From Rathayibacter oskolensis (GTDB lineage Bacteria > Actinomycetota > Actinomycetes > Actinomycetales > Microbacteriaceae): 64,000 nucleotides of DNA. The position numbers were made by a program, and so were the translations under genes. Positions 1 to 64,000 of this stretch are shown one piece after another. The notes below the pieces were generated by a model, which saw nothing but the letters and a program-made list of their open reading frames with translations, was not told the DNA's origin and did no database searches. Location of the stretch: NCBI RefSeq assembly GCF_900177245.1, contig NZ_FXBM01000002.1, positions 992,001 to 1,056,000 of the forward strand, in the 5' to 3' direction. Each line of letters opens with the position of its first letter. The first letter of the stretch is position 1.

Positions 1-285
1 GAAGGTCTCGTCGAAGACGAGCGAGCGCGGGTGGCCGAGGTTCCAGAGGCGGAGGAAGGCGGCGACCAGCACGACCAGCAGGGGCAGCCCGAGGTCGTAC
101 AGCCGACGACGCGCGGGAGTCGAGACGAGGCGCCCGAAGACGTCGTCGAACCAGGATCCCCGCGGCACGTCGGGGACGTCCGGCCGCGCCCGCGGCGCCC
201 GGCCCGCAGCGGTCTCGAGCGGACTCGTCGATCCCGCGGAGTCCAGGAGCAGGTCGTCGAAGTCGCGCTGCGGTCGGTCCGTCAC
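1..285 (-). CDS. Dolichyl-phosphate-mannose--protein mannosyltransferase (PMT family), N-terminal part
   Basis: Only the first 95 codons lie in the window; the frame runs off the left edge. The GTG start reads VTDRPQRDFDD, followed by a roughly 50-residue cytoplasmic, proline/arginine-rich segment. A hydrophobic stretch (LGLPLLVVLVAAFLRLW) then leads into NLGHPRSLVFDETF. That last motif, with its Asp-Glu pair at the start of the first extracytoplasmic loop, is the hallmark of the PMT/GT39 family, which transfers mannose from polyprenyl-phosphate-mannose to secreted proteins. A TAGTCT box at 292-297 ends 6 nt before the GTG, which fits leaderless transcription. A PMT gene divergent from rsmI is the usual arrangement in Microbacteriaceae. 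Function is inferred from the family; start confidence is good. Confidence 0.85.
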   Translation of the reverse strand, partial: MTDRPQRDFDDLLLDSAGSTSPLETAAGRAPRARPDVPDVPRGSWFDDVFGRLVSTPARRRLYDLGLPLLVVLVAAFLRLWNLGHPRSLVFDETF

Positions 286-305
286 CCGGCCAGACTAACG
301 GGGCG

Positions 306-1343
306 TCACGGAACGACGACGGCCCTACCGCGGATGTCCCCGTCGTGCAGTCGCCGGTACGCCTCCGGCGCGTCCTCGATCGAGAACCGCTCGGTGTGCA
401 CGCGCACGAGGCCGGCGCGGGCCAGATCGAGCACCTCCATCAGCTCGGTCCGCGATCCCCAGTAGGGAGCGCGCACAGAGGCTCCGAACGGCGACGAGAA
501 AAATCCCGTCGGCAGGATCCCGCCGCCGATGCCCACGATCTGGATCTGCCCGTCGAGCGCGACCGACTGCCGTGCGATCTCGAGGGTCGGCTCCGCGCCG
601 ACGAAGTCGAACACCGCCTCCGCGCCCTCCCCGCCGGTGAGCTCGCGGATCCGGGCGACGACCTCGGCGTCGTCGGAGCGCAGCGTCTCGTCGGCGCCGA
701 CCTCGCGCGCCAGGGCGAGCTTCTCGTCCGAGAGGTCGAGCACGACGACCCGGGCGGGTGTGATCGCCTTGAGGATCTGGATGCCGATGTGCCCGAGGCC
801 GCCGCTGCCGATCACGAGGGCGGTCGAGCCGGGCACGAGCACGGCGGCGCTCGAGCGGATCGCGTGGTACGGCGTGAGCCCGGCGTCCGTCAGCGAGACC
901 GACTCGACGGGGTCGAGGTCGCCGAGCGGCACGAGGTGGCGGACGTCGTCGATCAGGACGTACTCGGCCATCGCACCCGGCGCTCCGAGACCCGGAGGGG
1001 TGATCCCCAGCTCCGCGGCGTGCGGGCAGTAGTTCTCGCGTCCCGCGGCGCAGGCGCGGCAGACGCCGCAGCCCCAGGGTCCGTAGACGGCGACGGAGTC
1101 GCCCACCTCGACGCCGGTCACGCCGTCGCCGAGCTCGGCGACGACTCCCGCGCCCTCGTGCCCGAGGGTGAGGGGCAGGCCGTAGGTGTACTGCTCCTCG
1201 GGGAGCCCCATCACGAAGGAGTCGGAGTGGCACAGGCCCGCCGCGGTGACCCGCAGGAGGACCTGACCCGGCCCGGGCGTCGGCTTGTCGACGTCGACGA
1301 CGACCGGCTCTGCGCCGATCTCGCGGTACTGGACGGCTCTCAT
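306..1343 (-). CDS. Zinc-dependent alcohol dehydrogenase (MDR superfamily)
   Basis: This 345-residue NAD(P)-dependent medium-chain dehydrogenase oxidises alcohols or reduces aldehydes; the substrate is unknown. Visible motifs are the catalytic zinc ligands in GLCHSD (Cys about 37) and GHEGAG, the structural-zinc cysteines in CGVCRACAAGRENYC, and the Rossmann loop GSGGLGHIG. Length is normal for the family. The ATG at 1343 is chosen because AGGAG lies about 6 nt upstream and MRAVQYREIG is the usual N-terminus; an in-frame ATG at 1400 would add 19 atypical residues. It ends 20 nt before the PMT gene on the same strand and is divergent from rsmI, so it may be co-transcribed with PMT or be an insertion into the usual PMT/rsmI pair. 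Confidence 0.9.
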   Translation of the reverse strand: MRAVQYREIGAEPVVVDVDKPTPGPGQVLLRVTAAGLCHSDSFVMGLPEEQYTYGLPLTLGHEGAGVVAELGDGVTGVEVGDSVAVYGPWGCGVCRACAAGRENYCPHAAELGITPPGLGAPGAMAEYVLIDDVRHLVPLGDLDPVESVSLTDAGLTPYHAIRSSAAVLVPGSTALVIGSGGLGHIGIQILKAITPARVVVLDLSDEKLALAREVGADETLRSDDAEVVARIRELTGGEGAEAVFDFVGAEPTLEIARQSVALDGQIQIVGIGGGILPTGFFSSPFGASVRAPYWGSRTELMEVLDLARAGLVRVHTERFSIEDAPEAYRRLHDGDIRGRAVVVP

Positions 1344-1453
1344 GGCACTCCTGCTCTCCCCGGCGGGCGGCGCCGGCGGTCCATCGTGGCTGTCCGACAT
1401 GTGCCGGCCCCGTGAATCCGGAGACGCCTGCGACGGGCTGGGAGGATGGCCGC

Positions 1454-2275
1454 ATGATCATCCTCGCCGGCACGCCCATCGGAAACCTCGGCGACGCCTC
1501 CCGGCGACTCGTGGAGGCGCTCTCGAGCGCGAGGCACATCGCGGCGGAGGACACCCGCGTGACGATCCAGCTCCTCCGGGCTCTGGGCATCGAGAACCGG
1601 CCGACGCTCTACGCGCTGCACGACCACAACGAGCGGGAGCGGTCGGCCGAGCTCGTCGAGCTCGCCCGCGAGGAGGATCTCCTGGTGCTGAGCGACGCCG
1701 GCATGCCCACGGTCTCCGACCCGGGGTACCACCTGGTCGAGACGGCGGTCGCCGCCGGAGTCGCCGTCACCGCGCTCCCCGGGCCGTCGGCCGTGCTGAT
1801 GGCGCTCGCCGTGTCCGGTCTGCCGACCGACCGCTTCAGCTTCGAGGGCTTCCTGCCGCGCAAGCACGGCGAGCGCGTGTCGACCTTCCGCTCGCTCGTC
1901 GACGAGCGGCGCACCATGGTCTTCTTCGAGTCCCCGCACCGCATCGGCGACGCCCTCGCCGATCTGGTCGAGGTGATGGGGCCCGAGCGCCGCGTCGTCG
2001 TCTGCCGCGAGCTGACCAAGATGTTCGAGGAGGTGCGCCGCGGCCCCGCGGCCGAGCTGGCCGAGTGGGCGGCCGGCGGGCTCCGCGGCGAGATCTGCCT
2101 CGTCGTCGAGGGCGCGCCGGTCAGGGAGGCGTCGCTCGAGGACGCGCTCCTGGCCGTCCTCGAGCGGGTCGCGGCCGGGTCGCGGCTGAAGGGGGCATCG
2201 GCCGAGGTGGCCGAGCACACCGGCCTCTCGCGTCGCGCGCTCTACGAGGCCGCGCTCGCCTCCCGCCGCGCCTGA
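1454..2275 (+). CDS. rsmI: 16S rRNA (cytidine(1402)-2'-O)-methyltransferase
   Basis: This 273-residue SAM-dependent methyltransferase of the tetrapyrrole-methylase fold modifies the ribosomal P site at C1402. The family signatures are present: GTPIGNLGD near the N-terminus, AAEDTR at about residue 35, SDAGMPTVSDPGY at about 80-92 (SAM site), and the C-terminal ELTKMFEE. The ATG at 1454 gives the canonical MIILAGTPIGNL start; an upstream in-frame ATG at 1412 would add 14 residues. GAGGAT ends 6 nt before the ATG, which could be a leaderless -10 or a ribosome site. It starts the rsmI-metG-tatD-rsmA-ispE run common in Actinobacteria. Confidence 0.96.
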   Translation: MIILAGTPIGNLGDASRRLVEALSSARHIAAEDTRVTIQLLRALGIENRPTLYALHDHNERERSAELVELAREEDLLVLSDAGMPTVSDPGYHLVETAVAAGVAVTALPGPSAVLMALAVSGLPTDRFSFEGFLPRKHGERVSTFRSLVDERRTMVFFESPHRIGDALADLVEVMGPERRVVVCRELTKMFEEVRRGPAAELAEWAAGGLRGEICLVVEGAPVREASLEDALLAVLERVAAGSRLKGASAEVAEHTGLSRRALYEAALASRRA

Positions 2276-2331
2276 CTCCGGGCGTCGTCACACACGAGGA
2301 GGCGCTCCGCGCGAACCATAGGATGGTCGCC

Positions 2332-3909
2332 ATGTCCGACGGCGCCTCCTTCTATCTCACGACCCCGATCTTCTATGTGAACGACGTCCCGCACATCGGG
2401 CACGCCTACACCGAGGTCGCCGCCGACGTGCTCACCCGCTGGCACCGCCAGGCGGGCGACGACACCTGGCTGCTGACCGGCACCGACGAGCACGGGCAGA
2501 AGATCCTGCGCACCGCCACCGCGAACGGCACGACGCCCAAGGAGTGGGCCGACCGTCTCGTGCGGACGGCGTGGCAGCCGCTGCTCGAGACCATCGACAT
2601 CGCCAACGACGACTTCATCCGCACGACCGACGAGCGGCACGAGGTCAACGTGCAGAAGTTCCTCCAGAAGCTCTACGACGCGGGCGCGATCTACACCGGC
2701 GAGTACGAGGGCTACTACTGCGTCGGCTGCGAGGAGTACAAGCAGCTCTCCGACCTCGAGGAGGGCACCGGCGACTACACCGGGCAGTACGTCTGCAAGA
2801 TCCACTCGAAGCCGGTCGAGCTGCTGAAGGAGAAGAACTACTTCTTCACGATGAGCGACTACACCGAGCGCCTGCTCGCGCTCTACGAGGAGCGGCCCGA
2901 CTTCGTGCAGCCCGAGTCGGCGCGCAACGAGGTGGTCAGCTTCGTGCGCCAGGGCCTCGCCGACCTCTCGATCTCGCGCTCCAGCTTCGACTGGGGCGTG
3001 AAGGTGCCGTGGGACGACTCGCACGTCGTCTACGTCTGGTTCGACGCGCTCCTGAACTACATCACCGCGGTCGGCTACGGCCAGGACGAGGCCGAGTTCG
3101 AGCGCCGCTGGCCGGCGACCCACATCGTCGGCAAGGACATCCTGCGGTTCCACGCGGTGATCTGGCCCGCGATGCTGATGGCCGCGGGGCTCGAGGTGCC
3201 CAAGCAGGTCTTCGGCCACGGCTGGCTGCTCGTCGGCGGCGAGAAGATGTCGAAGTCGAAGCTCACCGGCATCGCGCCCGAGCAGATCACCGACACCTTC
3301 GGCTCCGATGCGTTCCGCTACTACTTCATGCGCGCGATCACCTTCGGCCAGGACGGCTCGTTCTCGTGGGAGGACCTGTCGGCCCGCTACCAGGCCGAGC
3401 TCGCGAACGGCTTCGGCAACCTCGCCTCCCGGGTGATCGCGATGCTGCACCGCTACTACGACGGCGTCGTGCCCGAGGCGGGCGCGCCGACCGAGGCGGA
3501 GGAGCGCGTCCAGCGGACCGTCGCGGAGGCGGCCCTCACGGCCGACCGCGCGGTCGACGCCCTCGCGATCCACGACGCCATCACCGCGGTGTGGACCATC
3601 GTCGACGAGCTGAACGGCTACATCACCGAGCAGGAGCCGTGGGCCCTCGCGAAGGCGGGCGACCGCGAGCGCCTCGGCACCGTGCTCTACACGGCGTCGG
3701 AGGGGCTGCGCGCCCTGGCGGTGCTGCTCTCGCCGGTCGTGCCCCGCGCGACCACCTCGCTCTGGGAGGCGCTCGGCGTGGAGGCGTCGCTCGGGTCGCT
3801 CACGGAGCAGCGGATCCGCGAGGCGGGGGAGTGGGGCCGCCTGCCGGTCGGCACGACCGTCGGCACGCTGGCCCCGCTGTTCCCGCGCATCGAGGTGCCG
3901 GTCTCCTGA
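2332..3909 (+). CDS. metG: Methionine--tRNA ligase
   Basis: This class Ia aminoacyl-tRNA synthetase of 525 residues charges tRNA-Met in the cytoplasm. HIGH is at residues 21-24 and KMSKS at about 305-309. The connective-peptide zinc knuckle is a single set (CVGC followed by CKIH), so it is the one-zinc type. There is no C-terminal EMAP-like dimerisation domain, which fits the short bacterial form. A TAGGAT box at 2319-2324 followed by 7 nt and ATG supports leaderless initiation at 2332; an ATG at 2323 overlaps that box and is less likely. Confidence 0.97.
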   Translation: MSDGASFYLTTPIFYVNDVPHIGHAYTEVAADVLTRWHRQAGDDTWLLTGTDEHGQKILRTATANGTTPKEWADRLVRTAWQPLLETIDIANDDFIRTTDERHEVNVQKFLQKLYDAGAIYTGEYEGYYCVGCEEYKQLSDLEEGTGDYTGQYVCKIHSKPVELLKEKNYFFTMSDYTERLLALYEERPDFVQPESARNEVVSFVRQGLADLSISRSSFDWGVKVPWDDSHVVYVWFDALLNYITAVGYGQDEAEFERRWPATHIVGKDILRFHAVIWPAMLMAAGLEVPKQVFGHGWLLVGGEKMSKSKLTGIAPEQITDTFGSDAFRYYFMRAITFGQDGSFSWEDLSARYQAELANGFGNLASRVIAMLHRYYDGVVPEAGAPTEAEERVQRTVAEAALTADRAVDALAIHDAITAVWTIVDELNGYITEQEPWALAKAGDRERLGTVLYTASEGLRALAVLLSPVVPRATTSLWEALGVEASLGSLTEQRIREAGEWGRLPVGTTVGTLAPLFPRIEVPVS

Positions 3910-3936
3910 TCGGCGCGCCGCGTCCGCAGGGAGGTC

Positions 3937-3968
3937 GGTCTCGATAGCCCCCGAGGCGTATCGAGACC
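3937..3968. repeat. Intergenic palindrome, TCTCGATA family
   Basis: A 10-bp perfect inverted repeat (GGTCTCGATA and TATCGAGACC) with a 12-nt loop lies between metG and tatD. Related but variable copies occur at 23141-23175 and 29212-29277, with degraded pieces near 17055 and 52868. It resembles dispersed extragenic palindromes of Microbacteriaceae and may act as a terminator for metG; that role is inference. Confidence 0.7.
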
Positions 3969-4020
3969 CCGCCACCGGGCCCCGGGCCCTCCCGCAAGCC
4001 CTCCCGGTAGCCTGGAGCGC

Positions 4021-4944
4021 ATGACCGACAGCCAGCACGTCCGCGCCCGCGAGAACACCTCCGGCCGCGACCTGACGTACCCGCCGCTGCCCGAAGCGCT
4101 CGTCGTCCCCGTCTACGACAACCACACCCACCTCGAGATCGCCGACGGACTCGAGCCCCTCGACTACCGCGAGCAGCTCGACCGCGCCTCGACCGTGGGC
4201 GTCCGCGGCGTCGTCCAGGTCGGCACCGACGTCGAGACGAGCCGCTGGTCGGCCGAGATGGCCGCCTCCGAGCCCCGCATGCTCGCCGCCGTGGCGATCC
4301 ACCCCAACGAGGCCCCCGAGCTGGAGGCGCGCGGCGAGCTCGACGACGCGCTCGCCGTCATCGCCGAGCTCGCGACCCAGCCCAGGGTCCGCTCCGTCGG
4401 CGAGACCGGGCTCGACTTCTTCCGCACCGGCGAGAGCGGGCGCGGCGCGCAGTACCGCTCCTTCGAGGAGCACATCCGCATCGCCAAGGAGGCCGGAGTC
4501 GCGCTGCAGATCCACGACCGCGACGCCCACCGCGAGGTCATCGACACCCTGCGCAGGGCGGGCGCCCCCGAGCGCACCGTCTTCCACTGCTTCTCGGGCG
4601 ACGCCGAGATGGCCCGCATGTGCGCGGACGAGGGCTGGTACCTCTCCTTCGCGGGCAACATCACGTTCAAGAACGCCGACTCGCTCCGTGAGGCGCTCGC
4701 CGCCACTCCGCGGCATCTGATCCTCGTCGAGACCGACGCGCCGTTCCTCACCCCGAGCCCGTTCCGCGGCCGGCCGAACGCGCCCTACCTGATCCCCCAC
4801 ACGGTGCGGGCGATGGCCGCGTACCTCGAGACCGACGTGGGGCACCTGGCCGCGACGATCGCCTCCAACACCGAGCAGGTCTACGGCGAGTGGGGCGGCG
4901 AGGTCGGCTCCGAGCCGTCGGAGCCGGTCGGACCGCTGGCATGA
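4021..4944 (+). CDS. tatD: TatD family metal-dependent hydrolase (putative DNase)
   Basis: This 307-residue TIM-barrel hydrolase belongs to a family with 3'-5' exonuclease and DNA-repair roles. Metal ligands are visible in order: DNHTHLE near residue 40, GETGLDFF at about 133, LQIHDRDAH at about 163, FHCFSG at about 185, and [15 protein letters not shown] near 240. About 30 residues precede the first histidine motif. A TAGCCT box at 4008-4013 lies 7 nt before the ATG. The TGA stop overlaps the rsmA ATG (ATGA), so the two are translationally coupled. Confidence 0.93.
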
Positions 4945-5918
4945 CCGGTCGTCACGCGGCCGAGGCCGACGCGGTGGCGATCCCTCGGCTGCTCGGCCCT
5001 GCCGAGATCCGCGACCTCGCGCAGCTCCTCGACGTCACGCCGACCAAGAAGCTCGGTCAGAACTTCGTGCACGATGCCAACACGGTGCGCCGCATCGTCA
5101 AGCTCGCCGGGGTGCAGGCGGGCGAGACCGTGGTCGAGATCGGACCGGGGCTCGGCTCTCTCACGCTGGGGCTCCTCGAGGCGGGCGCCGCCGTCGTCGC
5201 GGTCGAGATCGACGGCCGCCTCGCCGAGCAGCTGCCCCGGACCGTCGGGCTGATGGCGCCCGGAGCCGACCTCGCGGTCGTGCACGCCGACGCGATGCGC
5301 GTCGTGGAGCTGCCGGGGGAGCCCGCGCGCCTCGTGGCGAACCTCCCCTACAACATCTCGGTCCCGGTGCTGCTGCACTTCCTCGAGTACTTCCCGAGCA
5401 TCGCCTCGGGAGTCGTGATGGTCCAGTCCGAGGTGGGGCACCGGCTCGCCGCCGGCCCCGGCTCGAAGGTCTACGGCGGCCCGAGCGTCAAGGCCGCCTG
5501 GTTCGGCTCGTTCACGACGGGCGGCACCGTCTCGCGCCAGATATTCTGGCCCGTGCCCAACGTCGACAGCGTGCTGGTCGCGTTCGAGCGCGGAGAGGAG
5601 CCGGGCGACGAGACCCTGCGCCGCGCGGTGTTCGCCGTGGTCGACGCGGCCTTCGCCCAGCGGAGGAAGATGCTCCGCCAGTCGCTGTCGAGCCTGTTCG
5701 GCTCCAGCGCCGCGGCGGTCGTCGCACTGGAGGCGGCCGGGGTGCCGCAGACGGCCCGCGGCGAGGAGCTGGGCGTCGACGAGTTCGTCGCTCTGGGCCG
5801 CTCGCTCGACCCGGCTCGCGTGCCGGTCAGGGGTGGTCGGGTCCCCGCGGAGGCGCTCGACGAGGACGCCGTGGCGGGCCCCTCCGGCGAGGACGAGGGC
5901 CCCTCCGCCACCCTGTAG
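4941..5918 (+). CDS. rsmA: 16S rRNA (adenine(1518)-N6/adenine(1519)-N6)-dimethyltransferase
   Basis: This 325-residue KsgA/RsmA enzyme dimethylates the two adenines of the 3' terminal 16S helix. Motifs visible are KLGQNFVHD (about residues 36-44), the SAM loop [12 protein letters not shown], and the catalytic [11 protein letters not shown]. The C-terminal RRKMLRQSL is also typical. The last 40 residues or so are a variable, acidic tail. The ATG at 4941 overlaps the tatD stop. Placement next to ispE is classical in Actinobacteria. Confidence 0.96.
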
Positions 5919-5927
5919 CTTGGAGGC

Positions 5928-6863
5928 ATGGCCCACCTCGCGATGTCGACCCGGGTCCATGCGCGAGCGCCCGGCAAGATCAACGTCTTCCTCAAGGTGG
6001 GCGCGGTCCGCGACGACGGCTACCACGAGCTGGCGACCGCGTTCCAGTCGCTCTCGCTCTACGAGGACGTCTTCGCCTCCGACGCCCCCGACTTCTCGGT
6101 CGAGTTCTCGGGGTCGATCGACTCCCGCGGGCTCGCCGTCGACGGCTCGAACCTCGCGATCAAGGCGGCCAGGGCGCTCGCTCGCGCGACCGGCTACCGC
6201 GGAGGCGTCCACCTCGAGATCGAGAAGAACGTGCCGATCGCCGGGGGGATGGGAGGCGGCTCCGCCGACGCCGCTGCGACCCTCCTCGCCTGCGACGCGC
6301 TCTGGGGCACCGCCTGCACCAGGGAGCAGCTCCTCGGCATCGCGTCGAGCCTCGGCGCCGACGTGCCCTTCTCCTTCACCGGAGGCACCGCGATCGGAGT
6401 CGGCCGCGGTGACGAGCTGAGCCCCGCGCTGGCGAAGGGCCGCTTCGAGTGGGTGCTGGTGCTGTCGGAGGAGGGGCTCTCGACCCCCGAGGTCTACCGC
6501 GAGCTCGATCGCCACCGCGAGCGGCACCTGCACGACTTCCGCCCGATCGCCGCGACGCCGAGCATCGACCCGAACGTGCTGCAGGCTCTGCGCGCGGGCG
6601 ACGCGGCGATGCTCGCCGATGCGATGCACAACGACCTCCAGGCGCCGGCGCTGCACCTGCAGCCCGGACTCGCCCGCATCCTCGAGCGAGGCGAGGAGAG
6701 CGGCGCGCTCGGCGGCCTGGTCTCGGGCTCCGGGCCGACCGTCGCCTTCCTGGCACCCGACGCCGACGCCGCGAGGGAGCTGCAGCTCGAGCTGAGCGGG
6801 GCGCGTCTGCGCGCGGTGAGGGTCACCGGTCCGGTGCACGGGGCGCGCATCCTCTCGAGCTGA
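5928..6863 (+). CDS. ispE: 4-(cytidine 5'-diphospho)-2-C-methyl-D-erythritol kinase
   Basis: This 311-residue GHMP kinase of the MEP isoprenoid pathway phosphorylates CDP-methylerythritol. Motifs visible are [12 protein letters not shown] near the N-terminus, the ATP-binding loop [14 protein letters not shown] (about 104-117) and [13 protein letters not shown] near residue 265. The ATG at 5928 is 6 nt after a TAGCTT box (5916-5921), which favours leaderless initiation there; the alternative ATG at 5943 ([12 protein letters not shown]) also fits family alignments. It is 9 nt after rsmA but appears to have its own promoter. Confidence 0.95.
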
Positions 6864-6944
6864 GCCGCGCCGCCCGGGCCGCGCCGGAGCGACCCTGCGT
6901 GCACCCGCAGTCAAGACCCGACCTCGTGGCCTAGAGTGCCGCTC

Positions 6945-8480
6945 ATGCCCCCCAGACGAGCCGCACTCCTCGCGATCCTCACGGGGATCATCGCCGCCGC
7001 CGTCTCCCTCGCAAGCGCCGAGCTCGTCGCGGTGTTCACCGGCGCGGGAGGCAGCCCGATCGTCGCGGTCGGCGGCTTCGTCATCGACATCGTCCCTCCG
7101 GGCGTCAAGGACGCCGTCATCGCCCTGTTCGGCACGGGCGACAAGCTCGTGCTCCTGGTCTCGGTCGCGATCGCGGTCGCCGTGCTCTCGGTCGCGGCGG
7201 GCCTGCTCGAGTACCGCAAGCCTCCGCTCGGCGTCCTCGTGCTCGCGGTCGTCGCGGGCCTCGGCGCTCTCGCAGCGGTCACGCGCGAGGGGGCGTCGGG
7301 GCTCGCAGCGGCTCCGAGCGTCGTCGGCATGATCGTCGGCGCGGCGTTCCTGCGCGGGGCGGCCGCTCGCCTCCGCGGCTGGGAGGAGGAGCCGGCGACC
7401 GGCACGACCGACCGGCGCTCCTTCCTCCGCCTCGTCGGCATCGCCGGTGCCGCGGCGGTCGTCGTCGGCGTGGGCGCGCGCATGGTGACCGCCGCCTCCT
7501 CCGCCGTCACGGCCGTGCGCGAGGCCGTGAAGCTGCCCGCCCCCGCCTCGACGGCTCCTGCCGTGCCCGCCGGCGCGGTCCTCGACGACATCGAGGGGAT
7601 CACCCCGTTCCAGACCTCGAACGCCGACTTCTACCGCATCGACACGGCGCTGTCGGTCCCGTCCGTCGACCCGGCCGACTGGTCGCTCCGCATCACCGGC
7701 ATGGTCGAGGAGGAGGTGACCATCACCTGGGACGAGCTCCTCGCGCTCCCGCTCGAGGAGCACCTCGTCACGCTGTCGTGCGTCTCGAACGAGGTCGGCG
7801 GCGACCTGATCGGCACGGCCCTGTGGCTCGGGTACCCGATCCGCGAGCTCCTCGCCCGCGCCCGCCCGACCGCCGGCGCCGACATGGTGCTCTCGCGCAG
7901 CGTCGACGGATTCACCGCCTCCAGCCCGCTCGAGGTCCTGCAGGACGAGGGGCGCGCGAGCATCGTCGCCGTCGGGATGAACGGCGAGCCGCTCCCGGTG
8001 GAGCACGGCTTCCCTGCGCGGCTGGTCGTCCCCGGTCTCTACGGCTACGTCTCGGCCACCAAGTGGGTGACCGAACTCAAGGTCACGACCTTCGCCGACG
8101 ATCTCGCCTACTGGTCGACCCGCGGCTGGACCGAGCGCGGGCCGATCAAGATCGAGTCGCGGATCGACGTCCCGCGGCAGGGTCAGGCCGTCGCCGCCGG
8201 CACGGTCGCGGTCGCCGGAGTCGCCTGGGCGCCGCACACCGGCATCTCGGCGGTCGAGGTGCAGGTCGACGGAGGCGCGTGGCAGCCCGCGCGCCTCGCC
8301 GACGCCGTCACGGCCGACACCTGGATCCAGTGGGTGTACGAGTGGGAGGCGATCGCCGGCGACCACGTCCTCCTCGTACGGGCCACCGACTCCGAGGGCC
8401 AGGTGCAGACCTCGGAGGAGGCGCCCCCCGCCCCCGACGGCGCCTCCGGCTGGCACCTCCGCACCGTCACCGTGGCCTGA
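6945..8480 (+). CDS. Membrane-anchored molybdopterin oxidoreductase (sulfite oxidase family)
   Basis: This 511-residue protein begins with about four transmembrane helices in its first 130 residues. A short TDRRSFLRLVGIAGAAAVVVG stretch near 160 resembles a Tat-type internal signal/anchor. The rest is a sulfite-oxidase-like molybdopterin domain, with the molybdenum-ligating cysteine in TLSCVSNEVGGD, and a C-terminal Ig-like Mo-co dimerisation domain (EVQVDGGAWQPA). The catalytic domain should face outside the membrane. The substrate cannot be told from the sequence. The ATG at 6945 is preceded by TAGAGT with a 7-nt gap; an in-frame GTG at 6936 overlaps that box. Confidence 0.88.
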   Translation: MPPRRAALLAILTGIIAAAVSLASAELVAVFTGAGGSPIVAVGGFVIDIVPPGVKDAVIALFGTGDKLVLLVSVAIAVAVLSVAAGLLEYRKPPLGVLVLAVVAGLGALAAVTREGASGLAAAPSVVGMIVGAAFLRGAAARLRGWEEEPATGTTDRRSFLRLVGIAGAAAVVVGVGARMVTAASSAVTAVREAVKLPAPASTAPAVPAGAVLDDIEGITPFQTSNADFYRIDTALSVPSVDPADWSLRITGMVEEEVTITWDELLALPLEEHLVTLSCVSNEVGGDLIGTALWLGYPIRELLARARPTAGADMVLSRSVDGFTASSPLEVLQDEGRASIVAVGMNGEPLPVEHGFPARLVVPGLYGYVSATKWVTELKVTTFADDLAYWSTRGWTERGPIKIESRIDVPRQGQAVAAGTVAVAGVAWAPHTGISAVEVQVDGGAWQPARLADAVTADTWIQWVYEWEAIAGDHVLLVRATDSEGQVQTSEEAPPAPDGASGWHLRTVTVA

Positions 8481-8563
8481 GCGGGCCGTCCCACCCCTCC
8501 TCGCGCTGTCGCGCCGCCGCTCTGCCGCGCCTCCACTCTGTCGCCCCTCGCTCTGTCGACCCT

Positions 8564-8788
8564 CCAAGAGTTGTCGTACTCGGGTATCGAGTGCGACAAC
8601 TCCTGGACAGTCGCCGCATCCCCGTCTCCCCGCCCCGCGCCGAGACTCCAAGAGTTGTCGTCCTCGGGTATCGAGTACGACAACTTTTGGACAGTGCCGG
8701 CTTCTGGGCGGTGGCCGCGCTCGTCCCGGCGACCCGCGCCGAGACTCCAGGAGTTGTCGTAGTGGGCGTCGAGTACGACAACTCTTGG
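8564..8788. repeat. Three spaced 42-43 bp palindromes
   Basis: The 374-nt gap between the molybdoenzyme and the ABC-F gene holds three imperfect palindromes at 8564-8606, 8648-8690 and 8747-8788. Each has arms of about 19 nt sharing GAGTTGTCG and CGACAACT, a GGGTAT or GGCGT centre, and the flanks CTCCA and TGGACAGT/TGGAGAGT. Start-to-start spacing is 84 and 99 nt; the spacers are mostly unrelated, although CGAGACT precedes copies 2 and 3. No open frame in the gap looks real. Confidence 0.9.
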
Positions 8789-8854
8789 AGAGTGGGCGGG
8801 CGGAGCCGGGCTCCCGCGACCGGCCCTCGACGCGAGCGCCTAGGCTGGATCCCT

Positions 8855-10636
<1,782 letters not shown>

Positions 10637-10642
10637 GGCGAG

Positions 10643-11512
10643 TCAGGCGCTCATGCCCGTGAGAGCCGCGGAGGTCGCCCAGAGGCGATCGAGGCGCGCT
10701 GCGTCCGTCGTGTGCGCGGCGGTCTCCACCGGCGCTCGGTCGGCGAAGAACACGCCCGTCCTCCCAGCGAGCTCGGGCGCTGTCGCGACCCAGTAGGGCG
10801 TCTCCGCGCCGGTCTCCGCTTCGGTCTCATGCCCTGACGTCGCCCCGAGCATCGCCGCCACCTTGGCGTCGATTCCCGGGACGCCGCTCATGATGCCGGT
10901 CCGTCCGATGACTCCGGGGTGGACCCCGTTGACCGTGATGCCGGTCCCGGCGAGCCGGGCCGCGAGGGTGTAGGTGAGCATCACGTCCATGTTCTTGGAG
11001 TGGCCGTAGAGCGCGAAGGCCCTCAGATCGTCATCCGGGAACAGCAGGTCGGCGTCCGTGTACGACAGGTCGTCGACCTCGACCACGAGACCGGCCGAGC
11101 CTGCGGGTTCCGCGCCGACGATCACGAACCGGGAGGGGTGCGCAGGGAACGCTTCCGCGAGCCTGCGCAGCAGCACGTACACGGCCAGGTAGTTGACGAC
11201 GACCGTCAGCGGTATGCCGGCGGCGTCGCGCTCGTCCACGGGGGCGATGAGCGCGGCGTTGCTGACGACGACGTCGGGGGCGTCCTGCGCGGCCAGGCGG
11301 TCCGCCAGCTGGTGCACCTGCGCGAGGTCGGCGAGATCGGCCTGCTCGGTCTCGATCCGCGCCGACGGGGCGGCGGCACGCAAGGCGTCCGCGGTGCTCG
11401 CCAGGCGCTCGACGCTGCGGCCGACCAGGACGACGTCGTTGCCGTCGAGGACGAAGCGGCGCGCGAGTGCCGCCCCGATTCCGCTGGTCGCGCCGGTGAT
11501 GAGAGCCTTCAT
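10643..11512 (-). CDS. Short-chain dehydrogenase/reductase
   Basis: This 289-residue classical-type SDR has the NAD(P) motif TGATSGIGAALAR at the N-terminus and VSNAALIAPV in place of NNAG. A Ser/Tyr/Lys set includes ALYGHSKNMDV (YxxxSK form: Tyr with Lys five residues on rather than four). Substrate unknown. The ATG at 11512 has AAGGA 7 nt upstream; a longer frame from 11554 would start inside the operator. It diverges from a TetR gene whose operators cover its promoter, so it is probably that repressor's target. The minus-strand promoter is TTGACA, 16 nt, TAGGTT between the operators. Confidence 0.88.
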   Translation of the reverse strand: MKALITGATSGIGAALARRFVLDGNDVVLVGRSVERLASTADALRAAAPSARIETEQADLADLAQVHQLADRLAAQDAPDVVVSNAALIAPVDERDAAGIPLTVVVNYLAVYVLLRRLAEAFPAHPSRFVIVGAEPAGSAGLVVEVDDLSYTDADLLFPDDDLRAFALYGHSKNMDVMLTYTLAARLAGTGITVNGVHPGVIGRTGIMSGVPGIDAKVAAMLGATSGHETEAETGAETPYWVATAPELAGRTGVFFADRAPVETAAHTTDAARLDRLWATSAALTGMSA

Positions 11513-11538
11513 ATCGAGTTCCTTCGTTTCGGGGACTG

Positions 11539-11557
11539 AGGTTGACAATGACAACCT
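11539..11557. promoter_or_regulatory. TetR-type operator 1
   Basis: The 19-nt inverted repeat AGGTTGACAATGACAACCT has the same GGTTGAC-N-ATG-N-CAACC pattern as operator 2, whose centre is 37 nt away. It lies between the SDR start and the SDR -10 box, and contains a TTGACA that could be the -35 of the TetR gene. Confidence 0.8.
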
Positions 11558-11576
11558 CTTCAGAACCTAGCAGCTT

Positions 11577-11593
11577 GGTTGACGATGTCAACC
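11577..11593. promoter_or_regulatory. TetR-type operator 2
   Basis: A perfect palindrome, GGTTGACGATGTCAACC, has 7-nt arms around GAT. Its minus strand supplies the TTGACA -35 of the SDR promoter. It overlaps the TTG/ATG codons at 11579 and 11585, which argues that the TetR coding region really begins at 11612. Confidence 0.82.
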
Positions 11594-11611
11594 TCCACGA
11601 GAGCGGAACCC

Positions 11612-12181
11612 ATGAGCCCGATCGGTACGCGCCAGAAGCTGCTCGACGCAGCGGAGGATCTCCTCGACGACGGTGGACCCGCGGCGGTGACCCTGCGCGA
11701 AGTCGGGAGGCGGGGCGGTGTCTCGCACAACGCCCCCTACAAGCACTTCTCCAGCAAGGAGCGACTCCTGGCCGAGCTCGCGGCGCGGGAGATGACGCGC
11801 CTCCAGGAGAAGCTCGTCGAAGACCGTGCCGCCGGCCTCGACGCCGCCACCGCGGTGACCCGCTCTGTGCGGGAGCAGGTGACCCGTGCGGTGGCCCACC
11901 CGGAGCGGTACCGGCTCATCTACGGCCGCTGGGACTCCACCGACCTCGTCGACCGAGTGGCCGTGGAGTCGTCGGCGCTGTTCGCGCAGACGGTCGCGGA
12001 CGCGCAGGCCGCGGGGGCGATCGCCGCCGGAGATCCGGAGCGGATCGCCGCGCTCCTCCGGGCCGTCGTCCGAGGAGCCGCCGAACTGCAGAGTGCCGGT
12101 CATCTCGCCGCGGACGGCAAGGGCCGCGCGGACGCGATCGACCTCGTGGACGACCTGCTGTCGCTCCTCCGGCTGTCGTAG
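11612..12181 (+). CDS. TetR/AcrR family transcriptional regulator
   Basis: This 189-residue repressor has an N-terminal helix-turn-helix, GPAAVTLREVGRRGGVSHNAPYKHF (in two parts, residues about 23-47), typical of TetR with the NAPYKHF recognition turn. The C-terminal ligand domain resembles the WHG type. The ATG at 11612 (MSPIGTRQKLL) is preferred over in-frame TTG 11579 and ATG 11585, which fall in operator 2. It should bind the two operators just upstream, repressing itself and the divergent SDR gene; the inducer is unknown. It ends 6 nt from the convergent MarR gene. Confidence 0.9.
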   Translation: MSPIGTRQKLLDAAEDLLDDGGPAAVTLREVGRRGGVSHNAPYKHFSSKERLLAELAAREMTRLQEKLVEDRAAGLDAATAVTRSVREQVTRAVAHPERYRLIYGRWDSTDLVDRVAVESSALFAQTVADAQAAGAIAAGDPERIAALLRAVVRGAAELQSAGHLAADGKGRADAIDLVDDLLSLLRLS

Positions 12182-12187
12182 CGGCGC

Positions 12188-12679
12188 TCAGCCGAAGTCG
12201 AGCGAGAGCTTGCGGAGGAGCTGTGCCAGCCGCTCCTGCTGCGCGTGGGTGAGCGCGCCGAGCAGCTCCTGCTCCGCGTCCACGAGCCGGGTGATGGCCG
12301 CGTCGACCCGCGAGAGCCCCGAGGGCGTCATCTGCACGAGCACGCCGCGGCCGTCGTTGGGATCGTCGAGGCGCTCGACGAGATCGCGCTCGACCAGGCG
12401 GTCGATGCGGTTCGTCATGGTCCCGCTGGTGACCATCGTGGCCTGCAGCAGCTGCTTCGGGCTCATCCGGTAGGGGGCTCCCGCGCGGCGGAGGGCCGAG
12501 AGCACGTCGAACTCCCACGTCTCGAGCTCGGAGCGGCTGAAGGCGCTGCTGCGCGCGCGCTCGAGCTGCTTGGCGAGCCTCCGCATGCGCGAGAAGACCT
12601 GGAGCGGAGTGAAGTCGAGGTCCGGTCGTTCGCGCACCCAGGCGTCGACGATGCCGTCGACCTCGTCATTCGCGCTCAC
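12188..12679 (-). CDS. MarR family transcriptional regulator
   Basis: A 163-residue winged-helix protein with the MarR core: WEFDVLSALRRAG, then PKQLLQATMVTSGTMTNRIDRLVERDLVER (helix-turn-helix), then the wing DPNDGRGVLVQMTP. The GTG at 12679 gives VSANDEVDG, typical of the family; a longer frame to 12721 begins with low-complexity residues. It is divergent from an alpha/beta hydrolase, with an operator-like palindrome between them, so it probably represses or senses the hydrolase substrate. The ligand is unknown. Confidence 0.9.
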   Translation of the reverse strand: MSANDEVDGIVDAWVRERPDLDFTPLQVFSRMRRLAKQLERARSSAFSRSELETWEFDVLSALRRAGAPYRMSPKQLLQATMVTSGTMTNRIDRLVERDLVERLDDPNDGRGVLVQMTPSGLSRVDAAITRLVDAEQELLGALTHAQQERLAQLLRKLSLDFG

Positions 12680-12728
12680 CCGTCCATTGTGACGGGTGGG
12701 CGCCCTCCGAGCCGACGGCACCGGGTCG

Positions 12729-12764
12729 TTGACTTATCTGGCTATACGCCCTAGCTTGTAGCTA
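12729..12764 (+). promoter_or_regulatory. Promoter with MarR-type palindrome
   Basis: TTGACT (12729-12734), a 17-nt spacer and TAGCTT (12752-12757) form a good promoter for the hydrolase. The -10 is embedded in the palindrome TAGCTTGTAGCTA (12752-12764), with a further GGCTAT half-site just upstream. Binding by the divergent MarR protein here would block the promoter; this is inferred. Confidence 0.65.
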
Positions 12765-12792
12765 TCCGCATTAGCCCACACTGGAGGACACC

Positions 12793-13647
12793 ATGACCGA
12801 GTTCCTGACCCTTGACGAAGGCACCATCGCGTACGACCTGACCGGTGAGGGACCCCTCGTGGTGCTCGCCCACGGCATGGGCGACAGCCGCCACTCCTAC
12901 CGCTTCATCGTCCCGGCGCTCGTCGCCGCGGGCTACCGCGTGGCCAACGCCGACCTGCGCGGCCACGGCGAGTCGAGCACCGACTGGAAGGGCTGGAGCC
13001 GCACCGACATCGCCGGCGACCTGGTCGCGCTCGTCCGCCACCTCGGCGGCCCCGCGGTCATCGTCGGTCAGTCGATCAGCGGTGGCGCGGCGACCATCGC
13101 CGCCGCGACGGCGCCCGACGTCATCGTCGGTATCGCCGAGCTGGCCCCCTTCACCCGGAAGCAGACCATGGACTTCGGCGGCCTCCTCCGGATCAAGAAC
13201 CACCGGGCCGGCACGATCGAGCTGGCGAAGGTGATGATGACCGGGAGCCTCAAGGCGTGGCTGGCCTACCTCGAGCTGGCGATCCCCGCCAAGCCCGTCG
13301 ACTGGAGCACCGAGCGCGCGCGGATCGAGTCGTCCCTGAGCCGACCGGAGCGGATGAAGGCCCTGCAGTCGATGACGAAGACCACGCCCGCCGACGCCGG
13401 AGCACAGCTCGGCAACGTGAGATGCCCCGTGCTCATCGTCGAGGGCGGCGCCGACCCCGACTGGGCCGATCCCCGCGCCGAGGGCGAGCGCATCCTCGCC
13501 GACCTGCCCACCGGCCTCGGTGAGCTCGCCGTCATCGAGGGCGCCGGCCACTACCCGCACGCCGAGACGCCCGATGCGCTGCTCCGGCTCCTGCTCCCGT
13601 TCCTCGGCAGGACGCTCACCCCCGCCGCACCCTCGAGCAATGCCTAG
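12793..13647 (+). CDS. Alpha/beta hydrolase
   Basis: This 284-residue single-domain hydrolase has the oxyanion motif AHGMGDSRHSYR, the nucleophile elbow GQSISGGAA (Ser near residue 95), an acid in VEGGADPDWADP and the catalytic His in GAGHYPHAE. No signal peptide is seen, so it is cytoplasmic. GGAGG lies 5 nt before the ATG. The TAG stop overlaps the start of the following TetR gene, so these two form an operon divergent from MarR. The substrate is unknown. Confidence 0.92.
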   Translation: MTEFLTLDEGTIAYDLTGEGPLVVLAHGMGDSRHSYRFIVPALVAAGYRVANADLRGHGESSTDWKGWSRTDIAGDLVALVRHLGGPAVIVGQSISGGAATIAAATAPDVIVGIAELAPFTRKQTMDFGGLLRIKNHRAGTIELAKVMMTGSLKAWLAYLELAIPAKPVDWSTERARIESSLSRPERMKALQSMTKTTPADAGAQLGNVRCPVLIVEGGADPDWADPRAEGERILADLPTGLGELAVIEGAGHYPHAETPDALLRLLLPFLGRTLTPAAPSSNA

Positions 13648-14266
13648 GGCGGGGCTCGACGCCGCGATCGTCACGGAGGCCGCGGCGGCCCTGGCGGACG
13701 AGCGCGGTCTCAGCCGGCTCAGCATGAGCGCCGTCGCCGAGCGGCTCGGCGTGAGGACCCCCTCGCTCTACAAGCACGTCGACGGCCTCGCCGCCCTCGA
13801 GCACCGCATCGCCGTCGGCGCGGCGACCGACGTCGGCGACACGGTCCGCGACGCGACCCAGGGGCGGGCGGGCGGGGAGGCGCTCCTCGCGGCGGCGCAG
13901 GCCCTGCGCGGCTACGTCAGGCAGCACCCCGGGCGCTACGCGGCGACGACCGGCGTGCGCGCCTGGGGAGCCGACGACCCGCTGACTCCCGCGCTCGAGA
14001 GGTCGCTCGACTCCCTCGCCGCGGTGCTGCGCGGCTACCGCCTCGACGCCGAGGACGAGACCCACGCCCTGCGCCTGCTCCGTAGCGTCCTGCACGGCTT
14101 CGTCACACTCGAGGAGGAGAGCGGCTTCCAGCGGACGACCGATGTCGAGGACAGCTTCCTCTGGATGATCGACCTCGTCGATCAGGGCCTGCGCGGCAGG
14201 CGGGCAGCGGGCGCGCCGCAGCCGCCCGCCCCGGACGACCGCCCGCCCGCCTCCCGCGCCCGGTGA
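13640..14266 (+). CDS. TetR family regulator with WHG-type C-terminal domain
   Basis: This 208-residue regulator has the N-terminal helix-turn-helix LSMSAVAERLGVRTPSLYKHV (split over two helices, about residues 24-44). Its effector domain carries the ALRLLRSVLHGFVTLEEESGF pattern of the WHG/TetR_C_33 group. The ATG at 13640 overlaps the last codons of the hydrolase, implying coupled translation. It could give the operon a second layer of regulation; target and ligand are unknown. Confidence 0.88.
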   Translation: MPRAGLDAAIVTEAAAALADERGLSRLSMSAVAERLGVRTPSLYKHVDGLAALEHRIAVGAATDVGDTVRDATQGRAGGEALLAAAQALRGYVRQHPGRYAATTGVRAWGADDPLTPALERSLDSLAAVLRGYRLDAEDETHALRLLRSVLHGFVTLEEESGFQRTTDVEDSFLWMIDLVDQGLRGRRAAGAPQPPAPDDRPPASRAR

Positions 14267-14340
14267 TCGGTCGGTGCGGCGCCGGCGCGATGTCGCGAGG
14301 TTCGGGCGGATGGCAGGATGGACGGCGCGCATGCGCGCGG

Positions 14341-14412
14341 TCCGCCATGGTGTAACGGCAGCACGGCAGCCTTTGGAGCTGTCCGGTCCAGGTTCGAATC
14401 CTGGTGGCGGAG
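14341..14412 (+). tRNA. tRNA-Gln (anticodon TTG)
   Basis: A 72-nt cloverleaf: acceptor TCCGCCA pairs with TGGCGGA, the anticodon loop is CTTTGGA giving TTG, and the T-arm is CCAGG-TTCGAAT-CCTGG. The discriminator is G; no complete CCA is encoded. It lies just before glmU, and a frame running through it from upstream is not coding. Confidence 0.95.
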
Positions 14413-14455
14413 CAGGGTCCGCCCGAGCGGGCAGGCCACGGAGGAGAACGCACAC

Positions 14456-15928
14456 ATGGTCGACAGCACGCTCGCGGTCGTGATCCTGGCCGCAGGCCAG
14501 GGCACCCGGATGAAGTCCCGCACCCCGAAGGTCCTGCACCGGCTCGCGGGCCGGCCGCTGCTCGGCCACGTCCTCGACACCGCCGCCTCCCTCGACGCGG
14601 GCCACGTCGTGACCGTCGTGCGCCACGAGCGCGAGCGGGTCGCGGAGGCGGTCCTCGAGCACACCCCGGCCGCCCTCGTGGTCGATCAGGACGAGGTCCC
14701 GGGCACCGGCCGCGCCGTCGAGCTCGGTCTCGCCGCCCTGCCCGACGACTTCGACGGCACCGTCGTCGTGCTCAGCGCCGACGTCCCCCTCCTCGACGCG
14801 CCGACCCTCCGGCGCCTCGTCGACGAGCACCTCGCGGCCGCGAACGCGCTGACGATGCTCTCGTGCGTGCTCGAGGACCCGACCGGATTCGGCCGCATCG
14901 TGCGCGCGGACGACGGCGGATTCGCCTCCATCGTCGAGCAGAAGGACGCGAGCGACGCCGAGCTCGCGCTCACCGAGACGAACGCCGGCGTCTACGCCTT
15001 CGACGCCGTCGCCCTCCGCTCGGTGATCGGCGCGATCGGCACCGACAACGCCCAGCGCGAGAAGTACCTGACGGATGCGGCGGCCGCGCTCAAGGCCGCC
15101 GGCCGCGCCATCGAGGCGGTCCCCGTGCAGGACCGCTGGCTCGTCGCCGGCATCAACGACCGCGCCCAGCTCGCCGACGCGGCGCTCGAGCTCAACGCCC
15201 GCATCGTCCGGCGCTGGCAGCTCGCGGGCGTCACCGTCCAGGACCCGGCGACCACGTGGATCGACGTGGACGCGGTGCTCTCGCCCGACGTCGAGATCCT
15301 CCCCGGCACGCAGATCAAGGGACCGACCGTGATCGCCTCAGGTGCCGTGATCGGCCCCGACACCACCCTCGACTCCTGCGAGATCGGCGAGGACGCCGTC
15401 GTCAAGCGCTCGGACGCCACGCTCGCCGTCATCGGTGCTCGCGCGCAGGTCGGACCCTTCTCGTACCTCCGCCCCGGCACCGTCCTCGGAGAGCGCGGCA
15501 AGATCGGCACCTACGTCGAGACCAAGAACGCGACGATCGGAGCGGGCTCGAAGGTGCCGCACCTCTCCTACGTGGGCGACGCCACCATCGGCGAGGAGTC
15601 GAACATCGGCGCCGGCTCGATCTTCGCCAACTACGACGGAGTGAACAAGGCGGCCTCGGTCGTGGGATCGCACGTGCGAGCGGGGTCGCACAACGTCTTC
15701 GTCGCCCCCGTTAGAATCGGGGACGGAGCGTACACGGGCGCCGGCACGGTCATCCGCAAGGACATCCCCGCCGGAGCCCTCGGGATCACCGTCGCTCCGC
15801 AGCGCAACATGGCCGGGTGGGTGCAGACCCACCGCCAGGGAACCGCGTCGGCCACCGCCGCCGAGGCAGCCCTGACGTCGGATCCCTCGGGAGCCGACCA
15901 GGCGACCGGAGGAAGCGGAGCACAGTGA
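14456..15928 (+). CDS. glmU: Bifunctional UDP-GlcNAc pyrophosphorylase / glucosamine-1-phosphate acetyltransferase
   Basis: This 490-residue enzyme makes UDP-GlcNAc for peptidoglycan. The N-terminal nucleotidyltransferase carries LAAGQGTRMKS (about residues 11-21). The C-terminal half is a left-handed beta-helix with hexapeptide repeats and the acetyltransferase motif KVPHLSYVGDA and NYDG. The tail of about 25 residues is Ala/Thr-rich and poorly conserved. GGAGGAGAA precedes the ATG. The TGA overlaps the GTG start of prs, a conserved pair. Confidence 0.97.
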   Translation: MVDSTLAVVILAAGQGTRMKSRTPKVLHRLAGRPLLGHVLDTAASLDAGHVVTVVRHERERVAEAVLEHTPAALVVDQDEVPGTGRAVELGLAALPDDFDGTVVVLSADVPLLDAPTLRRLVDEHLAAANALTMLSCVLEDPTGFGRIVRADDGGFASIVEQKDASDAELALTETNAGVYAFDAVALRSVIGAIGTDNAQREKYLTDAAAALKAAGRAIEAVPVQDRWLVAGINDRAQLADAALELNARIVRRWQLAGVTVQDPATTWIDVDAVLSPDVEILPGTQIKGPTVIASGAVIGPDTTLDSCEIGEDAVVKRSDATLAVIGARAQVGPFSYLRPGTVLGERGKIGTYVETKNATIGAGSKVPHLSYVGDATIGEESNIGAGSIFANYDGVNKAASVVGSHVRAGSHNVFVAPVRIGDGAYTGAGTVIRKDIPAGALGITVAPQRNMAGWVQTHRQGTASATAAEAALTSDPSGADQATGGSGAQ

Positions 15929-16902
15929 CGGGCATCACCGCCAGCAACAAGAAGAGCCTGGTCCTCGTCTCGGGGAGGGCGCATCCGGCACTGGCGGAGG
16001 CGGTCGCCGCCGAACTCGGCACCGAGCTCGTCAACACCGAGGGGCGCACCTTCGCCAACGGCGAGCTGTACGTCCGCTACGGCGACAGCGTCCGCGGAGG
16101 CGACGTCTTCGTCATGCAGTCGCACACGTCGCCGATCAACGAGTGGCTCATGGAGCAGCTGATCATGGTCGACGCGCTCAAGCGCGCCTCGGCCAAGCGC
16201 ATCACCGTCGTCGCGCCGTTCTACCCCTACGCCCGCCAGGACAAGAAGGGCCGCGGACGCGAGCCGATCTCGGCCCGTCTCGTCGCCGACCTGTTCAAGG
16301 CGGCCGGAGCCGACCGCATCATGTCGGTCGACCTGCACGCCGCGCAGATCCAGGGCTTCTTCGACGGACCCGTCGACCACCTCTTCGCCATGCCGGTCCT
16401 CCTCGAGCACTTCCGCGAGAAGCTCGACCCCAAGACCCTCACCATCGTCTCGCCCGACATGGGCCGCGTCCGCGTCGCCGACATCTGGAGCGACAAGCTC
16501 GGCGTGCCGCTCGCGATCATCCACAAGCGCCGCGACCCCAAGGTCGCGAACCAGGTCTCGGTCCACGAGATCGTCGGAGAGGTCGCCGGCCGCGTCTGCC
16601 TCCTCGTCGACGACCTCATCGACACCGGCCGCACCATCGCCAAGGCCGCCGAAGCGCTCAAGAAGAACGGCGCGATCGGAGTCGTCGTCGCCGCCACGCA
16701 CGCGGTCTTCTCCGACCCCGCCTGCGAACTCCTCAGCTCCGAGTTCATCGACTCGGTCGTCGTCACCGACACCCTCCCCCTCCCCGAGGAGAAGCGCTGG
16801 GACCGCCTCACCATCCTCCCGATCGCACCGCTGCTCGCGCGGGCGATCCACGAGGTGTTCGATGACGGATCCGTCACCTCCATGTTCGACGGCGACGCCT
16901 GA
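15925..16902 (+). CDS. prs: Ribose-phosphate diphosphokinase
   Basis: This 325-residue PRPP synthetase supplies purine, pyrimidine, His and Trp synthesis. It shows FANGELYVRYGDSVRGGDVF, FYPYARQDKKGRGREP (ATP site), VDLHAAQIQGFF and the PRPP loop CLLVDDLIDTGRT near residue 232. The GTG at 15925 overlaps the glmU stop (GTGA). Its own TGA lies inside the left arm of the repeat element that follows, so mRNA structure begins right at the stop. Confidence 0.97.
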   Translation: MTGITASNKKSLVLVSGRAHPALAEAVAAELGTELVNTEGRTFANGELYVRYGDSVRGGDVFVMQSHTSPINEWLMEQLIMVDALKRASAKRITVVAPFYPYARQDKKGRGREPISARLVADLFKAAGADRIMSVDLHAAQIQGFFDGPVDHLFAMPVLLEHFREKLDPKTLTIVSPDMGRVRVADIWSDKLGVPLAIIHKRRDPKVANQVSVHEIVGEVAGRVCLLVDDLIDTGRTIAKAAEALKKNGAIGVVVAATHAVFSDPACELLSSEFIDSVVVTDTLPLPEEKRWDRLTILPIAPLLARAIHEVFDDGSVTSMFDGDA

Positions 16903-17004
16903 GCGCGCCTCGGCACGGCCATCCGCGGCGTTGTCGTCGGTCGCGATACCGCCGGTATCGCTCCCTCCTCCGCCTTGCGGCTGACGCCCCCGAGACGCGC
17001 TCAG
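16899..17004. repeat. Stop-codon-linked structured repeat, copy 1
   Basis: Left arm CTGAGCGCGCCTCGG (16899-16913, containing the prs stop) pairs with CCGAGACGCGCTCAG (16990-17004), one mismatch in 15. The core matches the copies at 22965 and 62113: CATC/ATCC-GCGGCGTTGTCGTCGG, then an inner hairpin GCGATACC-GCC-GGTATCGC, then CCCTCCTCCGCCTTGC. It may terminate or stabilise prs mRNA. Confidence 0.88.
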
Positions 17005-17335
17005 GAACTCGAGAAGCGCGCGGCTGACTTCCTCAGCGCGCTGAAGCGGTGCCTGCTGGTCGAGTAGCCGGCGGCGGCGAAGTGAGACCCGGCGTCGCTC
17101 GGAGGGTGGACCTCAATACACCCTCTGCGTGGGGCTGCTCGGTCACCCCGTAGTTGTGGCGGCGTGCGGTGGAGCCGTCACCTGCCGCGGCAACGAGTCG
17201 GTAGCGCGGCAGTCGTGCGCGTGCCTCCGCGTGCTGGGTCGAGGAGGCGCCGGAGGCGGCGTGAGGAGAACGCTCCAGCGGGAATCGCGCGCCGCGGCGG
17301 CGGCCGCGGGCGGCGGGCGGACCTAGGGTGGGCGA
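17005..17335. other. Intergenic stretch without a recognisable gene
   Basis: A degraded TCTCGATA-family palindrome (GGTCGAGTAGCC onward, near 17058-17088) is followed by about 230 nt where open frames are short, arginine-rich and without a family motif. A TAGGGT box at 17324-17329 precedes the next gene. Nothing else is supported. Confidence 0.55.
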
Positions 17336-18451
17336 GTGGCCCTACGACCGAATGAGACCCGGAGTGGGGGTCTGCTGCGCCTGCCGGGAGAGCCGGGATG
17401 GGCGATCGCGCTCGCGGGGGTGTTCGTCGTGTGGTCGCCCGCGGCGCTGGAGGCGGGCTGGTGGCTCCTGCTCGGGCTCGCGGTCGCCGCGGTGATGGCG
17501 GCGCTCGGCGTGCTCGCCGACGCGCGCGGCGAGGTGCACGACGGGCCGACGGCCGAGTGGCTCGGGGTCGCCGGCCGGTCGCTCGGTGCCTCCGCGATCG
17601 CGCTGACGGCCGCCGACTCGGTGGTCGACGCGAGCGCGCGGCCGGTCGCCGTCCTCCTCCTGGTGCTGATCACCCTCTTCGTCCTGCGCGGAGGCGTGCT
17701 CCGGCCGCGCTTCGCGGCCCTCCTCGGCGGTCTCGTCGTGCTCCTCCTCCTGGCCGCGGCGGTGATCGTCCTCCTCTCCCCGCCCGTCACCCCTGCATCG
17801 GAGGTGATCATCGGGGGACCCGAGGGGACCGCGACCGCGGCCGCGTTCCTCCTGTTCCTGTTCGCCCCGACGGTCTCGGGCGACACGCCGACGGTGGCCC
17901 GCGGCATCCTCGGCGTCGTCGTCACCGCGGTCACCGCCGCCCTGGTCGGCGCCGGTCTGCTGCTCCTGATCGGCCCGGGGGCGCTCGCGGAGGCGACCAC
18001 TCCGCTCCGCGCGGCCGTGGCGGGCACCGCCGCGGGTCCCCTCGTCGCGATCGCCGCGGTCCTCGCCGGCGTCCTCGCGCTCGTCGCGCTCATCCGGCGC
18101 GACGCCTCAGCCCTGGTGCGTCTCGCCGACGCGGGCGAGATCCCGCACCCGATCGCCCGGCGCGACCGCCGGACGGGGGTCCCCGCGGCGGGTCAGCTCG
18201 TCGTGTGCCTGGTGTCGGTGCTCGCCGTGGTGATCCTCGACGCCGACGCGCTGCTCGCCTTCGCGGTCGGGGCCGCCCTGGTCGCGCTGATCGTGCGCCG
18301 CCTCGACGGGGGAGGGGCCGCCGCCCGCTGGCCGGCGATCGTCACGTCCACCGGCGCGCTGCTGCTCCTGCTGGCACTGCCGGCGGCGACGGCCGCGGCG
18401 GTCGCGATCCTCCTGGCGGGTCTCCTGATCGTCCGGGCCTTCCGGCGCTGA
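17336..18451 (+). CDS. APC-superfamily-like polytopic membrane protein
   Basis: This 371-residue very hydrophobic protein has about 11 predicted membrane segments. The loop ALVRLADAGEIPHPIARRDRRTGVPAAGQL (in parts, near residue 265) resembles the conserved cytoplasmic loop of amino-acid/polyamine permeases, where a residue run like this precedes the VPVRA segment. It is shorter than a usual permease (about 450-500) and lacks the N-terminal GSGIF-type motif, so it may be a divergent or reduced member. The GTG start is 6 nt after TAGGGT. The substrate is unknown. It converges on the ROK gene. Confidence 0.7.
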   Translation: MALRPNETRSGGLLRLPGEPGWAIALAGVFVVWSPAALEAGWWLLLGLAVAAVMAALGVLADARGEVHDGPTAEWLGVAGRSLGASAIALTAADSVVDASARPVAVLLLVLITLFVLRGGVLRPRFAALLGGLVVLLLLAAAVIVLLSPPVTPASEVIIGGPEGTATAAAFLLFLFAPTVSGDTPTVARGILGVVVTAVTAALVGAGLLLLIGPGALAEATTPLRAAVAGTAAGPLVAIAAVLAGVLALVALIRRDASALVRLADAGEIPHPIARRDRRTGVPAAGQLVVCLVSVLAVVILDADALLAFAVGAALVALIVRRLDGGGAAARWPAIVTSTGALLLLLALPAATAAAVAILLAGLLIVRAFRR

Positions 18452-18465
18452 GCGCCGGGCGGTCT

Positions 18466-19695
18466 TCAGACCCCTGCGGCGACCCCGTCGACCGCGTGCC
18501 CCGAGAGCCGCAGTGCCAGCGGGTCGGCGCGGACCCTGTCGAGTCCCGAGCGGACGGCGCCCAGCGCGACGGCCTGGTCGCCGAGCGTGGAGGCGAGGAT
18601 CCGCGGCGCCGGTGCGTGGACGCGGCCGACGAGGCGGCGCGCGACCTCGGCCAGCAGCGGCTCGACGGAGGCGGCCAGTGCGCCCCCGACGACGATCAGC
18701 GAGACGTCGAGCAGGTTCGCCAGAGTGGCGGCGACGGCGGTGAGCCGCTCGGCGAGGCGATCGACGATGGCCGCGGCCAGCGGGTCGCCGGCCTCCGCGG
18801 CCGCGAAGACCTGCTCGGCACCGGGGTTCTCGGTGCGGTCGAGGAGTGACGCGCTGCGGCGCGGTGCCGCGAGAGCCTCCCTCGCCCACAGGCGGGCCAG
18901 CGCGGCGATCCCCTCGGCCGACCCGACGCCCTCGACGAGGTCGAGGTAGCGCATCTCGCCGGTAAGCCCCCTCGAGCCTCTGAGCAGCCGGCCGCCGAGG
19001 ACGACGCCGCCGCCGAGCCGCTCGCCCGAGAGCAGGGTGAGGTAGTCGTCGGAGTCGACGGCCGCTCCCCGCCACCCCTCCGCGAGCGCGGCGAGGTTGG
19101 CGTCGTTGTCGATCACGGCGGCCCAGCCTCGGGCGGCGAACCGATCGGACAGGCCGGGGTTCATCACGGTCCAGAAGTCGTTGTCGCCCTCGGGGGAGCG
19201 GCCCCGGGCGTCGACCGGTGCCGGCACGCCGAAGGTGATCGCGAGGACCTCGGAGTCGGCGACACCGGCCTGCGCGAGCGTGCGGTCGAGGATCCGCTCG
19301 ATGTCGGCGAGTCGCCGCTCCGGCGGGACGTCCTCGACGTGCTCGTGGTCGACCGGCTCGACGTGCCGGGCGAGGGGGTCGCCGAGCAGATCGGCGACGA
19401 AGACCCCGACGCTGTGCTGTCCGGCGTCCACGCCGACCACCACTCCGGCCTCGCGCCGGAGTGCGTAGCGCCGCGCCGGGCGTCCCTTGATGTAGTCGCC
19501 CGCCGCGCGCTGGTTCGCCAGCTCCTCGATCCAGCCCAGCTCGATCAGGTCGTCGCAGACGGCGATGACCGTCGAGCGCGTGAGCCCGGTGCGCTCGATC
19601 AGATCGGAGGCGGTCATCGGCTCGCCGCTCCACGCGCAGCCGAGGACCTCGAGGGCGTTGCGTCGCCGCTGGAACGAGAACGTGCTGTCGGACAT
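18466..19695 (-). CDS. ROK family transcriptional regulator
   Basis: This 409-residue protein has an N-terminal winged helix (ASDLIERTGLTRSTVIAVCDDLIELGWI, in parts, about 28-55) and a ROK kinase-fold domain with VVGVDAGQHSVGVFVAD and VIDNDANLAALAEG. The usual ROK zinc motif is absent: EIGH is replaced by EMRY and the CxCGxxGCxE cysteines are missing. ATG 19695 has GGGAGGTGG upstream. It is divergent from a sugar ABC operon and so is probably its sugar-responsive repressor. Confidence 0.9.
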   Translation of the reverse strand: MSDSTFSFQRRRNALEVLGCAWSGEPMTASDLIERTGLTRSTVIAVCDDLIELGWIEELANQRAAGDYIKGRPARRYALRREAGVVVGVDAGQHSVGVFVADLLGDPLARHVEPVDHEHVEDVPPERRLADIERILDRTLAQAGVADSEVLAITFGVPAPVDARGRSPEGDNDFWTVMNPGLSDRFAARGWAAVIDNDANLAALAEGWRGAAVDSDDYLTLLSGERLGGGVVLGGRLLRGSRGLTGEMRYLDLVEGVGSAEGIAALARLWAREALAAPRRSASLLDRTENPGAEQVFAAAEAGDPLAAAIVDRLAERLTAVAATLANLLDVSLIVVGGALAASVEPLLAEVARRLVGRVHAPAPRILASTLGDQAVALGAVRSGLDRVRADPLALRLSGHAVDGVAAGV

Positions 19696-19760
19696 CCGCT
19701 CCACCTCCCTCTTGACCTCTGCCTGATCGGCTGCAACAGTACATCGCACACTAGATTTTC

Positions 19761-19776
19761 TCATTAGATTTAGTGA
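19761..19776. promoter_or_regulatory. Operator-like palindrome for the ROK regulator
   Basis: TCATTAGATTTAGTGA is an imperfect 16-nt palindrome (TCAnTAnA / TnTAnTGA) inside an unusually AT-rich stretch between the divergent ROK and sugar-transport genes. TAGATTT is also repeated 13 nt upstream (19752-19758). It is a plausible ROK binding site. Confidence 0.6.
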
Positions 19777-19814
19777 GCAGAGCAACTTATCCACGATCTC
19801 CGGGAGACGATGAC

Positions 19815-21098
19815 GTGCCCCTCGCAAACCCCTCCGCCGGCGGACTCAGCCGGCGCACCCTCCTCGCGGCGGCCGGCACCGGCGCCGCCGCTCTCGGCCT
19901 CGCCGCCTGTGCCTCGCCCTCCGGCTCGGGAGGCGTGACCCAGATCACGTTCCACCAGTCCAAGCCCGAGGTCATCGGCTACTTCGGCGACGTCATCGAG
20001 CGCTTCCACCAGTCGCAGTCGCGGATCAGGGTCGTCCACGACTTCTCCTCGAACCTCTCGGCCGAGTTCGTCCGCAGCAGCCCGCCCGACCTCGGCTGCC
20101 TGAACTACAACTTCGAGGTGGCGCGCTTCGTCGAGCGCGGAGCGTTCAGCGATCTGTCCGACCTGCCGGAGGCGGCGCGGATCAACCCCGCGATCCAGCC
20201 GCTGATCGAGCAGACGGCGAGCTACCCCGACCGCACCAGCGTGATCCCGTACTCGCTGATGATGGCCGCCGTGCTCTACAACCGCGAGATCTTCGCCGCC
20301 CAGGGCCTCGAGGTGCCGACGACGTGGACCGAGTTCGTCGCGGTCTGCGACGCGCTGACCGCCGCGGGCGTCACTCCGATCTACAGCACCTACAAGGATC
20401 CGTGGACGGTCTCGCAGGGCCTGTTCGACTACTCCGTCGGCGGTACGGTCGATCTCGAGTCGTTCTTCTCACGCCTCGAGGAGCAGGGCGTCGACGTGGG
20501 CCCGGAGTCGCCGGTCTCGTTCGAGAAGGACTTCGCCGGCCCGATGGAGCAGATGCTGCAGATCGCCGCCTACTCCCAGCCGAACGCGGCGAGCCGCGCC
20601 TACGGAGACGGCAACCTCGCCTTCTCGAACGGCGAGGCGGCGATGCTGCTCCAGGGCCCGTGGGCGCTGAGCGAGATCGCCAAGACGGCTCCCGACCTCT
20701 CGATCGGCGCGTTCCCGCTGCCGATGACCGACGAGCCCGACGACCGGCGCGTGCGGGTGAACATCGACCTGGCCCTCTGGATCCCCGAGGCCTCCCAGAA
20801 GAAGGAGGCGGCGCGCGAGTTCCTCGCGTTCCTGATGCAGCCCGAGATCATCGACTCCTACAACTCCGACAACAACGCCTTCGGAGTCACGACCGATGCG
20901 CCCGCGGTCACCCAGCCCACCCTGGTCGAGCTCCAGGAGTTCTACGACCGGGCCGCGTTCAGCCTCGGCGCCTCGCAGCTCGTGCCGCAGAACATCCCGC
21001 TCCAGAACTACGTGCAGGGCATGGTCCTCGGCTCCGACCCCGTGTCGACCCTGCGCACCATCGACGCCGACTGGGCGCGCATCGCGTTCCGCTCCTGA
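19815..21098 (+). CDS. Sugar ABC transporter substrate-binding lipoprotein
   Basis: This 427-residue solute-binding protein (family 1, MalE-like) has an N-terminal SRRTLLAAAG twin-arginine signal and lipobox LAAC with lipidated Cys at about 32. The mature part has the family pattern YNREIFAAQGLEVPTTWTEF and AYGDGNLAFSNGEAAMLLQGPWAL. GTG 19815 has GGGAG 8 nt upstream; an in-frame GTG at 19773 falls in the operator and is less likely. First gene of an uptake operon with two permeases and a GH13 enzyme, so maltose-type oligosaccharides are the likely cargo. No ATPase gene is present; a shared MsiK-type ATPase elsewhere is expected. Confidence 0.92.
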   Translation: MPLANPSAGGLSRRTLLAAAGTGAAALGLAACASPSGSGGVTQITFHQSKPEVIGYFGDVIERFHQSQSRIRVVHDFSSNLSAEFVRSSPPDLGCLNYNFEVARFVERGAFSDLSDLPEAARINPAIQPLIEQTASYPDRTSVIPYSLMMAAVLYNREIFAAQGLEVPTTWTEFVAVCDALTAAGVTPIYSTYKDPWTVSQGLFDYSVGGTVDLESFFSRLEEQGVDVGPESPVSFEKDFAGPMEQMLQIAAYSQPNAASRAYGDGNLAFSNGEAAMLLQGPWALSEIAKTAPDLSIGAFPLPMTDEPDDRRVRVNIDLALWIPEASQKKEAAREFLAFLMQPEIIDSYNSDNNAFGVTTDAPAVTQPTLVELQEFYDRAAFSLGASQLVPQNIPLQNYVQGMVLGSDPVSTLRTIDADWARIAFRS

Positions 21099-21133
21099 CC
21101 CCTTTTCCGACCCCTCTCAGAGACGAGACACCC

Positions 21134-22066
21134 ATGGCCCTCTCGACACCCACCCGAGCGGAGGAGCGCACCGTCGAGGCTCCCCGCCCCGTCGCCCCGC
21201 AACGACGCGGGCAGCGCACGGACAGGACCTTCCTCCTGTTCCTGCTCCCCGCCCTCGTGCTCTTCACGCTCGCGATCACCCTGCCCGCGATGATGGGCGT
21301 CTTCTTCAGCTTCACCGACTCCATCGGCTTCGGCGAGTGGAGCTTCATCGGGTTCACGAACTACGTGGCCCTGTTCTCCGATCCGGCGATCGCCGCCTCC
21401 TACGGCTTCACGGTCGGGCTGGCGCTGGTCACGGTGCTGCTGGTGAACGTGATCGCCTTCCTGCTCGCCATCGCGCTGACGACGCAGATCCGCGGCAAGG
21501 TCGCCCTGCGCGCGATCTTCGTGCTGCCGATGGTCGTCTCGGGCATCATCATCGCGTTCGTCTTCAACTTCCTCTTCTCGAACTCGCTGCCCGACTTCGC
21601 CGCCTCGGTCGGAGCCACTCCGCTGGCGACGAGCATGCTGGCCGACCCGAACCTGGCGTGGCTCGCGATCGTGATCGTGACCGCGTGGCAGTCGGTCCCC
21701 TCCGCGCTGCTCATCTACATCGCGGGAGTGCTCTCGATCCCCGGAGACGTCTACGAGGCCGCCTCGCTCGACGGGGCCTCCAGCTGGGGCCAGCTGCGGT
21801 CGATCACCCTCCCGCTCGTCGCGGGCTACGTCGTGATCAACCTGGTCATCGGGTTCAAGAACTTCCTCAACTCCTACGACATCATCGTCGGCCTCACCAA
21901 CGGAGGCCCCGGCACGTCGACCCGCAGCGTCGCGATGACGATCTTCTCGGGCTTCACCAGCGGCGACTACGCCTACCAGATGGCCAACGCCACGATCTTC
22001 TTCCTCATCGCGCTCGTGATCGCGCTCGTACAGCTGCGCATCTCGCGCGGAAAGGCGGCCTTCTGA
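21134..22066 (+). CDS. Sugar ABC transporter permease (MalF-like)
   Basis: This 310-residue inner-membrane permease has six predicted membrane segments after a basic 30-residue tail. The cytoplasmic EAA loop reads EAASLDGASSWGQLRSITLP (about residue 213), the contact with the ATPase. The segment NSYDIIVGLTNGGPG is typical of CUT1 systems. The stop and the next start overlap (TGATG), so it is translated together with its partner. Confidence 0.94.
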   Translation: MALSTPTRAEERTVEAPRPVAPQRRGQRTDRTFLLFLLPALVLFTLAITLPAMMGVFFSFTDSIGFGEWSFIGFTNYVALFSDPAIAASYGFTVGLALVTVLLVNVIAFLLAIALTTQIRGKVALRAIFVLPMVVSGIIIAFVFNFLFSNSLPDFAASVGATPLATSMLADPNLAWLAIVIVTAWQSVPSALLIYIAGVLSIPGDVYEAASLDGASSWGQLRSITLPLVAGYVVINLVIGFKNFLNSYDIIVGLTNGGPGTSTRSVAMTIFSGFTSGDYAYQMANATIFFLIALVIALVQLRISRGKAAF

Positions 22067-22965
22067 TGACCAGCCAGGTCCCCCTCTCGCCCGCCCTCCC
22101 GGGCAACCGCGCCGCCGCGAACGCGGACGCGTCCCGTGGCGCCCGCCGCCGCCGCTCCAACCTGATCCTCACGGTGATCCTCGCGGTCTGCGCGCTCTCG
22201 GTCATCGCCCCGCTCTGGGTCACCGTCACCATGGCGTTCAAGACCACGGCGCAGGCGGTCGACGGCAACGCCTTCTCGCTCCCGGCACCGTTCTCGGTCG
22301 ACGGGTTCGTGCAGGCGTGGAACCTCACCGACTTCCCCCGCGGGTTCGCGATCTCGATCTTCGTCACCGCGATCACCGTCGGCGGCACGATCGTCCTCAG
22401 CGCCCTCGCCGCCTTCGCGATCTCGCGCAACTGGGACCGCCGGTTCTACCGCTGGTCGTTCTTCTACCTGCTGGCGGCGATGTTCCTGCCGTTCCCGGTG
22501 CTCGCCCTCTCGCAGGTCTCGCTGACCGGACTGGTCGGGCTCGACAACCCGCTGGGCGTCGCGATCCTGCACGTGATGTTCCAGCTGTCCTTCAGCGTCA
22601 TGCTCTTCACGGCCTTCCTCCGCTCGCTGCCCGAGGAGCTCGAGGAGAGCGCTCGGCTCGACGGCGCGACGACCAACCAGGTCTTCTGGAGACTCGTCTT
22701 CCCGCTGCTCGCCCCGATGAGCGCAACGGTCGGCATCTTCGCCTTCCTCGCCTCCTGGAACGACTTCATGATGCCGTCGCTGATCACGTCCGACCCGTCG
22801 CTGCAGACGCTGCCGGTGCTGCAGAGCATCTTCCAGACGCAGTTCAGCAACAACTACAACGTGTCCTTCGCGTCCTACCTGATGGCGATGGCGCCGGCGA
22901 TCATCGTGTACCTCTTCACCCAGCGCTGGGTGATGTCCGGCGTCACGCAAGGCGCGATCAAGTAG
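22066..22965 (+). CDS. Sugar ABC transporter permease (MalG-like)
   Basis: This 299-residue partner permease has six membrane segments. The EAA loop is LEESARLDGATTNQVFWRLVFP (in parts) and the C-terminus is QRWVMSGVTQGAIK, a near-invariant CUT1 ending. It is coupled to the upstream permease by overlapping codons. The TAG stop is the first base of a structured repeat, which separates it from the GH13 gene 265 nt downstream. Confidence 0.94.
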   Translation: MTSQVPLSPALPGNRAAANADASRGARRRRSNLILTVILAVCALSVIAPLWVTVTMAFKTTAQAVDGNAFSLPAPFSVDGFVQAWNLTDFPRGFAISIFVTAITVGGTIVLSALAAFAISRNWDRRFYRWSFFYLLAAMFLPFPVLALSQVSLTGLVGLDNPLGVAILHVMFQLSFSVMLFTAFLRSLPEELEESARLDGATTNQVFWRLVFPLLAPMSATVGIFAFLASWNDFMMPSLITSDPSLQTLPVLQSIFQTQFSNNYNVSFASYLMAMAPAIIVYLFTQRWVMSGVTQGAIK

Positions 22966-23074
22966 GGCTCGCGGGCCTCGGGGCGGCCATCTGCGGCGTT
23001 GTCGTCGGTCGCCGTAGCTCCGCTACGACTCCCTCCTCCGCCTTGCAGCTGACCACCCCGAGGCCCGCGGGCTC
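22965..23074. repeat. Stop-codon-linked structured repeat, copy 2
   Basis: The left arm starts at the last base of the permease stop (22965-22986) and pairs with 23053-23074 over 22 positions with one mismatch and two G-U pairs. The core CATCTGCGGCGTTGTCGTCG and CCCTCCTCCGCCTTGCAGCT match copies 3 and 4. The inner hairpin differs in sequence (CGTAGC-TCC-GCTACG) yet is fully paired. Confidence 0.88.
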
Positions 23075-23140
23075 AGCTCCGGGGTGCGGTCCAGCAGGGG
23101 GCCGCGCTTCGCGCGAGCGGGAGCAGGGGCGGGGGCCGCT

Positions 23141-23175
23141 GATCGAGTAGCCCGCGCAGCGGGTACATCGAGATC
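23141..23175. repeat. Intergenic palindrome, TCTCGATA/GATCGAGTAG family
   Basis: GATCGAGTAG-CCCGCGCAGCGGG-TACATCGAGATCC: a central CCCGC-GCA-GCGGG hairpin flanked by partly complementary GATCGAG and CGAGATC. It is close to the copy at 29212-29277 and lies just upstream of the GH13 gene. Confidence 0.75.
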
Positions 23176-23230
23176 CGCGTCCTCCAGAGGACCGATACGA
23201 ACGAACAAGACCGACGATCGAGAGGAACAC

Positions 23231-24880
23231 ATGACCGAGACGGTGCTCACCAGGAGCGGGACGAAGGACGACGCGCTGTGGTGGCGTCAGGCGGCGGTCT
23301 ACCAGATCTATCCGCGGAGCTTCGCGGACGCGAACGGGGACGGGATCGGCGATCTCGCCGGAGTCATCCAGCGCATCCCCTACCTGCGGGAACTGGGGAT
23401 CGATGCGGTGTGGCTCAGCCCGTTCTACCCGTCCGCGCTGGCCGACGGCGGGTACGACGTGGCCGACTACCGCGACGTCGACCCGCGGATCGGCACGCTC
23501 GCCGAGTTCGACGAGCTGACGGCGCTCCTGCACGACGCGGGGATCCGCGTGATCGTCGACATCGTGCCGAACCACTCGTCCGACCTGCACCCGTGGTTCC
23601 AGGAGGCGCTCGCCGCGCCGAAGGGATCCCCCGAGCGGGAGCGCTACGTGTTCCGCGACGGCCGCGGCGACTCGGGCGAGCTGCCGCCGAGCGACTGGGA
23701 GTCGGTCTTCGGCGGGCCCGCCTGGGAGCCGGTCGGCGACGGCCAGTGGTACCTGCACCTGTTCGCGAAGGAGCAGCCCGACTGGAACTGGGCGAACCGC
23801 GAGATCCGGGACGACTTCCTCGAGACCCTCCGCTTCTGGTCGGATCGCGGAGTCGACGGGTTCCGCATCGACGTGGCTCACTCGCTGGTGAAGGATCTGA
23901 CCGAGCCGCTCGCCGCCTCCGCCGACCTCGCCGAGCAGCGCCTCGACGGCTCGCACCCCTTCTGGGACCGCGACGAGGTGCACGAGGTGTACGCCGAGTG
24001 GCGCGCCCTCTTCGACTCCTACGACCCGCCGCGCACCGCCGTGGCGGAGGCGTGGGTCGACGCCTCCAGGCGCGCCCGCTACGCGAGCCCCGAGGGGCTC
24101 GGCCAGGCGTTCAACTTCGATCTGCTCGAGGCCGACCTCGACGCCGACACCTTCCACCGCCTGATCTCGTTCAACCTCGAACTGGCCGCCGAGTCGGGCT
24201 CGTCGACGACCTGGGTGCTCTCGAACCACGACGTCGTCCGGCACGCCACTCGCTACGGGCTGCCGTCGCAGGGTGATGCTCCGGTGGCTCCAGCCAAGGA
24301 GTGGCTGCTCAGCGGAGGAGTGGAGCCGGTCCTCGATCGTGAGAAGGGCCTGCGTCGCGCCCGCGCCGCGACCCTTCTGCTGCTCGCTCTGCCCGGATCG
24401 GCGTACCTCTACCAGGGCGAGGAGCTGGGCCTGCACGAGGTCGCCGGCATCCCCGACGCCGACCGCCAGGACCCGACGTTCTTCCGCAGCGGCGGGACCG
24501 ACGTCGGCCGCGACGGCTGCCGGGTGCCGCTGCCGTGGGAGTCGGCGGGCACGTCCTTCGGGTTCGGACCGGGTGGCGCCCACCTGCCCCAGCCCGCCTG
24601 GTTCGCCGACGCCTCCGTCGAGGTCGAGGAGCTGCGGGAGGAGTCGACCCTGTCGCTCTACCGCCGCGCACTCGCCCTGCGGCACGCGCTGCAGACCGAG
24701 GAGCAGCTGGAGTGGCGGGAGAGCGAGGAGGGTGTGCTGCACTTCGCACGCCCGAACGGCTGGCGCTCGGTCACGAACCTCGGCGAGACGGACGCCGTCC
24801 TGCCCGCGGGGGAGATCCTGCTGGCGAGCGGACCGGTCGACGGCGTGCTTCCTCCGGACACCACGGTCTGGCTGCGCTGA
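23231..24880 (+). CDS. Glycoside hydrolase family 13 alpha-glucosidase / oligo-1,6-glucosidase
   Basis: This 549-residue cytoplasmic GH13 enzyme has YQIYPRSFADANGDGIGDL at the N-terminus and VDIVPNHSS. The catalytic triad is Asp214 (DGFRIDVAH), Glu273 (VAEAW) and Asp334 (LSNHD). QPDWNWAN after the B domain is typical of alpha-glucosidases. AGAGGAA precedes the ATG. It follows the sugar permeases, so it should split the imported alpha-linked oligosaccharides. The repeat elements upstream suggest it may also have its own transcription start. Confidence 0.94.
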   Translation: MTETVLTRSGTKDDALWWRQAAVYQIYPRSFADANGDGIGDLAGVIQRIPYLRELGIDAVWLSPFYPSALADGGYDVADYRDVDPRIGTLAEFDELTALLHDAGIRVIVDIVPNHSSDLHPWFQEALAAPKGSPERERYVFRDGRGDSGELPPSDWESVFGGPAWEPVGDGQWYLHLFAKEQPDWNWANREIRDDFLETLRFWSDRGVDGFRIDVAHSLVKDLTEPLAASADLAEQRLDGSHPFWDRDEVHEVYAEWRALFDSYDPPRTAVAEAWVDASRRARYASPEGLGQAFNFDLLEADLDADTFHRLISFNLELAAESGSSTTWVLSNHDVVRHATRYGLPSQGDAPVAPAKEWLLSGGVEPVLDREKGLRRARAATLLLLALPGSAYLYQGEELGLHEVAGIPDADRQDPTFFRSGGTDVGRDGCRVPLPWESAGTSFGFGPGGAHLPQPAWFADASVEVEELREESTLSLYRRALALRHALQTEEQLEWRESEEGVLHFARPNGWRSVTNLGETDAVLPAGEILLASGPVDGVLPPDTTVWLR

Positions 24881-24891
24881 CGGGCTGAACG

Positions 24892-24931
24892 ACGAAGGCG
24901 CTCCTGCACGCGTGTGCGGGAGCGCCTTCGT
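24892..24931. terminator. Bidirectional hairpin terminator
   Basis: ACGAAGGCGCTCC pairs with GGAGCGCCTTCGT, extended by TGCAC/GTGCG around a short loop. It sits between the convergent GH13 and gnd genes. No U-tract is needed if it acts in both directions; function is inferred. Confidence 0.85.
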
Positions 24932-24940
24932 GGTTGCGGG

Positions 24941-26398
24941 TCAGTGCGTCGAGGGGTCCTGCTCGACCTCGGTGCGGTCGCCCGACCACAGCGTGTGGAA
25001 GGTGCCCTCCTTGTCGACGCGCTGGTAGGTGTGCGCCCCGAAGAAGTCGCGCTGACCCTGCACGAGCGCGGCCGGGAGGCGCTCGGAGGCGAGCGAGTCG
25101 TAGTACGACAGCGCGGCGCCGAAGCCCGGGATCGGCACGCCCGAGAGGGCGGCGGTCGAGACGATGCGGCGCCAGGCCGCCTCGCCGTTCGCGACGGCCT
25201 CGGCGAAGTACGGGTCCTCGAGGAGCGTGGTGATGCCCGCGTCCTCGGCGTAGGCGTCGACGATGCGGTTCAGGAACTGGGCGCGGATGATGCAGCCCGC
25301 GCGCCAGATCTTCGCGACAGCGCCCTTGTCGATCTCCCAGCCGTACTTCTCGGCGCCGGCGAGGATCGCATCGAAGCCCTGCGAGTAGGCGACGACCTTC
25401 GAGGCGTAGAGGGCCGCGCGGACGTCGTCCTCGAAGCCCTCGTACTTCTCGACCGGGGTCGGTCGCGAGGTGACGCGCTTCTGCACGGCCGCGCGCTGCT
25501 GCGGCTTGGAGGAGACGGCGCGGGCGAAGACGGCCTCGGCGATGCCTCCGACGGGCACGCCGAGGTCGAGCGCGTTCTGCACGGTCCACACCCCGGTGCC
25601 CTTCGAACCGGCCTGGTCGAGCACGATGTCGATGAAGGGCTTGCCGGTGTCGGCGTCGATCTGGCGGAGCACCTCGGCGGTGATCTCGATGAGGTACGAC
25701 TCCAGGTCGCCCTTGTTCCAGGCGTCGAAGACCTCGGCGATCGCGGCGGGCTCGTGACCGCCGACGGTGCGGAGGAGGTCGTAGGCCTCGGCGATGAGCT
25801 GCATGTCGGCGTACTCGATGCCGTTGTGGATCATCTTGACGAAGTGGCCGGCGCCGTCGGTGCCGATGTGCGTGACGCAGGGCTCGCCCTCGGCGATCGC
25901 GGCGATCGACGAGAGGATCGGGCCGAGCGTCCTGTACGACTCCACCGAGCCGCCGGGCATGATCGACGGGCCCTTGAGCGCGCCCTCCTCGCCGCCCGAG
26001 ATGCCGGTGCCGACGAAGTGGATGCCGGTCTCGCGGACCGTCTTCTCACGGCGGATGGTGTCGGTGAAGAGGGCGTTGCCTCCGTCGACGATGATGTCGC
26101 CGGGCTCGAAGACCTTCGTGAGCTGCTCGATCACGGCGTCGGTGCCGCGGCCGGCCTGGACCATGATGATCGCGGTGCGCGGGGTCTGCAGCGACGCGGC
26201 GAAGGCCTCGATCGTCTCCGAGGCGACGAAGCCGGCCTCGGGGTGCTCGGTGATGAGGGTCTCGGTGCGGCCGTAGGAGCGGTTGAAGACGGCGACGGTG
26301 TTGCCCTCGCGGCTGGCGAGGTTGCGGGCGAGGTTCGAGCCCATCACCGCCAGACCGACGACTCCGATGTTGGCGGTGGCGGTGGGGTTGTCAGACAC
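24941..26398 (-). CDS. gnd: 6-phosphogluconate dehydrogenase, decarboxylating
   Basis: This 485-residue enzyme of the oxidative pentose phosphate pathway makes ribulose-5-phosphate and NADPH. It shows GLAVMGSNLARNLA (NADP loop), GTGISGGEEGALKGPSIMPGG, and the catalytic GAGHFVKMIHNGIEYADMQ. The C-terminus FFGAHTYQRVD is typical. The GTG start at 26398 has GAGGAGAA upstream. Length fits the long bacterial homodimeric type. Confidence 0.96.
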   Translation of the reverse strand: MSDNPTATANIGVVGLAVMGSNLARNLASREGNTVAVFNRSYGRTETLITEHPEAGFVASETIEAFAASLQTPRTAIIMVQAGRGTDAVIEQLTKVFEPGDIIVDGGNALFTDTIRREKTVRETGIHFVGTGISGGEEGALKGPSIMPGGSVESYRTLGPILSSIAAIAEGEPCVTHIGTDGAGHFVKMIHNGIEYADMQLIAEAYDLLRTVGGHEPAAIAEVFDAWNKGDLESYLIEITAEVLRQIDADTGKPFIDIVLDQAGSKGTGVWTVQNALDLGVPVGGIAEAVFARAVSSKPQQRAAVQKRVTSRPTPVEKYEGFEDDVRAALYASKVVAYSQGFDAILAGAEKYGWEIDKGAVAKIWRAGCIIRAQFLNRIVDAYAEDAGITTLLEDPYFAEAVANGEAAWRRIVSTAALSGVPIPGFGAALSYYDSLASERLPAALVQGQRDFFGAHTYQRVDKEGTFHTLWSGDRTEVEQDPSTH

Positions 26399-26582
26399 GG
26401 TTCTCCTCGAGGTACGCGTTCAGGAACGGATCCCAGGCTATCGCCGGGCACCCTTTCCGACCCCGGCCCGACCGCGCACGTCCGTCGCCACCGCGACGCA
26501 CGGCCGTGCGCCGAGGGAGCACCGGACCGTCGAGGCCGCCGGAGAGGGCCGGGCTCCTCCGAGGTCCGGGGCGCCCTCGGCC

Positions 26583-27599
26583 TCAGGCTCCGTGGCCGGC
26601 GGGCACGCGCTCCGACGGGATCGGAGGCGGCGGCGGGGTGCCGTCACCGAACGGGCGGCCGCCGAGCTCCTCCCGGCCCGAGCGGACGAGCCAGCCGGAC
26701 AGGTCGGGGCCCTTCGGGACGACTCCGGTCGGATTGATGTCGCGCTGCACCTCGTAGTAGTGCGACTTGATGTGCACGAAGTCGATCGTGTCGCCGAACC
26801 CCGGAGTCGCGAACAGGTCGCGGGCGTAGCCCCAGAGGGCGGGCATCGCCGAGAGCAGGTTCCGGTTCGCCTTGAAGTGGCTGTAGTAGACCGCGTCGAA
26901 GCGGGCGAGGGTGGTGAACAGGCGCACATCCGCCTCGGTGATGGTGTCGCCGACCAGGTAGCGCCGCGTCGACAGGCGCTCCTCGAGCCAGTCCAGGCGC
27001 GCCCAGAGGCGGTCGTAGGCGCGGTCGTACGACCGCTGCGATCCCGCGAACCCGCACTTGTAGACGCCGTTGTTCACGTCGTGGAAGACGAGCTCGGCGA
27101 CCTCGTCGATCTCGTCACGGTGCTTCTCGGGGTAGAGATCGGGGGCGCCCTCGCGGTGGAACCGCGTCCACTCCGTCGAGAAGTCGAGCGTCATCACCGG
27201 GTAGTCGTTGGTGACGACCTGACCGGTCGGGATGTCGACGATCGCGGGCACGGTGATGCCCCGCGGGTAGTCGGGGAAGCGCGCGAAGAACGCGTCCTGG
27301 AGCCGGGGGATCCCCAGGACCGGGTCGACGCCTCCGGGATCGAGGTCGAAGGTCCAGCTGCGCTTGTCGTGGGTCGGACCGCAGATCCCCATCGAGATCG
27401 CGTCCTCGAGGCCGAGCAGGCGGCGCACGATCACCGCGCGGTTCGCCCACGGGCAGGCGCGGGCCACCACGAGGCGGTACCGCCCCGCCTCGACCGGGTA
27501 GCCGTCGCGGCCGTCGGCGGTGATCCGCGTCGGGATGTAGTTGGTGTCGCGGTGGAAGCCGTTCTTCTCCACGTAGGAGCCGAAGTCGTCGTTCGTCAT
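26583..27599 (-). CDS. Glutathionyl-hydroquinone reductase-like (Xi-class GST)
   Basis: This 338-residue thiol-transferase has the Xi-class active site ACPWANR (Cys near 49) and the downstream FDLDPGGVDPVLG and NNGVYKCGFAGSQ motifs. The family reduces glutathionyl-hydroquinones. Actinobacteria generally make mycothiol instead of glutathione, so a mycothiol conjugate is the likelier substrate; that is inference. It ends in a Pro-rich tail. The 183 nt between it and gnd hold nothing recognised. Confidence 0.9.
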   Translation of the reverse strand: MTNDDFGSYVEKNGFHRDTNYIPTRITADGRDGYPVEAGRYRLVVARACPWANRAVIVRRLLGLEDAISMGICGPTHDKRSWTFDLDPGGVDPVLGIPRLQDAFFARFPDYPRGITVPAIVDIPTGQVVTNDYPVMTLDFSTEWTRFHREGAPDLYPEKHRDEIDEVAELVFHDVNNGVYKCGFAGSQRSYDRAYDRLWARLDWLEERLSTRRYLVGDTITEADVRLFTTLARFDAVYYSHFKANRNLLSAMPALWGYARDLFATPGFGDTIDFVHIKSHYYEVQRDINPTGVVPKGPDLSGWLVRSGREELGGRPFGDGTPPPPPIPSERVPAGHGA

Positions 27600-27675
27600 G
27601 CCCGCACGCTAGCCAGCCCGCCTGTGCGGACGGTCCGCTGCCGCCCGGGCGGTGGCGGGGGAGGGACATCCCCGG

Positions 27676-27868
27676 TAGGGTGGGCAGCTGAACTTCGGCG
27701 AGGGATGCGCGAGCATCCGTGATCGACGCGGTGGAAGCAGGCGATGCGCCCCGAGAGGGTCGCCCCGGACTTTTCCTCACGCTGACATGCGTTCGAGTCG
27801 AAACCCCGTCCGTGGCCGTCGGCCACGACCCGATCAGGCGGCGCGCTGCGCCGTCGAGGAGACACATC
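27676..27868 (+). promoter_or_regulatory. Promoter and long leader of rplY
   Basis: TAGGGT at 27676-27681 is a -10 candidate, giving a leader of about 180 nt before the L25 ATG. The leader contains two clear hairpins, GGATGC-GCGA-GCATCC (27703-27718) and CGTGGCC-GTC-GGCCACG (27811-27827), and a well-placed GAGGAGA. No coding frame in it looks real. A regulatory role is possible but not shown. Confidence 0.55.
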
Positions 27869-28480
27869 ATGGCTGAACTGACCAACAAGGTCGTCGTCGA
27901 GGTCCGCACCTCGTTCGGCAAGGGAGCGGCCCGCAAGATCCGCGCCCAGAACAAGATCCCCGCCGTCCTCTACGGGCACGGCACCGAGCCGCAGCACGTC
28001 ACCCTGCCCGGTCACCAGGTCCTCCTGCTGACCCGCAAGGCGAACGCGATCCTCGAGCTCGACATCGACGGCGTCGCGCAGACCACCCTGGTCAAGGACA
28101 TCCAGCGCGACCCGGTCCGCCAGATCATCGAGCACATCGACCTCGTCGTCATCAAGCTCGGCGAGAAGGTCACGGTCGACATCCCCGTGCACGTCGAGGG
28201 AGACGCCGCTCCCGGCACCCTCGTCTCGCTCGAGGCCAACACCCTCTCGCTCGAGGTCGACGCGACCAAGATCCCGCAGAACATCGTGGTCTCGGTCGAG
28301 GGCCTCGAGGAGGGGACTCAGATCCTCGCGAAGGACATCGAGCTGCTCGACAACGCGACGCTGCTCACCGACCCCGACGCGCTCGTGGTCAACGTCACCG
28401 CCGAGGTCGAGCAGGACCTGGGCGAGGGCGAGGACGAGGAGCCCTCGACCGGCGACGTCGTCGACGAGTCCGCCGAGTAG
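27869..28480 (+). CDS. rplY: 50S ribosomal protein L25 / general stress protein Ctc
   Basis: This 203-residue long-form L25 (TL5/CTC type) binds 5S rRNA. The N-terminal domain has FGKGAARKIRAQNKIPAVLYG, and the second beta domain follows at about residue 95 onward (KVTVDIPVHVEGD). The last 25 residues are acidic (GEGEDEEPSTGDVVDESAE). The ATG at 27869 is favoured over an upstream in-frame GTG (27719) because of the GAGGAGA site and family N-terminus. The gene is followed by a strong hairpin. Confidence 0.95.
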   Translation: MAELTNKVVVEVRTSFGKGAARKIRAQNKIPAVLYGHGTEPQHVTLPGHQVLLLTRKANAILELDIDGVAQTTLVKDIQRDPVRQIIEHIDLVVIKLGEKVTVDIPVHVEGDAAPGTLVSLEANTLSLEVDATKIPQNIVVSVEGLEEGTQILAKDIELLDNATLLTDPDALVVNVTAEVEQDLGEGEDEEPSTGDVVDESAE

Positions 28481-28497
28481 TCCGCACGTCCCGCACG

Positions 28498-28530
28498 AAC
28501 GGGCCCGCCGCGATCGCGAGCGGGCCCGTT
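28498..28530. terminator. Hairpin terminator after rplY
   Basis: AACGGGCCCGC and GCGGGCCCGTT form a perfect 11-bp stem around an 11-nt loop that is itself CGCGATCGCGA, 18 nt after the L25 stop. pth downstream may depend on read-through or its own promoter. Confidence 0.85.
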
Positions 28531-28550
28531 CCGCGTCCGGAGGTCCGGGC

Positions 28551-28596
28551 GAGCACCCGCACCGAGCACCCGCACCGAGCGCCGCACCGAGCATCC
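28551..28596. repeat. Short tandem repeat before pth
   Basis: GAGCACCCGCACC occurs twice exactly (28551-28576), then as GAGCGCCGCACC and a partial GAGCATCC. It covers the region just upstream of the pth ribosome site (GAGAGGAA). Confidence 0.85.
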
Positions 28597-28616
28597 GGGC
28601 GGACGAGAGGAACGAC

Positions 28617-29201
28617 ATGGGCGAGACCTGGCTGGTCGTCGGTCTGGGCAACCCGGGCGCGCAGTACGCCCGCAACCGGCACAACGTCGGTCAGATGGTG
28701 CTCGATGATCTCGCGAGCCGGATCGGCGGATCCTTCCGCCGGCACAATCGCGCGAACGCCGTGGTCGCCGAGGGCTTCCTCCGCCCGGGCGGGCCGAAGC
28801 TCGTGCTGGGCAAGCCCAACAGCTTCATGAACCTCTCGGGCGGCCCGACGGCGCAGCTGCTCGACTTCTACTCCCTCGAGCCCTCGCACCTGATCGTCGT
28901 GCACGACGAGCTCGACATCCCCTTCGACACCCTCCGGCTGAAGCTCGGCGGCGGCCACGGCGGCCACAACGGGATCCGCGACATCCTCGCCGCGACCGAC
29001 GGAGCCGACTTCGTCCGTGTCCGCGTGGGCATCGGCCGCCCGCCGGGCCGCCAGAGCGCCGCCGACTTCGTGCTCAAGGACTTCGCCGGCCCCGAGCGCG
29101 AGACCCTGCCGATCCTGGTCGCCGACGCCGCGGACGCCGTCGAGCTCATCGTCGAGTCCGGCCTGTCCGCCGCCCAGCTGAAGTTCCACACGGCGCCGTA
29201 G
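28617..29201 (+). CDS. pth: Peptidyl-tRNA hydrolase
   Basis: This 194-residue enzyme frees tRNA from aborted peptides. It shows VVGLGNPGAQYARNRHNVG (catalytic His about 23), KPNSFMNLSG, the Asp in VVHDELDIP, and GGGHGGHNGIRD. The GAGAGGAAC site fits the ATG. rplY-pth-mfd order is a common actinobacterial arrangement. Confidence 0.97.
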   Translation: MGETWLVVGLGNPGAQYARNRHNVGQMVLDDLASRIGGSFRRHNRANAVVAEGFLRPGGPKLVLGKPNSFMNLSGGPTAQLLDFYSLEPSHLIVVHDELDIPFDTLRLKLGGGHGGHNGIRDILAATDGADFVRVRVGIGRPPGRQSAADFVLKDFAGPERETLPILVADAADAVELIVESGLSAAQLKFHTAP

Positions 29202-29211
29202 GGAAGGACGC

Positions 29212-29277
29212 GGTCTCGATACTCGACCAGCAGGGCCTGCTGATCGAGTGGCCCGCGCAGCGGGCGCATCGAGATCC
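29212..29277. repeat. Composite TCTCGATA-family palindrome
   Basis: GGTCTCGAT at the left and ATCGAGATCC at the right enclose two smaller hairpins, CAGCAG-GGC-CTGCTG and CCCGC-GCA-GCGGG. It begins 11 nt after the pth stop and could terminate pth. Confidence 0.8.
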
Positions 29278-29345
29278 ACGTCCCCCAGAAGCCTGCGTCG
29301 AGCGCCCCGACGGTACCGTGGAGCGACCGAGGCGAGGGGGCTTCC

Positions 29346-29978
29346 ATGAGCGAGTCGTTCTTCCGAGACGTCGAGCCGCGTCCGTACGACGAGGACGACC
29401 ATCTGCCCCCGTTCGACCTGCCGGCCTGGACCGGTCCGCCGTGGCACCGTGCACCGGGGCTCGTGCTCCTCGACCACGAGCTGGGCCGCTCCGCCACGAC
29501 CGTCGTCGCGCTCGAGTCCGCGCGCTGCTATAACGAGGGCGTCCTGCTCCGGCTGACCGTGCGCGTCGCCGACACGGGTCGCCGCGCCCGGCAGCGCGTC
29601 TTCGAGTACCTCGAGCGAGCGCACGGCCGCGGACAGCTCGACGAGCGGTTCGCCCCCGACGGTCTGCGCTGGGGAGTCGCCTTCGTCGACGGACGCACCG
29701 TGACGACCCAGGACGAGTCTCCGTGGGCCGGTGCCGAGGACATCGTCGATGCGCGGCCCGCGGGACCGGTCCTCGAGGGCGGGGGCCGTCCCTCCGTCTT
29801 CATGGACACCTGGTCGCGCGACGTCTGGCTCTGGCCCCTGCCGCCCCTCCCGACCCTCCGCGTGGCCGTCGAGTGGCCCGCCCGCGGCATCCCCGAGACC
29901 GTCACCTCCCTCGACGCCGCCCCTCTCCTCGCTGCCTCCGCCCGCTCCCGCCCCCTCTGGCCGGCCCCACCCGCCTGA
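29346..29978 (+). CDS. Hypothetical protein
   Basis: This 210-residue frame has normal codon use for the region, an ATG preceded by GGGGG, and a compact alpha/beta composition with LRLTVRVAD and WLWPLPPLPTLRVAVEWPARGIPET. No signal peptide, membrane segment or recognised domain is seen. The acidic N-terminus (RPYDEDDHLPPF) is followed by aromatic-rich WTGPPWHRAPG. It lies alone between two repeat-rich gaps. Confidence 0.65.
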   Translation: MSESFFRDVEPRPYDEDDHLPPFDLPAWTGPPWHRAPGLVLLDHELGRSATTVVALESARCYNEGVLLRLTVRVADTGRRARQRVFEYLERAHGRGQLDERFAPDGLRWGVAFVDGRTVTTQDESPWAGAEDIVDARPAGPVLEGGGRPSVFMDTWSRDVWLWPLPPLPTLRVAVEWPARGIPETVTSLDAAPLLAASARSRPLWPAPPA

Positions 29979-30156
29979 CCCGCCCCTCCGACTCGTCACG
30001 AACGGTCCCCTCCCCTCCCTCGACTCGACCGTTCCGGACGGATGGAACGCTGCACTCCCCGGAGAGCACACGGACCCGGCGGAGCACGCGGGAGTGAGGG
30101 GCCGGCAGCCACGCGCGAGCGAACCGGACGGCCGCACGCGCGGGGCAGAGGCGCGA

Positions 30157-30185
30157 CTCCGAATCGCGTGCCAAGCGATTCGGAG
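30157..30185. terminator. Hairpin in the gap before mfd
   Basis: CTCCGAATCGC and GCGATTCGGAG pair perfectly over 11 bp with a 7-nt loop, about 180 nt after the hypothetical gene. Could terminate it. The rest of the 345-nt gap shows no gene. Confidence 0.5.
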
Positions 30186-30264
30186 CAGCCGACGAGACCC
30201 GCTCTGCGGAACGCCCCACGTGACCGAGCCGACTGCGGATCCGCCGGGCGGGGACCGGCGAATC

Positions 30265-30316
30265 CGGACATCCGACACCGGCCCGACGGGCCGGTGTCGG
30301 ATGTCCGCGGTAAAAT
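30265..30316 (+). promoter_or_regulatory. 20-bp perfect hairpin abutting the mfd -10 box
   Basis: The arms 30265-30284 and 30288-30307 are exact complements around the loop GAC. Four nt on is TAAAAT (30311-30316), then 7 nt to the GTG of mfd. The hairpin therefore fills the -35 and spacer region of a leaderless promoter. Confidence 0.85.
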
Positions 30317-30323
30317 CGCCTCC

Positions 30324-33300
30324 GTGCCCCTCAACGAGATCATCTCGGCGCTTTCGCGCGCCTCCGCGTTCGACGACGCTCTCGCGTACTCGGTGCGCGA
30401 TGCCGACTTCTCCGTGGCCGACGGCCTCCGCGTGCCCCTCCTGGCCGGGCTCCTCGAGCGCCGTGCCGAGGCCGGTCGCCCGCAGGCGGCGCTCGTCGTC
30501 ACCGCGACGGGGCGCGACTCCGAGAACATCCGGGCATCGCTCGGCTGCATGCTGCCCGGCGCCGACGTCGTCGAGTTCCCCGCGTGGGAGACCCTCCCGC
30601 ATGAGCGGCTCAGCCCGAGCGCCGAGATCGTCGGCCGCCGTCTCGACGCGCTGCGCCGCATGAAGCAGTGGTCGGGCGAGCGGCCGCTCGTCGTCGTCGC
30701 CTCCGTGCGGGCCGCGCTGCAGCCGGTCGCCGACAACCTGGCCGACATCGAGCCGATCCGCCTCGTGAAGGGCGGACGCGGCTACGACCTCGGCCGGATC
30801 GCCGCCGAGCTGGTCGATCTCGCCTACGCCCGCGTCGACATGGTCACCCGTCGCGGCGAGTTCGCGGTGCGCGGTGGCATCCTCGACGTGTTCCCGGCGG
30901 TGGCCGAGCACCCGAGCCGCGTCGACTTCTTCGGCGACGAGGTCGACTCGATCCGCGGCTTCTCGGTCGCCGATCAGCGCTCGCTCCCCGGCGAGTCCGA
31001 GTCGGTCACCCTGCCGCCGAGCCGCGAGCTCCTGCTCGTCCCTGCCGTGCGCCAGCGCGCCCGCGAGATGCTGCACGAGTTCCCGAGCCTGTCGGCGATG
31101 CTGGCGAAGATCGCCGAGGGCATCCCCGTCGAGGGCATGGAGTCGCTCGCGCCGGCGCTGCTCGAGCGCCTCGTCCCGATCTCGCACTACCTCCCCGAGG
31201 GGGCGGCGGTCGCCGTGCTCGCGCCGGAGCGCGTGGCGACCCGCGCGATCAGCCTCGCCGAGACGAACCGCGAGTTCCTGCAGGCCGCCTGGAGCGCTGC
31301 CACCGCAGGGGCCGAGGCCCCGATCGACCTCGCGTCCGGCGAGTTCATCTCGCTCGGCGCCCTCCGCGACGCCGTGAAGTTCAGCGCCCCCGGCGCCGCG
31401 GCCCCCGACCACCCGTGGTGGACGATGAGCACCTTCCGCCAGGGGCCGGCCGCGGGCGAGGCCGAGGTCCTGCCGGAGGAGCTGGGCATCGACGAGATCC
31501 TCGCCGTGCGCGTCGACGGCGAGCCCGTCCCCGGGTTCGGGGCCAACGTCGAGGGCGCTCTCGCGCACGTCCGCTCCCGGCTGGCCGCCGGCTGGAGCGT
31601 CGTCCTCACCGCCCCCGGCCTCGGCACGGTCGAGCGCACCGATCAGGTCCTCGCCGAGCACGAGATCGCGGCGCGCATCGTCGCCGACCTCCCCGCGCAG
31701 CTCGAGCCGGGTCTCGCCTACGTGCTGCAGGCGTCCGTCGACCACGGCTTCGAGGTCGAGGAGGCGAAGCTCGCCCTGCTCACCGACACCGAGTTCTACG
31801 GGCGGACGGTCGGCTACGACTCCCGGGCCGTGAAGAAGCTCGCCTCGCGGCGCAAGAACGTCGTCGACCCCCTGCAGCTCGCGCCGGGCGACTACGTCGT
31901 CCACGCGACCCACGGCATCGGCAGGTTCGTCGAGCTGTCGCAGCGCGAGGTGTCCAGCGGCGGCCGCAACGCCGTCAAGACCCGCCGCGAGTACCTCGTG
32001 CTCGAGTACGCGCCCAGCAAGCGCGGCTTCCCGGGCGACAAGCTCCTCGTCCCGACCGACCAGCTCGACCTCCTCTCGCGCTACGTCGGAGGCGAGGCGC
32101 CGGCGCTCAGCAAGATGGGCGGCAGCGACTGGGCGCAGGCCAAGAGCAAGGCGCGGCGCGCGGTCCGCGACATCGCGGTCGAGCTGGTGAAGCTCTACTC
32201 CGCGCGGATGGCGTCGCCCGGGCACGCCTTCCCGCCGGACACCCCCTGGCAGCGCGAGCTGGAAGAGGCGTTCCCCTTCGCCGAGACTCCCGACCAGCTC
32301 ACCGTCATCGACGAGGTGAAGGCCGACATGGAGCGGCCCATCCCGATGGACCGGCTCCTCTCGGGCGACGTCGGCTTCGGCAAGACCGAGGTCGCCGTGC
32401 GCGCCGCCTTCAAGGCGATCCAGGACGGCAAGCAGGTCGCGATGCTGGTGCCGACGACCCTGCTCGTGCGCCAGCACCTCGAGACCTTCCAGGAGCGCTT
32501 CGCCGGCTTCCCCGTGCACCTGCGCGCCCTCAGCCGCTTCCAGAGCGCGAAGGAGTCGAAGGAGACGATCGACGGCCTGGCCGACGGCACCGTCGACATG
32601 GTCATCGCGACGCACCGCCTCCTGAGCGACAACATCGTCTTCAAAGACCTGGGGCTCCTGGTGATCGACGAGGAGCAGCGCTTCGGCGTCGAGCACAAGG
32701 AGAAGCTGAAGGCGCTGAAGAAGAACGTCGACATCCTCGCGATGAGCGCGACGCCGATCCCGCGCACGCTCGAGATGGCGGTGACGGGCATCCGCGAGAT
32801 GTCGACGCTGGCGACGCCTCCCGAGGAGCGGCACCCGATCCTCACCTTCGTCGGGCCGTACTCCGAGAAGCAGGTCTCGGCCGCGATCCGCCGCGAGCTG
32901 CTGCGCGAGGGGCAGGTCTTCTTCGTGCACAACCGCGTCTCGACCATCAACCGGGTCGCATCCCAGCTCGCCGAGCTCGTCCCGGAGGCGCGCATCGCGG
33001 TCGCTCACGGCAAGCTCAGCGAATCGCAGCTCGAGCGCATCATCGTCGACTTCTGGGAGCGCAAGTTCGACGTGCTCGTCTCGACGACCATCGTCGAGAC
33101 CGGGCTCGACATCCCCAACGCCAACACGCTGATCGTCGATCGGGCCGACAAGTACGGGCTCTCGCAGCTGCACCAGCTGCGCGGCCGGGTCGGTCGCGGG
33201 CGCGAGCGCGCCTACGCCTACCTGCTCTACGACGAGATGAAGCCGCTCAGCGAGACGGCGCACGACCGGCTGCAGACCCTCGCCGCCAACTCCGATCTCG

Positions 33301-33941
33301 GCGGCGGCATGCAGATCGCCCTCAAGGACCTCGAGATCCGCGGAGCGGGCAACCTGCTGGGAGGCGAGCAGTCGGGTCACATCCAGGGCGTCGGCTTCGA
33401 CCTCTACCTGCGGATGATCGGCGAGGCCGTCGACACGTTCCGCGGCGAGGTCGCCGAGGGCCAGACCGAGCTGCGCCTCGAGCTGCCCGTCGACGCCCGG
33501 ATCCCGGAGGAGTACGTCGACAGCGAGCGGCTGCGCCTCGAGGCCTACCAGAAGCTGTCGGCCGCCTCGTCGCCGACCGCGAAGGAGGGGAGCATCGAGC
33601 TGGTCGTCGAGGAGCTCACCGACCGCTACGGCGAGCTCCCGGAGGCGGTCGAGAACCTCATCCTGGTCTCGCGCCTGCGCATGCGGGCTCAGAGCGCGGG
33701 CCTGAGCGACGTGGTCGCGATGGGCTCGAACGTGCGCGTCGCCCCCGCGCACCTCGCCGACTCGATCCAGGTGCGGTTGCGCCGCATGTACCCGACCGCG
33801 AAGTACCTGCAGCAGGCCAACGCGGTCGTCGTGCCGATGCCCGTGCTCGACGGCGTCCCCCTCGGCGACCGTGCGCTGATCGAGTGGGTGCGCGCGCTCC
33901 TCGAGGCACTCTTTCCCGAGCCCGCGGCCGTCGCGAGCTGA
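30324..33941 (+). CDS. mfd: Transcription-repair coupling factor
   Basis: This 1205-residue ATPase removes RNA polymerase stalled at lesions and recruits UvrA. In order: UvrB-like N-terminal region, CarD-like polymerase-interaction domain (GDYVVHATHGIGRFVEL, near 525), helicase Walker A SGDVGFGKTEV near 680, DEEQ in VIDEEQRFGV near 780, and a C-terminal TRCF domain. The GTG at 30324 is chosen because of the TAAAAT box 7 nt upstream and family length; the open frame extends further up through the hairpin. Confidence 0.96.
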   Translation: MPLNEIISALSRASAFDDALAYSVRDADFSVADGLRVPLLAGLLERRAEAGRPQAALVVTATGRDSENIRASLGCMLPGADVVEFPAWETLPHERLSPSAEIVGRRLDALRRMKQWSGERPLVVVASVRAALQPVADNLADIEPIRLVKGGRGYDLGRIAAELVDLAYARVDMVTRRGEFAVRGGILDVFPAVAEHPSRVDFFGDEVDSIRGFSVADQRSLPGESESVTLPPSRELLLVPAVRQRAREMLHEFPSLSAMLAKIAEGIPVEGMESLAPALLERLVPISHYLPEGAAVAVLAPERVATRAISLAETNREFLQAAWSAATAGAEAPIDLASGEFISLGALRDAVKFSAPGAAAPDHPWWTMSTFRQGPAAGEAEVLPEELGIDEILAVRVDGEPVPGFGANVEGALAHVRSRLAAGWSVVLTAPGLGTVERTDQVLAEHEIAARIVADLPAQLEPGLAYVLQASVDHGFEVEEAKLALLTDTEFYGRTVGYDSRAVKKLASRRKNVVDPLQLAPGDYVVHATHGIGRFVELSQREVSSGGRNAVKTRREYLVLEYAPSKRGFPGDKLLVPTDQLDLLSRYVGGEAPALSKMGGSDWAQAKSKARRAVRDIAVELVKLYSARMASPGHAFPPDTPWQRELEEAFPFAETPDQLTVIDEVKADMERPIPMDRLLSGDVGFGKTEVAVRAAFKAIQDGKQVAMLVPTTLLVRQHLETFQERFAGFPVHLRALSRFQSAKESKETIDGLADGTVDMVIATHRLLSDNIVFKDLGLLVIDEEQRFGVEHKEKLKALKKNVDILAMSATPIPRTLEMAVTGIREMSTLATPPEERHPILTFVGPYSEKQVSAAIRRELLREGQVFFVHNRVSTINRVASQLAELVPEARIAVAHGKLSESQLERIIVDFWERKFDVLVSTTIVETGLDIPNANTLIVDRADKYGLSQLHQLRGRVGRGRERAYAYLLYDEMKPLSETAHDRLQTLAANSDLGGGMQIALKDLEIRGAGNLLGGEQSGHIQGVGFDLYLRMIGEAVDTFRGEVAEGQTELRLELPVDARIPEEYVDSERLRLEAYQKLSAASSPTAKEGSIELVVEELTDRYGELPEAVENLILVSRLRMRAQSAGLSDVVAMGSNVRVAPAHLADSIQVRLRRMYPTAKYLQQANAVVVPMPVLDGVPLGDRALIEWVRALLEALFPEPAAVAS

Positions 33942-33963
33942 GCCCACGAACGAAGGATCCGCC

Positions 33964-34134
33964 ATGACGACACCCGACGAGCACCCCGCCCCGCTCCGAG
34001 TCCCCGCCCCCGGCGAGTCGAGCATCCCCGAGCTCGAGGAGGACGAGACGGTCGCGCCCCGGCCCGAGGAGGAGGTCGCCGACGTCGCCCGGGCCGAGCC
34101 CGACGTCGACGACCACGCCCGGCCTCCGGCCTGA
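33964..34134 (+). CDS. Small acidic protein
   Basis: A 56-residue frame begins MTTPDEHPAPLRVPAPGE and ends DDHARPPA. It has 17 Asp/Glu and many Pro, so it is likely disordered. GAAGGA lies 6 nt before the ATG, and it follows mfd by 22 nt on the same strand. No family is recognised. It is supported by the ribosome site, spacing and codon pattern only. Confidence 0.55.
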   Translation: MTTPDEHPAPLRVPAPGESSIPELEEDETVAPRPEEEVADVARAEPDVDDHARPPA

Positions 34135-34144
34135 GCCCCGTGGG

Positions 34145-35158
34145 TCAGTGCCCGAAGTGCGCCCTGACCTCGGCCTTCCAGCGCTCGCGGTCGGCCTCTG
34201 AGATGAACGCCGCGTCGAACGAGTTCAGCGCGAGCTGCTCGAGCTGCGCGTCGTCCATGCCGAGCTCCTCGACGAGGGCGCGGTAGTTCGCGTCGACGTA
34301 GCCGCCGAAGTAGGGCGGGTCGTCGCTCGACACCGTGGCGATCAGCCCGGCCTCGAGCATCGCCGGCAGCGGATGGTCCTTCATGGTGTCCACGGCGCGG
34401 AGGGCCACGTTCGAGAGCGGGCAGACCGTGACCGGGATGCCCTCCGTCCGCAGCATCGCGACGACGGCGGGATCCTCCATCGCCCGGATGCCGTGGTCGA
34501 TCCGCTCGACCCGGAGCAGCTCGACCGTCTGGGCGACCGTCTCGGGGCCGCCCTCCTCTCCGGCGTGCGCGACGAGCCGCAGACCCTCCGCCGCGGCGCG
34601 CGCGTAGACGTCGACGAAGAGCTCTGGCCCGAAGCCGACCTCGTTCGAGTCGAGGCCGACGCCGATGATGTGCTCGCGGTAGGGGAGGATCGCCGTCAGC
34701 ATCTCGTCGGCCGCATCGGCGCCGAGGTCGCGCAGGAAGCACATGATGAGGTCGGTCGAGATCCCGTGGGTCTCCTCGCTGCGCTCCAGTGCGCGCGTCA
34801 GTCCGCCCATGATCACCTCCAGCGGGACTCCGTTGCCGAGGTGGGTCTGCGGGTCGAAGAAGATCTCGGCGCGGCGCACGTTCGCGGGCTTCGCCCGGTC
34901 GAGGTAGCCGGTGGCGAGCTCGAAGAAGTCCTGCTCGGTCTTCAGCACCGTCAGATTCGAGTAGTGCAGCTCGAGGAACGAGCCGAGGTCCGTGAACGAG
35001 TAGCGGGCGCGCAGGGCGTCGAGATCCTCGGTCGGCAGCGCGACGCCGTTGCGGCGGGCCATCTCGACGATGTGCTCGGGCTCGATGGTCCCCTCGATGT
35101 GGATGTGCAGTTCGGCGCTCGGGGGCGCGCCCCGGTCGAGGGCAGTGGTGTCGGGCAC
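34145..35158 (-). CDS. Adenosine/adenine deaminase family protein
   Basis: This 337-residue TIM-barrel deaminase has metal ligands in ELHIHIEGT, catalytic HAGEEGG (about residue 196), the IDHGIRA His and VSSDDPPYFGGY near 283. The last motif (SDDPxYFGGY) is closer to the adenine deaminase (Aah1/Ade) subgroup than to classical adenosine deaminase. It would feed purine salvage together with apt nearby. The GTG at 35158 has AGGA 5 nt upstream; the frame extends to 35257 without support. Confidence 0.88.
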   Translation of the reverse strand: MPDTTALDRGAPPSAELHIHIEGTIEPEHIVEMARRNGVALPTEDLDALRARYSFTDLGSFLELHYSNLTVLKTEQDFFELATGYLDRAKPANVRRAEIFFDPQTHLGNGVPLEVIMGGLTRALERSEETHGISTDLIMCFLRDLGADAADEMLTAILPYREHIIGVGLDSNEVGFGPELFVDVYARAAAEGLRLVAHAGEEGGPETVAQTVELLRVERIDHGIRAMEDPAVVAMLRTEGIPVTVCPLSNVALRAVDTMKDHPLPAMLEAGLIATVSSDDPPYFGGYVDANYRALVEELGMDDAQLEQLALNSFDAAFISEADRERWKAEVRAHFGH

Positions 35159-35301
35159 GGTGATCCTGTTCCTGGGTGCGCGGCGCACCCGTCGACACGC
35201 TAGCCGGGTCGTGTTTCGCGCCGATGACCGCGGGATGTGGACTCCGGGGCGCGGCACGGACGCAGCAGCGCCCCCTCGCGGCGATGGTCGAGGATGGGGA
35301 G

Positions 35302-35982
35302 ATGGCCCCGCTCCTCGCCGTCCGCCGCACCCCGCCTCCTCCGCCCTGGAGCGGGCCGTCGGTCGATCTGCGCGGGGTGTCGGTGCGCACTCCGGAGGGA
35401 GTGCTCCTCGCCCCGGTCTCCCTCCGCGTCGAGCGGGGCGAGACCGTCGCGGTGACCGGGCCGAACGGCAGCGGCAAGACCACGCTGCTCCGCGTGGTCG
35501 CCGGGCTCCTCCGCCCGACTGCAGGCAGCGCCGTCGTCGCGGGGCACCCCGCCGACGAGCGGTCGGGCCGGCACCGGCGGGCGGTCGCCGCGCTCGTGCA
35601 GGCGCCTCCGTTCGAGCGCGATCTCACGCTCGAGGAGCACCTCGCGATGGTGGCGGTGTCGTGGGGCGAGGGAGTCGCGCAGGCGCGCGCACGCGCCGAG
35701 CAGGGGCTCGACGCCCTCGGTCTCACCCCGCTCGGCCGCCGCTTCCCCCACGAGCTGTCGTCGGGGCAGACGCAGCTCTTCTCGCTCGCGCTCGTGCTGG
35801 CCAGGCCGTCGGAGGTGCTGCTGCTCGACGAGCCGGAGCAGCGCCTCGACAGCGATCGGGTACCGCTCGTCGCCCGCGTGCTGCGGGAGGCGTCGGCGCA
35901 CCGCGCGGTGCTCGTGGCGACCCACAGTCCCGTGATCGTCGAGGCGGTGGCGACCCGGGTGCTCGAGCTCGGGCGTCCGTGA
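35302..35982 (+). CDS. ABC transporter ATP-binding protein
   Basis: This 226-residue ATPase has Walker A GPNGSGKTT near 55, signature LSSGQTQLFSLAL (divergent LSGGQ), Walker B VLLLDEPEQRLD and the switch His in ATHSPV. ATG 35302 lies 6-8 nt after AGGAT. The TGA overlaps the GTG of the following membrane gene, its partner. Substrate unknown; the two-gene form suggests an exporter. Confidence 0.88.
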   Translation: MAPLLAVRRTPPPPPWSGPSVDLRGVSVRTPEGVLLAPVSLRVERGETVAVTGPNGSGKTTLLRVVAGLLRPTAGSAVVAGHPADERSGRHRRAVAALVQAPPFERDLTLEEHLAMVAVSWGEGVAQARARAEQGLDALGLTPLGRRFPHELSSGQTQLFSLALVLARPSEVLLLDEPEQRLDSDRVPLVARVLREASAHRAVLVATHSPVIVEAVATRVLELGRP

Positions 35983-37451
35983 ACGCCTCCCGCGTGGCGG
36001 CCGTCCGCGCGGTCCACCGCTCTCGCGACGGGGCGGGGAGCGGGAGCGCCTACTCCGGTTATCTCGCCGCGATGACGCTGCTCGTCGTCGTGCTGCCGGT
36101 GCTCCGTGCGCTCGTGCTCGCCCTCGGCGACCCGCTGGTCAGCAGCGCGCTCGCGGGGGTCGACCTCGTCGGGCTCCTCGCGATCGCGGCCGGGGCGACC
36201 CTCCCCGCGGCGGTCCTCCTCGGTCGTGCGCGCGGGCCGGCGGTCGGCGCGCCCTACCCGACGGCGGTCCTCCTCGAGACCGACGTGCGCCGCTGGCTCG
36301 TGCTCCGGCGGTCCGTGATCGTGTCGGCGACCGGAGTCGTGCTCGCCGGTGCCGTCTCGGCGGTCGCGGTCGCCGTCGCGACGGGTTCGTCACCGGTGAT
36401 CGCGGCGCTCGCCGGCGCGGCCTTCGCCGTGCTGGTCACCGTCGCCTGGCTCGCGGGGCAGTGCCTTCCGCCGTCGCGCGCCACGGCGCTCGCCGGGGTC
36501 CTCGCGCTGCCCGTGGTGGCCGTCGTCCTCCCCCCTGCGCTCGCTCCCGTCACACCGGGTGGTCTGCTCGCGGTCGCGGCGGCCCGGCCGTCGTCGGCTG
36601 CCGTCGGGGCGATGATCGCCTCCGTCGCCCTCGCCGCGCTCGCCGTCCCCGCGGCACCGCGCCTGCTCGATGCGGCCTCGGGCCCCGCTCTGCTGTCCCA
36701 GTCCCTGCGGTGGGAGTCGGCGCGGCGGAGCACGGCGACCGGTGATCTCGCGGAGTCGCTCACCGGCTACCGCGCCCTCCCTCGCCGGGGCAGGAGCCTC
36801 GCCGCTGTCCGGATCGCCCCCTTCCCGCTCGCGCTCGTGGTGCGCGACGCTGTCGGTGCGCTCCGGACGCCCGGACGCTCCGGAGCGGCCGCCCTCGCCC
36901 TCCTCGGTGCGGGAGTCGCCGTCGCGCTCGCATCCGTCGCGCCACCCTCGCTGCTCGCGATCCCCGCGACCGCCGCCGGGATCCTCGCCTACCTCGGCGC
37001 GGGAGTGTGGGCCGACGGATTCCGGCACGCCGCCGACACCGCCGGGCAGACCGCGTTCGTCGCGCCGCCTCCGTTCGAGCTGCTCCTGCTGCACGGGGTG
37101 CTGCCCGTGGTGCTGGCCGTCGTCCTCGCGGTGACGGGTGCGATCGCAGCCTCCGCCGCCCTCCCGGGAGCCGCCGCCCTGGCGCCCGCCGCGGCAGTGG
37201 CGGTCGTCGCGGTCGCCGCACGGGCGATGGACGCGACGCGGGGTGCACTGCCGCCCGCGCTCCTCTCGCCGGTGCCGCTCCCGATCGGCGACGGAGCCGG
37301 TGCGATGGTCGTGCTCTGGAACCTCGCCGGCGCACTGGTGAGCGCCGGCGCGGCGGTCGCGCTGCTCGCCTCGCCCCTCCTCCTCGCCGGCGTCCCGCTC
37401 GTGGCAGCGGCCTGCCTCCTCGTGGCCCGCGGCCGCCTGGCGCGGCCCTGA
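35979..37451 (+). CDS. ABC transporter membrane subunit (DUF6297-like)
   Basis: A 490-residue, Ala/Val/Leu-rich protein with about 12 predicted membrane segments. No catalytic motif is present. It starts on a GTG that overlaps the ATPase stop (GTGA), so the two are translated together. Actinobacterial ATPase/12-TM pairs of this shape are usually annotated as DUF6297; that assignment is from general knowledge and not certain. Cargo unknown. Confidence 0.7.
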   Translation: MNASRVAAVRAVHRSRDGAGSGSAYSGYLAAMTLLVVVLPVLRALVLALGDPLVSSALAGVDLVGLLAIAAGATLPAAVLLGRARGPAVGAPYPTAVLLETDVRRWLVLRRSVIVSATGVVLAGAVSAVAVAVATGSSPVIAALAGAAFAVLVTVAWLAGQCLPPSRATALAGVLALPVVAVVLPPALAPVTPGGLLAVAAARPSSAAVGAMIASVALAALAVPAAPRLLDAASGPALLSQSLRWESARRSTATGDLAESLTGYRALPRRGRSLAAVRIAPFPLALVVRDAVGALRTPGRSGAAALALLGAGVAVALASVAPPSLLAIPATAAGILAYLGAGVWADGFRHAADTAGQTAFVAPPPFELLLLHGVLPVVLAVVLAVTGAIAASAALPGAAALAPAAAVAVVAVAARAMDATRGALPPALLSPVPLPIGDGAGAMVVLWNLAGALVSAGAAVALLASPLLLAGVPLVAAACLLVARGRLARP

Positions 37452-37480
37452 CCGCGGGGAGCGGGTGCGAGGATGGCCCG

Positions 37481-38134
37481 GTGACCGCGCACCCCCGGCT
37501 CGACGAGCTCATCGCCACCGTCCACGTCCTCCGCGCCCCGGGCGGCTGCCCGTGGGACGCCGAGCAGACCCACGAGTCGCTCGTGCGCTACCTCATCGAG
37601 GAGTCGCACGAACTGGTCGACGCCATCGAGGCCGGCGACCGTGCCGATCTGGTCGAGGAGCTCGGCGACGTGCTCTACCAGGTGCTCTTCCACGCCGATC
37701 TCGCCGCCGACGGCCCCGAGCCGTTCACGATCGAGGACGTCGCGGCGCACATGAACGCCAAGATGGTCGGCCGGCACCCGCACGTCTTCGCGGACGCCAC
37801 GGCCGAGACCGCCGACGACGTCATCGCCGTCTGGGACGAGCTGAAGAAGGTCGAGAAGCCGCATCGCACGAGCGTGCTCGACGGCATCCCCCAGGGCATG
37901 CCCGCACTCGCCCTCGCCGACAAGGTGATCGGCAAGGCGACCGCCCTCGGCATCGTCGACGCGGGGGAGGGCCCGCTGCCGATCGACTCCGAGGAGGATC
38001 TCGGCCCGCTCCTGCTCGCGATCGTCGCCTCCGCCCGCGCGCAGGGTCTCGACGCCGAGCGCGCCCTCCGCGTCGCGACCCGCGATCTGCAGGACGAGAT
38101 CCGCGCCGTCGAGCAGGAGCGCCGCCCGGAGTAG
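37481..38134 (+). CDS. mazG: MazG family nucleoside triphosphate pyrophosphohydrolase
   Basis: This 217-residue protein begins LDELIATVHVLRAPGGCPWDAEQTHESLVRYLIEESHEL (in parts): the GGCPWDxxQTHxSL signature and EExxE/ELxD metal-binding helices (EESHELVDAI, VEELGDVLYQ). It hydrolyses non-canonical NTPs. One full MazG domain plus a shorter C-terminal one, smaller than E. coli MazG (263). GTG start with GAGGAT 6 nt before. In Actinobacteria mazG commonly precedes eno; here about 8 kb separate them. Confidence 0.94.
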   Translation: MTAHPRLDELIATVHVLRAPGGCPWDAEQTHESLVRYLIEESHELVDAIEAGDRADLVEELGDVLYQVLFHADLAADGPEPFTIEDVAAHMNAKMVGRHPHVFADATAETADDVIAVWDELKKVEKPHRTSVLDGIPQGMPALALADKVIGKATALGIVDAGEGPLPIDSEEDLGPLLLAIVASARAQGLDAERALRVATRDLQDEIRAVEQERRPE

Positions 38135-38177
38135 CCGCCCTGGAGCCTCTTCCGCGAGCCGCGGTCGCGCAGCCCGC

Positions 38178-39248
38178 TCAGGCCACCCGGCGCCCGCGCG
38201 GCAGCCGCGCCGCGGGCGTCGCGGTCCGCCGGACCGCCCCGAGCAGGAGCCCGACCGCGAGCACGAGCTGCAGCCCGAGCCCCACGAACCACGACGGCAC
38301 CGTCCGGTCGAAGACCTCGTCGACCGAGGTCGACGTGGGGTAGTTGATCGGATCCTCGCAGTCGACCTCGATCAGCAGATCGGGCGCGATCTGCGCCTGC
38401 CGCACCAGCAGCGAGATGCCGCCGAAGAGGTCGTTCGGCTGCCCGTACTCGCCGAACTCCGCAGGGACCGCGTCGGCGAGCACCACGAACGGGTTCAGCG
38501 CGAGGAGCCCCCAGTAGTAGTCGGGCCGGGCGACCTGCATCTCGTAGTCGTCCCCGCAGTAGTAGCCGTCGTCGCCCTCGCGCTCCGTCGAGTCGGAGTA
38601 CACCGTCCGCTGGGTCGACGTGGTGACCGCAGTCAGCAGCCCGAACGAGATGAGCGATCCGATGCTCAGTGCGGCGACCACGAGGTAGGTGGTGACCACC
38701 GACATCAGCGGCCGGTCGAGGATGCCGCTCAGCCCGACTCCGACCGCCGCGACCACCCCGAGCTGCACGGCGAGCACGAGCACCGACACGGAGGCGGTGA
38801 CGAGCGAGACCCCGCCCACCGCCACGGCGATCAGGAGGAACGGCACGGTGCTCACGAGGAACGCGAGCGCCACCAGCCAGGCCGAGGCGAACTTGCCCAG
38901 CACCAGCTGAGCCGTGGTCACCAGCGTGACCTGCGTCGTCGCGAGCGTGCCCGCGTCGCGATCGCCGTTGACGGCGGTCCCCGAGAGCGCGGGGGTGACG
39001 AGGCTCCCGAGCAGCAGCACGAAGTACACGAGGACCGAGAAGATCCAGCCGCCGACGACGGCGCCGCTGCCCGAGAGCACCCCGGTCGCGACGACCAGCA
39101 GACCGGTGACGGCGCCGACGAGCACGAAGAACAGCCCGAGCAGCACGAACGACGAAGTCCCCCTGACCCTCTGGGCCAGCTCCAGTTCGAGGACGATGCG
39201 CACTCCGCGCAGGAACGGCAGCGGTCGGGCCGCGGTGTCGGTGCTCAT
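38178..39248 (-). CDS. ABC-2 type transporter permease
   Basis: This 356-residue membrane protein has about seven hydrophobic segments and the ABC-2 feature GDRDAGTLATTQVT after the second segment. A soluble loop of about 80 residues near 215-300 is acidic with Cys-containing YYCGDDYE and DCEDP. Its ATG overlaps the stop of the upstream ATPase (39245-39248). Export cargo is unknown. Confidence 0.88.
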   Translation of the reverse strand: MSTDTAARPLPFLRGVRIVLELELAQRVRGTSSFVLLGLFFVLVGAVTGLLVVATGVLSGSGAVVGGWIFSVLVYFVLLLGSLVTPALSGTAVNGDRDAGTLATTQVTLVTTAQLVLGKFASAWLVALAFLVSTVPFLLIAVAVGGVSLVTASVSVLVLAVQLGVVAAVGVGLSGILDRPLMSVVTTYLVVAALSIGSLISFGLLTAVTTSTQRTVYSDSTEREGDDGYYCGDDYEMQVARPDYYWGLLALNPFVVLADAVPAEFGEYGQPNDLFGGISLLVRQAQIAPDLLIEVDCEDPINYPTSTSVDEVFDRTVPSWFVGLGLQLVLAVGLLLGAVRRTATPAARLPRGRRVA

Positions 39249-40219
39249 CGTGCGTCCCCTCCGTGCTCCGTCGCCGCGGACGGACGAGCCGAGCGGGTCA
39301 GATCCGAGAAGGTGTGCTCGAGCTCGCCGACGGCCGGGGCGAACCGGCTCACCGAGACTCCGGAGGCGACCAGCCGGCCGAGCAGGTGCGCCGCGGCCGC
39401 GTCGTCGGCCACCGGCACGAGCACGGCGTCGCGGTCGACGCGGACGCGCACTCCCGTCAGCTCCTCGACCGCGGCCGCCAGGGCGGCGCCGCGCGGCGCC
39501 ACCGCATCGATCCGCCAGGCGCGCAGCGACCGGGCCGCCTTCGCGACCGCCTCGTTCGACGCCGTCGCACCGGCGTCGAGGTACACCGCCGCGGTCGCCA
39601 TCTCGTCGAGCTCCGCGAGCACGTGGCTCGACACCAGCACGGTCCGCCCCTCGTCGGCGAGGCGGAGCACGAGGTCGCGCAGCGCGATCCGCGCTCCCGG
39701 GTCCAGGCCCGAGGCTGGCTCGTCGAGCACGAGCACCGACGGGTCGTGCACCAGCGCCCGGGCGAGGCTCAACCGCTGCTTCTGCCCGCGGGACAGCACG
39801 CGGGTCGGGCGGTCGGCGAACTCGACGAGGTCGACGTCGACGAGCAGCTGCCCCGCCCGCGACTGCGCGGCCTCGCGCGTCATCCCGTAGAGCATCCCGG
39901 TGGTGCGGAGGGTCGCCAGCGAGGTGAGGCTCGCCCACGACCCCAGGACGTCCGGCATCCAGCCCAGTGCGGCCCTGACGGCCGCCGGATCGTCGACCGG
40001 ATCGTGACCGGCCACCCGCAGGACACCGGCGTCGGGGCGCAGCAGCGTCGCGAGCAGGAGCATCAGCGTCGTCTTCCCGGCCCCGTTCGGGCCGATCAGG
40101 GCCGTCACCTCGCCGGGACGCGCCTCGAAGCTCGCGTCCCGCACCGCGTGAACGGAGCCGAACGCGCGCGAGACCCCCTCTGCGACGATGCCCTCGCCGC
40201 TCTGCCGCCGGATGTCCAT
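39245..40219 (-). CDS. ABC transporter ATP-binding protein (exporter type)
   Basis: A 324-residue ATPase: GPNGAGKTT near 40, LSRGQKQRLSLARAL, VLVLDEPASGLDP, and the switch SSHVL. The C-terminal 90 residues form an extra alpha/beta domain as in CcmA/NatA-type ATPases. ATG 40219 follows GGGGGACCG; an in-frame GTG at 40231 is an alternative. Pairs with the ABC-2 permease by 4-nt overlap. Confidence 0.9.
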   Translation of the reverse strand: MDIRRQSGEGIVAEGVSRAFGSVHAVRDASFEARPGEVTALIGPNGAGKTTLMLLLATLLRPDAGVLRVAGHDPVDDPAAVRAALGWMPDVLGSWASLTSLATLRTTGMLYGMTREAAQSRAGQLLVDVDLVEFADRPTRVLSRGQKQRLSLARALVHDPSVLVLDEPASGLDPGARIALRDLVLRLADEGRTVLVSSHVLAELDEMATAAVYLDAGATASNEAVAKAARSLRAWRIDAVAPRGAALAAAVEELTGVRVRVDRDAVLVPVADDAAAAHLLGRLVASGVSVSRFAPAVGELEHTFSDLTRSARPSAATEHGGDAR

Positions 40220-40340
40220 CGGTCCCCCCACTTGATCGTCGAGCCTCCCGCTCGCGCTTCCCCCGGTCGCGCGAGCGCGGCGAGCCTAGCCGACGCCTCC
40301 GACGCCGGGGCGTCGCACGACGGTCTGGGAGAATCGAGGC

Positions 40341-41633
40341 ATGGCCTCACCGATCACCCCGCCCCGCGGCATGCGCGACTTCCTCCCCGCCGACAAGGCG
40401 AAGCGCGAGCACGCGCTGGGAGTCATCCGCCGCGTCTACGCCGCGCACGGCTTCGACGAGATCGAGACCCCGGTGGTCGAGGACTTCGACCGGCTGCACT
40501 CCGGCCTCGGCGGCGACAACGAGAAGCTGGCGTTCAGCGTGCTGCGCCGCGGACTCTCGCACGAGGATCTCGCCTCGGCCGCCGCCTCCGACGACGCCGC
40601 GCAGCTCGCCGACCTCGGCCTGCGCTTCGACCTCACCGTGCCGCTCGCGCGCTTCTACGCGACGCACCGCTCCGAGCTGCCGACCGTGTTCCGCTCCGTG
40701 CAGATCGCTCCGGTCTGGCGTGCCGAGCGGCCGCAGAAGGGCCGCTACCGCCAGTTCGTGCAGTGCGACATCGACATCATCGGCGAGCCGGGGCAGCTGG
40801 CCGAGGTCGAGCTGATCACGGCGACGGCGGCGGCGCTCGACACGCTGGGCCTGCGCGACTGCACGATCCGCATCAACGACCGCCGCATCCTCACCGGGAT
40901 CCTCGAGTACTGCGGGTTCGCACCGGAGCGCTTCGGGCCGGCGCTGATCTCGATCGACAAGCTCGACAAGATCGGCGCCAGCGGCGTCGTCGGGGAGCTC
41001 GAGGCCGACGGCGCCGACGCGGCAGCCGTCCTCGGCGGCTACCTCGCCCGCATCGAGAGCGCCGTCGCCGCCGGGGGAGTGGAGCTCGACGAGTCGGCGA
41101 TCCTCGGCATCCTGCCCGAGGGCATCGACCAGGAGGCGGTGCTCGCGCTCGAGACGCTCGCCCGCTCCCTGCGCTCCCTGCCGGCCGGGGTGAGCCTGCG
41201 GTTCGACCCCACTCTCGTGCGCGGCATGGGCTACTACACGGGGACGATCTTCGAGATCGCCCACCCCTCGTCCGGCTCCTCCGTCGGCGGCGGCGGGCGC
41301 TACGACGGGATGATCGGGCGCTTCCTCGGCCAGGACGTCCCGGCCTGCGGGTTCTCCATCGGGTTCGAGCGCATCGTCGAGCTGATCGACGTGCCCGCCG
41401 ACGAGCGCCCCGACGCGGTCGTGCTGGTGCACGAGCGCGACGCGGCTCCCGAGCTGCTGCTCGCCCTGAAGCAGGAGCTGATCGCAGCAGGCTCGCGGGT
41501 GCGGCTCGAGCGCCGCTCGAAGAACCTCACTCCGCTGCTCGATCGCGCCGCCGCCGCCGGGTTCACGCGGTTCGCGGTGGTTCCCCGCGACGCCGACCGG
41601 GTCGATGGGCTCATGTTCAAGCCGCTCGGCTGA
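40341..41633 (+). CDS. hisS: Histidine--tRNA ligase
   Basis: This 430-residue class II synthetase has PRGMRDFLPAD, motif 2 region RYRQFVQCDIDIIG, histidine-A loops GMGYYTGTIFEI and SVGGGGRYDGM, and the C-terminal anticodon domain. GAGAAT lies 6 nt before the ATG. Length fits family. It is divergent from the ABC exporter pair. Confidence 0.97.
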   Translation: MASPITPPRGMRDFLPADKAKREHALGVIRRVYAAHGFDEIETPVVEDFDRLHSGLGGDNEKLAFSVLRRGLSHEDLASAAASDDAAQLADLGLRFDLTVPLARFYATHRSELPTVFRSVQIAPVWRAERPQKGRYRQFVQCDIDIIGEPGQLAEVELITATAAALDTLGLRDCTIRINDRRILTGILEYCGFAPERFGPALISIDKLDKIGASGVVGELEADGADAAAVLGGYLARIESAVAAGGVELDESAILGILPEGIDQEAVLALETLARSLRSLPAGVSLRFDPTLVRGMGYYTGTIFEIAHPSSGSSVGGGGRYDGMIGRFLGQDVPACGFSIGFERIVELIDVPADERPDAVVLVHERDAAPELLLALKQELIAAGSRVRLERRSKNLTPLLDRAAAAGFTRFAVVPRDADRVDGLMFKPLG

Positions 41634-41857
41634 CCGCCGACCCCGTGCCGGCGGGCTGAGAGTCGTCTCACCCGATCCGCCGGGGCGGCGCGGTCGGGCG
41701 GTCGGGATCCTGGCGGATCCGTGAGAGCCTTAATCCCCGCGAAATCTGCGGACACACCCGAGAAATCTCCCGAGGATAGCGTCGAGGCACCCGATCGGCG
41801 CGACTTGGCGCGCCTGAACGGGCACCCCGTCGCGACCCGCGCACTCCAGCCCCCGCA

Positions 41858-41889
41858 TCACAGCAGCAGCTCAGCGTCACAGCAGCAGC
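41858..41889 (+). repeat. 13-bp direct repeat before the uptake operon
   Basis: TCACAGCAGCAGC is present twice (41858-41870 and 41877-41889), spaced by TCAGCG. TCAGCG and the later CGCTGA are complementary, so the second copy can sit in a small hairpin just before the ribosome site. The rest of the 283-nt gap has no recognised riboswitch. Confidence 0.75.
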
Positions 41890-41916
41890 GCTGACGCACC
41901 GACCCGAGGAGTCCTC

Positions 41917-43017
41917 TTGACCCTGTCGCCCTTCCGCACCGCGCCGAACTTCGACCGCCGCAGCCTGTTCCGCATGGCCGGAGTCGCAGGCCTCGCCATC
42001 GGCGGTGTCACCGTCCTCGCCTCCTGCGCCTCCGACGACTCGTCCGCGTCGGCCGGCGGATCCGCCGAGGGCGCCGACCTCGGCACCCTGAAGGTCCAGC
42101 TGTCCTGGATCAAGAACGAGGAGTTCTCGGGCGAGTTCTTCGCCGACTCCGAGGGCTACTACACCGACGCGGGCTTCTCGTCGGTCACGCTCACCGCCGG
42201 ACCCTCGACCGGCACCGCCGAGCTGCTCTCCGGCTCGGCCGACGTCGCCCTCAGCGACGCGGTCTCGGTCGGCACCGTCGTCGCCCAGCAGGAGGCGCCG
42301 CTCAAGATCATCGGCGCGACCTACCAGAAGAACCCCTTCACGGTCCTCTCGATCGCGACCGCCGGCAACATCGCCACTCCCGCCGACCTCGCGGGCAAGA
42401 AGATCGGCGTGCAGGCCTCGAACACGTCGCTCTTCCAGGCCCTCCTGGCGGCGAACGACCTCTCCGAGTCCGACCTGACCGTCGTCCCCGTCGAGTACGA
42501 CCCCTCCGTCCTCATCAACGGCACGGTCGACGGCTTCATCGCCTACCTGACGAATGAGGCGATCACCGTCGCGAACGAGGGCTACGAGGTCGTCAACCTG
42601 CCCTTCGCCGACAACGGCCTCCCCTTCGTGGCCGAGACCTTCACCGTCACCGACCAGTCGATCGCCGAGAAGCGCGACGCGCTCAAGGCGTTCCTCGTCG
42701 CCGAGATCAAGGGCTGGTCCGACGCCGTCAAGGACCCGGAGGCGGGCGCCATGCTCGCCATCGAGACCTACGGCGCCGACCTCGGCCTCGACGAGGCGGC
42801 CTCGAAGCAGGGCGCGACGATCCAGGCCGAGGAGCTCGTCGTCTCGGACGAGACCGCCTCCAACGGCCTCTTCACCATCTCGGACGAGCTCCAGTCCGAG
42901 ACGATCGCCTCGCTCGCGGGCGCCGGCATCGACATCGAGGCCTCCGACCTGTTCGACATGAGCCTCCTCGCGGAGGTCTACGAGGAGAACCCCGATCTCG
43001 TCGACTACACGGCCTGA
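41917..43017 (+). CDS. ABC substrate-binding lipoprotein, NMT1/THI5-like (ThiY/RibY type)
   Basis: This 366-residue protein has [10 protein letters not shown] (twin Arg), a hydrophobic core and lipobox LASC (Cys about 37). The mature start has [30 protein letters not shown] (in parts), the pattern of binding proteins for thiamine-pyrimidine or flavin-type precursors. The TTG start has GAGGAG 6 nt upstream. It heads a four-gene uptake operon. The ligand is not certain; no TPP or FMN riboswitch was found. Confidence 0.88.
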
Positions 43018-43051
43018 TCCGCACGATCCACCTCCACGAAGGGCACCACTC

Positions 43052-43879
<828 letters not shown>

Positions 43880-43887
43880 GCGTCGTC

Positions 43888-44721
43888 GTGGCCCTCGCAA
43901 CCACCGCCAAGTCCACCGAGCGGCGCGCCTTCTCGATGCCGCCCTGGGCGTCGGGTCTGCTCGGCGTCGTCGGCATCGTCGTCGTCTGGTGGGTCATCGC
44001 ACTCGTCACCGCGCCGTCGGCCGGCACGACCTACGCCGCCGTGCCCACGCCCGTCCAGGTCGTGCAGGTCGCGATCGACGACGGCTTCGGCTTCTACTGG
44101 CGCAACTTCTCCGTCACGATCGGCGAGGCCGCGGTCGGCTACTTCTGGGGCAACCTCATCGCCCTGGTGCTGTCGGCCCTCGTGCTCGTCGTGCCGTGGC
44201 TCGAGGGAGTCGTCTCGCAGCTCGCCGTCGTCACCTACTGCGTGCCGATCGTCGCCATCGGCACCCTCGTCCTCCTCATCCTCGGGGGCGCGGACGCGCC
44301 GGGGCAGCCGAGCGCGACGGCCGTGTTCCTCGCGGGTCTCTCGGTGTTCTTCACCACCGTCGTCGGCAGCCTCCTCGGTCTGAAGGCCGCCGACAAGGCG
44401 TCCCTCGACGTCGTCACGGTCTACGGAGGCACGCGCCTCACCCAGCTGCGCAAGGTGCGCCTCATCGCCGCCCTGCCGAACATCCTGTCGGCGCTGCAGA
44501 TCGCGGTCCCCGCCGCGTTCCTCGGCGCGATCCTGGGGGAGTACTTCGGCAAGATCGAGACGGGCGTCGGCCCGATCCTCGTGGCGGCCCAGGTGTCGCT
44601 GAACTCGCCGCGGGTCTGGGCGCTGTTCCTGCTCTGCGCGGGCGTCGCGCTGCTCGGCTACGGGATCGTCGGACTCATCGGGCGCTTCGTCGCCCCCTGG
44701 TCCTCTGGCAAGGGAGCCTGA
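43888..44721 (+). CDS. ABC transporter permease (BPD type), subunit 1
   Basis: This 277-residue permease has about six membrane segments. The coupling loop DKASLDVVTVYGGTRLTQLRKVRLIAALP (in parts, about 170-198) is of the SsuC/ThiX type. GTG start 8 nt after the ATPase stop. The two permeases are similar in the coupling loop (DVVTVYGGT versus DVVSVYGGS), so they are paralogues that probably form a heterodimer. Confidence 0.92.
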   Translation: MALATTAKSTERRAFSMPPWASGLLGVVGIVVVWWVIALVTAPSAGTTYAAVPTPVQVVQVAIDDGFGFYWRNFSVTIGEAAVGYFWGNLIALVLSALVLVVPWLEGVVSQLAVVTYCVPIVAIGTLVLLILGGADAPGQPSATAVFLAGLSVFFTTVVGSLLGLKAADKASLDVVTVYGGTRLTQLRKVRLIAALPNILSALQIAVPAAFLGAILGEYFGKIETGVGPILVAAQVSLNSPRVWALFLLCAGVALLGYGIVGLIGRFVAPWSSGKGA

Positions 44722-44723
44722 CC

Positions 44724-45608
44724 ATGACCACCACCAGCGACCGCACCGTCCAGTCGACCGAGACCTCGATCCTCGCGGTCGACGAGCTCCGCCGTCAGCT
44801 GCGCAACGCCGCCCTCGGGGCGACGCTGAAGAGCCTGCGCAAGAGCGCGCTCATCGCCCTGTCGACCGTCGTGATCGTGCTCGCCATCTGGATCGGGATC
44901 ATCGTCTTCAGCGGCGTCTCGCCCTATGTGATCAAGGGGCCGTGGGACGTCTGGAACCACCTCGTGACCGACGAGGAGGCGGCGGCGCACCGCGCCGATC
45001 TCGGCGGCCTCTTCGCGGTGACGATGTGGGACTCCTTCATCGGCTTCGCCGCGGGTCTCGCGGCGGCGATCGTCGTCGCGATCCTGTTCCGTCTCTCGAA
45101 GGGGATCGAGCACGCGCTGATGCCCTTCGCGCTCCTGCTGCGCTCCGTCCCGCTCATCGCGATGGCGCCGCTGATCATCCTCGTCTTCGGGCAGGGCACC
45201 ATCGCCTCGGTGGCCGTCGTCGGAGGCATCGTCGTGCTGTTCCCGGCGCTCGTGACGATCGCGTTCGGCCTGAGCAACGCCTCCCCACAGATGCTCGACG
45301 TCGTGTCGGTCTACGGAGGCTCGACCTTCACCGCCATCCGCAAGGTCGCGATCCCCGGAGCCCTGCCCTCGCTCTTCGCGGCGGTGCGCATCTCGGTCCC
45401 CGGAGCGATCACCGGTGCGCTGCTCGCGGAGTGGCTCTCGACCGGCAACGGCATCGGCGGAACGATCTCGGCCTGGTCGGCGCAGGCGCGGTTCGACGAC
45501 GTCTGGTCGGCGGTCGTCCTGGTGACCGGCGTCTCGCTCGTCCTCTACATGGTGGTGCAGGTCATCGAGACCTTCGTGCTCTCGCGCATGTCGCTCTCCC
45601 TGTCCTGA
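44724..45608 (+). CDS. ABC transporter permease (BPD type), subunit 2
   Basis: This 294-residue partner permease has a 40-residue cytoplasmic start, about six membrane segments and a coupling loop MLDVVSVYGGSTFTAIRKVAIP (in parts). ATG lies 2 nt after the stop of subunit 1. It ends the operon; apt follows on the opposite strand. Confidence 0.92.
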   Translation: MTTTSDRTVQSTETSILAVDELRRQLRNAALGATLKSLRKSALIALSTVVIVLAIWIGIIVFSGVSPYVIKGPWDVWNHLVTDEEAAAHRADLGGLFAVTMWDSFIGFAAGLAAAIVVAILFRLSKGIEHALMPFALLLRSVPLIAMAPLIILVFGQGTIASVAVVGGIVVLFPALVTIAFGLSNASPQMLDVVSVYGGSTFTAIRKVAIPGALPSLFAAVRISVPGAITGALLAEWLSTGNGIGGTISAWSAQARFDDVWSAVVLVTGVSLVLYMVVQVIETFVLSRMSLSLS

Positions 45609-45651
45609 CGACCTGCCCTCTTCGGGGACGTCACGGAGCCGGGCGGAGGCG

Positions 45652-47603
<1,952 letters not shown>

Positions 47604-47620
47604 TCTCTCCCCGCCGGACC

Positions 47621-47658
47621 GGCCCCGGAGCCCGCACCCAGGTGCCGGCACCGGGGCC
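47621..47658 (+). terminator. Possible hairpin after eno
   Basis: GGCCCCGG (47621-47628) pairs with CCGGGGCC (47651-47658); the loop contains the palindrome GGTGCCGGCACC, which could compete. Weak terminator call. Confidence 0.4.
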
Positions 47659-47714
47659 GCTCCCGTTCCCGCCGGCGTCCGGCACCGCTGTTCCGCTCGA
47701 GGAGGCATCAGCCC

Positions 47715-48398
47715 ATGGCCCGTCCGCCCCGTCGTCCCGCCGCTCCGGCGAACGCTCCGCGCCGGCCCTCGGAGCCGGGGAAGGCGTCGCCGTCGAAGGC
47801 CTCACCCTCGAAGGCCTCGGCCTCCACGTCCTCCTCCGCGAAGCCCTCGCCGGCGTCCGGCACCGCGCGGCCTCAGGCGACGCCGCCGCGCCGACCCGCG
47901 CCCGGTGGATCGCGGCCCGCGCGCCCGAAGCAGCCGCCCGCCGCGCCGTCCTCCGCGTGGATCGCGGGAGTGCGCGGCTCGGGCTTCACCCTCCTCGTGA
48001 TGGGCATCATGATCCTGGCGGTCGTCGTCCTCGCGCCGAGCATCAAGAACTTCGTCGAGCAGCGCGCCGAGATCTCGGAGCTGCAGCGCTCGGTCGACGA
48101 GGCGAAGACGCAGTCGCAGGACCTCGACGAGGAGCGCACGCGCTGGTCCGACCCGGCGTACATCCGGGCTCAGGCGCGCGAGCGGCTGTACTTCGTGATG
48201 CCGGGCGAGGTCAGCTACCTCGTCCTCGACGACATCGCCGTCGCCCAGCAGGCCGAGCAGCCCGCGAGCGACTCGGTGCAGGAGACGGCGTCGGACTGGG
48301 CGGGCTCGCTGCTCGCCTCCCTCGCCGTCGCCGGCCTCGGCGACCCGAGCACCGACGAGCTCGCGCCGGACGCTGTGGAGTCCGTCCCCGCCCCCTGA
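47715..48398 (+). CDS. Septum formation initiator family protein (FtsB/DivIC-like)
   Basis: A 227-residue single-pass membrane protein. Residues 1-80 are a Pro/Ala/Ser/Lys-rich cytoplasmic tail with two copies of ASPSK. One membrane segment follows (FTLLVMGIMILAVVVLA), then a coiled coil (IKNFVEQRAEISELQRSVDEAK) and the ARERLYFVMPGEVSYLV motif typical of the family. Role in division-site assembly is inferred. GAGGAGG precedes the ATG. Conserved position after eno. Confidence 0.9.
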   Translation: MARPPRRPAAPANAPRRPSEPGKASPSKASPSKASASTSSSAKPSPASGTARPQATPPRRPAPGGSRPARPKQPPAAPSSAWIAGVRGSGFTLLVMGIMILAVVVLAPSIKNFVEQRAEISELQRSVDEAKTQSQDLDEERTRWSDPAYIRAQARERLYFVMPGEVSYLVLDDIAVAQQAEQPASDSVQETASDWAGSLLASLAVAGLGDPSTDELAPDAVESVPAP

Positions 48399-48468
48399 GG
48401 CCGGTCGGGCCAGGATCGCCCGTACACTGGGTCGTTCCGCCCGGTCCGCACGTCCCCTGGAGCTCCCC

Positions 48469-48981
48469 GTGACCACGCCCCCCTTCGATCCGCCCACCGA
48501 GCGCGACATCGCCGTGGTCTCCGCCCAGCTGGGCCGCCCCGCCCGCGACGTCGTCGGGATCAGCGCGCGCTGCATCTGCGGCGACCCCACGGTGGTCTCC
48601 ACGAGCCCGCGCCTGTCCGACGGCACCCCGTTCCCGACCTTCTACTACCTCACCCACCCCGCGGCGACCGCCGCGATCTCGCAGCTCGAGGCGACGCAGG
48701 TGATGGTCGAGTACAACGACCTGCTGGCCGAGGACGAGGAGCTCCGCGCCGCCTACGAGGCGGCCCACCGGGCGTTCCTCGCCGATCGCGAGAGCATCGG
48801 CGCGGTCCCCGAGATCGCCGGCATCTCCTCCGGAGGCATGCCTGTCCGGGTCAAGTGCCTGCACGCCCTCGCGGCGCACGCTCTGGCCGCAGGCCCCGGA
48901 GTGAACCCGATCGGCGACCTCGCCCTCGCCCGGGCCGCCTGGTCGCCCGAGCACTGCTCCTGCCGTCCGCTCGAGCAGTAG
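48469..48981 (+). CDS. DUF501 domain-containing protein
   Basis: This 170-residue protein matches DUF501: RDIAVVSAQLGRPARDVVGISARCICGDPTVVSTSPRL (in parts), FPTFYYLTHPAATAAISQLEA and VRVKCLHALAAHALAAGPGVNPIGD. Conserved Cys residues (RCICG, KCLH, HCSC) might bind metal. Function unknown in general; it is the standard neighbour of eno/divIC in Actinobacteria. GTG start with GGAG. Confidence 0.93.
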   Translation: MTTPPFDPPTERDIAVVSAQLGRPARDVVGISARCICGDPTVVSTSPRLSDGTPFPTFYYLTHPAATAAISQLEATQVMVEYNDLLAEDEELRAAYEAAHRAFLADRESIGAVPEIAGISSGGMPVRVKCLHALAAHALAAGPGVNPIGDLALARAAWSPEHCSCRPLEQ

Positions 48982-49132
48982 CCGCCCCTACCGCCGCCGG
49001 GAGGACCTGCCGATCGGCGCGCTCTTCGCTAAGCTGATTCCCAGTCGGGGTCAGTGCTGCCACCCGCGTCGAGAGTGGGCACTCGCCTTTGAGCAGGGTG
49101 TCTGCATTGTCCATCCCTCTGGAGAGTTCACA

Positions 49133-50539
49133 GTGCCCAAAATCCTGATCGTCGGAGGCGGCTACGCCGGTTTCTACACCGCGTGGAAGCTCGAGAAGTA
49201 CCTGCGCCCCAACGAGGCCGAGGTCACGATCGTCGACCCGCTGCCCTACATGGCCTACCTGCCCTTCCTCCCCGAGGTCGCGGCCGGCTCGATCGAGCCG
49301 CGCCACGCGATCGTGTCGCTCCGCCGCCACCTCAAGAAGACCGCGATCCTCGCCGCGAAGGTCACCAAGATCGATCACGCGAGCAGGACCGCGACGATCA
49401 CCCCGACCGTCGGCGAGCCGTACGACTTCGTCTACGACCAGATCGTCATCACCGCCGGCTCCGTGTCGCGCACGTTCCCGATCCCGGGCGTCGCCGACAA
49501 CGCGATCGGCCTCAAGACGATCGAGGAGGCGACCGCGATCCGCGACCGCATCCTCACCAACTTCGACAAGGCGGCCTCGCTGCCCGCCGGTCCCGAGCGT
49601 GCACGCCTCCTGACCGTCACGGTCGTCGGCGGCGGCTTCGCCGGCATCGAGGTCTTCGCCGAGCTGCGCTCCTTCGCGAGCGCGCTGCTCAAGCGCTACC
49701 CCGAGATCGACTTCGAGGAGACGAAGTTCCACCTCGTCGAGGCGATGGGCCGGATCATGCCCGAGGTCGCGCTCGAGACGAGCCACTGGGTGCTGAAGAA
49801 CCTCGACCAGCGCGGTGCGACCGTCCACCTCGACACCCAGCTGAAGTCCGCCGAGGGCGGCGTCATCGAGCTGTCGACCGGCGAGACCTTCGAGTCCGAC
49901 CTGATCATCTGGACCGCCGGCGTCATGGCGAACCCGTCGATCAAGAACTCCGACCTCCCGATCGAGGAGCGCGGTCGCCTGCGCGTGCGCGCCGACCTCC
50001 GCGTCGGCCACGACGACGTCCTGGTCGAGGGCGCCTGGGGTGCCGGCGACGCGACCGCCGTCCCCGACCTCACCGGAGGCGGAGTCGGCGGCTTCTGCGT
50101 CCCGAACGCCCAGCACGCGGTGCGCCAGGGCAAGCTCCTGGCGAAGAACATCGTCGCGGTCCTCCGCGGCGAGACCCCGAAGGACTACTTCCACAAGAAC
50201 GTGGGAGCGGTCGCCGGTCTCGGCATCGGCATCGGCGTCTTCCAGTCCGGCAAGATCGCGATCAAGGGCTTCCCGGCCTGGGTCATGCACCGGGGCTACC
50301 ACGGTCTCGCCATGCCGTCGTGGGAGCGCAAGCTCCGCGTCGTCAGCGGCTGGGTCGGCAACCTGGTCCTCGACCGCGACATCGCCTCGATCGAGGCCCG
50401 CGAGAACCCGCGCGGCTCGTTCGAGACCTACGCGTCGCGCCCCCGCCCCGCGGCTCCGGCTGCAGCTGCGGCTCCGGCCGAGACCCCCGGCCCCGCAGGC
50501 GCCCCGGTCCCCGTGGGCGGCGAGCCGGCCAAGTCCTGA
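49133..50539 (+). CDS. ndh: Type II NADH:quinone oxidoreductase (NDH-2 family)
   Basis: This 468-residue flavoprotein passes electrons from NADH to quinone without pumping protons. FAD motif GGGYAGFYTA at residues 7-16, second dinucleotide fold VVGGGFAGIEVFAEL near 165, and WGAGDATAVPDLTGGG. QHAVRQGKLLAKNI is the quinone-site region. A C-terminal membrane-anchoring region is followed by a 35-residue Ala/Pro tail. GTG start with GGAGAG upstream. It may equally be a paralogue with another acceptor. Confidence 0.92.
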   Translation: MPKILIVGGGYAGFYTAWKLEKYLRPNEAEVTIVDPLPYMAYLPFLPEVAAGSIEPRHAIVSLRRHLKKTAILAAKVTKIDHASRTATITPTVGEPYDFVYDQIVITAGSVSRTFPIPGVADNAIGLKTIEEATAIRDRILTNFDKAASLPAGPERARLLTVTVVGGGFAGIEVFAELRSFASALLKRYPEIDFEETKFHLVEAMGRIMPEVALETSHWVLKNLDQRGATVHLDTQLKSAEGGVIELSTGETFESDLIIWTAGVMANPSIKNSDLPIEERGRLRVRADLRVGHDDVLVEGAWGAGDATAVPDLTGGGVGGFCVPNAQHAVRQGKLLAKNIVAVLRGETPKDYFHKNVGAVAGLGIGIGVFQSGKIAIKGFPAWVMHRGYHGLAMPSWERKLRVVSGWVGNLVLDRDIASIEARENPRGSFETYASRPRPAAPAAAAAPAETPGPAGAPVPVGGEPAKS

Positions 50540-50544
50540 CATCA

Positions 50545-50578
50545 CCGGTGGAGGCGCGCTCAGTCGCGCCTCCACCGG
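50545..50578 (+). terminator. Strong hairpin terminator after ndh
   Basis: CCGGTGGAGGCGCG and CGCGCCTCCACCGG form a perfect 14-bp stem with loop CTCAGT, 5 nt after the stop and 2 nt before the tRNA gene. Confidence 0.88.
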
Positions 50579-50580
50579 CC

Positions 50581-50653
50581 GCCCCCATAGCCCAACGGCA
50601 GAGGCAGACGACTTAAAATCGTTTCAGTCTGGGTTCGAGTCCCAGTGGGGGCA
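50581..50653 (+). tRNA. tRNA with anticodon TAA (predicted Leu), short variable arm
   Basis: A 73-nt cloverleaf: acceptor GCCCCCA/TGGGGGC, D-arm GCC...GGC, anticodon stem GACGA/TCGTT with loop CTTAAAA giving TAA, variable loop of 5 nt, T-arm CTGGG-TTCGAGT-CCCAG, and discriminator A. Leucine tRNAs normally carry a long variable arm, so this is unusual although the anticodon and A73 fit Leu. CCA is not encoded. Confidence 0.8.
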
Positions 50654-50724
50654 CTCTTCCTCCCTGTCGCGGACTGCGACCCGCGTCGGTACCGAGCTTC
50701 CGACGCCCGCGTCCGGGCTGCTCC

Positions 50725-51987
50725 TCAGTGCTCAGGCGTCGCACGCTCCTCCGTGCCCAGGCGTCGCACGCTCCGGCTCGAGGCGGCGAGGAGCGTGGCG
50801 ACGAGGATCGCGGCCGCGCAGCCGACGAGGGTGCTCCGGGTGCCGACGAGCTCGGAGAGCGGGCCGACCAGGGCCTCGCCCAGCGGGACGGCGAGGAACG
50901 AGCCGACCATGTCGTAGGAGTAGACGCGGGCCAGTGCCTCCCGGGGGACGTGCGTCTGCAGCGACTGGTCCCAGGCGATCGCGAAGACCTCGAGGGCGAT
51001 GCCGCCGAGCGCGAAGGCGATGAGCAGCGCCGGCAGAGCGGGGGCCAGCCCGAGGGTCGCGACAGGGACCGCCGTGAGCGCCATCAGCGCCACGCCGATG
51101 CCGAGTGCTCTGCGCGGGCGCCAGCGCAGGGCGGGCAGGGCGCCGAGAGCGAGGCCGAGGGTCTGCGCGGCGATCACCAGACCCCAGGCCGCCCGGCCGA
51201 AGGACTCATCGGCGATCACCGGGCCCAGCACGGTCGTCGCGCCGACGAACGCGGCGTTGAGGACGGTGAACTGCGCGACGACGATCCACACCCAGCGCCG
51301 GCTCGAGAACTCCCGCCATCCGTCGCGGAGGTCGGCGAGCACCCCTCCGCGGGGCGCAGCGGATCGGGCGCCGCCGGGCAGGCCCATCCGGGAGAACAGC
51401 GCGCCGGCGAGGGCGAACCCCGCGGCATCGACGGCGAGCCCCCATCCGGGCCCGACGACGGCGACGAGCGCCGCTCCGCCGGACGCGCCGATGATGCTCC
51501 CTCCGTTCAGCCCGAGGCGCAGCAGCGCGTTCGCCGGCCGGAGGAGCCGTTGCGGCACGGTCTCGGGGACCATCGCCGCGGCCGCGGGCAGGCTCACCGC
51601 GGCGACCGCGCCGTTGAGCACGCTCAGGACGACGAGGCTCCCGAGCGTCGCTGTGCCGCTGATGACCAGGGCGGCGACGAGGCCCTGCGTCGCGGCAGCG
51701 GCGAGCGAGGCGCCGACGAGGACGATCGTGCGGGGGAGGCGATCCGCGATCACTCCGCCGAGCAGCAGGACCGCCACGTTGGCGAGCGAGCGCGCGGCGA
51801 CGACCAGGCCGAGGTCCACGGCGGATCCCGTCAGATCCAGGACGGCGAAGGCGAGGGCGATGGGGGCGAGCGCGTTCCCGAGGATGCTGGTCGACCGCGC
51901 CGCGAGCAGCCATCGGAACGGGCGGTGGGCGAGCGGTCCCGCGCTGTCCGAGCCGGGGGAGGGATGCGGCGCCGTCGCGCCGATCAC
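50725..51987 (-). CDS. MFS transporter
   Basis: A 420-residue protein with about 12 membrane segments; the MFS loop GGVIADRLPRTIVL after helix 2 is present. Resembles drug/multidrug efflux of the enterobactin-exporter (EntS-like) group. The GTG start overlaps the ArsR stop (GTGA), so it is translated with its likely regulator. Substrate unknown. Confidence 0.9.
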   Translation of the reverse strand: MIGATAPHPSPGSDSAGPLAHRPFRWLLAARSTSILGNALAPIALAFAVLDLTGSAVDLGLVVAARSLANVAVLLLGGVIADRLPRTIVLVGASLAAAATQGLVAALVISGTATLGSLVVLSVLNGAVAAVSLPAAAAMVPETVPQRLLRPANALLRLGLNGGSIIGASGGAALVAVVGPGWGLAVDAAGFALAGALFSRMGLPGGARSAAPRGGVLADLRDGWREFSSRRWVWIVVAQFTVLNAAFVGATTVLGPVIADESFGRAAWGLVIAAQTLGLALGALPALRWRPRRALGIGVALMALTAVPVATLGLAPALPALLIAFALGGIALEVFAIAWDQSLQTHVPREALARVYSYDMVGSFLAVPLGEALVGPLSELVGTRSTLVGCAAAILVATLLAASSRSVRRLGTEERATPEH

Positions 51988-52505
51988 GGGCGTCGAAGGG
52001 GGAACAGCGCGGCCGACATGGACACGGGCCTGGTGCCCGGCGACCGCGGCGTGCGCGCGGCGGCGTGCAGGAGGGCGGAGGCCTCGCCGACGTGGCGGAC
52101 CACTCGTCGCCAGGTCTCCGGGTCGACCCAGAGCTCGGCGTCCGTCGACAGCTGGGGGCCGTCGACCCGTCGGCCCGCGCGTCGCCGCAGCTCCTCGATC
52201 AGCGCGTCGAGGTACGCGTCCCGGTCCTCCTGCGGGATCGCCTCGCGCGGCTGGTCGACGTCGAAGGGCAGGGCGGAGGTCTCGTGCCGGTACCGCTTGG
52301 CCTCGCCGCCGCGCACGCGCACCGTCTCGACGACCCGGACGAGACCGGCGCGCTCGAGGACCCGCAGGTGGTAGCTCGCGGTCGCCTGCGAGAGCCCGAG
52401 CTCACGAGCGGCCTCGGCCGCGCTGAGGGCGGCGCCGGTGACCAGCGAGAGCAGCCGGAGGCGGAGCGGATGTGCGGTGGCGCGCAGTTCGTCGAGAGAG
52501 GACAT
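51984..52505 (-). CDS. ArsR family helix-turn-helix regulator
   Basis: A 173-residue regulator with LRLRLLSLVTGAALSAAEAARELGLSQATASYHLRVLERAGLV (in parts), a winged-helix of the HTH_20 type, and a C-terminal helical region with WVDPETWRRVV. No metal-binding Cys pair is seen, so it is not a classical metal sensor. It forms a coupled pair with the MFS gene. Confidence 0.9.
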   Translation of the reverse strand: MSSLDELRATAHPLRLRLLSLVTGAALSAAEAARELGLSQATASYHLRVLERAGLVRVVETVRVRGGEAKRYRHETSALPFDVDQPREAIPQEDRDAYLDALIEELRRRAGRRVDGPQLSTDAELWVDPETWRRVVRHVGEASALLHAAARTPRSPGTRPVSMSAALFPLRRP

Positions 52506-52595
52506 GCGGTCATCGTCACCCGCCGCCCGCTGACCGTCAAACAGGTCTTTGGGGGTCGGTCGCTGTCCGTCCGCGCGGCCGCGGTGACGGCGCCG

Positions 52596-52796
52596 CTACG
52601 CCGCTCTGGCGTGCGCGCTCCTCTCGAGCGGCACCGCCTCGACCAGGACCACCCCGTCGAGCAGTGCGGCCTCGAGCGCGCCGGTGAGCTCGCCGGGGGC
52701 GCACTCGGCGCACAGCACGACGAGGTCGTCGGCGTCACCCGCTCCGGAGCGGTCGAGGACGAGGGCATCGGTTCCGCAGCTTCCGCATTCGATCAT
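52596..52796 (-). CDS. Small zinc-ribbon-like protein
   Basis: A 66-residue frame with CGSC (residues 4-7) and CAEC (29-32), a two-CxxC zinc ribbon spaced by an acidic linker, then a helical tail. No clear ribosome site. Function unknown; supported by the Cys pattern and local codon use. Confidence 0.5.
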   Translation of the reverse strand: MIECGSCGTDALVLDRSGAGDADDLVVLCAECAPGELTGALEAALLDGVVLVEAVPLERSAHARAA

Positions 52797-53079
52797 GCGG
52801 GTACCGTACGTCCGACCGCCGACATCGCCGGGAGGCGGCTCCGGCGGGTCGCCTCCGGCTACCGCCAGGTCTCGATACGGTCAATCCCCCGCTCATGCCG
52901 GGCGGCTCCCCTAGAGTCGTCACCAGGCGGTTCTCGCGCCCGTGTGGAGCGCGCGCGCTTCCGTCGCGGGGGTCGGCACCGCTCCGGTTCATCGGGGGTC
53001 GTGCTCACCGCGCCGCCCCCCTCTCGTGCCCGCGGGCACCGTCATGCACCGCCCGGCGACGGGCGGCCAGGAGGCCTCC

Positions 53080-53418
53080 ATGGGGAAGCTGCTCTACGGC
53101 GCCTCGGGCGTCGAGATCGAGTTCGACGACCGAACGCTCACGCACGTCCAGATCGTGATCGCGAACAAGCTGCGCCGGCGCGAGAGCTTCTTCTTCTCGT
53201 GGCGCGACGACCCCGCGGTGGGCGACGGGCGCTCGAGCATCTGGCTGGACCCCTCCGTGCCCCTCTACTTCAAGTACTTCGGCGGGCGGGTGCCCTCGAT
53301 CAACCGCACCTGGATCGACCTGCTGACCGTCTCGGCGAACTCCTCGGGCGGGCTCCAGCTCGTCCAGGAGCCGGACGCCGCGCCGACCCCGCCGCCGAAG
53401 GGCGAGCAGGTCACCTGA
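53080..53418 (+). CDS. DUF7882-like small protein of Microbacteriaceae
   Basis: This 112-residue protein starts MGKLLYGASGVEIEFDDRTLTHVQIVIANKLRR (in parts), the pattern of a small Microbacteriaceae family that databases often label 'ATP-dependent DNA ligase' although it is far too short to be one. FFFSWRDDP follows. GGAGG lies upstream of ATG 53080. The open frame extends to 52942 without support. Function unknown. The gap before it holds a fragment of the TCTCGATA repeat (52868-52880). Confidence 0.8.
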   Translation: MGKLLYGASGVEIEFDDRTLTHVQIVIANKLRRRESFFFSWRDDPAVGDGRSSIWLDPSVPLYFKYFGGRVPSINRTWIDLLTVSANSSGGLQLVQEPDAAPTPPPKGEQVT

Positions 53419-53488
53419 CGCGCCGGGGACCGTCCGTCCCGCACCGCCCATCCCCTGCACCGCCCGACCCCTGCACCGGAGAGCGACC

Positions 53489-54280
53489 ATGAAGCGCGAT
53501 GTCTCGGCCCACCTGACCCTCGACGTCGCGCAGCCGGCGACGCTCGTCTTCTCGATCGCGGTCGCGGCCGTCTACTCGGCTCCGGAGTCGCTCGCGATGT
53601 CGATCGACGACCGCCCGGTGACGCCGCGCGAGGTGATCGATCAGCACGGCACCCGCCTGCATGTGCTCGAGGCGGGTCGCGGCCGCCTGGTCGTCGACTA
53701 CACCGCCGGCGTCGACGGCCGTCTCGAGCCCCTCGCCGGGGAGGAGGTCGACCGCCTCCGCTACCTCCGGCCGAGCCGCTACGCCGAGTCGGACATCCTG
53801 TGGGCGACCGCGCGTGCCGAGTTCTCGGGACTGCGCGGGCAGGACCTGCTCGCCGCAGTGAGCTCCTGGGTCGGCACGCGGCTCGCCTACGTCCCCGGCT
53901 CGAGCCTCCCGACGGACGGCGCCGAGCGGACCTTCCTCGCCCGCCGAGGGGTCTGCCGCGACTTCGCCCACCTGGTGGTGGCGCTCCTGCGCGCCCTCGA
54001 CGTGCCCGCGCGCCTCGTCGCGGTCTACGCTCCCGGCCTCCAGCCGATGGACTTCCACGCCGTCGCCGAGGCGTGGGTCGACGGCGAGTGGCACGTCGTC
54101 GACGCGACCACCCTCGCACCCCGTCCGAGCCTGGTGCGGATCGCGACCGGCCGGGACGCGGCCGACACCGCGTTCCTCAGCGTCTACGACGGCATCGCGA
54201 CGCTGGGGGAGTTCACGGTCGGCGCCGTCGTCGATGTGCTGCCCGACGACGACGTGCGCGAGCTCGTCACCATCGGCTGA
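53489..54280 (+). CDS. Transglutaminase-like domain protein
   Basis: This 263-residue protein has an N-terminal beta-sandwich and a transglutaminase/protease-like core with the catalytic triad in RRGVCRDFAHL (Cys about 157), FHAVAEAWV (His about 190) and VVDATTLAPR (Asp about 206). No signal peptide, so cytoplasmic. Substrate unknown. GGAG lies near the ATG. Confidence 0.88.
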   Translation: MKRDVSAHLTLDVAQPATLVFSIAVAAVYSAPESLAMSIDDRPVTPREVIDQHGTRLHVLEAGRGRLVVDYTAGVDGRLEPLAGEEVDRLRYLRPSRYAESDILWATARAEFSGLRGQDLLAAVSSWVGTRLAYVPGSSLPTDGAERTFLARRGVCRDFAHLVVALLRALDVPARLVAVYAPGLQPMDFHAVAEAWVDGEWHVVDATTLAPRPSLVRIATGRDAADTAFLSVYDGIATLGEFTVGAVVDVLPDDDVRELVTIG

Positions 54281-54339
54281 GCCGCGGCCCGCTCCGGCCG
54301 GCGGTCCGGTCCTGCAGGCGGTCTCTCTCCGCCGGCGGT

Positions 54340-56544
54340 CTACTCCGGTTCGACGAACCGGCGCCACGCCCAGATCGACGTGCAGACCGCGCTGAAGGCG
54401 ACGACCGCGAACACCGCGGGGGCCGCGCCTCCGTCGGTCGACCACGCGGTGATGGTCGGCGAGAGCAGTAGGAACAGCAGAGTCGTCGACAGCAGGGTCA
54501 GCCCGAGCCAGAGCGCGGGCGACCAGCGCAGGATGGTCTGACCGGCGGGCCGGCCGACGGGGAACAGCAGGACGACGCTCGAGCCGACGGAGAGCAGCGT
54601 GGTCGCGCTCAGGACCTCCGCGAGGAGGACCGCGGCGAACGATCCGTCGGTCGGCACGAGGGCGGAGGCGCCCCAGGCGAGCCCCGCCAGGGCGAGCAGC
54701 GACACGACCCGCGCCGTCGCGAGCTTCGCGCGGTCGAGGGCGGTCGATCCCTCCGGCAGCAGCAGGCCGATCACCACTCCGAACAGGAACGCAGGATCCA
54801 GGCCCGCGAACCGCGAGAGCAGAGCGGCGCCCGCGACGAGCACGAGTGCTCGAGGAGCGGCGACCACCCTGATCGCGGGGAGGCCGAGCCTGCGCCCGAG
54901 CACCGCGGGCACTCCGGCGGCGACGGCGTTGACGAGCGCGACGGAGAGGATCACCGCGAGCAGGAGCCGCAGGTAGGCCGGCTGACTGTCGACCCGGCCC
55001 GAGAGGAGGACGAGGCCGGCCGCGCAGCCGATCATCCCGACCACCATGGTGCGCGGCGAGACGGGGGCCGCCTCGGGCCTGTCGTCGAACTCGACGCGGG
55101 CGCGATTGCGCCCCGTGAGCTGCCAGGTGCGCTGCGGACCGGGCGTGCGCCCTGCGACCGCGAGTCGCGCGGGCACGATGACGAGAGCGAGCGAGACCAG
55201 AGCCAGGGCGAGCGAGCGCACCCAGTCGGCGATGGTCCCGAGGGGGGCGCCGGAGGAGAGGGCCGTGGTCATCCCCGTCGCAGCGCTCCAGCCTCCGGGC
55301 GCCGACCCGCCGTCGGGGGCGGGGGCTGCGACAGCGGGCGGTTCGCCGGAGCCGGCGTCGGGGGCCGGGGCGGGTGCGGGGGTCGCCGTGGCGGTCGCGC
55401 CGGGTCTCGGAGTCGCCGTCGCCTGCCCGGGCCGCGTCGGGGTCGCCGTGGGGCGGGGCGACGTGGCGCCGGGGGTGGGAGTCGCGCCCTCCGGCGTGCG
55501 CGAGGGCGTCGCCCCCGGAGTGGTGGCGCTGGCACTCGGGGTCGGCTCGGTGGGAGTGGCCGAAGGCGTCGTCGCCGCGGCGAAGGTCACGTCGATCCAC
55601 GGGCTCGGCGAGCTGTAGTTGCCCGCGGCGTCGCCGGCGATGGCCGAGACGCGGTGCGCCCCCGCGGTCACCGTGCCGCCGACGCAGCTCCAGACGCCGC
55701 CGGTGACCGGGGCGTCGCAGGTGTTGACGCGGTCGACGTAGACGTAGGCACGGGTGCCGTCCGTCCCGGTCCCCGAGTAGGCGGCTCCCGTGAGCGGGAG
55801 CGCGGTCCCGGAGCTCGGCGAGCCGAGCACGGGCGCATCCGGTTCCGCGGTGTCGACGACGAGCGTCACGGCACTGCTCGGAGGCGACACGGTGCTGCCG
55901 GCGAAGGAGGCGGTCTGGGTCGCCGTCACGCGGTGGCTGCCGGGCGCAGGAGTCGGGGCGAGCTGGCAGAACCACCGGCCCGACGAGTCCGCGGTGGCCA
56001 GGCACGAGGCGCCGCCGTCCGAGGTAGCGGCGACACGCGCACCGGGGTAGGCGGTTCCGCTGAGGGAGCCGGCCGAGGTCGCCGATCCGTCGACCGACTC
56101 GATGACGGGTGCGCTGAGCACCGCCACCCCGATGCCGCTCGACGTCGTCCCGCCCGAGGCGAGCAGTTCGACGGCCGTGAGGGCCCAGCGCCCGTCGGCG
56201 AGGGTCAGGTCGCAGCTCCAGGTGTCGTCCGCCGCGACCCTCGTGATGCAGACCGGGTCGCCTCCGCCCTGGGTGCTGATCTGGATCTCGTCGCCGGCCG
56301 TCCCCGTGCCCGTCGCGGTCACGCTCCCGCTCGGCAGCACGGTGCCGGAGGCGGGGGAGGTGAAGGCGAGCGGGGCGGCTGCCTGGGCGGTGGGTGCGAG
56401 GAGGCCGGCGGCGGCGCCGAGCGTGGCGAGGAGGACGGCGAGGAACGCGCCCGGGCGGCGGAGCGACCGACGCGGCGGCGTCGGACCGTCCGGCATCCGA
56501 CCGCTCGGCGTCGGAAGGTTCCGGGTTCGACGGAGTCGACCCAT
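54340..56544 (-). CDS. Secreted/membrane protein: Ig-like modules plus C-terminal polytopic domain
   Basis: This 734-residue protein starts with a signal peptide (RRPGAFLAVLLATLGAAAGLLAPTAQA). Three Ig-like modules of 80-95 residues follow, each with a W-[ST]-C or W-F-C strand (DTWSCDL, GRWFCQL, GVWSCVG). Then comes a Pro/Thr/Ala linker of about 110 residues and at least eight membrane segments. No catalytic motif is seen. The ATG could be 56544 or 56496 (MPDGPTPPRRS). Probably a cell-surface protein; function unknown. The 220-nt gap upstream has a TTGACT box only. Confidence 0.75.
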   Translation of the reverse strand: MGRLRRTRNLPTPSGRMPDGPTPPRRSLRRPGAFLAVLLATLGAAAGLLAPTAQAAAPLAFTSPASGTVLPSGSVTATGTGTAGDEIQISTQGGGDPVCITRVAADDTWSCDLTLADGRWALTAVELLASGGTTSSGIGVAVLSAPVIESVDGSATSAGSLSGTAYPGARVAATSDGGASCLATADSSGRWFCQLAPTPAPGSHRVTATQTASFAGSTVSPPSSAVTLVVDTAEPDAPVLGSPSSGTALPLTGAAYSGTGTDGTRAYVYVDRVNTCDAPVTGGVWSCVGGTVTAGAHRVSAIAGDAAGNYSSPSPWIDVTFAAATTPSATPTEPTPSASATTPGATPSRTPEGATPTPGATSPRPTATPTRPGQATATPRPGATATATPAPAPAPDAGSGEPPAVAAPAPDGGSAPGGWSAATGMTTALSSGAPLGTIADWVRSLALALVSLALVIVPARLAVAGRTPGPQRTWQLTGRNRARVEFDDRPEAAPVSPRTMVVGMIGCAAGLVLLSGRVDSQPAYLRLLLAVILSVALVNAVAAGVPAVLGRRLGLPAIRVVAAPRALVLVAGAALLSRFAGLDPAFLFGVVIGLLLPEGSTALDRAKLATARVVSLLALAGLAWGASALVPTDGSFAAVLLAEVLSATTLLSVGSSVVLLFPVGRPAGQTILRWSPALWLGLTLLSTTLLFLLLSPTITAWSTDGGAAPAVFAVVAFSAVCTSIWAWRRFVEPE

Positions 56545-56764
56545 CGGGACGCCCGATGAACCCCCCGGCCCTGCCACGTCGACGCTCGCTATCACGTTGC
56601 GTCCATTGCACGGTGGCACGGGAGAAGAGTCAAGCGCGCCGCGCCAGTCGTTGCCGGATGTACACCGACGGGAGGAGCGGGGCTCCTCCTCGAGGGGGAG
56701 CGCTGGTCCGAGCAGGAGAGCGCTTCCGCGAGAATATACCCATCGACGACGGCTCGGAGGAACC

Positions 56765-58207
56765 ATGAGCGAGGACGAGGCACGCGGGCGCGATCGGCGG
56801 CAGGTGCGCGCCGAGGCCCTGCGCTTCGACGACCCGCGCGAGCTCGGGCGGCTGCTGCCGACGGGGATGCGCATCGGTCTCGCCCAGAGCGCCTTCCAGA
56901 CGGAGGGGTCGCTCGAGGCCGGCGGCCGCGGCCGCTCGGTCTGGGACGACTTCGCTCTGCGGCGCGGCACCATCGCCCACGAGGCGACGCCCGAGATCGC
57001 GACCGACTTCTTCCTCCGGTGGCGGGACGATGTGGCCCTCCTCGTCGACCTCGGGATCGACGAGCTGCGCCTCTCCCTCGCGTGGACCCGTCTGCAGCCG
57101 GAGGGCCGCGGCCCGGTCGACCACGGCGGTCTCGGCTTCTACGACCGCGTCCTCGACGCTCTCGCCGAGGCCGGCGTCCGCGTCGCGCTGACCCTGCACC
57201 ACCGCGACACGCCGTCGGCGCTCGGCGGAGGCTGGATGGACCGCGACACCGCGTTCCGCTTCGGCGACGTCGCGTTCGAGATCGGCTCGCGCCTGGGCGA
57301 CCGGGTGGCCGACTGGATCACCCTCGACCAGCCGTCGACCGTCATGCTCGAGGGGTACGCGCTCACCCGGCAGGCTCCCGGCGCCGGCCGTCTCTTCAAC
57401 GCCCTGCCGGCGCTGCACCACCAGCTCCTCGGCCACGGCGTCGCCGTGGAGGCGCTGCGCGCCGCCGAGGTCACCGGGCGCATCGGCCTCGTCGACGCTC
57501 TCGCGCTCGTCGAGCCGGCGACGGAGTCGGACGAGGACCGCGCGTGGGCGTCGCTCGCCGACATCCTCCGCAACCGGCTCGTCGCCGACGCCGTCCTGAC
57601 CGGGGTCTATCCGGAGGGACCGGGGGAGCTGCCCGCGTTCCTCGAGCGGCTCGAGAGGGTCGACCCGCGCGATCTCGAGCGGATCAGCGCCCCGCTCGAC
57701 TTCTACGGCGTCGCTGCCCTCGCGCCCCAGCGCATCGCCGCCGGGCGCGATCCCGCCGCACCGACCGGGGTCGGCGCTCCGCCCGCACTCCCGTTCCACG
57801 AGAGGCCGTGGCCCGAGCTCGACCAGACGGGGGACGGCTCGCCGATCGCCCCCTGGGCGCCCGTGGCGGTGCTGCGCGGTCTCGTCGAGCGCTACGGCGA
57901 CCGGCTGCCTCCGCTCGTCCTCACCGCGCTCGGTGTGAGCTATCCCGACTCCGTCGACCGCAACGGCGACATCGTCGACACCGAGCGCATCCGCTGGCTG
58001 GGCGCCCACCTCGGCGCACTCGCCGAGGCGGTGCACGAGGGCCTGCCGCTCGAGTCCGTCCAGCTCTGGACCCTGGTGGACGCCTTCGAGTGGCAGCACG
58101 GCTACACGCGCCCGCACGGGCTGGTCGCCCTCGACGCGCACGGCGCCGACCGCGTCCCGAAGGCCTCCTTCGACTGGCTGCGGCGGGTCCTCGACGCCCG
58201 CTCCTGA
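56765..58207 (+). CDS. Glycoside hydrolase family 1-fold protein, catalytic glutamates replaced
   Basis: This 480-residue protein keeps the GH1 plan: AQSAFQTEG, SVWDDF, ELRLSLAWTRLQPEG, LHHRDTP and the C-terminal WTLVDAFEWQHGYTRPHGLV. But the acid/base motif TxNEP is TLDQP (Gln at 189) and the nucleophile motif TENG is TALG (Ala at 388). It therefore should not act as a retaining glycosidase and may be a sugar-binding or regulatory pseudoenzyme. ATG 56765 gives the normal GH1 length. The frame is intact, so it is not a decaying pseudogene. Confidence 0.85.
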   Translation: MSEDEARGRDRRQVRAEALRFDDPRELGRLLPTGMRIGLAQSAFQTEGSLEAGGRGRSVWDDFALRRGTIAHEATPEIATDFFLRWRDDVALLVDLGIDELRLSLAWTRLQPEGRGPVDHGGLGFYDRVLDALAEAGVRVALTLHHRDTPSALGGGWMDRDTAFRFGDVAFEIGSRLGDRVADWITLDQPSTVMLEGYALTRQAPGAGRLFNALPALHHQLLGHGVAVEALRAAEVTGRIGLVDALALVEPATESDEDRAWASLADILRNRLVADAVLTGVYPEGPGELPAFLERLERVDPRDLERISAPLDFYGVAALAPQRIAAGRDPAAPTGVGAPPALPFHERPWPELDQTGDGSPIAPWAPVAVLRGLVERYGDRLPPLVLTALGVSYPDSVDRNGDIVDTERIRWLGAHLGALAEAVHEGLPLESVQLWTLVDAFEWQHGYTRPHGLVALDAHGADRVPKASFDWLRRVLDARS

Positions 58208-58241
58208 CGGAGCTGCCGCGCGGCCGTGCGAGACTGCCGCG

Positions 58242-58565
58242 ATGCAGAGCCTCCTCGCCCTCGCCTCGATCCTCCACGCCGAGCCCGAGCCGGTGCTCGC
58301 GGCGCTCGCCGACGTGCTCGCCGCCGAGGAGGGCGGCGCCTTCGCGCTCCGGGGCGGGGAGCTGCACCGACGGCTGCCGGTCGCCGGCGTCGAGCAGTGG
58401 CGGGTGCTCGCCGACGAGGAGGGCTCGCGCATCGAGTGCGAGATCGTGGCGACGGCCGCGGCGTCGGCCCTCGCCGGCGTGCTCGCGCGGCGGCGGATCC
58501 GCTCGGCTCCCGAGCGCTTCCGCGCGGTCGTGACGGCGGTGGCCGACCGGGTCGAGCCCCGCTGA
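58242..58565 (+). CDS. Hypothetical protein
   Basis: A 107-residue Ala/Leu/Glu-rich, mostly helical protein starting MQSLLALASILHAEPE. GAGACT lies 6 nt before the ATG, fitting leaderless initiation. No domain recognised. It follows the GH1-fold gene by 34 nt. Confidence 0.6.
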   Translation: MQSLLALASILHAEPEPVLAALADVLAAEEGGAFALRGGELHRRLPVAGVEQWRVLADEEGSRIECEIVATAAASALAGVLARRRIRSAPERFRAVVTAVADRVEPR

Positions 58566-58684
58566 GCCGGGCCGTCGACGCACCCCGAACGGGGAATGAC
58601 TGAGAGGTTCTCGCTGTTGTCTACCGATGACGGTACGGGGCCCGTGGTCCCGTCGACAGGACCGCTCGGAGGAGCACGAGGCAT

Positions 58685-59110
58685 ATGGCAGGAACAGGGA
58701 TCAACAAGGGACGCAGCACGCGCAGCACCGACGAGGAGATCGTCTACCGACGCCACGCGAACGGGCGCGGCATGGTCGCCCCCGGCTCGCGCGTCTCGGC
58801 GTCCGCGTACGTCGAGACGGGCGCCTACGTGGAGCCCGGCGCGAACGTCGGCGAGCGCGCGTGGATCGGCGCGGGCAGCTGGATCGACCGCGACGCGATG
58901 ATCGGGCACAGCGCCTTCATCGGCGCCAACGTGCACGTCGGCCCCGAGGCGATCGTCGGCCCGGGAGCGCGCATCGGCAGCTACTCGCGCATCGGCGACT
59001 CCGCCGTCATCGCGACCGGCGCGCGCGTCGACCGCGACACGGTGGTGCCGGCCGGCAGCCGGTTCGGCCTCGACGAGAGCGCCCGTGAGACCGGGAGCCG
59101 CGCCGCCTGA
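58685..59110 (+). CDS. Left-handed beta-helix (hexapeptide repeat) protein
   Basis: This 141-residue protein has about ten hexapeptide turns (for example VSASAYVETGAYVEPGANVG and IGHSAFIGANVHVG), the transferase fold of acyltransferases and gamma-carbonic anhydrases. No metal-binding His set or acetyl-CoA motif stands out, so activity cannot be assigned. The N-terminus is basic and polar. Followed by a strong hairpin. Confidence 0.8.
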   Translation: MAGTGINKGRSTRSTDEEIVYRRHANGRGMVAPGSRVSASAYVETGAYVEPGANVGERAWIGAGSWIDRDAMIGHSAFIGANVHVGPEAIVGPGARIGSYSRIGDSAVIATGARVDRDTVVPAGSRFGLDESARETGSRAA

Positions 59111-59125
59111 GCGCCCGGCTCCCCA

Positions 59126-59168
59126 CGACCCTGTTCGGCCGCCCTCCAGAGGCGGCCGAATAGGGTCG
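59126..59168. terminator. 18-bp hairpin terminator that overlaps the amidase promoter
   Basis: CGACCCTGTTCGGCCGCC and GGCGGCCGAATAGGGTCG pair over 18 positions with one G-U or mismatch, loop CTCCAGA. Its right arm contains TAGGGT (59161-59166), 6 nt before the amidase ATG, so one element may both end the upstream transcript and hold the next -10. Confidence 0.85.
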
Positions 59169-59172
59169 TTCC

Positions 59173-60603
59173 ATGTTCGAACTCCACCACCTCAGCGCCC
59201 AGGAGCAGTGGGACTGGCTGCAGCGCGGAGAGGTCACCCCTCTCGAGCTCGTCGACCACTACCTCGCCCGGATCGAGCGGTGGAACGGCGAGCTCGGAGC
59301 CTTCACGACCGTGACTCCGGAGCTCGCTCGGGCGCGGGCTGCATCGCTCGCCGCCGGCGCCGTGCCGCGCACCGCCGCGCTCTGGGGGCTGCCCAGCGGC
59401 GACAAGGACCTGTGGCGGCGGGCCGGAGTGCGCACCACCTCCGGGTCGCTGCTGCGCGCCGACTTCGTGCCCGACGCCTCCGACGAGATCGTCGACGTGC
59501 TCGATGCCGCCGGCGCCGTGAGCCTCGGCAAGACGGCGGCTCCCGAGTTCGGCATGCCGTCGTACACCGAGAGCCGGGTCGGGCCGCCGGCCGTGACGCC
59601 GTGGGACACGAGCCGCGGCGCCGGAGGATCCAGCGGAGGCGCCGCTGTGGCCGTCGCCGCAGGGCTGCTGCCGTTCGCGCCCGCCTCCGACGGGGGCGGG
59701 TCGATCCGCATCCCCGCCGCGGCCTGCGGGCTCGTCGGTCTGAAGCCGTCGCGGGGTCGCGTGCCGGCCGCCTCCGGAGTGGGCGGTGTCGGCGGGCTCA
59801 CGGTGGCCGGGCCGATCACCCGGTCGGTCGCCGACGCCGGGCTCCTGCTCGAGGGGATGCTCGAGCGCCGCAGCGGAGCGATCCCGCAGCGCTACGCTCT
59901 CGCGGCACCGGGCGACGGAGACGGCTCGTTCCTCGGGGCGGCGGTCCGCGGGGAGGGACGGTTCCAGATCGGCGTGCTGACCGCCTCCCCGTGGGACGAC
60001 GCCTACGAGATCGGCCTGGCTCCCGAGGCGCGCGCCGCACTCGACGAGGGCATCGCCGCTCTCGACGCGCTCGGGCACGGCCTCGAGGAGGCGGAGCTGC
60101 CGCCGAGCGCCGCGTACCCCGCCGCCTTCCGCGCGCTCTGGCAGAGCAGCGCGGCCGCCCTCCCAATCGAGGGCGCCGACCTCGACCTGCTGCAGCCGCT
60201 GACCCGATGGCTGGTCACCGAGGGTCGACGCCGCTCCGCGCGCGACCTCATGGAGGCGGCCGCGACGCTCTCGGCGTTCGAGCGGAGTGTCATCGCCGCC
60301 TTCTCGGCCTTCGACGCGGTCCTCACCCCGTCGCTCACGATGACTCCCCGCCCCGTCGGCTGGTACGACCCGGAGGATGCGGAGCACGACTTCGCCCAGC
60401 AGGTCCAGTACACCCCCTACACCTCGTTCGTGAACGTGAGCGGCCTGCCGGCGATCACGCTCCCGCTGAGCCGGACCGCCGACGGGCTGCCGATGGGGAT
60501 CCAGCTCATCGGGCGGCCGGGCGGCGAGGCCGTCCTGCTCTCGATCGGCGCTCAGCTGGAGCGGCGGGCGCGGTGGCAGCGGAGGCACCCGCCGCAGTGG
60601 TGA
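59173..60603 (+). CDS. Amidase signature family protein
   Basis: This 476-residue amidase has the Ser-cisSer-Lys triad: Lys in GLPSGDKDL (about 78), cis-Ser and the nucleophile in RGAGGSSGGAAVAVAAGL with DGGGSIRIPAA. The C-terminal VNVSGLPAITLPL is typical. Not part of a gatCAB cluster, so probably a catabolic amidase; substrate unknown. Leaderless start at 59173. Confidence 0.94.
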   Translation: MFELHHLSAQEQWDWLQRGEVTPLELVDHYLARIERWNGELGAFTTVTPELARARAASLAAGAVPRTAALWGLPSGDKDLWRRAGVRTTSGSLLRADFVPDASDEIVDVLDAAGAVSLGKTAAPEFGMPSYTESRVGPPAVTPWDTSRGAGGSSGGAAVAVAAGLLPFAPASDGGGSIRIPAAACGLVGLKPSRGRVPAASGVGGVGGLTVAGPITRSVADAGLLLEGMLERRSGAIPQRYALAAPGDGDGSFLGAAVRGEGRFQIGVLTASPWDDAYEIGLAPEARAALDEGIAALDALGHGLEEAELPPSAAYPAAFRALWQSSAAALPIEGADLDLLQPLTRWLVTEGRRRSARDLMEAAATLSAFERSVIAAFSAFDAVLTPSLTMTPRPVGWYDPEDAEHDFAQQVQYTPYTSFVNVSGLPAITLPLSRTADGLPMGIQLIGRPGGEAVLLSIGAQLERRARWQRRHPPQW

Positions 60604-60638
60604 GACCGGGCGGATCGTCAGCTTCCGCCTCTTGGCCC

Positions 60639-60657
60639 TTAGGTTAGGCATGCCTAT
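60639..60657. promoter_or_regulatory. IdeR/DtxR-like iron box 1
   Basis: TTAGGTTAGGCATGCCTAT matches 15 of 19 positions of the actinobacterial iron box consensus (TTAGGTTAGGCTAACCTAA). It overlaps TATACT (60655-60660), the -10 of the following gene, with TTGGCC as -35 at 60632. Repression under iron-replete conditions is inferred. Confidence 0.82.
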
Positions 60658-60667
60658 ACTGACAACG

Positions 60668-61114
60668 ATGTGCATGTTCGAGGGACGCGACGGCTCGGAG
60701 CCGATCGACGTCAAGCAGTTCCTGATCGCGGGTGACGAGACCGTCGTTCCGTGGATCCAGAGCCTCCTCGACGCGCTCCCCGCGAACGCCCGCGGCCAGG
60801 TCTTCATCGAGGTCGACGACGTGCACGGGATCCCGCCGCTCGCCGCGCCGGGGCGGGTCAGCGTCACCTGGCTCGGCCGATCGACCCGGTCGGGCGCACC
60901 CGGCACGGGGGAGCGCTGCGGACACGGCGTCGCCCTCGACCGCGCGGTGCGCGCCTGGGTGGGCGAGATGTCCGTCGTCGACCGGGACTACCCGTGGGCC
61001 GACGACCGCCACGACTTCTGCGCCTGGATCGGCGGAGCCGGGCCGCTCATCGGCGAGCTCGCCTCGGACGTGGACACGCGCCTGCGCGCCTCGTCCGAGC
61101 ACGCGTCTCGCTGA
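60668..61114 (+). CDS. Stand-alone SIP C-terminal-like domain protein
   Basis: This 148-residue protein (MCMFEGRDGSE...) is similar to the C-terminal half of siderophore-interacting proteins: FLIAGDETVVPWIQSLLDALPANARGQVFIEV (in parts), VSVTWLGR and WIGGAGPLIGEL. It lacks the FAD-binding N-terminal domain, so it could be a reduced NAD(P)H-site partner. ATG 60668 is 7 nt after TATACT (leaderless); an open frame from 60632 crosses the iron box. Shares iron control with the full-length gene after it. Confidence 0.82.
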   Translation: MCMFEGRDGSEPIDVKQFLIAGDETVVPWIQSLLDALPANARGQVFIEVDDVHGIPPLAAPGRVSVTWLGRSTRSGAPGTGERCGHGVALDRAVRAWVGEMSVVDRDYPWADDRHDFCAWIGGAGPLIGELASDVDTRLRASSEHASR

Positions 61115-61130
61115 GTCGTCCCCGTGTGGG

Positions 61131-61149
61131 TTAGGTGAGCCTAACCTCT
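61131..61149. promoter_or_regulatory. IdeR/DtxR-like iron box 2
   Basis: TTAGGTGAGCCTAACCTCT matches 15 of 19 positions of the iron box consensus and contains AGGTGAGCCT as a near-perfect palindromic centre. It covers the -35 region of the promoter whose -10 is GATACT (61155-61160). Confidence 0.88.
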
Positions 61150-61166
61150 CGTGTGATACTGAGGCG

Positions 61167-62111
61167 ATGCCTCCGATGACCGACGCCCCCGCCCGCCCGG
61201 CCTACCGGCCGTTCCTCGCGACCGTCGCCCGCGCGACCCGGATCGCCCCGCACTTCATCCGCGTGACCCTCACCGGCGACGACCTCGGTGCCGTCGGCTG
61301 CACAGGACCCGATCAGCGGATCAAGCTCGTGGTGCCCACTCCCACGTCCGACGCCGACGACTTCATGCTCTCGGTCGCCGACGAGGACGGCCCCGACGGC
61401 CTCGCACCCGACTGGTACACCCGATGGCGGGAGCTGCCCGACGCGCAGCGGAACCCGCTGCGCACCTACACGATCCGAGCGACCCGCCCCGAGCTCTCCG
61501 AGGTCGACGTGGACTTCGTCGCGCACGGCGACACCGGCCCGGCCTCGGCCTGGGTCGAATCGGCCTCGCCCGGTGACCGCGTCGTGATCGTCGCCCCCGA
61601 CTCGCGATCCGAGCTCCCCGGCGGAGGCGTCGAGTGGCACCCGGGCGCCGCCACCACGCTGCTCCTCGCCGGCGACGAGACCGCGGTGCCCGCGATCAGC
61701 GCCATCCTCGAGAGCCTGGGAGACGAGGCCACCGGAGCGGCGTTCCTCGAGGTGCCGACGGCGGAGGACCTGCTGCCGCTGCGCCACCCCGTCGGAGTGA
61801 GCGTCACCTGGCTCGTCCGCGACGGCGGTGCGGCACCCGGCGCCGCGCTGGGCACCTCCGTCCGCGCCTGGGCCACCCGATTCCTCACCGCCCACCACCG
61901 CGGCGTCGAGGTGTCCGACGTCGACGTCGACAGCGAGATCCTGTGGGAGGTGCCGGAGGAGAGGACCGACCCCGGCCTCTACGCCTGGATCGCCGGCGAA
62001 GCAGGGGCGATCAAGCTCATCCGCCGCTGCCTGGTCACCGAACTCGGCCTCGACCGCACTCGGGTCGCGTTCATGGGCTACTGGCGCACCGGCCGCTCCG
62101 AAGCCAACTAG
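61167..62111 (+). CDS. Siderophore-interacting protein (ferric-siderophore reductase, SIP/ViuB family)
   Basis: This 314-residue flavoprotein releases iron from imported ferric siderophores. N-terminal FAD domain with RTYTIRA (RxYT motif, about 111) and DVDFVAHGDTGPASAW; C-terminal NAD(P)-side domain with LLAGDETAVPAISAILESL and AWIAGEAGAIKLIRRCL. ATG is 6 nt after GATACT. Iron box 2 upstream. The stop is followed directly by a structured repeat pair. No siderophore transporter is in the window. Confidence 0.93.
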   Translation: MPPMTDAPARPAYRPFLATVARATRIAPHFIRVTLTGDDLGAVGCTGPDQRIKLVVPTPTSDADDFMLSVADEDGPDGLAPDWYTRWRELPDAQRNPLRTYTIRATRPELSEVDVDFVAHGDTGPASAWVESASPGDRVVIVAPDSRSELPGGGVEWHPGAATTLLLAGDETAVPAISAILESLGDEATGAAFLEVPTAEDLLPLRHPVGVSVTWLVRDGGAAPGAALGTSVRAWATRFLTAHHRGVEVSDVDVDSEILWEVPEERTDPGLYAWIAGEAGAIKLIRRCLVTELGLDRTRVAFMGYWRTGRSEAN

Positions 62112-62112
62112 T

Positions 62113-62304
62113 CTGCGAGCGCCGCGGTGCCGTCATCTGCGGCGTTGTCGTCGGTTGCGATACCTCCGGCATCGTGCCCTCCTCCGCCTTGCAGCTGGCT
62201 GCGAGCGCCGCGGTGCCGTCATCTGCGGCGTTGTCGTCGGTTGCGATACCTCCGGTATCGCGCCCTCCTCCGCCTTGCAGCTGACGGCACCGCGACGCTC
62301 GCAG
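62113..62304. repeat. Stop-codon-linked structured repeat, tandem copies 3 and 4
   Basis: A unit of 86 bp (arm plus core) is repeated at 62113-62198 and 62199-62284. The left arm (62113-62135, repeated at 62199-62221) is complementary to 62282-62304 over 23 nt with one mismatch. The inner hairpins are GCGATACC-TCC-GGTATCGC in copy 4 and a slightly broken version in copy 3. Begins 1 nt after the SIP stop. Confidence 0.9.
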
Positions 62305-62384
62305 AGGTTGGAGGGGGCGCGGCGCGCGGCGCGCGCGCGGCCGGGGTGCTGAGATGCGCGGGCGGTGGAGCGGACCGGAGAGGG

Positions 62385-63233
62385 TCAGAGGGTGGGCGGG
62401 ACGCCCACGAGGCGGCTCGAGAGGGTCCAGAGGTCGCGGCCGAGCTGGCGGTCGGTCGCCTGGGAGGCGACGGCGCCGCCGGGCTTGAGGCCGTCGAAGT
62501 AGGTGCCGCTCGCGGCGCTGACGTCGGGCTCGGAGCAGAGGGTGATCAGCGGAACCGCACCGGCCTCGGCGGTGATGCCGTAGGAGCCGCCGGTGAGCGC
62601 GGACATCGCCTTCATCAGGCGGGAGTCGCCGCCGAAGCCGGTCGCGACGAAACCGGGATGGAACGAGAACGCGTCCACCGGAGTCGGAAGCAGGCGCTCC
62701 GCCAGCTCGCGGATGAAGAGGATCGTCGCGAGCTTCGAGGTGCCGTAGGCGCGCCACCCGCCCAGCCACGGGCCCTTCCGGCGGTCGAGGTCCTGCAGCG
62801 AGAGCCTCCCGAACCGGTTCGCGACACTCGCGGTCGACACGACGCGTGCACCGGGGCGCTCGCGGCCGGTCTCGATGAGCCTCGGGAGCAGGAGCCTGGT
62901 CAGCAGGAAGGGCGCCAAGTGGTTGCTCTGGATCGTGCGCTCGTGCCCGTCCGCCGTCTCGGCGCGCTGTGACACGAGGCCGCCGGCGTTGTTGGCGAGC
63001 ACGTCGATGCCGTCGAACCGAGCGAGGAGCGCGTCGGCGAGCGAGCGCACGTCGTCGAGCCGATCGAAGTCGGCGACGAACGGCTCACCCCCGACAGCGG
63101 CGGCGACCGAGCGGGTCCGCTCCGGGTTCCGCCCGACGACGGCGACGGTGGCGCCCGCCCCGGCCAGCTCCTCCGCCGCGACCTTCCCGATGCCGGAGCT
63201 CGCCCCGGTGAGCACGACGACGCGCCCCTTCAT
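62385..63233 (-). CDS. Short-chain dehydrogenase/reductase
   Basis: This 282-residue SDR has TGASSGIGKVAAEELA, NNAGG (as ANNAGGL), Ser in STASVANRFG and YGTSKLA (YxxxK catalytic pair). Resembles the WW-domain oxidoreductase/retinol dehydrogenase-like group. The ATG at 63233 follows the upstream stop by 1 nt; an in-frame GTG at 63245 is an alternative. Third gene of a minus-strand operon. Confidence 0.92.
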   Translation of the reverse strand: MKGRVVVLTGASSGIGKVAAEELAGAGATVAVVGRNPERTRSVAAAVGGEPFVADFDRLDDVRSLADALLARFDGIDVLANNAGGLVSQRAETADGHERTIQSNHLAPFLLTRLLLPRLIETGRERPGARVVSTASVANRFGRLSLQDLDRRKGPWLGGWRAYGTSKLATILFIRELAERLLPTPVDAFSFHPGFVATGFGGDSRLMKAMSALTGGSYGITAEAGAVPLITLCSEPDVSAASGTYFDGLKPGGAVASQATDRQLGRDLWTLSSRLVGVPPTL

Positions 63234-63234
63234 G

Positions 63235-63621
63235 TCAGCGACCACGGAGGTATCCGCCCTTCTCGAGACCGGCTTCGATCTCGAATCGATTGCGCAGCGG
63301 ATCGCGACCCGCGACGAGGTACGCGAACGGGAACCACATCCCGAACCGCTGCCACTGCTGCTTGTGAACGGCCTCGTGCTCGAGGACGCGGTCCGACACG
63401 TTCGTGTCGGTGAGATAGCTCGTGCCGACGCAGGAGCCGCCGCGGCCGAACGCCCACGAGGGCATGCCCGTGAAGACGACCAGGCCGTTCCGGCGCTCGA
63501 TCGGCCCGGTGCTCCAGAGCGCCCCCCAGGCCAGCCCCACCGCGCAGGCGAAGAGGTAGCCGGGCCGGGTGATCGCGGGGTCGAGGGCGACGACCGAGAC
63601 CGCTCTGCCGAGAGCGCTCAC
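63235..63621 (-). CDS. Small membrane-linked protein with HEAVH motif
   Basis: This 128-residue protein has one hydrophobic segment near residue 20-35 and HEAVHKQQWQRFG near 90, a pattern like a zinc HExxH site. GTG 63621 overlaps the stop of the upstream flavoprotein gene. Database hits for such proteins in Microbacteriaceae are often mislabelled Fe-S oxidoreductase; no Fe-S motif is present here. Function unknown. Confidence 0.7.
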   Translation of the reverse strand: MSALGRAVSVVALDPAITRPGYLFACAVGLAWGALWSTGPIERRNGLVVFTGMPSWAFGRGGSCVGTSYLTDTNVSDRVLEHEAVHKQQWQRFGMWFPFAYLVAGRDPLRNRFEIEAGLEKGGYLRGR

Positions 63622-64000
63622 GCGCTCTCGCGCCCGTAGGTCTCGAGAAGGCGGAGCCACACCTCGCTGATCGTCGGGTAGGAGGGGACGGCGTGCCAGA
63701 GCCGCGACAGCGGCACCTCGCCGACGACCGCGATCGTCGCCGAGTGGACGAGCTCGCCGACCTCCTTGCCGACGAAGGTGACGCCGAGGACGACCGAGCG
63801 GTCCTCGTCGACGACCATCCGCGCGGTTCCCGTGTAGCCCACGGCCGCGAGCGTGGCTCCGGCGACCGAGCCGATCTCGTAGTCGACCACCCGCGTGCGG
63901 TAGCCGGCCTTCTCAGCCGCTGCGGCCGTGAGACCCACGGAGGCGACCTCCGGGTCGGTGAAGACGACCTGCGGCACCGCCTCGTGGTCGGCGGTCGCGA
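63618..64000 (-). CDS. NAD(P)/FAD-dependent disulfide oxidoreductase, C-terminal part
   Basis: The frame enters from the right edge (ATADHEAVPQVVFTDPEVASVG) and ends at 63618. This is the dimerisation domain of the pyridine nucleotide-disulfide reductase family (dihydrolipoamide dehydrogenase/mercuric reductase-like), with FTDPEVASVG and LGVTFVGKEVGELVHSA. In place of the HAHPT ending there is HAVPSYPTISEVWLRLLE, common in the mercuric-reductase-like group. The FAD part lies outside the window. Confidence 0.88.
   Translation of the reverse strand, partial: ATADHEAVPQVVFTDPEVASVGLTAAAAEKAGYRTRVVDYEIGSVAGATLAAVGYTGTARMVVDEDRSVVLGVTFVGKEVGELVHSATIAVVGEVPLSRLWHAVPSYPTISEVWLRLLETYGRESA

Follow-up and report, generated by a model that had tools for sequence, protein, structure and literature searches.

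Correia elements and RUP are short, gene-less repeats that occur in several identical copies, carry terminal inverted repeats with a short target at their ends and form long hairpins beside genes. The kink-turn has a three-base bulge located 5′ of tandem G·A on the bulged strand. REP elements, GTAG- or CGTC-tagged, are described as palindromes of 20–40 nt that mostly follow coding sequences, in gaps where the flanking genes converge or point the same way (PMC3733652). The literature cited in the analysis consists of PMC4681348, PMC3733652 and PMC10969869.

The window, i.e., the whole stretch of 64,000 nucleotides of Rathayibacter oskolensis DNA that was analysed, contains four copies of a hairpin element with a conserved core. 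The family to which they belong is large and spans two bacterial phyla, and no description of such a family was found in Rfam or in open-access text. Its folding is conserved more than most of its sequence. What is new, in our opinion, is a structured, strand-specific apex that recurs in two phyla on elements whose ends are unrelated.

Window copies and distribution of the family

Copy A (16898–17005, minus strand; 84.8 bits, z −4.57) is a hairpin behind a prsA-like gene for ribose-phosphate pyrophosphokinase (15925–16902, plus strand; PF13793, PF14572 and PF00156), whose TGA stop codon (16900–16902) lies within the base of the stem. The window PrsA is 98% identical to PrsA of Rathayibacter sp. 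VKM Ac-2754 (G001) and Leaf185 (G005). Copy B (22965–23074, minus strand; 95.8 bits, z −6.27) follows an ABC-transporter permease gene (22066–22965, plus strand; PF00528) with a TAG stop at 22963–22965. The core and inner hairpin occupy 16923–16978 in copy A and 22991–23046 in copy B, both on the minus strand and with matches to both core halves. The third locus, behind a siderophore-interacting protein gene (61176–62111, plus strand; PF04954 and PF08021; TAG stop at 62109–62111), holds a tandem. Copy C1 (62113–62198, minus strand; 62.4 bits) consists of a left arm and a core, followed by a right-arm remnant of about 6 nt; two non-Watson–Crick pairs lie in its inner hairpin (62157–62175). Copy C2 (62199–62304, minus strand; 98.5 bits, z −10.14), 86 nt after C1, is a complete hairpin whose right arm (about 62279–62304) is common to both left arms of the tandem. 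The z scores compare folding of the sense strand with that of shuffled sequence; C1 alone folds no better than the shuffles (z −0.61) because its right arm is truncated.

The earlier note on this DNA had reported four copies at three loci, each starting within about 3 nt of a stop codon, the last two forming a duplication of arm plus core with one shared right arm. The count stands: a covariance model of the family, the training set of which contains three of the four window copies, scores them at 62–99 bits and the next-best place at 22.6 bits, with no other strong match in the window. The tandem is indeed a doubled unit of left arm and core, 86 nt long, with a single right arm. The proximity to a stop codon holds for the hairpin bases of A, B and C1 and fails for C2, the second tandem copy.

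The first core half, CTGCGGCGTTGTCGTCGG, is exact at 22991, 62137 and 62223 and has one mismatch at 16923. With up to three mismatches it matches the window six times vs 0.48 expected, a number that none of 100 shuffles attained; two of the six matches lie elsewhere in the window, with three mismatches each. The second half, CCCTCCTCCGCCTTGC, is exact at 16963, 23031, 62177 and 62263 and is weak on its own, since at three mismatches it gives eight matches and one shuffle equals that number. A terminator had been among the roles suggested for the element; a scan of the three window loci for T-run terminators, limited to loops of 3–8 nt, returned no site and so lends this suggestion no support. 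Analogously, a scan of the same loci for the sigma-70 consensus, the only promoter type scanned, returned no promoter-like site.

The supposition that the element is undescribed agrees with Rfam, where at gathering score the window matched two tRNAs only and nothing at the hairpin copies; assignment to an Rfam family was thus rejected. Below threshold, the interval 62080–62330 matched microRNA hairpins only (best E 1e-5, 36.5 bits against a threshold of 79), which were taken as chance. In the text of 5.39 million open-access papers the 16-mer of the element was not found, and shorter pieces of the sequence occurred only in six papers, unrelated by title.

A pattern search of one genome per species, with both core halves exact, returned at least 119 stretches, mostly from Streptomyces among the matches listed. 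The other genera among the matches listed include Kitasatospora, Gordonia, Rhodococcus, Nocardioides, Pseudonocardia, Frankia, Rathayibacter and Leucobacter, and the clostridial records among them (Lachnospiraceae, Eubacterium and Family XIII) are mostly metagenome-assembled genomes (MAGs). The covariance model matched all 25 genomes of a set chosen for holding a copy. It further matched 5 of 150 Microbacteriaceae genomes, 21 of 396 genomes from the phylum of Rathayibacter (centred on G001) and 16 of 398 from the phylum of the Eubacterium MAG G012, each of these three samples including its known-positive centre genome. Copy numbers in all four samples are lower bounds, as part of the candidates was scored. 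Viral contigs gave no exact match. A viral carrier was rejected, given that a 221-base query against phages returned three matches in Pseudomonas phages, each of 29 bases, inside genes and taken as chance.

Conserved fold and strand polarity

On the purine-rich strand, the outer part of the element folds into a stem of 24–27 bp of fairly free sequence and a small asymmetric loop in which AAG faces a single base. Inward of this come a GCG/CGC helix of 3 bp, another asymmetric purine loop large enough to accommodate tandem G·A pairs, and an inner hairpin of free sequence. In Rathayibacter, pairing of the arms stops sharply about 27 nt from the core, and the Rathayibacter and window copies are bare hairpins of about 105 nt.

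The outer arms had been called unrelated between loci. This is overstated: the 71 distinct copies from Rathayibacter and the window reduce to 20 at 70% arm identity, and many arms are alike. The associated claims, that each arm is complementary to its own partner and that the inner hairpin varies and still pairs, are borne out. Watson–Crick pairing is 0.809 between own arms vs 0.527 when arms are dealt among loci, with a maximum of 0.567 in 300 deals. An alignment on the purine strand (A3) was made of 61 of the 219 distinct copies, chosen so that arm identity stays below 70%; the proposed structure pairs 81.9% of its cells, whereas dealing the 3′ letters anew gives 56.3%, and none of 500 deals reached the observed value. 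By part, the arms pair in 76.5% of cells, the inner hairpin in 91.2% and the 3-bp helix in 100%, the last partly through the selection filter. Cells changed on both sides number 612 vs 254 in shuffled data. The covariation score is 0.641 vs 0.206 shuffled, and it does not exceed 0.166 when the partner is slid by 1 to 3 columns with relatedness kept. Unguided, RNAalifold proposes 27 pairs, 22 of which show changes on both sides. One of these 22 lies in the core (columns 39/72: GC 50, AU 4, GU 3, CG 1). At the RNAalifold core pair 36/75, 240 of the 249 copies have G-C, four (all from Rathayibacter) have C-G, with both sides changed, and five are mismatched. Covariation, which the earlier note had taken from the window copies, holds well beyond these four.

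The core itself requires more caution. Copies were found via the core, so its conservation is partly ascertainment; the letters GCGTT and CGCCTTG were required by the search patterns and the copy filter, and for this reason their invariance in alignments A1 and A3 is partly by construction. Among 40 more distant copies found by the model, GCGTT is present in 36, GCCTTG in 33, both in 31 and the full 26 letters in seven.

Copies at orthologous sites show that pairing is maintained in place, either by selection or because one arm serves as template for its partner. For nine orthologous genes with 32 copies, 262 comparisons of differing pairs, with A·C counted as a pair (the wobble of the complement), gave 150 in which pairing was kept by a change on both sides, 63 in which it was kept by a change on one side, 45 in which it was broken and four unpaired in both copies. 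These counts come from overlapping comparisons and stand without a shuffle control, and one group, that of a 624-residue protein, may contain locally repeated arms. Changes on both sides of the arms can arise without selection, through arm-to-arm copying in repair or replication. The persistence of wobbles at fixed places is an argument for selection.

The mismatches within the arms point to the folded strand. Non-Watson–Crick arm pairs flanked by Watson–Crick pairs were counted on the strand used in the earlier note, in disjoint classes of copies. On this strand A·C or C·A outnumber G·T or T·G by 121:9 in the 71 Rathayibacter and window copies (48.5:18.1 with dealt arms), by 140:23 in 151 other high-GC copies (79.6:28.9) and by 20:5 in 27 low-GC copies (10.1:8.1). 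The dealt arms give ratios of 2.7, 2.8 and 1.2; thus, composition explains only part of the polarity. With one copy per arm family the counts are 30:4, 42:9 and 10:0, respectively, and the polarity is weaker outside Rathayibacter. On the complement, the A·C pairs are G·U or G·T wobbles, and the T·C frequent beside the core is A·G. The folded strand is therefore the purine-rich one, which in the window is antisense to the upstream gene, and the wobble evidence belongs to the complement of the strand first considered. The purine strand also folds better in 59 of 61 copies with RNA parameters and in 60 of 61 with DNA parameters; this follows from the same mismatch polarity. The folded form of the purine strand may be RNA or DNA. 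A C-to-T mutation rate that differs between the strands might account for some of this polarity.

The placement of the strands along chromosomes was recorded as a side observation. The pyrimidine strand is co-oriented with the replication fork in 14 of the 16 G459 copies, in 18 of the 21 on G025's main contig (this genome has 23 matches altogether) and in only 6 of 14 listed copies of Streptomyces G024. This bias is partly confounded by gene orientation, as about 60% of predicted coding sequence is fork-aligned in the sampled stretches of G459. Rathayibacter-type copies lie on one strand in 9 of 9 cases in G002, 7 of 7 in G140 and 9 of 9 on contig C2 of G005 (tandem members each counted), in part because the copies follow gene direction.

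Gene ends in Rathayibacter and mobile copies elsewhere

Five Rathayibacter genomes (G001–G005) contain at least 70 covariance-model matches. From 55 stretches around listed matches, together with the window, 76 pattern rows were obtained, eight of which, lying within a reading frame or lacking the core, were dropped. In all 68 remaining rows the upstream gene is on the same strand. Excluding second tandem copies leaves 58 rows, 57 of them with the stop codon at a distance of 15–40 nt and one at 944 nt, so that the link to stop codons extends well beyond the window. The rows are not independent, as 67 of them fall into 20 groups of upstream genes. The next gene is convergent for 33 of the 68 copies and on the same strand for 32, with no orientation assigned for the other three. 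The earlier note had suggested a covariance model and a search of Microbacteriaceae with it; both were carried out, and the copies proved to lie neither mostly within genes nor far from stops, and to covary.

The upstream genes encode, among others, an ABC permease, PrsA and, as judged by eye, TrmH-, response regulator-, CBS-domain-, GreA-, GuaA- and NrdH-like proteins. These are of unrelated kinds, and a regulon was rejected on that ground. The orthologue of the gene preceding copy B carries the element in all five genomes. Occupancy at prsA and nrdH differs between related species: prsA is occupied in three of six genomes (G001–G005 and G140) as well as in the window, and nrdH in five of six. 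The nrdH copies precede an apparent nrdI (by eye), which we take to lie, probably, within the same operon. A further G+C-rich palindrome, of the GGTCCGGGTGGGCAGGTTCTGCCCCGGGCC type, lies downstream of nrdH whether or not the stretch carries the element (L276–L281). In other Microbacteriaceae, 14 prsA and 11 nrdH stretches gave no intergenic match, and four loose matches (L262, L267, L288 and L290), inside genes and with six substitutions each, were taken as chance. No ready-made hairpin was seen by eye at empty prsA sites. Tandem units of 86 nt recur (L156, L160, L172, L175, L188, G140 and the window), and longer tandems occur at L150, L174, L191 and L193. Such recurrent duplications of arm plus core are likely to have arisen by slippage across the hairpin.

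By eye, the Rathayibacter and window copies have no common ends and no target duplication; their mobility is consequently presumed from kinship. In genomes of Kitasatospora, Streptomyces, Gordonia and clostridia, the hairpin is the apex of elements of 162–166 bp with terminal inverted repeats, longer palindromes that end in CTAG or TAG. Paired ends at this spacing were found in nine genomes (G023, G025, G174, G627, G755, G772, G821, G846 and G912). They include two of the three Streptomyces genomes (G023 and G025), the third, G024, giving 178 and 189 bp; the Gordonia copy measures 166 bp. The Kitasatospora genome G174 has eight 166-bp copies, each at a site of its own and bounded on either side by CTAG, seven of them identical over 166/166 positions in either orientation and the eighth differing at one base; a ninth copy has CTAA at one end. 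The suggestion that the element is a small mobile repeat is thereby supported, in that recent mobility is seen in a relative. A second small G+C-rich palindrome, of the CTCCCCCAG...GGGGG type, was noticed in or beside element copies, at most two per copy (L304, L305 and L306 of Kitasatospora G174), with similar left flanks in L024, L032, L036 and L086.

At 112 high-GC places, a distance of exactly 53 nt separates the core from the preceding stop codon in 21 of the 65 with a same-strand upstream gene, and for 9 of 59 a convergent stop is 55 nt away. These fixed distances arise because CTAG contains TAG, and an annotated plasmid gene terminates at the TAG of the element's CTAG. At 116 high-GC places, including the four of the window, orientation relative to genes is not fixed (+/+ 23, −/− 21, +/− 35, −/+ 14 and others 23).

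One Streptomyces genome has at least four families of ends with the same kind of apex. Shorter end pairs, of 57–134 bp, also occur, and those examined in Streptomyces are without the core. Insertion of the core into a ready hairpin was rejected: by eye, the core-less Streptomyces forms resemble products of internal deletion whose end points differ, and the empty prsA sites have no such hairpin. Searches of three Streptomyces genomes, one Kitasatospora genome, eight genomes of the clostridial sample and plasmids recovered neither a transposase nor an autonomous copy bearing these ends. Nor did the spacing of ends in the genomes searched point to an autonomous transposon: inward-facing end pairs within 5 kb all span 57–225 bp except two. 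One of these, of 1,366 bp in G627, carries two mismatches in one end, and inspection by eye recognised no transposase within it; the other, of 2.9 kb in G174, is formed by the outermost ends of a pair of distinct short elements. At L313 (G019:C23:29607-34912) an inverted pair with a spacing of 3.2 kb was also set aside, the contig being mirrored, most likely as an assembly artefact; each half of the mirror is about 2.6 kb long, and the genes of the two halves are identical.

Interpretation and comparison with known systems

In our opinion, the copies probably belong to a family of palindromes that are mobilised in trans and whose apex is structured and strand-specific, the Rathayibacter copies being an old, structurally maintained gene-end form. 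In being moved in this way and tolerated behind genes, the element would resemble MITEs and REP elements. The observations behind this reading are the repeated copies, the covariation, the mismatch polarity, the identical copies at CTAG sites, the fixed position in Rathayibacter and the changes on both sides in place. A putative enzyme supplied in trans would recognise the folded strand (the apex), the terminal repeats or both, and move the element. Copies would persist behind stop codons, where they presumably do least harm, and those of Rathayibacter, no longer visibly mobile, may have been kept as gene-end hairpins. Against this reading stand the failure to find a transposase or autonomous copy in the genomes and plasmids searched, and the conservation of the apex, for which a transposon mobilised through its ends would have no need. 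The invariable orientation in Rathayibacter is as compatible with a function at gene ends as with biased insertion.

The hairpin may have a gene-end role in Rathayibacter (termination, stability or an antisense shield), and two of the alternatives build on it. The element could be a domesticated 3′-end RNA element, whose hairpin in the Rathayibacter mRNA terminates transcription or shields the 3′ end from exonucleases. The invariant orientation (68 of 68), the stop distance of 57 of 58 first copies, the occurrence behind functionally unrelated genes of 20 groups, the folding of the sense strand of three window copies (z −4.6 to −10.1) and the changes on both sides at orthologous genes all speak for it. 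Yet the mismatch polarity favours the complement, no T-run was found at the window loci behind loops of 3–8 nt, the nrdH copies probably lie inside one operon, presence differs between close species, and high-GC copies elsewhere have no fixed orientation; we consider this explanation rather unlikely. The polarity would be accommodated by a structured antisense or read-through RNA, in which the purine strand, transcribed from the convergent gene or its own promoter, binds a protein and guards the gene end against antisense transcription. Runs of tandem U·G/G·U in Streptomycetaceae arms (by eye), the G·A-rich loops of the purine strand and the 33 of 68 Rathayibacter and window copies that face a convergent gene are in keeping with such an RNA. 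Nevertheless, it is improbable, given that 32 of 68 copies precede a same-strand gene, that no promoter-like site was found at the three window loci (sigma-70 consensus only) and that the polarity is unchanged where gene orientation is free.

An ordinary MITE, with the apex as a passive fossil of a common ancestor, would explain the terminal repeats, the CTAG flanks and the identical copies, and it can call on the existence of shortened core-less forms with the same ends and on the fact that the search itself selects conserved cores. A passive apex, however, would hardly have kept its unpaired letters constant across two phyla while the helices on either side changed with compensation, and this possibility is very improbable. 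We would advance, tentatively and with reserve, a further reading: the apex may be the recognition domain in a novel mode of mobilisation, a protein reading the folded purine strand, as RNA or single-stranded DNA, via its double purine loops, with stem and ends free to vary and the Rathayibacter form a gene-end module locked to the stop. If true, this would explain how one apex came to sit on unrelated ends across two phyla.

Several aspects of the family are instructive. As a group of structured repeats absent from Rfam it is fairly large, and it exemplifies a mobile element that inherits structure more than sequence. The shared apex offers a handle for finding the mobilising enzyme, and occupied vs empty orthologous sites in Rathayibacter would allow a direct test of the effect of a hairpin at the stop codon.

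Both intrinsic terminators and the Rathayibacter copies place a G+C-rich hairpin directly behind the stop; here, however, no T-run was found, the internal loops are conserved, and the wobbles belong to the opposite strand. With the kink-turn the element has in common an asymmetric loop able to place tandem G·A beside a three-base side, but the three bases are here located 3′ of GA, provided that pairs 33/81 and 36/75 of alignment A3 hold, a comparison of sequence order only. REP elements are likewise palindromes downstream of genes, with a length of 20–40 nt in contrast to about 105–166 nt here; a REP/RAYT system was rejected, the Y1 (HUH) transposase domain PF01797 being present in four of 25 element-bearing genomes and missing in 21, including all of G001–G005. 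The elements of Kitasatospora, Streptomyces and the clostridia are short and non-coding with terminal inverted repeats, and in Kitasatospora G174 near-identical copies occupy different sites with the target CTAG at both ends. Thus, in Streptomycetaceae the element is a MITE by its features, whereas the window form, in which, as in Rathayibacter, pairing stops about 27 nt from the core and common ends are lacking, is a relative only. What sets the present family apart from Correia elements and RUP is the window form devoid of terminal repeats and a strand-polar apex common to unrelated ends in two phyla.
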